Positions 1 through 31,660 of a DNA stretch of 31,660 nt are shown here, piece by piece (the stretch's first letter is position 1; the number at the start of each line of letters is the position of its first letter). Where the stretch lies: positions 1 to 31,660 of IMG/VR virus record IMGVR_UViG_3300046824_000062; one strand, 5' to 3'. A program made the translations under genes and the position numbers. The notes under the pieces were generated by a model. It had not been told where the DNA came from. It saw only the letters and a program-made list of their open reading frames with translations, and searched no databases. This DNA is from a virus.

Positions 1-3000
1 GGTCGGACCTTTCCCCGGCAGACCGGACCGCGATCCGTGACGAGCTGGAAGCGATCAAGGTGCGCGGCTTCGGCCCGCAGCAGACCCGCGCCGATGCCCT
101 CCTGGCGAAGCTGCCCGCCGGGACGACTCTCGGCGGCACCACGCCCGCATCGGCCCCGGCCGCCCCCCACGTGCCTTCTGCGGCCCCGGGGAAGACGACC
201 CTGGGCCAGGCCACCAAGCTCATCCCCGCGCCCTCCACCCCGACGCCCACGCCGCAGCTGCCCGCCCCCGCACCGGCCCCGCAGCGCGGCACCCGCGACT
301 CCCTCGGCGTGCTCAACAGGCCGCTGCCCGGCGGCTCCGTCACCTCCACCTCCGTCGGCCTGCCCAGCGGCTACCGGATCAGCCGCGACAGCATGGGCTA
401 CAGCCTCACCCACAATGGGAAGCTGATCCGGACCAGCTCGACGCAGGCCGCCCTGGAGAAGTACGCCCACGAGCACCACGCAGCGAACGGCGTGCCCGGG
501 ACGCCGCCCATTCCCGCCAAGGCGGCCCCGGCCTCGTCGCCCTCGGCACCGGCCGGACCGACCCCGCAGGCTCCCGGACCGCCGTCCAACACCCCGCAGG
601 CGTTCCCGCCACATGTTCAGCATGCCCGCGCCGTTGCTGGGCGCGCCGTCGGCCGCCCCACCTCGAAGGTGCACGTCGACACCTACGGCAAGCTGACCAA
701 GGCGGAGTTCGACGGTCTCGACACGCAGACGCAGCGGACCATCCGCGACGACCTGGCCAACGCGAAGGCGAAGTTCCTCGACCCGAAGAAGTCGCAGGTC
801 GCGCAGGATCTCCTCGATCGTTTTGGATCAAGGCACACCGGCCCGGCCCCGGGGGCGCCCGCCGCGCCGTCGGCCGGAGCGTCGGTGTCGATCGCTGCCA
901 CCCACATCAAGGACGGCGACGAGATCACCGTCGGCAGCACCCGGATGAAGGTCAGCGGCACCTACTACGAGGGTCGCTACAACAAGCCCGGTGCGCAGCG
1001 GATGACGAACATGGTCGGCTTCCAGCCCGCCGGATCCACGGACCCCGCCGACCGGGTCTGGGTCGCCGCGCACACGAAGGTCGAGAAGCACGGCAGTTCG
1101 GCTACCGCGCCGCACCCGAAGGGCTACAGCGACCCACAGCAGCAGGTCGTCAAGGCCGCCGCCAGTGCTGCGCCGACCGATGACGTCCTGAAGGCTGTTG
1201 CCCGGCTGTCCCCGGAGCAGGTCGGCAAGCTCGACGACGTCGACAAGCGGACGGTGCTCGGTCGGCTGGCGTTCATCGCCACCCACCCGAAGGCCACCGA
1301 CGCGCAGAAGGCGTCGGCTGCCGCCTACGGCCGGATGATCAACAAGGGCAGCCCGGCGCAGACGTCCCGCAAGTGGGACCACACGCCGTCGCTCGGCGAA
1401 CTGCACGGCGAAGAGAAGACCTCCGGCGTGCAGGAGCGCATCGACGCCCTCGACGCGGCGAAGGCGCCCACGGTCCGCGCCACGTCCGCCGACCGGGTCA
1501 AGGCCCTGGCCGCCCTGACCAAGCCGCAGTTCGACGCGCTGCCCGACGACGAGCAGCGGCAGATCATCGACGCCTTGCAGAACATCCACCACGACCGGAT
1601 CCACAACGGCGGCAGCACCGACATCGACACCGCCGTCGAGAAGGCCGTCACCGCATACACCGGCCAGCACCCCGCCCTACACCGGATGAAGCAGGCCGAA
1701 GCCGACTTCCGGGCCGGGAAGATCGACGGCAAGGAAGTCAACGCGCAGTTCCGACACGCCCGCGTCCAGGCGACCGGCACCACCAGGGCGGCACTGGAGA
1801 AGGAAGCCGCCCGGATCGCCCAGGACAACCCGACCCTGCCGACATACGTGCGGGTCGGCCTCGCCGGTGACCCGGAGTACGGCAACCCCGCGTACGGGGC
1901 GATCAGCCTCGCCGGGATGCAGCACAACTGGGAAACCGCTCCCCGGCTCAGCTCGACGGACATCCGCCAACTGTTCCGGCCCACCGCCACCGACCTGAAG
2001 GCCACTGACCCGATCCACGCCCAGGCCGTCAGGGACTTGCAGGAGCACGCGCTGCGGACCGGCCTGCGCGGCGAGCCCGGCGTGCCCTCCGGCAGCCCCT
2101 GGTCGCAGGCCACCCGCGACCAGGTCGTCAGCGGCTTCCTGGGCCTCGACTCCGGCGGCGCAGAGATCTCCAGCGACCGACTCACCGCATACCGGGCGCT
2201 GCCTACCGACGTGCAGGCGCTGGTCCTGAAGACGGTCAAGAAGCGGCTGTCCGGGCAGACCGACAACCACGCGAAGACCTCCACGTGGTTGGGTCTGCGC
2301 GAGCTGGAGGGCGAGCCGCCGCTGTCCGGTGCGGTCCGTGACGCCGCCCTGGCCGCCACCGACAAGTACGGCCTCACCGGGAAGTTCGACACCTACCTGC
2401 GCCTGGACCCCGCCGACTTCCAGGCGCTGCCCGACTTCGCCCGCGACGCGATCCACAACGATCTGGGGCAGCTCCACCAGAAGGCCGCTCGCGCCGGTGC
2501 GGTGGTTCCATGGATGCCTGCAACCAGCGGACCGACCCGGCTTCCGGCCGCCCTGTCGGCACACCTGGGCGGCACCCGGCCGGTGCTCGCCGACCGGGAG
2601 TCCCGCAACGTCGCGGACATCGTCAACTACGGCCAGGACATCGTCCACCCGAAGTCGCGGGTCGAGATGTACAACAAGATCACCCCGATGAAGGTCGACG
2701 CGCTGCCGCCGGTCGTGCGCAACGACATGTTCGCCGACCTGGGCAAGATCGAAAATGACATGTCGTTGCCGTTGCAAACGCGCTACGACGCGGCGATGAA
2801 TAAGGACGTCCTGCTTCGGAAGTCCAGCCAGATCATGCTCAGTCCGAACCAGGTCTCCGCCGTCCAGGCCGCCGACCTCCACCCCAACGGCGCTTACGGT
2901 GACCCGGCTGCGGCCCTGGCGTTCCACAACCTCAGCAAGGCCGACTACGACGCCCTGTCGACGACCTTCCGCGAGGCCATCGACGCCCGGATCAACAACC

Positions 3001-4790
3001 TGCCCGCCTCGCCGCAGCAGGTCATGACCGCCAAGTTCCACCCGCCGGTCGTCTCCACGCTGCCGTCCGGAACCGTGCCGACGACCGGGCAGGCGAACGT
3101 GCCGTCGCACGTGCAAGAAGCCCTCGACACCATCTACGGCACCCACCCGAAGTCGCACACGATGGCCCACCAGCTGTCCACCTACGGCGCCCTGCGTGGC
3201 AGCGACTTCAACGCCCTGAACGTGCAGGAGCAGCAGCACATGCTGTCCGACCTGTCGTTCATCCAGACGACCGCGAAGGGGCCGTCCGCCATCAAGGCGG
3301 GCAAGCTCCTCGACCGGTTCACCCCGCCCGGAACCCCCGCCGGGCAGACCCCGGGCAACCCGGCGATCATCCCCCCGGCCAACTCCGTGCCCGGCCAGGT
3401 CCGCTACGCCAACCCGCAGGTCGGCACCCTCGTGCAGGCCACCAACAAGGGCAAGGGCGGCGACGGCTGGATCTCCACCCCCGGCGGCAAGAGCGTCTGG
3501 GGCAAGTACGGCGCGGCCGGTCTGCTCCTCATGCATCAGGACCCCGGATCCGGCGAGAAGCGCTACCTGATGGTCCAGCGCGGGCCGGGCATCTCCGACC
3601 CCGGCAAGTGGCAGTTCCCCGGCGGCGCCATCGACGAGAAGGAGACCTTCCACCAGGGCGGCGCCCGCGAGGTCATCGAGGAGCTGGGGTTCAAGGACTC
3701 CGACCTGAAGAGTGCGGCCGTCCACGGCGAGCACACGAACGCGATCCCGGGCACGACCTGGAAATATGTGTCGATCGCCGCGCAGGTCCCGAAGATGCTC
3801 AAGCCGGACCTGTCGACGCACCACGCCCGGCAGGAAACCTCCGACGCCAAGTGGATGACCGAGTCGGAGATCAAGGCCCTCGACACCTCCGGCAAGCTCC
3901 TCGCCCCGCTCGCGGGCGGCAAGCTGGAGCAGAACGTCATGTCGCTGTTCCCGGCAGCCGGGGGGCAGAAGCTGGGCCAGATCGCCCGGCCCGGCCCGGT
4001 CTCGAAGCGACTGGGCCGCCTCTCGCTGCCGCCTGGTGGCCGTCAGGCGCCCGCCTCGTTCAACGCCTGGCCGCACCCGCACAAGAAGTCGACCGGCAAG
4101 AACCTGGTCGGCTCGAAGGCGGACATCGACACGCAGCGGCAGAAGATCAAGAACGATCGGAAGCTGTTCGACGGCAAGACCGCCGACGGCCGCCTCGCCG
4201 CGATCGGCGCCCAGCAGGGTTTCGACGACACCCCGACCGTCGTCTCGAAGTCGGAGATCGACCGGCTCCTGGCGACCGGCGACTACATCGAGGCGTGGCG
4301 TGGTGTGACCGGCGCGGGCGGCGGCTGGTCCCCGCGCGGCCGGGGCAGCTCCGGCGGCAAGACCGCCGCCGACATCAACGAGGAGATGCGGTCCGGCCCG
4401 GCGTACTACGGCACCGGCATCTTCGGCAACGGCTACTACCTGGCCACCCAGAAGCGGGTCGCCGAGCAGTACTCGGACCGCACCAAGGGTTCCATCGTGC
4501 GGATGCTCATCCCGAAGTCCGCCGTCATGGAGAAGTACGACAAGGTCGAGAAGGAGGCGCAGGCCAACTCCTCGCGCACCTCGAAGGCGAAGGGGTCTTC
4601 GGGCTACGAACTGTCGACGTTCTGGGATCCCGGGCGCTGGGGTGCCGCGAAGGGCCTCGACGGTATCGAGATCAACCCGCACCACCGCGCGCACGCCGGT
4701 GGCGGCGCCGGGCACGTCGCGTCCGCCGGAAAGCCTGCCTTCAACTGGCTGAACCGTTCCGTGTTGATCATCCAGAAGGAGCCCGGCTGA
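1..4790 (+). CDS. Giant virion-associated protein with Nudix and probable ADP-ribosyltransferase domains (5' end outside window)
   Basis: The reading frame is already open at base 3, so the start lies upstream; a GTG at 60 is only an internal codon. At least 1595 residues are present. The N-terminal two thirds are Ala/Pro-rich linkers and about nine degenerate helical repeats of the form L-x-x-x-x-F-x-A-L-P-x-x-x-R-x-x-I-x-x-D-L. A Nudix hydrolase domain follows at about 3490-3930: the Nudix box at 3624-3692 reads GAIDEKE, seven residues, then REVIEELGF, an exact match to GX5EX7REUXEEXGU. The C-terminus (about 4255-4780) looks like an ADP-ribosyltransferase: an AWRG segment (Arg codon 4299-4301), then GTGIFGNGYYLAT near 4411-4450, and a late DGIEI. 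In actinophages, proteins at this position (after portal, before the head protease) are often MuF-like fusions carrying toxin or ART domains; a MuF part could lie upstream (inference). It is probably packaged in the virion and possibly injected. The Nudix call is firm; the ART call is good but catalytic residues beyond Arg are uncertain. Confidence 0.85.
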   Translation, partial: SDLSPADRTAIRDELEAIKVRGFGPQQTRADALLAKLPAGTTLGGTTPASAPAAPHVPSAAPGKTTLGQATKLIPAPSTPTPTPQLPAPAPAPQRGTRDSLGVLNRPLPGGSVTSTSVGLPSGYRISRDSMGYSLTHNGKLIRTSSTQAALEKYAHEHHAANGVPGTPPIPAKAAPASSPSAPAGPTPQAPGPPSNTPQAFPPHVQHARAVAGRAVGRPTSKVHVDTYGKLTKAEFDGLDTQTQRTIRDDLANAKAKFLDPKKSQVAQDLLDRFGSRHTGPAPGAPAAPSAGASVSIAATHIKDGDEITVGSTRMKVSGTYYEGRYNKPGAQRMTNMVGFQPAGSTDPADRVWVAAHTKVEKHGSSATAPHPKGYSDPQQQVVKAAASAAPTDDVLKAVARLSPEQVGKLDDVDKRTVLGRLAFIATHPKATDAQKASAAAYGRMINKGSPAQTSRKWDHTPSLGELHGEEKTSGVQERIDALDAAKAPTVRATSADRVKALAALTKPQFDALPDDEQRQIIDALQNIHHDRIHNGGSTDIDTAVEKAVTAYTGQHPALHRMKQAEADFRAGKIDGKEVNAQFRHARVQATGTTRAALEKEAARIAQDNPTLPTYVRVGLAGDPEYGNPAYGAISLAGMQHNWETAPRLSSTDIRQLFRPTATDLKATDPIHAQAVRDLQEHALRTGLRGEPGVPSGSPWSQATRDQVVSGFLGLDSGGAEISSDRLTAYRALPTDVQALVLKTVKKRLSGQTDNHAKTSTWLGLRELEGEPPLSGAVRDAALAATDKYGLTGKFDTYLRLDPADFQALPDFARDAIHNDLGQLHQKAARAGAVVPWMPATSGPTRLPAALSAHLGGTRPVLADRESRNVADIVNYGQDIVHPKSRVEMYNKITPMKVDALPPVVRNDMFADLGKIENDMSLPLQTRYDAAMNKDVLLRKSSQIMLSPNQVSAVQAADLHPNGAYGDPAAALAFHNLSKADYDALSTTFREAIDARINNLPASPQQVMTAKFHPPVVSTLPSGTVPTTGQANVPSHVQEALDTIYGTHPKSHTMAHQLSTYGALRGSDFNALNVQEQQHMLSDLSFIQTTAKGPSAIKAGKLLDRFTPPGTPAGQTPGNPAIIPPANSVPGQVRYANPQVGTLVQATNKGKGGDGWISTPGGKSVWGKYGAAGLLLMHQDPGSGEKRYLMVQRGPGISDPGKWQFPGGAIDEKETFHQGGAREVIEELGFKDSDLKSAAVHGEHTNAIPGTTWKYVSIAAQVPKMLKPDLSTHHARQETSDAKWMTESEIKALDTSGKLLAPLAGGKLEQNVMSLFPAAGGQKLGQIARPGPVSKRLGRLSLPPGGRQAPASFNAWPHPHKKSTGKNLVGSKADIDTQRQKIKNDRKLFDGKTADGRLAAIGAQQGFDDTPTVVSKSEIDRLLATGDYIEAWRGVTGAGGGWSPRGRGSSGGKTAADINEEMRSGPAYYGTGIFGNGYYLATQKRVAEQYSDRTKGSIVRMLIPKSAVMEKYDKVEKEAQANSSRTSKAKGSSGYELSTFWDPGRWGAAKGLDGIEINPHHRAHAGGGAGHVASAGKPAFNWLNRSVLIIQKEPG
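2747..2755 (+). repeat. GATCGAAAA site 1
   Basis: Context GCAAGATCGAAAATGAC; codes GKIEND in a helical repeat of the giant Nudix-ART protein. Confidence 0.7.
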
Positions 4791-5029
4791 TGCCGACAAG
4801 CGCCGTAGGCCAGCTGTTCCACCGCCTCAGCGACGCGCTGGGCGGCTTCACCGTGCTGCCCGAGGAGCGCACCCGGGTGCTCGCCGGATGGCAGGCGGCG
4901 GGCGGCGAGGATTCGGCCACCTGGGAGAAGCTGTCCCTCGGCACCCAACAGCTGGTGAGAGACATCGAAAGCCGGGATCCGCAGTCGTGGGCGGACCCTG
5001 CTGACCTGCCCGATCAACAGGGCATCTAG
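4790..5029 (+). CDS. Small hypothetical protein overlapping the Nudix-ART gene
   Basis: A 79-residue protein starting MPTSAVGQLFHRL. Its ATG shares the A of the preceding TGA stop (TGATG), so it is almost certainly translationally coupled to the giant Nudix-ART gene. The product is soluble, acidic towards its C-terminus, with no membrane segment, Cys pair or motif I recognise. The tight coupling means it could be a partner, chaperone or antagonist of the upstream enzyme, but nothing in the sequence proves that. Function unknown. Confidence 0.75.
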   Translation: MPTSAVGQLFHRLSDALGGFTVLPEERTRVLAGWQAAGGEDSATWEKLSLGTQQLVRDIESRDPQSWADPADLPDQQGI

Positions 5030-5053
5030 CGGGGTCGGTGTATGGTGTCGGCC

Positions 5054-5287
5054 ATGAATGGACAAAAGCTCCGCACGCGTCCCCGCTTCTACGTGTGCCC
5101 CACCGCCCTGACCGCACCCCCGACCGGCTCCCCGCCGCCGCTGCCGCCCACGCCGCCGACCCCGGCGAAGCGGGTCGCCCAGGCGGCCGGGCTGCTCGCC
5201 GACCTGGCGCCCGGCGTCCTGGCCGTCGCTGCCGGGCTGTTCCTGATCGTCGTCGGCGCCTTCCCGCAGGCGCTGGCTGTAATCTGA
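5054..5287 (+). CDS. Small single-pass membrane protein
   Basis: 77 residues from the ATG at 5054; an in-frame ATG at 5042 would add four residues. The N-terminus is basic (MNGQKLRTRPRFYVC), then a Pro-rich stretch, then one hydrophobic segment near the C-terminus (AAGLFLIVVGAFPQALAVI). Neither start has a good ribosome site, but a -10-like TATGGT at 5041-5046 lies seven bases before the ATG at 5054, which would suit a leaderless mRNA. That geometry is why I prefer 5054. Function unknown. Confidence 0.6.
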   Translation: MNGQKLRTRPRFYVCPTALTAPPTGSPPPLPPTPPTPAKRVAQAAGLLADLAPGVLAVAAGLFLIVVGAFPQALAVI

Positions 5288-5310
5288 CCTGCAACGAGAA
5301 GGGGTAGCGC

Positions 5311-6849
5311 ATGGGCACCGCCTGGAAGATGCCGATCGCCGTCGTCGGGAAGCCGACCGGTGACGGCCGTCAGTTCGACAAGGGCGCCCTGTCGCATCGT
5401 GACCTGCCGCTGCCCCTGCGGTACGTCGCGAGCGACGGCGGCGGGCACCACAACGCTGTGATCGTCGGCCACATCAGCAAGATCGGCGACGAGGGCGGGG
5501 GGATGCTCCCCGCCTCCGGTGAGTTCTACGACGACGAGTCGTGGCCGGAAGACGTCCGCAACGCCGCGACGGCCGCGATGAAGTTCACCCAGAACAAGGT
5601 GATTGGCCCGTCCGTCGACCTCGACCAGGCCGAGATGGAACACGTGCCCGAGCCGAAGGCGTACGCAGTCTGGAAGAAGGAGCAGAAGGTCAAGCTGAAG
5701 GCTCAGCTGAAGGCCGCGAAGCTCGCCCACGCCAGCGCCACCGGCACCGACTGCGGCTGCGGGTCCGAACCGATGTTCGCCGAGGAGGCGTACGACGGCC
5801 CCCGGCTGAAGATGGTCCGGTCCGGCCGGGTCGCGTCGGCCACCCTCGTGCACATCCCCGCGTTCGCTGAGCTGTCCGGCCATGCCGTGTTGACGGCCGC
5901 CAAGCCGCCCAAGGCGGCACCCGAACCGGTCGCCGAGAGCATCGCCGCCGACGGCACCATGATCGAAAACGACGCGGAGATGGACTCCGACGACGAGCAG
6001 GAGGCCCGGGAGAAGATGCGCGCCCTCATCGCCGGGGCCGCCCCGGCAGCACCACCCCGCGAATGGTTCGACGACCCGAAGCTGGAAGGCCCGACCCCGC
6101 TGCACATCGGCGACGACGGCCGCGTCTACGGCCACGTCGCCGTCTGGGACACCTGCCACGTCGGCATCGGCAACTCCTGCGTGAAGCCGCCCAAGTCGCA
6201 GACGTCCTACGCCTACTTCCACACCGGCGAGGTCGTCACCGCCACCGGCGCCCGGGTTCCTACCGGCCGCCTCACCTACGGCGCCGGAGGTCACGCCGGG
6301 CCGAATCTCGGCTACCGCGCGGCAGCCGAGCACTACGACGTCAGCAACAACACCGGCGCGGTCGTCCGCGCAGGTGAAGACCCCCACGGCATCTGGGTCG
6401 CGGGCGCGCTCGTGCCGGAGGCGGACGACGCTGCCGTGCGGGTCATGCGCGCAACCCCGCTGTCCGGCGACTGGCGCCGGGTCGGCGGCAACCTGGAGCT
6501 GGTCGCCGCCCTGCACGTCAACACGGCAGGGTTCCCCATCCCCCGGATGATGACCGCGTCCGCCATCAGCGGGATGCCGGAGGATGACGAAATCCTCAGC
6601 CTGACCGCCGCCGGTGCGCTCGCCAGCCTCGCCGAAGAGGCCCCGGCCAGCGCCCACAACGGGGTGCCCGACACTGAGGCGCTGGGTCGGGCCATCGCCC
6701 GGGGTCTGCTCGCCGAGCAGGCCGACGCCGCGCACCGCTCCTCTGTCGCCGCCGAGTGGTCTGGCCTGGTCGCCGCAGCCACCCGGGTCGACTGCGCCGC
6801 CGATTATGATGACGTCATGGGCGACCTGCTGGTCGTCCTGGCCGAGTAG
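5311..6849 (+). CDS. Head (capsid) maturation protease
   Basis: 512 residues; ATG preceded by GAGAAGGGG. The N-terminal part has the layout of actinophage head maturation proteases: TGDGRQFDKGAL, then LPLPLRYV, GGHHNAVIVGHISKIG (candidate catalytic His) and IGPSVDLDQAE (candidate catalytic Ser). A Lys/Ala-rich helical stretch follows, then a conserved C-terminal half with GRVYGHVAVWDTCHVGIG, HYDVSNNTGA, GEDPHGIWVAGAL, SGDWRRVGGNLELVAAL and a GFPIPRM ending. It would cleave the scaffold part of the capsid protein (10531-12417) and other prohead proteins during assembly. In this genome the accessory island 7075-10424 separates it from the capsid gene, which is unusual since the two are normally close. 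Identification rests on recalled family patterns, not a search. Confidence 0.87.
   Translation: MGTAWKMPIAVVGKPTGDGRQFDKGALSHRDLPLPLRYVASDGGGHHNAVIVGHISKIGDEGGGMLPASGEFYDDESWPEDVRNAATAAMKFTQNKVIGPSVDLDQAEMEHVPEPKAYAVWKKEQKVKLKAQLKAAKLAHASATGTDCGCGSEPMFAEEAYDGPRLKMVRSGRVASATLVHIPAFAELSGHAVLTAAKPPKAAPEPVAESIAADGTMIENDAEMDSDDEQEAREKMRALIAGAAPAAPPREWFDDPKLEGPTPLHIGDDGRVYGHVAVWDTCHVGIGNSCVKPPKSQTSYAYFHTGEVVTATGARVPTGRLTYGAGGHAGPNLGYRAAAEHYDVSNNTGAVVRAGEDPHGIWVAGALVPEADDAAVRVMRATPLSGDWRRVGGNLELVAALHVNTAGFPIPRMMTASAISGMPEDDEILSLTAAGALASLAEEAPASAHNGVPDTEALGRAIARGLLAEQADAAHRSSVAAEWSGLVAAATRVDCAADYDDVMGDLLVVLAE
5961..5969 (+). repeat. GATCGAAAA site 2
   Basis: Context CCATGATCGAAAACGACG; codes MIEND in the linker of the head protease. 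Confidence 0.7.
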
Positions 6850-6862
6850 GAGGAGGGGCCTG

Positions 6863-7021
6863 ATGGGTTGCAACTGTGGTGGTGGAGGTTCCGGTCTCGG
6901 CAACTACGTCGTGCGAGACTCGCAGGGCAAGGAGCTGAAGAAGTTCACCGCCGTCCGCGAGACTGAGGCGAAGGTCTTCGCCGCGAAGACGCCCGGCGCC
7001 ACGTACGCGAAGACCAGCTAA
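6863..7021 (+). CDS. Tiny Cys/Gly-rich conserved phage protein
   Basis: 52 residues beginning MGCNCGGGGSGLGNYVV, with an excellent AGGAGGGG ribosome site and 13 bases after the protease stop. A Cys-x-Cys-Gly4 N-terminus followed by a short beta-type stretch (YVVRDSQGKELKKF) and an ETEAKVFAAK helix matches a family of very small actinophage structural-region proteins of unknown role. It is the last gene before a strong hairpin at 7025-7066, so it ends the first plus-strand block. Confidence 0.75.
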   Translation: MGCNCGGGGSGLGNYVVRDSQGKELKKFTAVRETEAKVFAAKTPGATYAKTS

Positions 7022-7024
7022 GAC

Positions 7025-7066
7025 GACGGAAGGCCCGCCCCTGGGGATGGGGGCGGGCCTTCCGTC
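7025..7066. terminator. Strong hairpin terminator between convergent genes
   Basis: Perfect 17-bp stem (7025-7041 pairs with 7050-7066) around an 8-base loop, no long T-run. It sits between the plus gene ending at 7021 and the minus gene ending at 7075, so it probably works in both directions. Confidence 0.8.
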
Positions 7067-7074
7067 TGTCCGGG

Positions 7075-7521
7075 CTACGGCTGCTCGTCGTACCGGCGGC
7101 CGACGATCAGCCAGTGCTGGGTGTTGTCCCGCCGGGGGGTGTCGCAGCTGTACCCGTCCGCCTCCAGCTCGGCGATGGCGTACGCGATGTGCGGCAGGGA
7201 ACGCGCCTTGGCCAGGTCGCCATCGCGCAGCCTGTAGTCGTCGCCGACGGACTTCACCCTGCGAGTGGCCGTCTTCAGGTATCGGCCCCACGTGGCGACC
7301 CCCCGGAAGCCGCTCACCCGGTCGGCGGGGACCATCGCGGCGCCGCCGCCGAGGATCTCCACGAGGTCGTCGGCGGTGAGGTCGATGGTCAGGATCTTGC
7401 CGGACGTCTGGTCGGCGATCTCGATGTGGGGCTTGACCTGCCCCCGGTCGGGGCCGCTGCCGTAGACCCGGCCGAAGCCGAGCCGGATAGCCAGGTCGCC
7501 GGGCTTGAACTGGTCGCGCAT
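7075..7521 (-). CDS. Hypothetical accessory protein, 148 aa
   Basis: Starts MRDQFKPGDLAIRLGFGRVYG; this ATG is chosen because AGGAGG lies about six bases upstream, while the frame stays open for 20 further codons. The N-terminus (FKPGDLAIR) suggests a small beta-barrel; the middle has DLTADDLVEILGG; the C-terminus (SLPHIAYAIAELEADGYSCDTPRRDNTQHWLIVGRRYD) has an amphipathic helix and beta-strand arrangement. No catalytic motif recognised. It is alone behind the promoter-like element at 7540-7559 and ends against the hairpin at 7025-7066. Function unknown. Confidence 0.75.
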   Translation of the reverse strand: MRDQFKPGDLAIRLGFGRVYGSGPDRGQVKPHIEIADQTSGKILTIDLTADDLVEILGGGAAMVPADRVSGFRGVATWGRYLKTATRRVKSVGDDYRLRDGDLAKARSLPHIAYAIAELEADGYSCDTPRRDNTQHWLIVGRRYDEQP

Positions 7522-7539
7522 GATGCCTCCTGGATTGAT

Positions 7540-7559
7540 CTGTCTGTGCACAGCGTACA
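7540..7559 (-). promoter_or_regulatory. Promoter-like element upstream of the 148-aa gene
   Basis: Minus-strand sequence TGTACGCTGTGCACAGACAG, with TACGCT (7557-7552) as -10. TTGCCC at 7581-7576 is a possible -35 with an 18-base gap, and a T6 run (7596-7591 on this strand) lies just above it like an UP element. Sixteen of 20 bases match the element at 8809-8828. CTGTGCACAG at 7544-7553 is a perfect palindrome over the expected start. Confidence 0.6.
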
Positions 7560-7609
7560 GGCCCGCCACCCAGCAGGGCAACGGGCCTGTAAAAAACTGT
7601 CACGATCCG

Positions 7610-7810
7610 TCAAGCGATGCGGGCGACGAGCAGCCGGACCGACAACCGGGCGTACCGCCTGGCCAGCCGGAACCGGCCCTGCCGCGCCGACCTCACGGCG
7701 GCGACCATCGGGCAGCAGTCGCCGCTCTGGCTGCCGTTGCGGCTGCTGGGGAGCTGACTGGGCGTGCGGACACGAGCCGGACGCTTGCCCGCCCCGAACG
7801 GTCCCGCCAT
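7610..7810 (-). CDS. Small basic protein, paralogue A
   Basis: 66 residues, MAGPFGAGKRPARV..., ending in the block CCPMVAAVRSARQGRFRLARRYAR plus SVRLLVARIA. The last 35 residues match the C-terminus of the gene immediately upstream (7810-8043) at about 25 positions, so the pair is a tandem duplication. Its ATG overlaps the upstream TGA (ATGA), giving translational coupling. A Cys-Cys-Pro start followed by a strongly basic helix suggests nucleic-acid or partner binding (inference). No known family recognised. Confidence 0.65.
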   Translation of the reverse strand: MAGPFGAGKRPARVRTPSQLPSSRNGSQSGDCCPMVAAVRSARQGRFRLARRYARLSVRLLVARIA

Positions 7811-8043
7811 CAGACGACCCGCGCCACGAGCACCCGGACCGACATCCGCGCGTACCTGCGGGCCAGCCGGAACTGCCCCCGCCGGGCGGACTGGATAGCC
7901 TCGTTCATCGGGCAGCACTTCTTCGTGGGCGGCTGCCCACCACCCCCGCCGTGCGAGGTCCGACCTCGCGGCACGTTGGTCTGGATCTTCCGCGTCCGGC
8001 CGCCCGGACCGCCCGGGTTGCTGTCACCCTTCCACGTTCCCAC
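7810..8043 (-). CDS. Small basic protein, paralogue B
   Basis: 77 residues from a GTG at 8043, chosen because GAGGAGGAG lies a few bases upstream. The N-terminus (MGTWKGDSNPGGPGGRTRK) and a Gly5 run look disordered; the C-terminal 35 residues, CCPMNEAIQSARRGQFRLAR and onwards, are the shared block with its neighbour 7610-7810. Only 11 bases separate it from the DUF1810 gene, so the three probably share the transcript begun near 8815. Function unknown. Confidence 0.68.
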   Translation of the reverse strand: MGTWKGDSNPGGPGGRTRKIQTNVPRGRTSHGGGGGQPPTKKCCPMNEAIQSARRGQFRLARRYARMSVRVLVARVV

Positions 8044-8054
8044 TGCTCTCCTCC

Positions 8055-8792
8055 TCAGTTGTCGTGGTACTCGCCGTCGTGCGAATCCCATCCCTGCTGG
8101 GTCGCCCGGTTCTGGTCTTCCATCCACCGGTCCACGATCTGCCGGGTGGCGGCAGCCGAGAGACCGAAGCCCCTAATGAACGACTCGATCTCGCGATGCG
8201 ACATCGGGTCGTTGTCCCACAGCGTCCGGGTGTTGGCTTCATCGACGGCGGCGCGGGCCGCCGCGATCTGCTTCTCCCAGTGCCTGCCCACCTTCGTCTC
8301 CACCCTTCCCTGCGCGCTCCATCCCCGGCTGCTCACCGGCGGCGGCGGCGTCCACTGCTGCGGGATCGGCCGCCCGGCCAGCAGGTCCAAGGTCAACGGG
8401 CACGGCTCGCCGCCGTAGAACTTCGCCAGCACGGCATCCGGGAGAGTGGGGTCGGTGACCAGCCCCCGGAACAACGTCATGCACGAGCGGAGTTTCTTGC
8501 GGTCGACGTCGCTGAACATGAGCCGGTCGCGTTTCAGGACGGCCATGGTGGCGGAGGCCAGTCGAATCCGCAGCACCTCGTTGTCCAGGTAGGCCAGCGC
8601 TTCGGCTTTGTCGCGGATTCCGTAGCGCTGGGCGATCTCGCTCTTGGCGAGGCCCCGGAGCTGCGGGAACACGAACCACATCCAGTGGGTCTTCTTGCGG
8701 CCTGTGGCCAGTTCGTGGGCGACGTCGCGCCATACCTTGTCCTGTGCCTGCTGGAACCGGGCTACGGACGGGGCGGTCGTGGTGGTGGTCAT
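8055..8792 (-). CDS. DUF1810 family protein with C-terminal extension
   Basis: 245 residues with an AAGGAGG ribosome site. Residues 10-145 carry the DUF1810 pattern: ARFQQAQDKVWRDVAHELATG, then KKTHWMWFVFPQL (about 34-45), GLAKSEIAQRYGI, EALAYLDNEVLRIRL, and later LRSCMTLF and LAKFYGGEPCPLTLDLL. The family is small, widespread in bacteria and, to my knowledge, without an established biochemical role. About 90 extra residues follow, including MSHREIESFIRGFGL and QIVDRWMEDQNRATQQG, which look like a helical second domain. It is the first gene of a three-gene minus operon driven by the element at 8809-8828 and has no obvious virion role, suggesting an accessory (moron) gene. Confidence 0.85.
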   Translation of the reverse strand: MTTTTTAPSVARFQQAQDKVWRDVAHELATGRKKTHWMWFVFPQLRGLAKSEIAQRYGIRDKAEALAYLDNEVLRIRLASATMAVLKRDRLMFSDVDRKKLRSCMTLFRGLVTDPTLPDAVLAKFYGGEPCPLTLDLLAGRPIPQQWTPPPPVSSRGWSAQGRVETKVGRHWEKQIAAARAAVDEANTRTLWDNDPMSHREIESFIRGFGLSAAATRQIVDRWMEDQNRATQQGWDSHDGEYHDN

Positions 8793-8808
8793 CGCATCCT
8801 CCTTCGGT

Positions 8809-8828
8809 CTGTCTGCCTACAGCCTACA
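8809..8828 (-). promoter_or_regulatory. Promoter-like element for the DUF1810 operon
   Basis: Minus strand TGTAGGCTGTAGGCAGACAG, -10 TAGGCT at 8826-8821, with TACACC 17 bases above it (8849-8844). It overlaps the plus-strand element at 8846-8865 back to back, and CTACAC (8824-8829) and GTGTAG (8845-8850) form an inverted repeat across the pair. Confidence 0.65.
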
Positions 8829-8845
8829 CGACCGGTCGGGAAAGG

Positions 8846-8865
8846 TGTAGTCTAAGGGCAGACGG
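8846..8865 (+). promoter_or_regulatory. Promoter-like element for the zinc-ribbon genes
   Basis: TGTAGTCTAAGGGCAGACGG, -10 TAGTCT at 8848-8853, with TACACG 17 bases upstream at 8825-8830. Transcription would start near 8860 and meet GGAGGAGG at 8869-8876 before the GTG at 8883. Confidence 0.65.
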
Positions 8866-8882
8866 ACCGGAGGAGGCCCGAC

Positions 8883-9239
8883 GTGATCGTCACCCCGCCC
8901 CTGTTCGACACCGCCCCGGACCCCGGCGAGCCGCAGGAATGCGACCGATGCTCGACTACCGCCACCGCGACCCTCGACGGGCTGCGGACGGGCGGATGGG
9001 TCGCCTACAACGGGACGTCCTTCACCGGCGCCCCACTCAACGTCCGACTGTGCCCGGCCTGCCGCCGGGGAGATCGAGGAGACCATGACCCAACCCGTGA
9101 CCGACTGGAACCTCCACCGCAAGTGCCCGGTCTGTGGGGCCGAGATTGGCCAGGCGTGCGCCTCCCTGTCCGGGACGATCACCGGCGGGCGGCCGGACGG
9201 GATCCGGACCGAGCTGGAACATGCCCACCTGTCCCGTAA
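8883..9239 (+). CDS. Zinc-ribbon protein with possible frameshift near 9069
   Basis: GTG start six bases after GGAGGAGG. The first 62 residues look real: MIVTPPLFDTAPDPGEPQ, then CDRCSTTATATLDGLRTG, and LCPAC close a Cys4 zinc site. Codon third positions are almost all G or C up to about 9068. After that the frame (to 9239) loses the bias and reads as Arg/Pro-rich noise, while the gene at 9085 in the next frame has the bias. Either the gene simply runs on over 155 bases of its neighbour, or a +1 shift at the GGGG of 9067-9070 joins the two (…CPACRR then EIEETMTQPV). I trust the N-terminal part only. Confidence 0.55.
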   Translation: MIVTPPLFDTAPDPGEPQECDRCSTTATATLDGLRTGGWVAYNGTSFTGAPLNVRLCPACRRGDRGDHDPTRDRLEPPPQVPGLWGRDWPGVRLPVRDDHRRAAGRDPDRAGTCPPVP

Positions 9240-9264
9240 GCTGCGCACCCGCAAGGCTGCCTGA
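9085..9264 (+). CDS. Small zinc-finger phage protein
   Basis: 59 residues, MTQPVTDWNLHRKCPVCGAE and onwards. CPVC, then GQAC and a late HAHLSRK give the Cys-x2-Cys / Cys / His pattern of the small zinc-ribbon proteins common in actinophages. GAGGAG lies just upstream. The frame is also open upstream to about 9070 with good codon bias, so it may be the second half of a two-ribbon protein fused to 8883 by frameshift. Probable nucleic-acid or protein binding; exact role unknown. Confidence 0.7.
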   Translation: MTQPVTDWNLHRKCPVCGAEIGQACASLSGTITGGRPDGIRTELEHAHLSRKLRTRKAA

Positions 9265-9398
9265 TGGCCGCGCACATGACCTGGGAGCAGGCATTCCGCC
9301 ACGCCCACCAGCAGGCCGCACTCACCGGCCGCCGGTATCGGGTGTTCAAGAGCCGGGCGGTCGTCGGCTGGTGGAACTCCTACGTCATCCCCGAATAG
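9264..9398 (+). CDS. Small hypothetical protein, 44 aa
   Basis: Starts with an ATG overlapping the previous TGA (TGATG) and reads MAAHMTWEQAFRHAHQQAAL, then GRRYRVFKSRAVVGWWNSYVIPE. Codon bias is good and it ends 14 bases before a strong terminator, so it is the last gene of the 8846-promoted unit. No family recognised; helix then short beta pair predicted from pattern only. Confidence 0.65.
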   Translation: MAAHMTWEQAFRHAHQQAALTGRRYRVFKSRAVVGWWNSYVIPE

Positions 9399-9411
9399 AA
9401 TCAGGCGCAGA

Positions 9412-9444
9412 AAGAGGCCCCCGGCGGTTCGCCGGGGGCCTCTT
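9412..9444. terminator. Bidirectional intrinsic terminator
   Basis: Perfect stem of about 15 bp (9412-9426 with 9430-9444) around a 3-base loop. AAA precedes and TT follows, so it can stop both the plus unit ending at 9398 and the minus glycosyltransferase gene ending at 9456. Confidence 0.85.
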
Positions 9445-9455
9445 CGCGTTCGGGG

Positions 9456-10424
9456 TCAGGCCCCGCCCTGCTTGCGTCCGATCGGGGAGTTCCGTTCGGC
9501 GTCTCCGACCGTGTTCGGGTTGATCATCAGCTTTGGCCACTCGTCCGGCGGCAACACCCGGACCGTCGCCGGGGGCGGCGTGAACGGCTTCCCCCGGTAC
9601 TCCGGCGCCCCGTACCAGACAGTCTTCTGGTGGGTGGTGCCGACGCCGGTGTGCACGAACACCGGCAGACCGACCTGATGGGCGCGCATGCAGAACGAGA
9701 TGTCCTCGCCGCACAGCTCCCCGTCAGGGCCGGGGATCCGCTCGAACCAGATGTGGCCGGGCGCGTGCTGGTCCATCAGCCACTCGCTGATCTTCTCGTA
9801 CACCGACCGGTGAGTCAGCATGAAGCCGGTGCCGGTCGCGCCGACGCGGGTCACCTCGCCGGGCACCCAGTCGGCGCGGGTCGCCAGCTTGTACGCCCCC
9901 GGCATCCCGTTGTTCGGCTCCATCCACGACCAGTCGTACAGCGTCGGGGCGAGCCTCGCACGGAGCCCGCCCATGAAGTCGTGGGAGTACTCGTTCTCGA
10001 TGAACGCCAGCCCGCCCACGATCGGTGCGGTGTCCGGGTGCGCGACCGCGAGGAGCTTCTCCAGGGCGTCCGGCTCGCAGCCGATGTCGGAGTCCCACCA
10101 CAGCAGCCAGTCGGCGTCGCTGGCCATGAACGCGGCGGCGATCGTGTTCCGGGCGTGGGACAGCTCGATGGACCGGCCCCACGCCGCCGACAGGGCGCCG
10201 GTGTTGCGCAGCCCGGAGCTGTGCATCAGGTGGTTCCCGTGCGTCTTGTCGTAGGCGATCATCCGCAGAACCGAATCGACGAAGTTCGCACCGAACGTGT
10301 CCAGGTGCGGGTAGCCGATGCAGACCTGCTCGCCGGACCGGGGGAACGGGTCGGGCGTCAGGGATGCGGAAAGGGCTTCTACCAGTCCGTTCTTCGCCGC
10401 CTGGGCAGCACTGTCTGAAGTCAT
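9456..10424 (-). CDS. GT-A type glycosyltransferase
   Basis: 322 residues; ATG at 10424 with GGAGGAGGAGG upstream. Starts with a polar segment, then a beta-strand region (EQVCIGYPHLDTFGANFVDS). The nucleotide-sugar/metal motif is WLLWWDSDIG with the DSD at residues 111-113, preceded by LSHARNTIAAAFM as in other actinophage glycosyltransferases. The later GEDISFCMRAHQVGLPVFVH (GED at 239-241) is the acceptor/base region, and a TTHQK segment supplies a late His. It stands alone on the minus strand between the accessory genes and the capsid gene. Phage glycosyltransferases in this position are known in actinophages, where some decorate virion proteins; the target here is not visible. Confidence 0.87.
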   Translation of the reverse strand: MTSDSAAQAAKNGLVEALSASLTPDPFPRSGEQVCIGYPHLDTFGANFVDSVLRMIAYDKTHGNHLMHSSGLRNTGALSAAWGRSIELSHARNTIAAAFMASDADWLLWWDSDIGCEPDALEKLLAVAHPDTAPIVGGLAFIENEYSHDFMGGLRARLAPTLYDWSWMEPNNGMPGAYKLATRADWVPGEVTRVGATGTGFMLTHRSVYEKISEWLMDQHAPGHIWFERIPGPDGELCGEDISFCMRAHQVGLPVFVHTGVGTTHQKTVWYGAPEYRGKPFTPPPATVRVLPPDEWPKLMINPNTVGDAERNSPIGRKQGGA

Positions 10425-10461
10425 ATACGGCCTCCTCCTCCGTGAACGCCACGGTACCGGT

Positions 10462-10467
10462 TATGAT
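10462..10467 (+). promoter_or_regulatory. Candidate -10 for the capsid transcript
   Basis: TATGAT at 10462-10467 in an otherwise GC-rich gap between the divergent glycosyltransferase and capsid genes, 64 bases before the capsid start. No clear -35 at 16-18 bases. It does not match the 20-bp element found elsewhere. Confidence 0.4.
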
Positions 10468-10530
10468 CCGGTCCAGGTGTATCGGTGCTGCCACGGTCCG
10501 GCCGAGCGCTCGAAGAAGAGAGACCCGAAG

Positions 10531-12417
10531 GTGAAGCTGCCTTTCCAGGTCCCGACTCTCGATGACGGCTCGTATGCCTTCTCGACGATGTCGACCGATG
10601 ACCTGACTTCGCTCCGAGCGCAGGCGCGTGACGCCGCAGCGCAGTACGCAGAGATGGACGTCTCTGACGTCTCCCCCGACGACATCGCGACGATGCGCGA
10701 GCTGACCACCGTGGTCAAGGGCGTGGATGAGGAGCGGTCTCGCCGCTCCGGCGCCGCTGGCGCGTTCGCGGCCCTGACCGAGACCCTCGGCGACGCCGAC
10801 ACCGAGGAGGCTGCTGCTGGCGCTGAGGGCGGCGAGACGCCCCCGGCCGCCGTACCGGCCGCTGCCGCACCGGCAACCCCGGCCGCGACTCCGGCGCCCG
10901 TCACCCCTGGTGTGGCCGCTGTCGCCTCGCAGACTGCCGCGTCCGGCACTCCGGCGCCCGTGGTGCCCGAGACCTCGAACGGCACCCCGGCCGTGATCCT
11001 GGCCGGTGCTGGCAACTCCGACGTGCAGGTCGGCACGAACCTGTCGTGGGATGATGTCGGCCGCCTGGTCGAGAAGCGGTTCCTCCAGTACGGCGCGGCC
11101 GGTGGCGCAGGCGCTTCCCGCCGGGACTCCGTCGCGCAGTTCAAGATGGAGTACCCCAAGGAGCTGACCGCGTCCGGCGGCCTCAACGAGGACGCGACCG
11201 GCATCATCGACTACGCGGCCAGCGAGAAGCGGCTGCCGGGCGGTTCGCTGCTCGCGTCGATCAACATCAAGCGCAAGGCGCTCGAAGCGGCCGGTTCGCC
11301 CCTGTCGCTGACGGCTGCCGGTGCCGGGTGGTGTGCGCCTTCCGAGGTGCTGTACGACCTGTGCGAGCTGGAGTCGAATGACGGCATGCTCGACATCCCG
11401 GAGATCAACGTCACCCGGGGCGGCATCAAGTTCACGACCGGACCGGACTTCTCGTCGATCTACTCCGGTGCGGGCTACTTCCACTACACCGAGGCGCAGG
11501 TCATCTCGGGTGTCACCAAGCCGACGATGCCGGTTCCGTGCCCGTCGTTCACCGACGTGCGGCTCGACGCTGACGGCCTGGCGATTCAGGCGGACCTGCT
11601 TCAGCTGCGGGGTTACCCGGAGCTGATCGCCCGGTTCGTGCGGGGTGCGATGGTCGCGCACAACCACAAGATCAACCAGTTCATGATCAACGCCCTGGTC
11701 ACCGGCTCGACCGCGCTCACCCTCCCGAGCAACGTCACCGCGCACACCCCCGGCGCTGGCACGACCTGGTACACCGACCACTCGGTGGTCTCGACCCTGC
11801 TGTCCGCGCTCGACCTGGCGATCACCGACTACAAGTACCGCCAGCGCATGCAGCAGTCGTCGACCCTGGAGGTCGTGCTGCCGTACTGGGTCCAGTCGTG
11901 GATCCGGGCCGACGTCACCCGCCGCGCGTTCTACGACGGCGACAACGGCACCGACGTGTTCGCCATCACCATGGCGAACATCAACGCGTGGCTCGCCGCT
12001 CGCGGCGCCCGCGCCCAGTACGTCTACGACTGGCAGGATGCCTTCTACTGGGCTGCCTACCCGTCCGGCGCACCGTCGGTGTGGCAGCAGATGGGTTCCA
12101 GCCCGACGTCGACCGACTTCGTTCAGGACTGGCCCCACTCGCTTCAGATGCTGGTCTACGCGGCCGGTACCTGGGTGCGGGGCAACGCCGACATCATCAC
12201 CCTGGACACCGTCTACGACAGCACCACGCTGGCGCAGAACAAGACCACCCAGCTTTTCACCGAGCAGGGCATCCTCGCGGCCAAGACCTGTTTCGACAGC
12301 CGCGTCTACACCATCGGTGCTCTCGGCGGCGGCCTGATCCCGGACGGCGCGGCGAACTACGCGCCGAACGCGCAGGCGGTCATCGCTACGCAGGGCGTCT
12401 TCCCGACCAACCCGTGA
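10531..12417 (+). CDS. Major capsid protein (HK97 fold) with N-terminal scaffold-like domain
   Basis: 628 residues from GTG at 10531, preceded by GAAGAAGAGAG; the frame is open further upstream but codes nothing plausible there. Residues 1-85 are acidic and helical (STDDLTSLRAQARDAAAQYA, VVKGVDEERSRR); 90-160 form an Ala/Pro/Thr linker. The rest is the capsid shell, with LYDLCELESNDGMLDIPEIN, VTRGGIKFTTGPDFS, AQVISGVTKPTMPVPCPSFT, LIARFVRGAMVAHNHKIN and VLPYWVQSWIRADVTRR. These are hallmarks of a large actinophage HK97-type capsid family. The N-terminal domain plus linker is probably a fused scaffold removed by the protease at 5311. A hairpin follows the stop, which fits high expression with read-through control. 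Confidence 0.9.
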   Translation: MKLPFQVPTLDDGSYAFSTMSTDDLTSLRAQARDAAAQYAEMDVSDVSPDDIATMRELTTVVKGVDEERSRRSGAAGAFAALTETLGDADTEEAAAGAEGGETPPAAVPAAAAPATPAATPAPVTPGVAAVASQTAASGTPAPVVPETSNGTPAVILAGAGNSDVQVGTNLSWDDVGRLVEKRFLQYGAAGGAGASRRDSVAQFKMEYPKELTASGGLNEDATGIIDYAASEKRLPGGSLLASINIKRKALEAAGSPLSLTAAGAGWCAPSEVLYDLCELESNDGMLDIPEINVTRGGIKFTTGPDFSSIYSGAGYFHYTEAQVISGVTKPTMPVPCPSFTDVRLDADGLAIQADLLQLRGYPELIARFVRGAMVAHNHKINQFMINALVTGSTALTLPSNVTAHTPGAGTTWYTDHSVVSTLLSALDLAITDYKYRQRMQQSSTLEVVLPYWVQSWIRADVTRRAFYDGDNGTDVFAITMANINAWLAARGARAQYVYDWQDAFYWAAYPSGAPSVWQQMGSSPTSTDFVQDWPHSLQMLVYAAGTWVRGNADIITLDTVYDSTTLAQNKTTQLFTEQGILAAKTCFDSRVYTIGALGGGLIPDGAANYAPNAQAVIATQGVFPTNP

Positions 12418-12424
12418 TCCTGAT

Positions 12425-12458
12425 CCCCCCGGCCGCCGACGCCCCGGCGGCCGGGGGG
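12425..12458 (+). terminator. Hairpin after the capsid gene
   Basis: Perfect 13-bp G/C stem (12425-12437 with 12446-12458), 8-base loop, no T-run. Probably an attenuator or mRNA-stabilising 3' hairpin rather than a full stop, since late genes continue. Confidence 0.65.
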
Positions 12459-12486
12459 ACCTCACGATGGAAGGGAGGGCGCGAAC

Positions 12487-13404
12487 GTGGCGACCCTTAC
12501 GCCAATGACCGGCCCGGCTTTCGTCGAACAGCCTCCCGTCGGGAACATCCGTTACGGCCTCTTCACGGCCGCCAACGGCCCGTTCCCGATGCCCGCTCAC
12601 GGCGAGGTCGGCGGGGTCCAGTACCTCGAAGAACACTGCGGTCAGGCCCACCTGCTCGCGGCTGCGTCCTGTTCCACCCCGACCATCACCGCCGGGTCCA
12701 CCCTTGACGCGTGTGACGGCACGGCCATCGGCCTGCCGTTCCAGGTCGTCGCGGGCCTGAAGGCGGGGGCCTTCCCGTACGACGCCGCCGAGGTCGAGCG
12801 GCGCGCCCGGATCCGGCTCAACGACAACGCGCAGTACGTCGCCGAGCAGGCATTCTGGGGCGGCAACGCCGACGTGCAGGCCGCCCTGGTCCGCCCTGAG
12901 CTGAACGGTGGCGCCGGGATCCTCGACGTCACCCCGACGCCGGGCGCATCGGTCACCCTCGAATACGGCGTCGGCCTGCTCGAAGACGCCCTGTCGCAGT
13001 ACTCGTACCCGGGCGTCTTCCACGCCCGGCCGCTGCTGACCCCGTACCTGGCTGAGCGGCAGCTGATGCCGCTGCCTCAGCGAGGCCCCCGGGGGCAGAC
13101 CGGCGTGCAGTTCACGCCGATGGGCAACGTGTGGTCGTTCGGGCGCGGCTACTCCGGCAACAAGCCCAATTCGGATGTCACCGTTCCCGCCGCCGGTACC
13201 GCGTACATCGTGGCGACCGGCGCGGTGACGGTCTGGCGCGACGACGACGTGTTCGTCAACCCGCCGGAGAGGGCATTCGATCGGGTCGGCAACGCGTGGC
13301 AGGCGACTGCACAGCAGGCGTACGCCATCACCGTCGACTGCGTGGCGTTCTTCGTGCTCGTGAGCCTGAACGCCATGACCAACACGACTGTCAACATCTA
13401 CTAG
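12487..13404 (+). CDS. Virion structural protein following the capsid gene
   Basis: 305 residues from a GTG with AAGGGAGGG upstream. No membrane segment; moderately hydrophobic beta-rich sequence with VGNIRYGLFTAANG, FWGGNADVQAALVRPELNGG, a LEYGVGLLEDALSQYSYPG helix, RPLLTPYLAERQLM and GNVWSFGRGYSGN. The overall look (long helix, then beta-strands, then a Gly-rich loop) recalls capsid-type or hexon-associated proteins, and the place right after the major capsid gene fits a minor capsid, pentamer or decoration protein. I do not recognise a named family. It ends with a predicted strand VDCVAFFVLVSLNAMTN. Confidence 0.7.
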   Translation: MATLTPMTGPAFVEQPPVGNIRYGLFTAANGPFPMPAHGEVGGVQYLEEHCGQAHLLAAASCSTPTITAGSTLDACDGTAIGLPFQVVAGLKAGAFPYDAAEVERRARIRLNDNAQYVAEQAFWGGNADVQAALVRPELNGGAGILDVTPTPGASVTLEYGVGLLEDALSQYSYPGVFHARPLLTPYLAERQLMPLPQRGPRGQTGVQFTPMGNVWSFGRGYSGNKPNSDVTVPAAGTAYIVATGAVTVWRDDDVFVNPPERAFDRVGNAWQATAQQAYAITVDCVAFFVLVSLNAMTNTTVNIY

Positions 13405-13419
13405 GACGGGAGGCTGATC

Positions 13420-13647
13420 ATGTCTGCTGACAAGGTCGCGATCGTGATCGTCGATCGCCACGAGCCGGAGGGTGATGTCGCTACCCGGCTTCTGGAGATC
13501 GCCGACGAGAAGGGCTACGGCGCCCGGGTGGTGGAAGCCCAGCGCGGCGAGCACGATGCCGGGCTGTCCTTCCGCGTCCCCGAGGACGTGGCGAAGGCTT
13601 TCAACGCGGACCGCGCCAAGCGTTGGCCGCTGCCCAAGAAGGAGTAG
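13420..13647 (+). CDS. Small hypothetical protein in head region
   Basis: 75 residues with GGGAGG upstream: MSADKVAIVIVDRHEPEGDV, a helix ATRLLEIADEKGYGARVV, and a charged C-terminus ending KRWPLPKKE. Alternating beta-alpha-beta pattern. It lies three bases before the probable major tail protein gene in a tight late operon. Function unknown. Confidence 0.65.
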   Translation: MSADKVAIVIVDRHEPEGDVATRLLEIADEKGYGARVVEAQRGEHDAGLSFRVPEDVAKAFNADRAKRWPLPKKE

Positions 13648-13650
13648 CAC

Positions 13651-14343
13651 ATGGTAGCCGTGTGTCAGGCCCCCATTCAGGGGACGACTATGCGGGTCCA
13701 GACGGTCAACTCGTGCGGCACCCCGTCTGTGGGCTCCTGCGTGTCGGCGGTCTCGACCGGCTTCGTCTCCGTGGAGATGCAGGACCAGGTGGAGTCTGGG
13801 ACGGAGATCGTCGTCCAGAACGCCGCCGGGTTGATGTGCGTCAACGAGAAGTCGCCCAAGCAGCTGAAGTGGATCGAGGTCACGATCACCTTCTGCAACG
13901 TCGACCCGGAGCTGTTCGGCCTGATCACGGGCTCCACGCTGGTGCTCAACGACGCGGCGGCCCCGGCGGCGGTCGGCTTCCAGACGCGTACGACCAACTA
14001 CGCGGCCGGGTCGTTCGGGTTGGAGGTGTGGTCGAACATCGCCCAGTCGCAGTGCACGACGCTCGGTACGTTCTCGCTGGTGCCGTACGGCTACTTCCTG
14101 CTGCCGAACGTCGTTGAGGGGACCGTCGGCGACGTCAAGATCGAAAACGGTGCGGTGTCGTTCACCGTGTCCGGTCGCACCAAGCAGGGCACGAACTGGG
14201 GCACCGGCCCGAAGAACGTGCTCGCGAACATGTCCACCGGCGCCTCTCAGAAGCTGCTGATTGCGCTCCCGAGCGACACGCACCGGCACCTCCAGTGGAC
14301 GTACCTGGCACCTCCGGCCGCTTCGTGCGGCTGCGCAGCCTGA
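13651..14343 (+). CDS. Probable major tail (tube) protein
   Basis: 230 residues; ATG preceded by AAGGAG. Beta-rich, with SVEMQDQVESGTEIVVQNAA, LMCVNEKSPKQLKWIEVTIT, FCNVDPELFGLITGS and a GFQTRTTN strand, all matching the tail tube pattern of actinophages as I recall it. A Cys-rich tail (ASCGCAA) ends the protein. One dispersed GATCGAAAA site lies in the gene (14139). In most siphoviruses the tube gene comes after the neck genes and before the tail chaperones; here it precedes the adaptor gene at 14425. That makes the call less than certain, but no other tube candidate is present. A strong hairpin follows, fitting a highly expressed virion protein. Confidence 0.7.
   Translation: MVAVCQAPIQGTTMRVQTVNSCGTPSVGSCVSAVSTGFVSVEMQDQVESGTEIVVQNAAGLMCVNEKSPKQLKWIEVTITFCNVDPELFGLITGSTLVLNDAAAPAAVGFQTRTTNYAAGSFGLEVWSNIAQSQCTTLGTFSLVPYGYFLLPNVVEGTVGDVKIENGAVSFTVSGRTKQGTNWGTGPKNVLANMSTGASQKLLIALPSDTHRHLQWTYLAPPAASCGCAA
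14139..14147 (+). repeat. GATCGAAAA site 3
   Basis: Context GTCAAGATCGAAAACGGTG; codes VKIENG in the probable major tail protein. Confidence 0.7.
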
Positions 14344-14374
14344 CCGGCGGTTTCGAGGGGGGCCGACGGGAAGT

Positions 14375-14406
14375 GCGGGGGTCGGAGGTGGTGCTCCGAC
14401 CCCCGC
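14375..14406 (+). terminator. Hairpin after the probable major tail protein
   Basis: Perfect 13-bp stem (14375-14387 with 14394-14406), 6-base loop, no T-run; followed at once by the AAGGAGG of the next gene. Likely a partial terminator or 3' stabiliser. Confidence 0.7.
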
Positions 14407-14424
14407 TGCACACAAGGAGGAGCC

Positions 14425-15240
14425 TTGGTAACCGCGACGCCTGACGGCTGGACCGTCACGAACTTCCCCGCCTGCCAGGCCACGTGGGACACGCTCACCC
14501 CCGAGCAGAAGGCCCTCGCTCTGCGCCTCGCCGCGTTCACGGTGTACTCGCTGACCGGCCGCCAGTTCGGGACCGTCACGCTCACGCTCAGGCCCTGCAA
14601 CGCCGGGCAGCTGATGCCGCTCTACCAGACGTACCCGGTGAACATCCTCAACCCGTGGGGAGTCGACGACTCCGGCAGCTACCCGGCCGCCTACATCTAT
14701 CAGGGCGTCTGGCATAACTCCGGCTGCCGGGGCATCCGCTGCTGCGGCGCCAGCTGCGAGGTGGAGCTGCCGCCGACCGTTGCCATCACCACCGTCAAGG
14801 TCGACAACGCGACCGTCGACCCGTCCGCGTACCGCGTCGACAACGGCGACCTGCTCGTCCGCACCGACGGCGCCTGCTGGCCGCAGTGCCAGGACATGGA
14901 CAAGAACCCCGGCACTGGCGTCGTGAACACCTTCACGATCCTCGGCGACTTCGGCCGGGTCGTCCCGCAGGAGGCCCTCGACGCCGCCGGGCTGCTCGCC
15001 TGCGAGATCGCCAACGGCCTCGTGGGTAGGCCGTGCCGTCTGCCGCAGCGGATGCAGTCCCTGACCCGCCAGGGCGTCTCCGTGCAGTTCCCGTCGGTGG
15101 ACTCGTACCTGGACCGGGGGCTGACCGGCCTGTCCGAGGTTGACCAGCTGGTGGTGCAGCTCAACCCGGGGCGGCTCATGCGGGCACCGATGGTGCTGTC
15201 CCCCGACGTGTCCCCCATCCGCCGCACGACCTGGCCGTGA
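14425..15240 (+). CDS. Head-to-tail adaptor
   Basis: 271 residues from a TTG start, chosen because AAGGAGGAG lies just upstream and no ATG or GTG is close. The opening WTVTNFPACQATWDTLTPEQ, LALRLAAFTVYSLTGRQFG and TLRPCNAGQ is the signature of actinophage head-to-tail adaptors. The middle has several Cys (GCRGIRCCGASCEVELPP), then VDNATVDPSAYRVDNGDLL. The C-terminus (PQRMQSLTRQGVSVQFPS) is the typical adaptor end. It would sit under the portal and link to the tail. It begins after the hairpin at 14375-14406. Confidence 0.82.
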   Translation: MVTATPDGWTVTNFPACQATWDTLTPEQKALALRLAAFTVYSLTGRQFGTVTLTLRPCNAGQLMPLYQTYPVNILNPWGVDDSGSYPAAYIYQGVWHNSGCRGIRCCGASCEVELPPTVAITTVKVDNATVDPSAYRVDNGDLLVRTDGACWPQCQDMDKNPGTGVVNTFTILGDFGRVVPQEALDAAGLLACEIANGLVGRPCRLPQRMQSLTRQGVSVQFPSVDSYLDRGLTGLSEVDQLVVQLNPGRLMRAPMVLSPDVSPIRRTTWP

Positions 15241-15250
15241 GGCAGACGAG

Positions 15251-15781
15251 ATGTCGGACCTGATCGCCTCGCCGGTCGCCGCGCAGTTGCTGGCCTGCTT
15301 CACGGCGAAGCTGAACGCGCTGCCGACCCCACCGGCGTACATCCAGATGCGCGTCGGTCAGGAGACCGGCCCGCTGATCGGGCCGGGTGTCGACGAGTGC
15401 TGCTCCGGCCTGGCCTGGGTTCGGGTCGCGGGCGTCCGGCCGTCGTGGGACAGCTTCCCGGCCACCGACAACACGTGGGTGCCGTGCGGACCCCTCGCCT
15501 ACGCCGTGGACCTGGAGATGGGCATGGCGTTCTGCATGCCCTGGTCGGACTCCTCCGGCGCACCCGACGACCTGGACCCGCCGAGCACGGCGGATTGGGC
15601 GGCGGCGTTCGCCACGCAGATGCGGGACCAGAACCTGATGCGTCAGACGGCGGCGTGCTGCTTCGGCCCGACGCAGCGCCGGGCGGTCGGGGAGTGGTCC
15701 CCGCTTCCAGTGGAGGGCGGCTGCACCGGCGGTAAGCTGACCGTGACCGTGTCCGTGATGAGTCCCTGCTCAGACTGCTGA
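15251..15781 (+). CDS. Probable neck / head-tail connector protein
   Basis: 176 residues, 10 bases after the adaptor stop. Sequence has DECCSGLAWVRVAGVRPSW, PLAYAVDLEMGMAFCMPW, a central helix (TADWAAAFATQMRDQNLMRQ) and ends GGCTGGKLTVTVSVMSPCSDC-like with paired Cys. This arrangement recurs in actinophages between adaptor and gp10-like proteins, so a stopper or tail-completion role is inferred from place and pattern. Six or more Cys are unusual for a cytoplasmic assembly protein. Confidence 0.65.
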   Translation: MSDLIASPVAAQLLACFTAKLNALPTPPAYIQMRVGQETGPLIGPGVDECCSGLAWVRVAGVRPSWDSFPATDNTWVPCGPLAYAVDLEMGMAFCMPWSDSSGAPDDLDPPSTADWAAAFATQMRDQNLMRQTAACCFGPTQRRAVGEWSPLPVEGGCTGGKLTVTVSVMSPCSDC

Positions 15782-15791
15782 TGGAGCCCCG

Positions 15792-15998
15792 ATGGCCAAG
15801 ATCGAAAACGACGCGAAGACGATCCGGCCGCACCGGTACGAGGTGCTGATCAGCTTTGACTCCCTCAACAAGGGCGAGACCTTCACGGCCTCCGACGCCG
15901 ACACGAGCTGGGAAGACCGGCACGTCGCCACCGGCTACCTGCGGGACCTGAGCGAGGAGGCGCCCGATGGCCAGCGGAGTGAAAACGGTCAAGGTTGA
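15792..15998 (+). CDS. Small hypothetical neck-region protein
   Basis: 68 residues: MAKIENDAKTIRPHRYEVLI, then a beta stretch and a charged tail. The last 32 bases overlap the next gene. Its third to sixth codons contain a dispersed GATCGAAAA site (15800), only eight bases after the start codon. The RPHRYEVL and GETFTASDADTSW segments look like a small beta-barrel and resemble short head-tail proteins of actinophages. Function unknown. Confidence 0.65.
   Translation: MAKIENDAKTIRPHRYEVLISFDSLNKGETFTASDADTSWEDRHVATGYLRDLSEEAPDGQRSENGQG
15800..15808 (+). repeat. GATCGAAAA site 4
   Basis: Context GGCCAAGATCGAAAACGACG; codes AKIEND eight bases after the start of the 68-aa gene. Confidence 0.75.
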
Positions 15999-16398
15999 CC
16001 TGTACCAGGCGGAGATCAAGGGCATCCTGCAAGACCTCGCGGGTCGGGACGTCACCCGGGTCACCCTGAAGGTGCTCAACCGCGCCCGGGTGACGTGCCC
16101 CGTCGACCAGGGCAACCTGCGCGCATCCCACCAGTTCAAGCTGATGTCCGGCGCGAGCGCGGTCACCGGCGAGGTCTACACCCTGGTCGAGTACGCCCTC
16201 CCCCTGCACGAGGGGCGCGGGGCGCTGACCATCTACCCGAGGACGAAGAAGGCCCTCGCGTTCCGCTGGCACGGCCGCCAGTTCGTCCGCAAGTCGGTGA
16301 CGCAGCCAGCCCGGCGGGGCCGCCCGTGGCTGCGGGACGCCCTTGCTGAGGTCGCCGCCAACGAGGGGTACAGAATGAGCACGTCCGCCGCCAACTGA
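15967..16398 (+). CDS. HK97 gp10-like tail completion / neck protein
   Basis: 143 residues; ATG after GAGGAGG. The central VTCPVDQGNLRASHQFKLM motif followed by GEVYTLVEYALPLHEGRG is the usual signature of the HK97-gp10 group (P.dtGnLr.S … YA..vE.G). The C-terminus PARRGRPWLRDALAEVAANE is the typical RPFL-type helix. These proteins close the neck or tail top. It overlaps the preceding gene by 32 bases. Confidence 0.8.
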   Translation: MASGVKTVKVDLYQAEIKGILQDLAGRDVTRVTLKVLNRARVTCPVDQGNLRASHQFKLMSGASAVTGEVYTLVEYALPLHEGRGALTIYPRTKKALAFRWHGRQFVRKSVTQPARRGRPWLRDALAEVAANEGYRMSTSAAN

Positions 16399-16427
16399 CG
16401 GAGGTGGCGGGCAGGAGGAGGAGAGCA

Positions 16428-17336
16428 ATGAAGATCACCATCGTCCGCGAGAAGCAGCCGCACCACCCGCTGCTCGGGCGCAACGTCAACCACGACAGTC
16501 GCAGCTGGTCGTACGCCCTCCAGCCGCAGGACACCCCGATCCGGTCGGTGCGGCACGCCGCCTACATCGGGATCATGGACCAGGGCGACGTCGGCTCCTG
16601 CACGGGCAACGCGTCCGTGGCCTGCGCCTACCGTGCCCCGTTCTACGCCCCGGACGCCCCCGCCTGGCAGTACGAGCCGACCGAATCCGGCGCACTGACC
16701 TGGTACTCGCAGAACACCGCAGGCGACGACTACGCGGGCACCTACTACTACCCGACCGGGTACGGCGACGACACCGGCTCCGACGGCCTCACGTCATCGA
16801 AGGTCGCCATGCAGGCGGGCATCATCACCGGCTACCAGATGGCCGGTGACCTCGCGTCCTCCCTGGAAGCCCTCCAGGATCGGCCCGGGATCACCGGGCT
16901 GCCCTGGTACAACAGCATGTTCGACGCGCCCGCGTCGGGCCTGCTCACCGTCGACACCAGCTCCGGCCTCGCAGGCGGCCACGAGCTGTGCGTGGACGAG
17001 GTCGTCGCCGTCGATTCCCCCGGCAACGGGACCGGCCGCCTGCTGGTCGGCGGGCCGAACAGCTGGGGAACCAGCTGGGGTGCGCAGGGCCGCTGGTATC
17101 TGCCCGCGAACGACTGGTGGGCGCTGAGGCAGCAGCAGGGCGACGTCTATTTCTGGACGGCGAAGTCGCAGCCCGCCCCACTCCCCACCCGGGATCCGGA
17201 ACAGACGTTCGACGACAACGACCTGGCCCTGTGGGTGGAGACGACACCATTCCGCCACGACCGCCACACGGCGCCGCTGATCGTGCACGCCGCCCACTCC
17301 CTGGAGACCTGGGCCGCCTTGAAGGGACTCGTCTGA
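16428..17336 (+). CDS. Papain-like (C1-type) cysteine protease in the tail module
   Basis: 302 residues; ATG at 16428 follows AGGAGGAGGAG (a GTG-like longer frame to 16404 is not needed). All papain landmarks are present in order: QGDVGSCTGNAS with oxyanion Gln52 and nucleophile Cys58; GGHELCVDEVVAV with His185; and GGPNSWGTSWGAQGRWYLP with Asn211. No signal peptide or pro-region is evident. A roughly 60-residue C-terminal extension follows the fold. It lies between the gp10-like gene and the tail chaperone, overlapping the latter by ATGA, in the place where the tail tube gene usually sits. It could process a virion protein, act on host surface proteins from the virion, or be injected; the sequence does not say which. 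Confidence 0.88.
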   Translation: MKITIVREKQPHHPLLGRNVNHDSRSWSYALQPQDTPIRSVRHAAYIGIMDQGDVGSCTGNASVACAYRAPFYAPDAPAWQYEPTESGALTWYSQNTAGDDYAGTYYYPTGYGDDTGSDGLTSSKVAMQAGIITGYQMAGDLASSLEALQDRPGITGLPWYNSMFDAPASGLLTVDTSSGLAGGHELCVDEVVAVDSPGNGTGRLLVGGPNSWGTSWGAQGRWYLPANDWWALRQQQGDVYFWTAKSQPAPLPTRDPEQTFDDNDLALWVETTPFRHDRHTAPLIVHAAHSLETWAALKGLV

Positions 17337-17704
17337 TGGCCGAGCTGACGGTGCTGGTCCCGCTCGGGGACCGCGAGGTCGAGATGCGCAAGCCGACCGA
17401 CGGCGCGCTGGTGGTGCTGGCCCGGATCACCCGGAGCCTGCCCAACTCCAAGATCGAAAACGACACGGTGTCGGACGCGGCCAGGGACAAGCTGGTCCGC
17501 AACCTCGGCACGATCGGCAACATCGTCGACTCCATGATCGTCAAGGCGGACGACCGGGACTGGCTGGAAGAGGCGATGGTCGACGGCACCGTCCCAGTGG
17601 AGGAGATCTTCGATTCCATCCGGGTTGCGGGCGAGAAGCTCAACGGCGCCCCGGCGACCGGCCCGGTCAAGGCAGCGGCAGTCCGGCGGCGGGCCGCGAG
17701 GTGA
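17336..17704 (+). CDS. Tail assembly chaperone (first component)
   Basis: 122 residues; the ATG overlaps the previous TGA. The pattern VEMRKPTDGALVVLARITR, a central helix, and IVDSMIVKADDRDWLEEAMV with DGTVPVEEIFDSI fits the N-terminal (gpG-like) tail assembly chaperone of actinophages, which coats the tape measure before tube polymerisation. The end is basic (VRRRAAR). A GATCGAAAA site lies at 17452. No clear slippery heptamer was seen near the stop, so the usual -1 frameshift to the second part is not evident. Confidence 0.75.
   Translation: MAELTVLVPLGDREVEMRKPTDGALVVLARITRSLPNSKIENDTVSDAARDKLVRNLGTIGNIVDSMIVKADDRDWLEEAMVDGTVPVEEIFDSIRVAGEKLNGAPATGPVKAAAVRRRAAR
17452..17460 (+). repeat. 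GATCGAAAA site 5
   Basis: Context TCCAAGATCGAAAACGACAC; codes SKIEND in the first tail chaperone. Confidence 0.75.
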
Positions 17705-17973
17705 GCGGCGGCGCGGTGGTGCACATCGCCGGGTCGTTCGTCTACATCGGGAGCCTGTTGCGGCAGCGCTGCGCGTGGTGCGGGGCCGTCCTGATCGACT
17801 ACGACCTGGAACGGATCGCCGTGCCGGTCGGCCAGGATGCGGGGCCGGGCGTCTGGCCGGTCGGGGAACTGGTCATGGTGGACGGCCCCCTCTGCGTCTC
17901 CGTGCCACACGACGACGGCGACATGCTGCCCGACAACGCCTGCGCCCGGCTCGACCCGGCGATCACCGCGTAG
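17701..17973 (+). CDS. Small Cys-containing protein between the tail chaperones
   Basis: 90 residues from a GTG overlapping the previous stop (GTGA). Contains RCAWCGAVLIDYD, a Cys-x2-Cys knuckle, with later lone Cys in LCVSVPHDDG and ACARL; possible small zinc site. It is placed exactly between the two chaperone-like genes, where a frameshift junction is normally found. No family recognised. Confidence 0.6.
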   Translation: MSGGAVVHIAGSFVYIGSLLRQRCAWCGAVLIDYDLERIAVPVGQDAGPGVWPVGELVMVDGPLCVSVPHDDGDMLPDNACARLDPAITA

Positions 17974-18543
17974 ATGGCCGGTGATGCGCTCGCCGCGCTG
18001 AAGATCTGGGCGCTCGACGTCGACCTGGCCGGGGAAACGTTCACCGTGCCGCCGATCCCGGCCGTCGGCTGGTTCGTGGCGATCCTCGACGACCAGACGC
18101 CGCTGCCCCTGATCCCCGGCCTGATGGACGGCGACGCGGAGGAGCGCATCACCGACCTGCTGCTCGACGGGAAGCTCGACCCGCAGGACATCATCAAGCG
18201 GTCCCGGGAGCTGCTGACGTCGGCGGCCGGGCGGCCGTGGTGGGAAGCCGACCGACTGATCCGGTCGTCGGCGGAAAGCTGGCAGGTGATCGGCGGCGAG
18301 CTGACCCGGCTCGGGGTGGACCTGGGCGCGGTCAGCCTCGCCGCCGCCCTGAACGCGATCTACGTCATCTGTGTGCGCACCATGGACGAGAAGGAGCGCA
18401 ACAAGTTCGACATCGACCTGAGGCTGCCGCCGATCGGCGTTGAGGGCGTCACCACCGAGGAGATGTACGACGAGAAGGCGGCTTCGGCCGCGTTCATGGC
18501 CCTGATGGGCGGGGCGCAGCCTCCGGCCCCCGTAGGATCCTGA
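17974..18543 (+). CDS. Tail assembly chaperone-like protein (second component)
   Basis: 189 residues; ATG directly after the TAG of the preceding gene. Key segments are LPLIPGLMDGDAEERITDLL, GRPWWEADRLIRSSAESW, LTRLGVDLGAVSLAAALNAI and DIDLRLPPIGVEGV, which match the second tail chaperone of actinophages (PWW near the middle, Leu/Ala-rich helices, then LxxPP). It would be expected as a frameshift extension of the first component, but here has its own start. It ends two bases before the tape measure gene. Confidence 0.72.
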   Translation: MAGDALAALKIWALDVDLAGETFTVPPIPAVGWFVAILDDQTPLPLIPGLMDGDAEERITDLLLDGKLDPQDIIKRSRELLTSAAGRPWWEADRLIRSSAESWQVIGGELTRLGVDLGAVSLAAALNAIYVICVRTMDEKERNKFDIDLRLPPIGVEGVTTEEMYDEKAASAAFMALMGGAQPPAPVGS

Positions 18544-18545
18544 CC

Positions 18546-20948
18546 ATGGCAGGGAGTCTCGGGCGCGCGATGGTGCAGGTCCATGCCGACCTGTCGACGT
18601 TCACGCCCGGCCTGAAGCAGAAGCTGAAGGCCGCGCTCGACGAGCAGACCAAGGGCATCCAGCTGACCGAGCTGGACAAGTCGTCGGAGAAGGCGGGCCA
18701 GTCGGCCGCCGACCACATCGCCAAGGGCGTCGACTCCAAGATCGAAAAGAATATGGAGCGGTCCGGCAAGAAGGGCGGGGCCAGCTTCAGCAAGGGCATG
18801 TCGTCGGTCGTGGGGATGCTCGGCTCCCTGCTGATGCCAGCCCTGATCACCTTCGGCGTGCAGGCTGCCGCCGCCCTCGTTCCGGCCGCCACCGCCCTGG
18901 CCGCGACGATCCCCGCCGCCGTCTTCACCGCCGTCGGGGCCATCGCCGTCCTGACGATGGCCACGCACGGGCTCGGCGACGCCCTGAAGTCCGCGTTCGA
19001 CCCGGCCAAGACCGCGCAGTTCGAAGCGGCCATGAAGAAGCTTGCCCCGGCCGCCCGCGCGTTCGTCATGGAGATCAAGGCCCTGCGCCCGGCGTTCCAC
19101 GACCTGCAACAGGACGTGCAGCAGACGTTCTTCGTGCAGCTTCAGGGCTCCCTGACCCGGGTGGCGAACAAGCTGTTGCCGACGCTGCGGACCGGACTTA
19201 AGCAGCTGTCCGCCGACCTGGGCGGGGTGGGCAAGGGCCTGCTGACCGCGTTCGGCAACGGCAAGCAGGATCTTGCGGGGATCTTCGTCGCCGCGCACGA
19301 GGCCATCAAGCCGTTCATTCCGGTGCTCGGCCAGTTCGTCGGCGCGCTGCTCACGATCGGCGCGGTGGCGGGGCCGCTGTTCGCCAGCCTGTCCAGCGGC
19401 TTCGCCGGGCTGCTCGCCCACTTCACCGACTTCATCAACACGGCGGCTACGTCGGGCGACCTGGCCACGTTCTTCTCCGACATGCTGGTGGTGTTGCAGC
19501 AGCTGGGGCACATTCTCGGCTCTGTGGTCGGGCTCGTCACGGACCTGGTGACGGCGTTGCAGAGCACCGGCGGGCAGGCTCTCGGGCTGATCGGCCGCCT
19601 GGTCGAGATGCTCGATACGTTCTTCACGTCCGCGCAGGGTCAGGACATGCTCGTCTCCGTGTTCACGCTGCTGAACACGGTGCTGGACTCCCTGTTCAAG
19701 ATCGTCGAACCGTTGCTGCCGCTGCTGGCCGACCTCGTGTCGGAGTTCGCCGGTGGGCTGACCGCCGCCCTGAAGACGGTCACGCCGTACCTCCAGAGCG
19801 CGGCCGAATGGCTCGGCAAGCACCCTGACCTCATCAAGGCGGCCGTTGCGGCGTGGGCCATCTACAAGACCGCGCTGATGGCCGTGGCGGTCTATGAGGC
19901 GATCGTGGACGCCCTCAACCCGGCGACGTGGATCATCCTGGCCATCGCCGCTATCGCCGCCGGGGCGTACCTGATCTACAAGAACTGGGGTGCGGTCACC
20001 CGCGCCCTGACCGTCGCAGGCGACGCGATCAAGGGGTTCTTCACCGGCATCTGGGCGTGGATCGTCGGCGTCGGCCACGACATCGCGAACTGGTTCACGG
20101 TCACCCTGCCGAACTTCTTCGCGGCCATCCCCGGCACCATCGGCCGCGCCCTGTCCGCGCTGCCCGGGATGCTGTGGAACCTGTTCATGGGCGCCCTGCA
20201 CCTGGCGGGGGAGGCTATCGGTGTCGGGATCGGCCTGCTCCTGGTGGCGATCATCAAGCTGCCCGGCCTGGTCTACGACGGGGTCAAGGCGATCGGGCAC
20301 ATGTTCGTCGACCTGTGGAACATGGCGTTCGCGCTCGGCAAGGCCGTCCTCCTGGCGGGGGTCGCCGGGGTGGTCTACATCTTCACCGTGCTGCCCGGCA
20401 AGATCGCCGGGTTCGTGAACCGGCTGCCCGGCATCATCGGCGGCGCGTTCCGCTCGGCGTGGGACTGGGCGAAGCGTGAGGTCCGCGAGGGCGCCGACGC
20501 CATCGTCGGGTTCGTGCAGCGGCTGCCCGGCCGGATCCGGGGCTTCATGGGCAACGTCGGCCACGACATCCTGGCCGGGTTGAAGTCGGGCATCAACTCC
20601 GTCATCGGCGGCTTCAACTCCGGCATCAACCGGGTCGGCGGCGCCCTGCACGTCGGCCTGCCGAACATCCCCTACCTGGCGTCCGGCGGCCTGATCACGT
20701 CGCCGACCCTCGCGGTCGTCGGCGAGGCGGGCAAGGAAGCTGTTATCCCGATGAGCGACCCGGCCCGCGCCGCGCAGGTCGCCCAGCAGACTGGCCTGCT
20801 GGCCATGCTCGGCAGCCGGGCCGGGCACTCCGAGGTCCCGGCGATCAAGGTCTACCTCGGCACCCGGGAGATCACCGATATCCTCGACGTGCGCATCGAT
20901 AAGAAGCTGGGCGACCAGGCCAACGAGCTGGCGTATGGACCGAGGTGA
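18546..20948 (+). CDS. Tape measure protein
   Basis: 800 residues, longest gene in the tail block. The N-terminus (MVQVHADLSTFTPGLKQKLK) and EKAGQSAADHIAKG are typical; long Ala/Leu-rich helical stretches follow, with hydrophobic segments near residues 95-145 and 455-475. The end has VGLPNIPYLASGGLITSPTL and VVGEAGKEAVIPMSDP, the usual C-terminal Gly-rich module. It sets tail length and may form a channel in the membrane. AGGA at 18534-18537 may act as ribosome site; the same bases form TAGGAT, seven bases before the ATG, so a leaderless start is also possible. A GATCGAAAA site is at 18740. Confidence 0.92.
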   Translation: MAGSLGRAMVQVHADLSTFTPGLKQKLKAALDEQTKGIQLTELDKSSEKAGQSAADHIAKGVDSKIEKNMERSGKKGGASFSKGMSSVVGMLGSLLMPALITFGVQAAAALVPAATALAATIPAAVFTAVGAIAVLTMATHGLGDALKSAFDPAKTAQFEAAMKKLAPAARAFVMEIKALRPAFHDLQQDVQQTFFVQLQGSLTRVANKLLPTLRTGLKQLSADLGGVGKGLLTAFGNGKQDLAGIFVAAHEAIKPFIPVLGQFVGALLTIGAVAGPLFASLSSGFAGLLAHFTDFINTAATSGDLATFFSDMLVVLQQLGHILGSVVGLVTDLVTALQSTGGQALGLIGRLVEMLDTFFTSAQGQDMLVSVFTLLNTVLDSLFKIVEPLLPLLADLVSEFAGGLTAALKTVTPYLQSAAEWLGKHPDLIKAAVAAWAIYKTALMAVAVYEAIVDALNPATWIILAIAAIAAGAYLIYKNWGAVTRALTVAGDAIKGFFTGIWAWIVGVGHDIANWFTVTLPNFFAAIPGTIGRALSALPGMLWNLFMGALHLAGEAIGVGIGLLLVAIIKLPGLVYDGVKAIGHMFVDLWNMAFALGKAVLLAGVAGVVYIFTVLPGKIAGFVNRLPGIIGGAFRSAWDWAKREVREGADAIVGFVQRLPGRIRGFMGNVGHDILAGLKSGINSVIGGFNSGINRVGGALHVGLPNIPYLASGGLITSPTLAVVGEAGKEAVIPMSDPARAAQVAQQTGLLAMLGSRAGHSEVPAIKVYLGTREITDILDVRIDKKLGDQANELAYGPR
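18740..18748 (+). repeat. GATCGAAAA site 6
   Basis: Context TCCAAGATCGAAAAGAAT; codes SKIEKN near the tape measure start. Confidence 0.7.
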
Positions 20949-20951
20949 CAG

Positions 20952-22241
20952 GTGTCGACGATCACGGCCACGGCCAACAACAGCAAGTCGCAGGTGCGGC
21001 TCGACCTCGACTTTTCCGACATCGACGCGCCGTACGCGTACGTGCTCCGCGTTGATGCGATCACCGGGCAGACGACGCCGGTGCGCGGGCACGGCTCGTC
21101 AACCACGATCGCTGGGCTGCCGTACGCACCGATGCAGGCCGGGTACAAGGCTGTCCTGTACGACACGGAAATGCCGCTCGATCAGGCGTTCTACTACACG
21201 GCGTCCGCGCCGTCGGTGACCCTGAACGCGACCCCGACGTTCACTGCCGGGTATGAGGAGCCGTGGTATCCGGCGACCTCGACGGTCATGGCCACCCCCG
21301 GGGTGTCGACCAGCGGCGCATACTACCTGGCGTTGATCGCCGACGGCGCGGCCACGCCGCTGCTGCGCGGCGAGAACATCCCGGCCACTCCGGCGGCGGT
21401 CATCAACTTCACGGTGCGCCTGTCCTGCGCGGTGTCGCAGAGCACCACCTTCGGCCTGATCTTCCGCGACTCGGCCGGGGTGGTTCTGTCGACGACGGTC
21501 ACGACGGTCACGGTGACCACGGCCACCACGTACACCACGGCGCAGACGGCCCCGGCGAACACGGTGGAGGTGCAGCCGTACATCCAGATGAACGGCACCC
21601 CGGCCGCCGGGACGAGCCTGCTGATCTACTCGGCGGCCGTGACGAACGTCGCCGGGTCGGCCACCTCCGGCGGGGTGACCGTGGCGTCCCTGTCCGCCTG
21701 CTGGCTGAAAGATCCGCTGCGGCCCGGCAACAGCGTCCGGATCGACTTCGCGTTCGACCCGAACCCGCTGTGCACCCCGACCGAGGGCATCTTCTTCCAG
21801 AGCATGGACCAGGAGCAGTACGGCGCGAACGCGGCCACGTTCAACGTCAACAACCAGCGGCAGCCGATCGTCACCTCGAAGGTGCGCAGCTCCGTCACGT
21901 CCACGCTGGTGCTCGTGTCGCGGACCTTCGCCGACCGGGACCGGCTGAACGTCGAACTGACGCCTGGCTCGCCGCTGCTGTTCCAGGTCCCGGCAGAGTA
22001 CGGCGTCCCGCAGCTGTACATGTCGATCGGCGGTACGACCGTCTCCCGGGTGCTGCCCGACCACCGTTTCCCCATCCGGGTGTTCCAGCTGCCGTACGCG
22101 TCCGTGGCGGCGCCGGGCGGGCCGATGCAGGGCACCGTCGGGGCGCGCTGGCAGGACACCTGCAACCAGTACGCGACCTGGGCGGCCATCTCCGGCGCCG
22201 GGTTCATCTGGACTCAGGTCTTGCAGGGGGCGATCGGCTGA
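20952..22241 (+). CDS. Minor tail protein (probable distal-tail type)
   Basis: 429 residues from a GTG three bases after the tape measure stop, so position suggests the distal tail (Dit-like) hub. The first 95 residues are beta-rich (KSQVRLDLDFSDIDAPYAYV); residues 95-235 form a Ser/Thr-rich beta-sandwich like a carbohydrate-binding module (VINFTVRLSCAVSQSTTFGL, VEVQPYIQMNG). The C-terminal part (LKDPLRPGNSVRIDFAFDPN, VLVSRTFADRDRLNVEL) returns to the tail-hub pattern. The insertion of a lectin-like sandwich into a hub protein is inference. Confidence 0.75.
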   Translation: MSTITATANNSKSQVRLDLDFSDIDAPYAYVLRVDAITGQTTPVRGHGSSTTIAGLPYAPMQAGYKAVLYDTEMPLDQAFYYTASAPSVTLNATPTFTAGYEEPWYPATSTVMATPGVSTSGAYYLALIADGAATPLLRGENIPATPAAVINFTVRLSCAVSQSTTFGLIFRDSAGVVLSTTVTTVTVTTATTYTTAQTAPANTVEVQPYIQMNGTPAAGTSLLIYSAAVTNVAGSATSGGVTVASLSACWLKDPLRPGNSVRIDFAFDPNPLCTPTEGIFFQSMDQEQYGANAATFNVNNQRQPIVTSKVRSSVTSTLVLVSRTFADRDRLNVELTPGSPLLFQVPAEYGVPQLYMSIGGTTVSRVLPDHRFPIRVFQLPYASVAAPGGPMQGTVGARWQDTCNQYATWAAISGAGFIWTQVLQGAIG

Positions 22242-23383
22242 TGGTGTGGGCTGGTGGTCTCGACGCGCAGTACCGCGACGCCCTGTCGCGCCCGCACACC
22301 GTCTACATGCGGGTAGACGTCCTCGACCGGTCGGGCACCATCCTGCAATCCGACCTGCCGTTCATCGACGGCAACGTCCGCGCCACCCTCAGCAGCCGCG
22401 TAGCGCGCGTTCTGACCCTGTCGGTGGACCGGTCGTGGTTCCCACTCAAGAACGACGGGACGATCGATACAGCGGGCTTGCTGACCCCGTTCGGCAACCG
22501 GCTGCGGGTCTACCGGGGCGTCGTCTACGGCGACGGCTCAGTCGTCAGCTTCCCCGTCTTCTACGGCCGGATCGAACAGGTGCAGATGGGCCGCAACGGC
22601 GTCGTCGGCATCTCCGCGAACGACCTCGCCGCCGACATCGTGGACGCCCTGTTCGAAACCCCCGAGTCGTCGATCCCCACGAACACGATCAGCACCGAAT
22701 TCCGGCGCCTGATCATTGAGGCCCTGCCCGACGCGACGTTCGGCGTCTCCGACCTGACCGGGCTGAAGATCGCCCCCGTGGCGTGGCAGAGCGACCGCGC
22801 GCAGGCCCTCGACGACATGTCCGTGACCGCCTCCATGCTGTGGTATCCGCTCGCCGACGGGTCGTTCGTGCAGCGGCTCACCCCGTGGACGAAGCCCGGC
22901 CAGGTCGCGAGCGTCACCCTGGCCGACGGGACCGCCGCCGTACCAGGGGCAAACGGCACCATCGCCGACTGGACGATCACCGTGTCGCGGACCAACGTCT
23001 ACAACGCGGTCGTCTTCGCCGCCGAACGGCAGGACGGCAGCCCCCCGGTCTACGCCACCGTCCGCGACACGACGGCAAGCAGCCCCACCTACTACCTGGG
23101 CAATTTCGGCCGCAAGCCGCTGCTCGTGCAGAACCAGGTGGCGCTGACACAGTCGCAGTGCCTGGCCGCTGCGCAGTCCATCCTCAAGCAGTCGAAAGCG
23201 ATCACGCAGGTGTGGGATCCGCTGACGATCGTGCCGGACGCGTCGCTGGAGCTGGGCGACCTCGTGCGGGCCTACGCCGACGGCGCCGCCGACACGCAGG
23301 TCATCACCGGGTTCACCCTGCCCCTGCGGGAGGTCGGCGACATGTCCCTGAACCTGCGCGGCTATGCCCCGGTGACCGGGTGA
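22241..23383 (+). CDS. Minor tail protein (DUF5047-like)
   Basis: 380 residues; ATG overlaps the previous TGA. Opens QYRDALSRPHTVYMRVDVLD, IDGNVRATLSSRVARVLTLS and FPVFYGRIEQVQMGRNG, the layout of DUF5047-type minor tail proteins that follow the distal tail protein in many actinophages. The middle has DDMSVTASMLWYPLADGSFV and the end VTGFTLPLREVGDMSLNLRG-like text, as in tail tip baseplate hubs. Probably the tail-associated hub that carries fibres. Confidence 0.75.
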   Translation: MVWAGGLDAQYRDALSRPHTVYMRVDVLDRSGTILQSDLPFIDGNVRATLSSRVARVLTLSVDRSWFPLKNDGTIDTAGLLTPFGNRLRVYRGVVYGDGSVVSFPVFYGRIEQVQMGRNGVVGISANDLAADIVDALFETPESSIPTNTISTEFRRLIIEALPDATFGVSDLTGLKIAPVAWQSDRAQALDDMSVTASMLWYPLADGSFVQRLTPWTKPGQVASVTLADGTAAVPGANGTIADWTITVSRTNVYNAVVFAAERQDGSPPVYATVRDTTASSPTYYLGNFGRKPLLVQNQVALTQSQCLAAAQSILKQSKAITQVWDPLTIVPDASLELGDLVRAYADGAADTQVITGFTLPLREVGDMSLNLRGYAPVTG

Positions 23384-23886
23384 GCGCCCGCCTGGCGTCC
23401 CAGACGCAGAAGTCCATCGGCATCTCCAACGGGATGCGCACGGCATCCATCGCGGCAGTCTCCGGCGGCGTGGTGACGCTCGCGATCTCCGGCGGCCTGG
23501 TCTCCTCCGGTGTCGGCGTCCTGAAGTCGTATACGCCGGTCGTCGGCGACACGGTGGCCGTGTTCCGGCAGGACTCCTCCTGGTTGGTGCTCGGCTCCAT
23601 CGCGGCGTCTACCATCGCCGCACGCGGTCAGCTCACCGGAACGTCCCTCATCACCGTCGCAGGCGTGGCGAGCATCGTGGTGCCCGTCACCTTCGGCGCG
23701 ACCTTTCCGGATCCTCCGGTGGTCATTTCCAACATCGATTCTGGCGCGGGCACTACCGCCCGCTGGGTGCCCCGGTCTATCGCCATCACCACGGTAGGGT
23801 TTTCGATCTTCGCGTTCGCTGCCGACGGCGCCCTGGGCACGTTCTCCAACATTCCCGTTTCCTGGGTCGCAACGGCCCGAACGTAG
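23380..23886 (+). CDS. Minor tail / fibre protein with lectin-like C-terminus
   Basis: 168 residues from GTG overlapping the previous stop (GTGA). N-terminal strands (GVVTLAISGGLVSSGVGVLK, DTVAVFRQDSSWLVLGSI) look like an OB-type barrel anchoring to the tail tip. The C-terminus (IVVPVTFGATFPDPPVVISN and SIAITTVGFSIFAFAADG) resembles H-type lectin domains, which bind sugars, so a receptor-binding role is plausible (inference). A minus-oriented GATCGAAAA site lies at 23800-23808. Confidence 0.68.
   Translation: MSARLASQTQKSIGISNGMRTASIAAVSGGVVTLAISGGLVSSGVGVLKSYTPVVGDTVAVFRQDSSWLVLGSIAASTIAARGQLTGTSLITVAGVASIVVPVTFGATFPDPPVVISNIDSGAGTTARWVPRSIAITTVGFSIFAFAADGALGTFSNIPVSWVATART
23800..23808 (-). 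repeat. GATCGAAAA site 7 (against the gene)
   Basis: Minus-strand context GAAGATCGAAAACCCTACC; the plus gene reads GFSIF here, so the match is not a shared KIEN peptide. Confidence 0.7.
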
Positions 23887-23904
23887 GCAAGGAAGGAACG
23901 CGAG

Positions 23905-24117
23905 ATGCTTCACATGGTCTTCGACGAGACGTCCAGCGTCGGCCTGGTCCTCACTCTGGACGGACTCCCTGGCCCTTTCTCCGTCTCTGACGCTGATGCG
24001 GTCACGCTGGCTCAGTCGATCATGGCCAGCGACGCGGTTCAGAGCCTGCCGCAGTGGGCGGCGCCGCCGTCGCTGACCTCGGTCATGATCGACGTGCCCA
24101 ATACCGTCTACCCATAG
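23905..24117 (+). CDS. Small tail-region hypothetical protein
   Basis: 70 residues after AAGGAAGGA. MLHMVFDETSSVGLVLTLDG, then a helix (DADAVTLAQSIMASDAVQSL) and a beta ending (LTSVMIDVPNTVYP). It is placed between two fibre genes and is of a size and shape seen for small minor tail or fibre-attachment proteins. Function unknown. Confidence 0.62.
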   Translation: MLHMVFDETSSVGLVLTLDGLPGPFSVSDADAVTLAQSIMASDAVQSLPQWAAPPSLTSVMIDVPNTVYP

Positions 24118-24153
24118 CCGCGTCAGGCAAGATCAAGCAGGGGAGGAGGCGGG

Positions 24154-25377
24154 ATGATCACCGGCTACAGCGACAACTTCAACCGGACCGTGGCGGCAGG
24201 CTTCGGCACGGCCACGTCCGGCCAGGTCTACACCGTCTTCAGCACCGCATCGCAGTACAACGTGACGCCCGGCACGGCCACCATTCTGCCGTCGGCGGCA
24301 GGCGACCGGTACGGGTATGTCGAGCGGCGCACCTCCGACATCGACATCCGTGGCCAGGTCGCGCTGTCCGCCATTCCCGCTACCAACCTGATGACGGTCG
24401 GCTTCATCATGAAGCGGGACGTCTCCGGGAACAACTACTACAACGCGACGATGATGGTCGCCGCCGGTGGTGCGATCTCGCTGAGGTTCTCGAAGAACGT
24501 CACGGGCGTCTCGACGATCACTACCGTGGCGACCGGTCTCACGTATGTCGCGAACACCGTCTACAACCTGCGGGCCGCGATCTACTGGAGCAACGCGCTT
24601 CAGACGAACGTGTTGCAGAGCAAGCTGTGGATTGCGGGCGGCACCGAGCCGGGTGGATGGATGGTCTCCACCACCGACCCGTCGCACACGCAGTATTCGG
24701 CGGGCACCCTCGCGGGCATCATGGCCCGTGACGAGGCGACGGTTATCGGAGCGGTCACCGCCAAGATCCAAAACGTTGTGGCGACGTCGTATGGCCTGCC
24801 GATTCCTTCCGGCACGCTCGACCCGATGTGCTACGACCCGGCCATCGCCTACCCGAAGCAGACCGCGCTCGAATCCCTCGCCGACGCCACCGACCTGGTC
24901 ATGACCTCGTTCGACCCGTTCGCGAACATCGCACAGTTCTTCCCGCGCGTACGGGTGAGCAACAGCAACGTCGTCCTCAACACCGCCGTCAACACGACCG
25001 CGACGTGGGCATCGACCGAATTCAACGTCGGCACCGGAACGAACCTGGGCTACGACGCCCAGGGTCTGCTGCTGCCGTACGGCATCTGGCTGGCGACCCT
25101 GGAGGTTCAGCTCAACCCGGCCGCCAGCGACTTCCTTCAGATCAACATCACCGGCGGTCTCGGGCCTCCCGAATACGCGTACACCCAGATGCGTTCCAAC
25201 GCATTGCAGGCCAACCTCGACGCGCAGGGCGGATCCGGGCACGTTTCCACCCTCATCTATTCCAACGATCCGGCCCTGAACGTGAGGGTGACCGCCGCCT
25301 ACAACCCGAATACCGCGACCCCGTATACGGTCCGGTACGCCGCCCTTTCTGCGATTAAGATTTCGGATTACTTCTGA
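24154..25377 (+). CDS. Minor tail protein with concanavalin/LamG-like domain
   Basis: 407 residues; ATG after GGGGAGGAGG. The start YSDNFNRTVAAGFGTATSGQ with later GYVERRTSDIDIRGQVALSA and TVGFIMKRDVSGNNYYNATM is the pattern of LamG/concanavalin-like sandwich domains in phage tail proteins (about residues 1-210). The second part (about 220-407) has TTATWASTEFNVGTGTNLGY and LATLEVQLNPAASDFLQINI, a beta-sandwich typical of receptor-binding tips. Probable host-surface sugar binding. A near-match to the dispersed motif (GATCCAAAACG) lies at 24765. Confidence 0.78.
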   Translation: MITGYSDNFNRTVAAGFGTATSGQVYTVFSTASQYNVTPGTATILPSAAGDRYGYVERRTSDIDIRGQVALSAIPATNLMTVGFIMKRDVSGNNYYNATMMVAAGGAISLRFSKNVTGVSTITTVATGLTYVANTVYNLRAAIYWSNALQTNVLQSKLWIAGGTEPGGWMVSTTDPSHTQYSAGTLAGIMARDEATVIGAVTAKIQNVVATSYGLPIPSGTLDPMCYDPAIAYPKQTALESLADATDLVMTSFDPFANIAQFFPRVRVSNSNVVLNTAVNTTATWASTEFNVGTGTNLGYDAQGLLLPYGIWLATLEVQLNPAASDFLQINITGGLGPPEYAYTQMRSNALQANLDAQGGSGHVSTLIYSNDPALNVRVTAAYNPNTATPYTVRYAALSAIKISDYF

Positions 25378-25970
25378 TGAGCGGATCGACTGTCAACAAG
25401 GGCCTCCCGTATCCGCTTACGTCAGACTTCGCGGATGTGCAGGACGCCTTCCGGCTTGCCACCGCTATCGATTCCGGCTTGCGCGCGGAGCAGGCGCCCC
25501 TGCGGGCATTCATGGCCCGGCCCTCGTTCATTGGGCGGCAGGTCGCCGCCGGGTCCGGGTTCACCGCCGGGGTCTCTTCCCTGTCGACGACGGCCATCGA
25601 CTGGGACAACACCGGCGGCCTGACGCTGGGGAACTTCTCGTGGCGGCAGCCGCTCGCCATGCCCCCGTCGTGGTGGCTGGTCGGGTCGACGATCTTCGTC
25701 ACCAACACCGGCGCCCCGGTTCTCGGCGAGGGCATCATGGCCGAGCTGCAATTCTCCACCGTCGACCAGGTGACGGGCCTGACGACGATATCCACCTTCT
25801 ACCAGCGCAACGACGAGTCGAACACTTCGGGCGACTGGCTGAACATCTTCGGGATGGCGCCGATGTACCGGGGCTCCGCGAATGTTTCGATGGCGCTGAA
25901 TGGCACGACCACGAAAGCGATCGGGGCAGGGTCGCGCCTCTGGGGTATCTATCTGGGACCGGTGACCTGA
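25377..25970 (+). CDS. Tail fibre / receptor-binding protein 1
   Basis: 197 residues; start overlaps the previous TGA. The N-terminus (STVNKGLPYPLTSDFADVQD, FRLATAIDSGL) is a short anchoring helix module seen in actinophage tail fibres; the rest is a beta-sandwich (IDWDNTGGLTLGNFSWRQPL, LVGSTIFVTNTGAPVLGEGI). The same anchor recurs in the next gene, so the two are probably paralogues attached to one hub. Confidence 0.68.
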   Translation: MSGSTVNKGLPYPLTSDFADVQDAFRLATAIDSGLRAEQAPLRAFMARPSFIGRQVAAGSGFTAGVSSLSTTAIDWDNTGGLTLGNFSWRQPLAMPPSWWLVGSTIFVTNTGAPVLGEGIMAELQFSTVDQVTGLTTISTFYQRNDESNTSGDWLNIFGMAPMYRGSANVSMALNGTTTKAIGAGSRLWGIYLGPVT

Positions 25971-26599
25971 TGTCGATGCGACACACGCCCTTCTTCCGGC
26001 TGCGCTACCCGTGGACGGACGACCTGGTGAACGCGGCCGACATCCAGGCCATGGGTAACGACATCGACCAGTCCCTCGTGCAGACGGGGATGCTGGCGAA
26101 CAACTTCCTGCGGATGTCGTCGGTGGCAGTTCGCCGGGCGGCGGCGCAGAGCATCACCAAGGCCACCTTGACGACCATCACGTTCGACACCGTCCTGGCG
26201 GACAACGGGGTGAACAGCCCCCTTGCCAATGGCCCCTGGTGGGCCGCTGGCGCCCCGACGCGGCTGACCGCGCCGTCGCCCTGCATCGTGCTGGCGTCGG
26301 CCTACGCGGGGATGAACCAGGGCGCCGCGTGGGGTAGCCCGGCGTCGTTCCAGATCGCCGTCGCCCTCAACGGTGCGGTGGCGGTCGGCGTGGGTCTCCA
26401 GGGTTCGAAGTACGCGCCGACGGCTACCGCGTCCGGTCAGACGCCGCACTCGGCGTTGACGATGTGGAAGCTCGTGGCGGGCGACTTCCTGGAGCTGAAG
26501 CTGCACTGGAACGGCACCCCGGCCGGGCCGATCAACACGGACACGTTCCACATGCCGCAGCTGGCCTTGATGATGGTCGCGCTCCCATCCGTTCCCTGA
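25970..26599 (+). CDS. Tail fibre / receptor-binding protein 2
   Basis: 209 residues; ATG overlaps the previous TGA. N-terminus HTPFFRLRYPWTDDLVNAAD then IQAMGNDIDQSL mirrors the anchor of the preceding protein. The C-terminal sandwich (ATLTTITFDTVLADNGVNSP, IVLASAYAGMNQGAAWG, LKLHWNGTPAG) looks like a C1q/TNF-like or fibre-tip fold; exact fold unproven. Last of the tail block; an AT-rich intergenic stretch follows. Confidence 0.68.
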   Translation: MSMRHTPFFRLRYPWTDDLVNAADIQAMGNDIDQSLVQTGMLANNFLRMSSVAVRRAAAQSITKATLTTITFDTVLADNGVNSPLANGPWWAAGAPTRLTAPSPCIVLASAYAGMNQGAAWGSPASFQIAVALNGAVAVGVGLQGSKYAPTATASGQTPHSALTMWKLVAGDFLELKLHWNGTPAGPINTDTFHMPQLALMMVALPSVP

Positions 26600-26604
26600 G
26601 CTTT

Positions 26605-26631
26605 GTGAAACGATATTCACAGTTCACTGTG
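26605..26631 (+). promoter_or_regulatory. AT-rich stretch with interlocked inverted repeats, possible promoter/operator
   Basis: In the gap before the lysis block, GTGAA (26605-26609) pairs with TTCAC (26616-26620), and CACAG (26618-26622) pairs with CTGTG (26627-26631); TTCAC also repeats directly at 26623. It is one of the few AT-rich spots outside genes, with GATATT as a weak -10. Suggests a regulated start for the downstream genes. Confidence 0.4.
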
Positions 26632-26652
26632 GGTGTTGGAGAACGGGGCCAA

Positions 26653-26958
26653 ATGGTATCGATAAATGCGGAGAATCTGCCCTGGGTTTTGCTTGGCCTG
26701 CTGGTGTCGGCGCTGCTCGCGGTCTTCTACGCGATGCTGCGGGGCGCGATCATCCCGAGTCGGGTAGCCGATCAGCTGCGGGAGAGTGCCGAAAAGCGCG
26801 CGGAGATAGCCGAAGCGGGAGTGGAGGCCAATACTAAGAGCGTCGAATCGCTCGTGGACTCCGTGGGGAAGCTGATGGTGCTGGCAGAGAACCAGGACAA
26901 AGTGCTTCACGCTCTGCAACGGACCGCGCTGCGCAGCCAGGAGCGGGGCGGCTCGTGA
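26653..26958 (+). CDS. Membrane protein with coiled-coil tail (lysis region)
   Basis: 101 residues: MVSINAENLP, one transmembrane segment (WVLLGLLVSALLAVFYAML), then a long charged helix (VADQLRESAEKRAEIAEAGV and SVESLVDSVGKLMVLAENQD) likely to form a coiled coil. One membrane anchor followed by a coiled coil, first in a block that includes the endolysin, fits a spanin-like, holin-like or tail-associated membrane protein; I cannot choose. GGAG lies about 11 bases upstream of the start. Confidence 0.7.
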   Translation: MVSINAENLPWVLLGLLVSALLAVFYAMLRGAIIPSRVADQLRESAEKRAEIAEAGVEANTKSVESLVDSVGKLMVLAENQDKVLHALQRTALRSQERGGS

Positions 26959-27167
26959 CGTGGTGGTGGCCGTGGCGGCGCGAGGTGGAGAGGTCCGGCG
27001 AGGCGGTCCGGGCCGCCGAAGTGCTGCGCGACCGCGCCCAGGAGCAGCAGCGCCGGGTGGAGGAGATCAAGCCTCGCGTAGACGCGGCGTCGGATTCCCT
27101 GCGACGCTTGCGGACTGAGAACCACTTCGGCCCCTTGATCGAAAACATCCTGCGAGGTGTGAAGTGA
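26955..27167 (+). CDS. Small Trp-rich helical protein (DUF7620-like)
   Basis: 70 residues from a GTG overlapping the preceding stop. MTWWWPWRREVERSGEAVRA, then heptad-like helix (LRDRAQEQQRRVEEIKPRV), and RTENHFGPLIENILRGVK. The Trp-rich start plus the late R-x-x-N-x-F motif is shared by small actinophage proteins next to lysis genes. It may bind the membrane face with its Trp cluster. A GATCGAAAA site (27137) codes LIEN near the end. Confidence 0.68.
   Translation: MTWWWPWRREVERSGEAVRAAEVLRDRAQEQQRRVEEIKPRVDAASDSLRRLRTENHFGPLIENILRGVK
27137..27145 (+). repeat. GATCGAAAA site 8
   Basis: Context CCTTGATCGAAAACATCC; codes LIENI at the end of the Trp-rich protein. Confidence 0.7.
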
Positions 27168-27526
27168 CGCCCGAATCCGTTGGCACGTTCGGCCTCTATC
27201 TGTCGGCGCTGATCGCCTCCGTCGGCTTCGGCGGCTTCGCCCTGACGGCCCGCTTCTGGCGCTCGGTCGGCGGCTGGCACGTCTTCTGGTACATGCTCAT
27301 GGTCGCCTGGATCTTGGACCTCGCGACGCTGTCCCATCTGGGCAACCCGGAGTGGTTCGTCTGGCTGCGGGTCGGGTCGTTCGCCGTGGGGATGCCCATC
27401 GTCCTGGCCTGGCAGTCCTGGCTCGTTTTTGATCTTCAGGTGTTCCGGCGGCGCCGGGAAGCGGCGGGGCGTACGGTAAGGGCAGACAGCCACCCGGCTG
27501 GCAAGGAGGAGGGAACGCGTGACTGA
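27164..27526 (+). CDS. Three-pass membrane protein (holin candidate)
   Basis: 120 residues from a GTG overlapping the preceding TGA. Three hydrophobic stretches: FGLYLSALIASVGFGGFALT, WHVFWYMLMVAWILDLATL and LRVGSFAVGMPIVLAWQSW, then a basic tail (FRRRREAAG). Placed directly upstream of the endolysin and overlapping its start by eight bases. Candidate holin or membrane partner; resembles small actinophage membrane proteins of unknown role. Confidence 0.7.
   Translation: MTPESVGTFGLYLSALIASVGFGGFALTARFWRSVGGWHVFWYMLMVAWILDLATLSHLGNPEWFVWLRVGSFAVGMPIVLAWQSWLVFDLQVFRRRREAAGRTVRADSHPAGKEEGTRD
27470..27489 (+). promoter_or_regulatory. Promoter-like element before the endolysin
   Basis: CGTACGGTAAGGGCAGACAG with TACGGT (27472-27477) as -10, inside the 3' end of the preceding gene; AAGGAGGAGG follows about 15 bases later. 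No -35 visible. It shares AAGGGCAGAC exactly with the element at 8846-8865. Confidence 0.5.
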
Positions 27527-28406
27527 CGCGACCGAAGAGACCGAGGACGTCGTCACCCTCGACGACTTCACCGGGGAGACCGACGACGACGGCGGCGGGG
27601 CGTTCGAGCAGCACGTCAGCGACGACGCCCCCGACCACGACCCGTTCGCCGACTACCCCGAAGCGGAGCAGCAGGGCGCGCTCGCCTTGTTCGGCATCCC
27701 GATGCAGGCGAGCGCGAAGCTGGCGCACAACCTCGACGTGCGGCGGCAGAAGATCTGGGCCTGCTGGGGTACCGGCGTCAAGGTCGGCTGGATTGCCGAC
27801 GCCGCCCACCAGGGCCGGTGCTCGGACCACAACAAGGACGGCGTCGGCGTCGTCCACGCCATCGACCCGATGGTCACCGGCGAGCGCGCGAAGACGATCG
27901 TCACCCAGGGCCTGGCGCACCACGAAGACCTGGAATACATGATCCACAATCGGGTCATCTGGTCGGCGTCCTCTGGCTGGAAGCCCCGCAAGTACACCGG
28001 CACGAACCCGCACACCGACCACGTGCACCTCTCCGGCAAGCACGGCGGCTCGCACGAGAACGGCGCGACGTGCACCGGCTACGACCTGCGGGCTGAGGCG
28101 GCTACCCCCGTATTCGATATCTGCCCGAAGCCGAAGCCCCCGGCGCCGAAGCCGCCGGTCAAGCCCCCGGCGACGCACGCCCCCGGTACCCGGATCCTGT
28201 CCAACAAGAACCCGGACATGAGTGGCCCCGACGTGGTGTTCGTGCAGGAGTTCATCGGTCCGCGTCATGCGGGCAAGGCCGACGGCAAGTACGGCTCCAA
28301 GACGGCGGCCGGTGTCCGCTGGTATCAGGCGATGCGGGGCATCCACGTGGACGGCATCGTCACCCCGGCGACGTGGAAGCAGATGGGGGTGAAGTGGCGT
28401 GGCTAG
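27519..28406 (+). CDS. Endolysin: M15-type peptidase plus peptidoglycan-binding domain
   Basis: 295 residues from a GTG after AAGGAGGAGG. Residues 1-55 are strongly acidic (VTLDDFTGETDDDGGGAFEQ), an uncommon N-terminal addition. Residues 65-185 hold a zinc peptidase of the VanY/M15 type: RCSDHNKDGVG (His104), VHAIDPM (Asp116), and NPHTDHVHLSG (His168 or His170). A Pro/Lys linker (KPKPPAPKPPVKPP) leads to a C-terminal PG_binding_1-type domain (about 215-293: DVVFVQEFIG, DGKYGSKTAAGVRWYQ, VDGIVTPATW). It would cut peptide cross-links of the host wall at lysis. No signal peptide, so export needs a holin. Confidence 0.88.
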   Translation: MTDATEETEDVVTLDDFTGETDDDGGGAFEQHVSDDAPDHDPFADYPEAEQQGALALFGIPMQASAKLAHNLDVRRQKIWACWGTGVKVGWIADAAHQGRCSDHNKDGVGVVHAIDPMVTGERAKTIVTQGLAHHEDLEYMIHNRVIWSASSGWKPRKYTGTNPHTDHVHLSGKHGGSHENGATCTGYDLRAEAATPVFDICPKPKPPAPKPPVKPPATHAPGTRILSNKNPDMSGPDVVFVQEFIGPRHAGKADGKYGSKTAAGVRWYQAMRGIHVDGIVTPATWKQMGVKWRG

Positions 28407-28665
28407 CTTCTTCAAGCGGTATCCGCTGGCAACGGTCATCGGGTACGCGACGACGGCTCTGGCGCTGCTGGTGGGCCTTCAGGCCGCCGGGATCCTGACC
28501 GGCCAGGCGGCGGACTGGGCGAATACGGCGGCGGCCGTCATTCAGGTGGTGCTGACCGTCTACGCGAAGGCGCAGGTGACTCCGGTCGTCAACCCGCGCG
28601 ACAACCAGGGGCGGCGGCTCGCGCCGGTGCAGCGGGGCGGCACCATGACGGGAGGCTTCCAGTGA
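28399..28665 (+). CDS. Probable holin
   Basis: 88 residues from a GTG overlapping the endolysin stop by eight bases. Short basic start (MASFFKRYP), two hydrophobic segments (LATVIGYATTALALLVGLQA and a weaker ANTAAAVIQVVLTVYAKA), and a charged C-terminus. Size, topology and place directly after the endolysin are typical of actinophage holins. Sequence alone does not prove pore formation. Confidence 0.7.
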   Translation: MASFFKRYPLATVIGYATTALALLVGLQAAGILTGQAADWANTAAAVIQVVLTVYAKAQVTPVVNPRDNQGRRLAPVQRGGTMTGGFQ

Positions 28666-28910
28666 GCAGCGTCAACCGCTCAGTCCACTACGTGTCGGCG
28701 GGCAGCGCGGACGGCAAGTACCCGTCCGTCTGCCGCGCCGCCACGGTGACCGAGGTGCCCGCGCCGAACACCGACCAGGCCGACCAGGGCATCGTCGGCC
28801 TGATGGTCATCAACCCGACCGGGATCCACTTCCGGCCGTTGTCCGACGGCGGCGCCAAGTACGACGCGGGCAACGCCCCGTACACCTGGCACTGGCCGGA
28901 ACGGGTCTGA
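28662..28910 (+). CDS. Small conserved hypothetical after the holin
   Basis: 82 residues from a GTG overlapping the preceding stop. SSVNRSVHYVSAGSADGKYP, then VCRAATVTEV, NTDQADQGIVGLMVINPTGI and NAPYTWHWPERV. Small beta-barrel-like pattern without membrane segment; similar short proteins (HYVS-G-…-C-R-A-A-V-T-E-V) follow lysis genes in other actinophages as I recall. Function unknown. Confidence 0.7.
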   Translation: MSSVNRSVHYVSAGSADGKYPSVCRAATVTEVPAPNTDQADQGIVGLMVINPTGIHFRPLSDGGAKYDAGNAPYTWHWPERV

Positions 28911-28912
28911 CG

Positions 28913-29077
28913 TCAGGGCTGCCGGTTGTGGCCCCACGGGGTGGCGACCGGCAGCCCCCACGCGAACGCGAAGTGCAGCCCGAGGAATCCCAGGCCGAAC
29001 AGCAGAAGGTTGATCGGACCGAGGTGCACGCCGAAGGCGGCCAGGAACCAGATGATCGCTGCTATCAGGGCAAACAT
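28913..29077 (-). CDS. Small two-pass membrane protein on the minus strand
   Basis: 54 residues, easily missed by length cut-offs: MFALIAAIIWFLAAFGVHLG, then PINLLLFGLGFLGLHFAFAW, then GLPVATPWGHNRQP. Two strongly hydrophobic helices joined by HLGPIN. No good ribosome site; a TATCAGT sequence lies a few bases before the ATG and may allow a leaderless start. The stop lies three bases past the plus gene end, and a hairpin spans the C-terminal codons. Similar tiny proteins are common beside actinophage lysis cassettes and may modulate lysis (inference). Confidence 0.72.
   Translation of the reverse strand: MFALIAAIIWFLAAFGVHLGPINLLLFGLGFLGLHFAFAWGLPVATPWGHNRQP
28916..28957. terminator. Hairpin between convergent lysis genes
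   Basis: 11-bp stem (28916-28926 with 28947-28957) with an inner CCCC/GGGG pairing in the loop. It lies just after the plus gene ending at 28910 and inside the end of the minus gene 28913-29077. Confidence 0.6.
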
Positions 29078-29121
29078 GCCAGACTGATACCCGCAACAGG
29101 CACCGATCGAAACGAGGTCCG

Positions 29122-29469
29122 ATGGCGCGTACCCTGCTCAACGCGGTGACCGTGAGCCGCTTCCTGCTGACGGCGTTCCCGACGCCGACGGTGGCGGGGG
29201 ACGTGGCCAACGGCAACGTCAGCCCGAACGACGGGGCGACCATGCTCGCGGTGGTGTCCGGCGACGCCGCCACGCACGGCCTGACCGTGACCGTCGCGTC
29301 CGGGGTTGACGGGCTGACCGCCGGACCGCGCTCGTACACGGTGCCGGTTGCCGCCTCCGGAGTGCAGGTGCTCGGGCCGTTCCCGGTCCAGTACTACGGC
29401 CCGCAGCTGCTGTGGAATGTCGACTCCGCGCAGGTCAAGGTCGCCGCGTATTCACTGCTCGGGCCGTGA
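29122..29469 (+). CDS. Small beta-rich protein, possible virion decoration
   Basis: 115 residues; ATG after ACGAGG. Beta-rich throughout (DGATMLAVVSGDAATHGLTV, SYTVPVAASGVQVLGPFPV, QLLWNVDSAQVKVAAYSLL), with no membrane segment or Cys. It is a lone plus-strand gene between two minus genes; its last 18 bases overlap 29452-29604 tail to tail. The pattern suits a small beta-sandwich such as a decoration or fibre-related protein. A near-match of the dispersed motif (GATCGAAACGA) lies 17 bases upstream of the start. Confidence 0.68.
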   Translation: MARTLLNAVTVSRFLLTAFPTPTVAGDVANGNVSPNDGATMLAVVSGDAATHGLTVTVASGVDGLTAGPRSYTVPVAASGVQVLGPFPVQYYGPQLLWNVDSAQVKVAAYSLLGP

Positions 29470-29604
29470 CTCCTCGACGTTTTCGATCTTGCGCTTGCGC
29501 TTGACCCGGTACGACTTCTGGATGGCCAGCAGTTCCTGCTGCCGGGCGTTGTACTCGCGCCGCTCGGCGGCCCGGCGCTGGGTGCGCTCCCCCCGGCTAT
29601 TCAT
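29452..29604 (-). CDS. Small basic protein downstream of the HNH gene
   Basis: 50 residues, below usual length limits: MNSRGERTQRRAAERREYNA, RQQELLAIQKSYRVKRKRK, then IENVEESRPEQ. Highly charged helix with many Arg/Lys. Its start overlaps the HNH gene stop by eight bases, so it is the last gene of the minus operon 30545-29452. A GATCGAAAA site in its own orientation (29488-29480) codes KIEN. Possibly DNA- or RNA-binding; unproven. Confidence 0.65.
   Translation of the reverse strand: MNSRGERTQRRAAERREYNARQQELLAIQKSYRVKRKRKIENVEESRPEQ
29480..29488 (-). repeat. GATCGAAAA site 9
   Basis: Minus-strand context CGCAAGATCGAAAACGTCG; codes KIENV in the minus-strand 50-aa gene. Confidence 0.72.
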
Positions 29605-29998
29605 CGGCCCGGTAGGTCAGGGCGTAGAACGGGGTCAGGTTGCCTTCGTCGAACCATCGGTATCCGGCGTCCTCGGTGAGGTACCACCAGCCGCGACCGT
29701 TGACGGTGTAGATCATGGCGGGCACCTCGCGCGGGTCGACGCCGGAACGCCGCTCGATGACCCATCCGTCGGCGATACACCGGGCGACGGTCGACGCGGC
29801 CAGGGTGCCGTCGTGGCAGACCCGGCACAGCATGAGCAGGTTGCGCGGGTCGTTGGAGACGGCGCTCGCGACCCCGTGCACGCCACCAGAACCGCGTGTC
29901 ATGCGGTGGTGCGGGTCGAGCCTTCCGGAAAGACCGCAGCCCTCGCACAGGCCGTTTGAGCGGGCCTGCGCGAGGGCTTTCGCCTGGTCGAAGTTCAT
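29597..29998 (-). CDS. HNH endonuclease
   Basis: 133 residues; ATG overlaps the preceding TGA (ATGA). The HNH core is clear: Cys18-Glu-Gly-Cys21, LDPHHRMTRGSGG with His30-His31, SNDPRNLLMLCRVCHDG with Asn53, Cys58, Cys61 and His62. The four Cys would bind a structural zinc. A C-terminal part of about 60 residues (YTVNGRGWWYLTEDAGYRWF) is extra. Phage HNH proteins often work with terminase at cos ends or as homing enzymes; no terminase gene is in view, so the role is open. Confidence 0.88.
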   Translation of the reverse strand: MNFDQAKALAQARSNGLCEGCGLSGRLDPHHRMTRGSGGVHGVASAVSNDPRNLLMLCRVCHDGTLAASTVARCIADGWVIERRSGVDPREVPAMIYTVNGRGWWYLTEDAGYRWFDEGNLTPFYALTYRADE

Positions 29999-30183
29999 CA
30001 GGGCGCCGCCTTGCACTCGGCGAGGTGGAGCCGCGCCCCCTCGGTGATCGAATCGAGGTTCGACCAGTCGGCGAGAGTGATGGTGATGCCCCACTCCCCG
30101 CAGACGCAGTCCTCCGTGATCCGCGCGATGAAGCGGCCTGCGCCGGAGGCGTGCATGTCGATGCCGACCTTGATCCGCTTCAT
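29998..30183 (-). CDS. Small hypothetical protein upstream of HNH
   Basis: 61 residues: MKRIKVGIDMHASGAGRFIA, RITEDCVCGEWGITITLADW, then SNLDSITEGARLHLAECKAA. Beta-beta-alpha pattern with Cys-x-Cys and a late Cys. Coupled to both neighbours by ATGA overlaps, so co-translated with the HNH enzyme. Family not recognised. Confidence 0.68.
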   Translation of the reverse strand: MKRIKVGIDMHASGAGRFIARITEDCVCGEWGITITLADWSNLDSITEGARLHLAECKAAP

Positions 30184-30545
30184 CAGCGCGGCGCCCCGCT
30201 GACGGGGGCAGTGATCCGGACCAGCTCCTTGCAGCCCTGCATCGCGGGGGAGAAGCCCATCCCGGTGTCGCGGATGACCGCGTACTCCGGGTCCCGTCCG
30301 GCCTTCTTCAGCAGCCGTCGGCGGCGCCGGGGGGTAAGCCGGGGGCCGTAGATGCCTAGCCGCCGGGTGGTGCCCATCGGCTTGCCCTTTTCCGGCTCGC
30401 CGGGGCAGTCCTGCACGGCCAGGCAGCGCACGGTGTGGCCGTGCAGGTCGTGGCCGGGGCAGTCCGGGTGGGGGTGGGTGTCGGTCAGCTCGCGGTGGTC
30501 GGCGAGGTCGGCCGGGGTCATCAGGCCCTGGGTGGTGGGGGTCAT
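30183..30545 (-). CDS. His/Cys-rich then basic hypothetical protein
   Basis: 120 residues; ATG at 30545 chosen for GAGGAG six bases upstream. The N-terminal half has clustered metal-type residues (HPHPDCPGHDLHGHTVRCLA, VQDC). The C-terminal half is basic (GPRLTPRRRRRLLKKAGRDP) and resembles short phage proteins with an LTPRQRRRL-type helix. First gene of a four-gene minus operon (this, 61-aa, HNH, 50-aa) behind the element at 30556-30575. A zinc-dependent nucleic-acid binder is a guess. Confidence 0.68.
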   Translation of the reverse strand: MTPTTQGLMTPADLADHRELTDTHPHPDCPGHDLHGHTVRCLAVQDCPGEPEKGKPMGTTRRLGIYGPRLTPRRRRRLLKKAGRDPEYAVIRDTGMGFSPAMQGCKELVRITAPVSGAPR

Positions 30546-30555
30546 CTCGTCTCCT

Positions 30556-30575
30556 CTGTAGGTCTCCAGCATACA
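30556..30575 (-). promoter_or_regulatory. Promoter-like element for the HNH operon
   Basis: Minus strand TGTATGCTGGAGACCTACAG, -10 TATGCT at 30573-30568. Fifteen of 20 bases match the 8809-8828 element; GAGGAG and the ATG at 30545 follow directly, so the leader would be under 20 bases. No -35 seen. Confidence 0.6.
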
Positions 30576-30591
30576 CCACGGAAGCCAGAGA

Positions 30592-30626
30592 CGCCCCGGC
30601 CAGGTCGTGCACACCCGGCCGGGGCG
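30592..30626 (-). terminator. Hairpin downstream of the Cys-rich gene
   Basis: Perfect 10-bp G/C stem (30592-30601 with 30617-30626), 15-base loop. It ends the minus gene 30666-30950 and separates it from the promoter of the HNH operon. Confidence 0.6.
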
Positions 30627-30665
30627 CTGCCGAATCGAACGGCACGGCGTTACGATCCGCTCAAA

Positions 30666-30950
30666 TCAGCAAGGGCAGTGCTTCGTCTTGCTGTGCTTCG
30701 GGTTCGGCCAGTGGCCGGTGGCCCGCTTCTCCAGGTTGGCGCAGTGCCCGTCGAGACGGTTGCCGTGCAGGTACTTGCCGAGGTGCTCCTTGCACCGGCA
30801 GAACGCGCACGGTTCAGCCCACCGGATTTTCGCCGCGCCCTCGCCCTCGGTCCAGTAGGCGTCAAGCTTGGCGGCGCCCGCCGCGCCCTTCGGGGTGACG
30901 GCTGCGCGTAGGGCATAGCCGAGGTCTTGGGCGAGGCGGGCCAGCTTCAT
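30666..30950 (-). CDS. Cys/His-rich zinc-binding hypothetical protein
   Basis: 94 residues: MKLARLAQDLGYALRAAVTP, then an acidic linker, then CAFCRCKEHLGKYLHGNRLD, HCANLEKRATGHW and HSKTKHCPC. The C-terminal 50 residues have five or more Cys and several His, enough for two zinc sites. No ribosome site is seen; TACTCT lies six bases before the ATG, which suits a leaderless transcript. Function unknown. Confidence 0.7.
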   Translation of the reverse strand: MKLARLAQDLGYALRAAVTPKGAAGAAKLDAYWTEGEGAAKIRWAEPCAFCRCKEHLGKYLHGNRLDGHCANLEKRATGHWPNPKHSKTKHCPC

Positions 30951-30956
30951 AGGGCC

Positions 30957-30962
30957 AGAGTA
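30957..30962 (-). promoter_or_regulatory. Candidate -10 for a leaderless transcript
   Basis: TACTCT on the minus strand, six bases upstream of the ATG at 30950, with no Shine-Dalgarno sequence between. Transcription would begin at or next to the start codon. Confidence 0.35.
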
Positions 30963-30967
30963 GAGCC

Positions 30968-31408
30968 TCAGAGGCCCGTCTTGGACACTCCGTACGTGGC
31001 CTGCGCGTGGGTGAAGCCGTCGTATTCGAGCTGGCCGATCAATCCGCTCTTGGAGAACGGCTGCCCGTCCAGGTAGTTCTTCGCGGTCGCGGCGGCCTGG
31101 GCCTTCCAGTCGACGTTCAGGGAGTCGACGGCGGCCGCCGCTGCCTTGACCGAGTAGCCCTCATACTTCAGCTGGCCGATGAGCCCCTTGCGGGAGAAGC
31201 TCTGCCCTTCGAGGTAGTTCTTGGCGGTCCGGGTGGCGTTGCGCTGCTCGGTGCTGACCGGCGGCACGGTCGTCTTCGGCGAGGCGTGCCGGGCCGCCGC
31301 CGTCGTCGCGGCCGGTCGGCCAGTCGGGTCGGTGTTTCCCGGCGTGGCGCCGCAGCCGATGGCGGCGACCGCGACCGCGATGGCCGTCAGGATCTGAAGC
31401 TTCTTCAT
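30968..31408 (-). CDS. Ltp-like surface lipoprotein (probable superinfection exclusion)
   Basis: 146 residues from ATG at 31408 with GGAGGAG upstream. A lipoprotein signal is clear: MKKLQILTAIAVAVAAIGCG, lipobox A-I-G-C with Cys19. A Thr/Ala/Pro stalk (about 20-55) leads to two copies of a roughly 45-residue helical repeat: TAKNYLEGQSFSRKGLIGQL with KYEGYS, and TAKNYLDGQPFSKSGLIGQL with EYDGFT. This is the 'host cell surface-exposed lipoprotein' repeat known from the Ltp protein of Streptococcus thermophilus phage TP-J34, which blocks DNA entry of related phages. Here it would be anchored outside the actinobacterial membrane. The role is inferred from the family. Confidence 0.87.
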   Translation of the reverse strand: MKKLQILTAIAVAVAAIGCGATPGNTDPTGRPAATTAAARHASPKTTVPPVSTEQRNATRTAKNYLEGQSFSRKGLIGQLKYEGYSVKAAAAAVDSLNVDWKAQAAATAKNYLDGQPFSKSGLIGQLEYDGFTHAQATYGVSKTGL

Positions 31409-31428
31409 GATGTCTCCTCCACGGGGTT

Positions 31429-31660
31429 TCACAGGTGTGCTCGGATCTCCACGGGGACGGCGAGGACGCGCGGCCCGCTGTTGGTGCTGATGTAGCCGGT
31501 GAGGGTCGTCCGCACGGCAGTGCCCGGCAAGATCGAAAACGATTCGGTGACGCTAGTCGCGAAGTCCGTCACCGACACCGTCACCCGGACCGGCGCGGGA
31601 CGATCCGAGACGTCCCGGGACACGATGAGACGGGTTGGGCGGCTGCGCCCCCCCGCGGTG
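31429..31660 (-). CDS. 3' part of a hypothetical gene cut by the window end
   Basis: The minus frame is open from 31660 to the stop at 31429 and probably starts beyond the window; a GTG at 31623 is an alternative start giving 64 residues. Visible sequence: SRDVSDRPAPVRVTVSVTDF, ATSVTESFSILPGTAVRTTL, then TGYISTNSGPRVLAVPVEIR. Beta-rich, no membrane segment. A plus-oriented GATCGAAAA site (31531), opposite to the gene, lies inside. It ends 20 bases before the Ltp gene start, so the two may share a transcript. Confidence 0.6.
   Translation of the reverse strand, partial: TAGGRSRPTRLIVSRDVSDRPAPVRVTVSVTDFATSVTESFSILPGTAVRTTLTGYISTNSGPRVLAVPVEIRAHL
31531..31539 (+). repeat. GATCGAAAA site 10 (against the gene)
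   Basis: Context GGCAAGATCGAAAACGATTC on plus, inside a minus-strand gene that reads SFSIL here. Confidence 0.72.

What the first reader, a model, noticed from the sequence alone, without database searches (positions are those of the whole stretch)
30968..31408. Ltp-type superinfection-exclusion lipoprotein in an actinophage
Lipobox plus two well-kept TAKNYL-x-GQ-x-FS-x-x-GLIGQL repeats match the Ltp family first studied in a Streptococcus phage, where it stops DNA injection of other phages. Its presence at the edge of the minus-strand accessory region suggests expression during lysogeny or early infection.
Basis: partly seen in the sequence, partly recalled or inferred. Interest (0 to 1): 0.58.

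Follow-up and report, generated by a model that had tools for sequence, protein, structure and literature searches.

The report
Ltp-type phage exclusion lipoprotein
A phage, probably of actinobacteria, carries a gene for a membrane-anchored protein of a known family that stops other phages from injecting their DNA; the gene is an ordinary member of that family, but it sits in a spot where related phages carry different surface lipoproteins, and the phage does not look like one that integrates into its host.

Summary
An ORF at 30968-31408 (-), 146 aa, has a signal peptide with Cys19 and two PF07553 repeats (E 4.6e-24); the AlphaFold2 model matches the crystal structure of TP-J34 Ltp (4eqq, rmsd 1.2). 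It is a new member of the Ltp family, long annotated in actinophages: 127 phage records match, 100 of them Gordonia phages, and an Ltp gene in an apparently obligately lytic Gordonia phage, GTE6, was already called unexpected in print (PMC4524720, passages read). Blocking of DNA injection is inferred, not shown. The repeat domain is net +3, not acidic as in TP-J34 (-3), so the published electrostatic model is doubtful here. New: ltp occupies a conserved slot upstream of a small Cys-rich gene. Of 29 scorable group records, 16 carry Ltp and 13 another lipoprotein. In one, the Ltp leader, anchor and 3' flank are kept while the repeats are replaced by a different Cys-rich domain. A dispersed 12-bp motif noticed in passing remains unexplained.

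The parts
30968..31408 (-). ltp coding sequence, 146 aa, stop included
31352..31408 (-). signal peptide and lipobox Cys19
   Evidence: PS51257-like pattern met; G+LPP-like pattern not met
31253..31351 (-). Thr/Ala/Pro-rich spacer, residues 20-52; mostly low pLDDT, read as disordered
31118..31252 (-). Ltp repeat 1, three helices (53-68, 73-82, 87-96)
30983..31108 (-). Ltp repeat 2, three helices (101-115, 120-129, 134-142)
31414..31420 (-). ribosome binding site GGAGGAG
30666..30950 (-). next gene downstream, 94 aa Cys-rich (CxxCxC), PHROG 6439 of unknown function; conserved edge of the lipoprotein slot
31429..31659 (-). upstream small ORF, runs off the record; weak relatives in G006 and G020
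29597..30094 (-). HNH endonuclease (PHROG 740), conserved member of the same minus-strand block; the aligned part starts near residue 26-33
30183..30614 (-). small ORF between HNH and the Cys-rich gene, partly conserved
31531..31542 (-). copy of the dispersed motif TCGTTTTYGATC, upstream of ltp; in several relatives such a copy lies just upstream of the slot gene's ribosome site

Best explanation
The gene encodes a phage superinfection-exclusion lipoprotein of the Ltp (PF07553) family. Inferred working: after infection the protein is exported, lipidated on Cys19 and held on the outer face of the host membrane; a disordered spacer carries a rigid six-helix repeat domain that meets the injection machinery of a later phage, probably its tape measure protein, and stalls DNA entry. 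As this phage group shows no integrase, the protein most likely protects the cell during the lytic cycle or a pseudolysogenic (carrier) state rather than in an integrated lysogen. Shown here: family, predicted fold, lipobox pattern, synteny, absence of integrase domains in the records searched. Inferred: export, exclusion, target, timing.
For: PF07553 twice, E 4.6e-24; PHROG superinfection exclusion E 1.1e-33; 4eqq by sequence E 5.7e-7 and by fold, E 3.1e-4, TM 0.85 on the target, rmsd 1.2. All nine Ltp proteins of the group with an intact N terminus have a PS51257-like lipobox; the tenth is cut off by its record end. Ltp is in 9 of 24 capsid-related records, in a syntenic position, and in 16 of 29 records where the slot can be scored. 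No PF00589 or PF00239 in 25 of 25 group records, 14 of which are 50-59 kb long. Cloned TP-J34 Ltp lowers plating of phage P008 to 10^-7 to 10^-9 (PMC3952083, abstract and sections 3, 16, 17 read). An Ltp-like gene of C. acnes phages is tied to exclusion in a pseudolysogenic state (PMC11480721, abstract and two sections read).
Against: No functional test. The repeat domain is net +3 (11 basic, 8 acidic) where TP-J34 is -3; the nine relatives range from -3 to 0, so the published acidic-Ltp to basic-tape-measure contact is not evident. Ltp-like proteins are also common in bacterial genomes (323 confirmed of 442 stretches, 80 kept), and how many of those act against phages is not known here. The stricter lipobox pattern is not met. 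HTH_3 repressor-like matches exist in 3 of 21 records searched, weakly in group members G006 and G024 and strongly in the temperate G028.
Confidence: 0.62

Rival explanations
1. Same exclusion role, but serving an integrated or otherwise stable lysogen, as in TP-J34 where ltp lies in the lysogeny module.
For: Prototype biology (PMC3952083); G028, outside this capsid group, has ltp beside an integrase; a dispersed motif in the group resembles repressor sites in layout.
Against: No PF00589 or PF00239 in 25 of 25 group records and no PF13614 ParA in 21 of 21 searched; the capsid protein finds no prophage relative in genome contigs.
Confidence: 0.12
2. A surface lipoprotein of another use: it changes the host envelope or binds a host factor, and exclusion is at most secondary.
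For: Many bacterial Ltp-domain proteins; the same slot holds other lipoproteins without an Ltp domain in 13 of 29 records; net charge unlike TP-J34.
Against: The closest relative of known function, by sequence and by fold, is an exclusion protein.
Confidence: 0.2
3. A RecX-like regulator: the three-helix repeats resemble RecX.
For: Foldseek ranks RecX chains 3-8 (E 0.17-0.55); NCBIfam RecX E 6.8e-4 but 19.7 bits against a cut-off of 336.
Against: 4eqq is far better (E 3.1e-4, rmsd 1.2 against 2.1-4.1 for RecX); signal peptide and lipobox pattern place it outside the cytoplasm.
Confidence: 0.02

Closest known systems
Ltp of Streptococcus thermophilus phage TP-J34 (PDB 4eqq)
   Same: lipoprotein signal, spacer, two three-helix repeats, predicted fold within 1.2 A over the aligned part
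   Different: 34% identity in the structural alignment; Thr/Ala/Pro spacer instead of Ser-rich; net +3 instead of -3; no integrase domain in the phage group, whereas TP-J34 is temperate with ltp in its lysogeny module (PMC3952083)
Lipoproteins of Gordonia phages (GTE6 orf12, Sour, Tangerine, Stormageddon, Clawz, Hanem and others)
   Same: 41-51% identity over the repeat region; no integrase domain in 8 of 8 isolates searched
   Different: other gene neighbourhoods: shortly before the portal gene in GTE6, Kwekel and Tangerine; near replication genes in Clawz and Hanem
gp41 of Cutibacterium acnes phage Aquarius
   Same: phage of an actinobacterium, membrane-anchored, thought to give superinfection resistance without integration (PMC11480721)
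   Different: that paper's model of gp41 is mainly beta (cystatin/VirB8-like) and its BLASTp against Ltp is not significant (E 0.83-1.1); the window protein is a true PF07553 member
Psychrobacter phage Psymv2 orf32 and Acinetobacter phage AbIPP1 exclusion lipoprotein
   Same: Ltp repeats, annotated superinfection exclusion
   Different: Gram-negative hosts, gene inside the head-tail cluster; Psymv2 has an integrase

Membership tests
Ltp / host cell surface-exposed lipoprotein (PF07553) | tandem PF07553 repeats above the curated cut-off | tested here: met
   84.7 bits, cut-off 23.2, two stretches
Ltp / host cell surface-exposed lipoprotein (PF07553) | repeat fold of 4eqq | tested here: met
   predicted model, block means of pLDDT 93-98 over the repeats; 4eqq_A E 3.1e-4, TM 0.85 on the target
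Ltp / host cell surface-exposed lipoprotein (PF07553) | lipoprotein signal peptide with lipobox Cys | tested here: met
   PS51257-like pattern met at Cys19; G+LPP-like pattern not met because of Gln5 (recalled patterns); no signal-peptide predictor was at hand
Ltp / host cell surface-exposed lipoprotein (PF07553) | Ser-rich spacer between anchor and repeats (TP-J34) | tested here: inconclusive
   spacer present, rich in Thr, Ala and Pro rather than Ser
TP-J34-type mechanism | net acidic repeat domain facing a basic tape measure C terminus | tested here: not met
   repeat region net +3, TP-J34 stretch -3, relatives -3 to 0; own tape measure last 100 aa net -1. A whole-domain sum says little about a surface patch, and the target would be another phage's protein
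TP-J34-type mechanism | gene in the lysogeny module of a temperate phage | tested here: not met
   no PF00589 or PF00239 in 25 of 25 group records; several records are fragments, and other integrase types were not sought
TP-J34-type mechanism | blocks DNA injection of other phages | not testable with these tools
   needs plating and DNA-entry assays

The most novel reading that the evidence does not exclude
The phage group keeps an exclusion-lipoprotein slot: a fixed place beyond the lysis genes where a common leader, signal peptide and spacer carry interchangeable outer domains (Ltp repeats, a Cys-rich DUF3761-like domain) next to other small lipoproteins. By this reading the non-Ltp occupants are new, unrecognised exclusion proteins, swapped to change which rival phages are shut out during lytic infection.
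Probability: 0.3. Interest if true: 0.6.

Novelty: new member of a known kind. Interest (0 to 1): 0.36.

Why it matters
By itself it adds one more member to a known exclusion family. It would matter more if the slot reading holds: it would give a short, testable list of uncharacterised phage lipoproteins that may block injection, and show that phages without integrases invest in exclusion and exchange its specificity. It also adds to the cases, remarked for GTE6 (PMC4524720), where Ltp is found in phages that appear lytic, which runs against the prophage-protection view of the family.

Tried and rejected
Close relatives of the Ltp protein itself in viral contigs by single-sequence patterns: none confirmed; solved by using the capsid protein and then an Ltp alignment. 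DNA-level relatives of window 7000-31660 among isolated phages: none. Capsid relatives in bacterial genomes, to name the host: none; the host stays unknown beyond 'probably actinobacterial'. PADLOC found nothing for Ltp and only weak HNH effector matches for 29597-30094. A RecX reading was weighed and rejected (see rivals).

Mutual exclusion of Ltp and the second lipoprotein was my first idea and is wrong: G020, G022 and 3300003323_000316 (a near copy of G020) carry both. Repeated gain and loss of ltp on a capsid tree is suggested only: 4 changes on the best tree, 3-4 in bootstraps, not clearly fewer than with shuffled labels (mean 4.3), and well-supported branches force only 1. Two earlier trees used wrongly framed capsid proteins and are discarded. 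I tried to see whether the ltp frame of G021 continues across its record ends; it does not read cleanly, so I claim only that the two halves of ltp lie at opposite ends of that record. Eight distant relatives of the Cys-rich gene (51-65% identity, L369-L376) showed no lipoprotein by the same rule and were left out of the 29; one more record had only 94 bases of upstream sequence and was not scored.

The dispersed motif was followed only so far. It is not in the 50 kb of phiAsp2 that I read nor in 80 bacterial Ltp loci. One paper search for such motifs listed nothing that I recognised as the same motif.

Full report
What is there. The ORF at 30968-31408 on the minus strand starts with ATG at 31408 after a GGAGGAG ribosome site and encodes 146 aa. 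PF07553 matches twice, 84.7 bits; the two best PHROGs are 'superinfection exclusion' families; the only PDB sequence match is 4eqq, TP-J34 Ltp. An AlphaFold2 model from an alignment of ten group members is confident from about residue 51 on and shows six helices in two sets of three; Foldseek gives 4eqq as best hit with rmsd 1.2 and 34% identity. Residues 1-37 are of low confidence, as expected for a signal peptide and disordered spacer.

The phage. The window is an IMG/VR virus record of 31,660 bases. It holds portal, major capsid, major tail, tape measure, tail, lysin and holin genes on the plus strand, then a minus-strand block. The capsid protein finds 24 related IMG/VR records, 14 of them 50-59 kb, and distant relatives in 848 isolated phages, almost all of actinobacteria. 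One record, G002, has a capsid protein 100% identical to the window's and has no Ltp match; the stretch of it that aligns with the window ends well before the ltp position.

The neighbourhood. In nine relatives ltp lies at the same place: lysis genes, then on the opposite strand HNH, a small ORF, a conserved 94 aa Cys-rich protein, then ltp. In the window 17 bases separate ltp from the Cys-rich gene. Median identity of the window protein to its nine relatives is 58% for Ltp (47.7-64.9%, best segment, median coverage 75%), 77% for the Cys-rich protein and 71% for HNH, but 56-60% for four lysis- and tail-side genes, so Ltp is not unusually fast for this phage group.

The slot. I gathered relatives of the Cys-rich gene (37 loci) and, with the window, scored what lies upstream. 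Eight distant loci (51-65% identity) show no lipoprotein by my rule, and one close locus has only 94 bases upstream. Of the remaining 29, 16 carry Ltp and 13 carry another lipoprotein instead; 3 of the 16 also carry the 86-96 aa lipoprotein. By the lipobox rule alone 26 of 29 are positive; the other three are called by homology to Ltp or to the 86 aa lipoprotein. As a control the same rule fires in 27 of 656 two-kb strand pieces of the held regions, the slots themselves included. In G019 the 5' leader, signal peptide and spacer are alike at DNA level to ltp of G005 (73% over 135 bases, E 4.7e-17), and the 3' end and flank too (78% over 55, E 3.4e-6), while the repeats are replaced by a short Cys-rich domain with a weak DUF3761 match (16.8 bits, cut-off 29). 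That is one case and the domain name is below cut-off. Another slot lipoprotein of 134 aa matches PHROG 478, which is labelled a recombination directionality factor; the match includes the lipobox region, so I doubt that label.

Lifestyle. PF00589 and PF00239 give no match in 25 of 25 group records. In 15 further records PF00589 rings in 2, G028 and Psymv2, and PF00239 in none; 8 of 8 Gordonia isolates with Ltp have neither. G028 is instructive: it was found through Ltp and not through the capsid, and its integrase (16446-17036) lies just beside ltp. ParA PF13614: 0 of 21; HTH_3: 3 of 21, strong only in G028. Many records are fragments of unknown completeness. In G001 the gene order runs on from the record's end to its start, and in G021 ltp is split between the two ends, which suggests near-complete genomes. 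I conclude that the group is probably not integrating. A carrier or pseudolysogenic state is not excluded.

Mechanism. In TP-J34, Ltp is anchored outside the membrane, its repeats give exclusion, and negatively charged residues are thought to meet the positive C-terminal region of the tape measure protein (PMC3952083, sections 3, 16, 17 read; the primary structure paper of 2013 was not read). Two Ltp proteins differing at eight positions exclude different phages (same source). By family and predicted fold the window protein should work in the same way. Its net charge of +3 is against a simple copy of the electrostatic contact, though sums over a domain do not describe a surface patch. I hold exclusion likely (about 0.6) and the tape measure as target less so (about 0.4).

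Novelty. Ltp in actinophages is known: 100 Gordonia phage records match, many annotated lipoprotein or superinfection exclusion. PMC4524720 (passages read) reported PF07553 in GTE6 and found it unexpected in what appears an obligately lytic phage. PMC11480721 (abstract and two sections read) ties an Ltp-like gene to exclusion in pseudolysogeny. Searches on DUF3761 with phage and on Ltp or exclusion lipoproteins with Gordonia listed no paper whose title or abstract start describes a lipoprotein slot with exchanged domains; this is no proof that none exists.

A motif in passing. TCGTTTTYGATC occurs 95 times in the held regions of 14 group records, where shuffled versions of the core average 0.04 with a maximum of 3. 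Copies fall 59 antisense, 14 sense and 22 intergenic by a rough gene call; orthologous copies are not independent. Selection appears to act on the DNA: the tripeptide IEN, which antisense copies spell, is written ATCGAAAAC 87 times and ATCGAGAAC 4 times, though GAG outnumbers GAA 7975 to 2340 overall. A copy lies directly before the ribosome site of ltp in G004, G005, G008, G010, G013 and G021 and of the 86 aa lipoprotein in G001 and G012; in the window it is about 120 bases upstream. In layout it recalls stoperators of cluster A mycobacteriophages (PMC6550527, passages read), but those are mainly oriented with transcription and no repressor is known here.

Noticed in passing
window 818+, 4145-, 5961-, 15800-, 17452-, 27423+, 31531- and group records: Dispersed asymmetric motif, consensus about RTCGTTTTYGATCWTG: 7 matches with at most one mismatch in the window against 0.03 expected; 95 exact copies of the 12-bp core in the held regions of 14 records; mostly antisense within genes, kept at nucleotide level. 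Function unknown.
   Followed up: partly
L067:8519-8851 (G019): Lipoprotein with the Ltp-type leader, anchor, spacer and 3' end but a Cys-rich DUF3761-like domain in place of the Ltp repeats.
   Followed up: partly
L063:7054-7311 and orthologues in G001, G012, G020, G022, G024: 86-96 aa lipoprotein family; the G003 member has no match in phage records or PHROGs.
   Followed up: partly
upstream of the Cys-rich gene in 3300005548_000045 and 3300005577_000005 (L346, L347): 134 aa lipoprotein matching PHROG 478, labelled recombination directionality factor although it has a lipobox; the label may be wrong.
   Followed up: no
window 30666-30950: Highly conserved 94 aa Cys-rich protein (70-83% identity in 14 relatives), PHROG 6439, function unknown.
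   Followed up: partly
L339 (phiAsp2, first 50 kb): Actinoplanes phage phiAsp2 has its own repeated motif around TTGACACTTCAC, 12-15 copies of its 11-mers in 50 kb.
   Followed up: no
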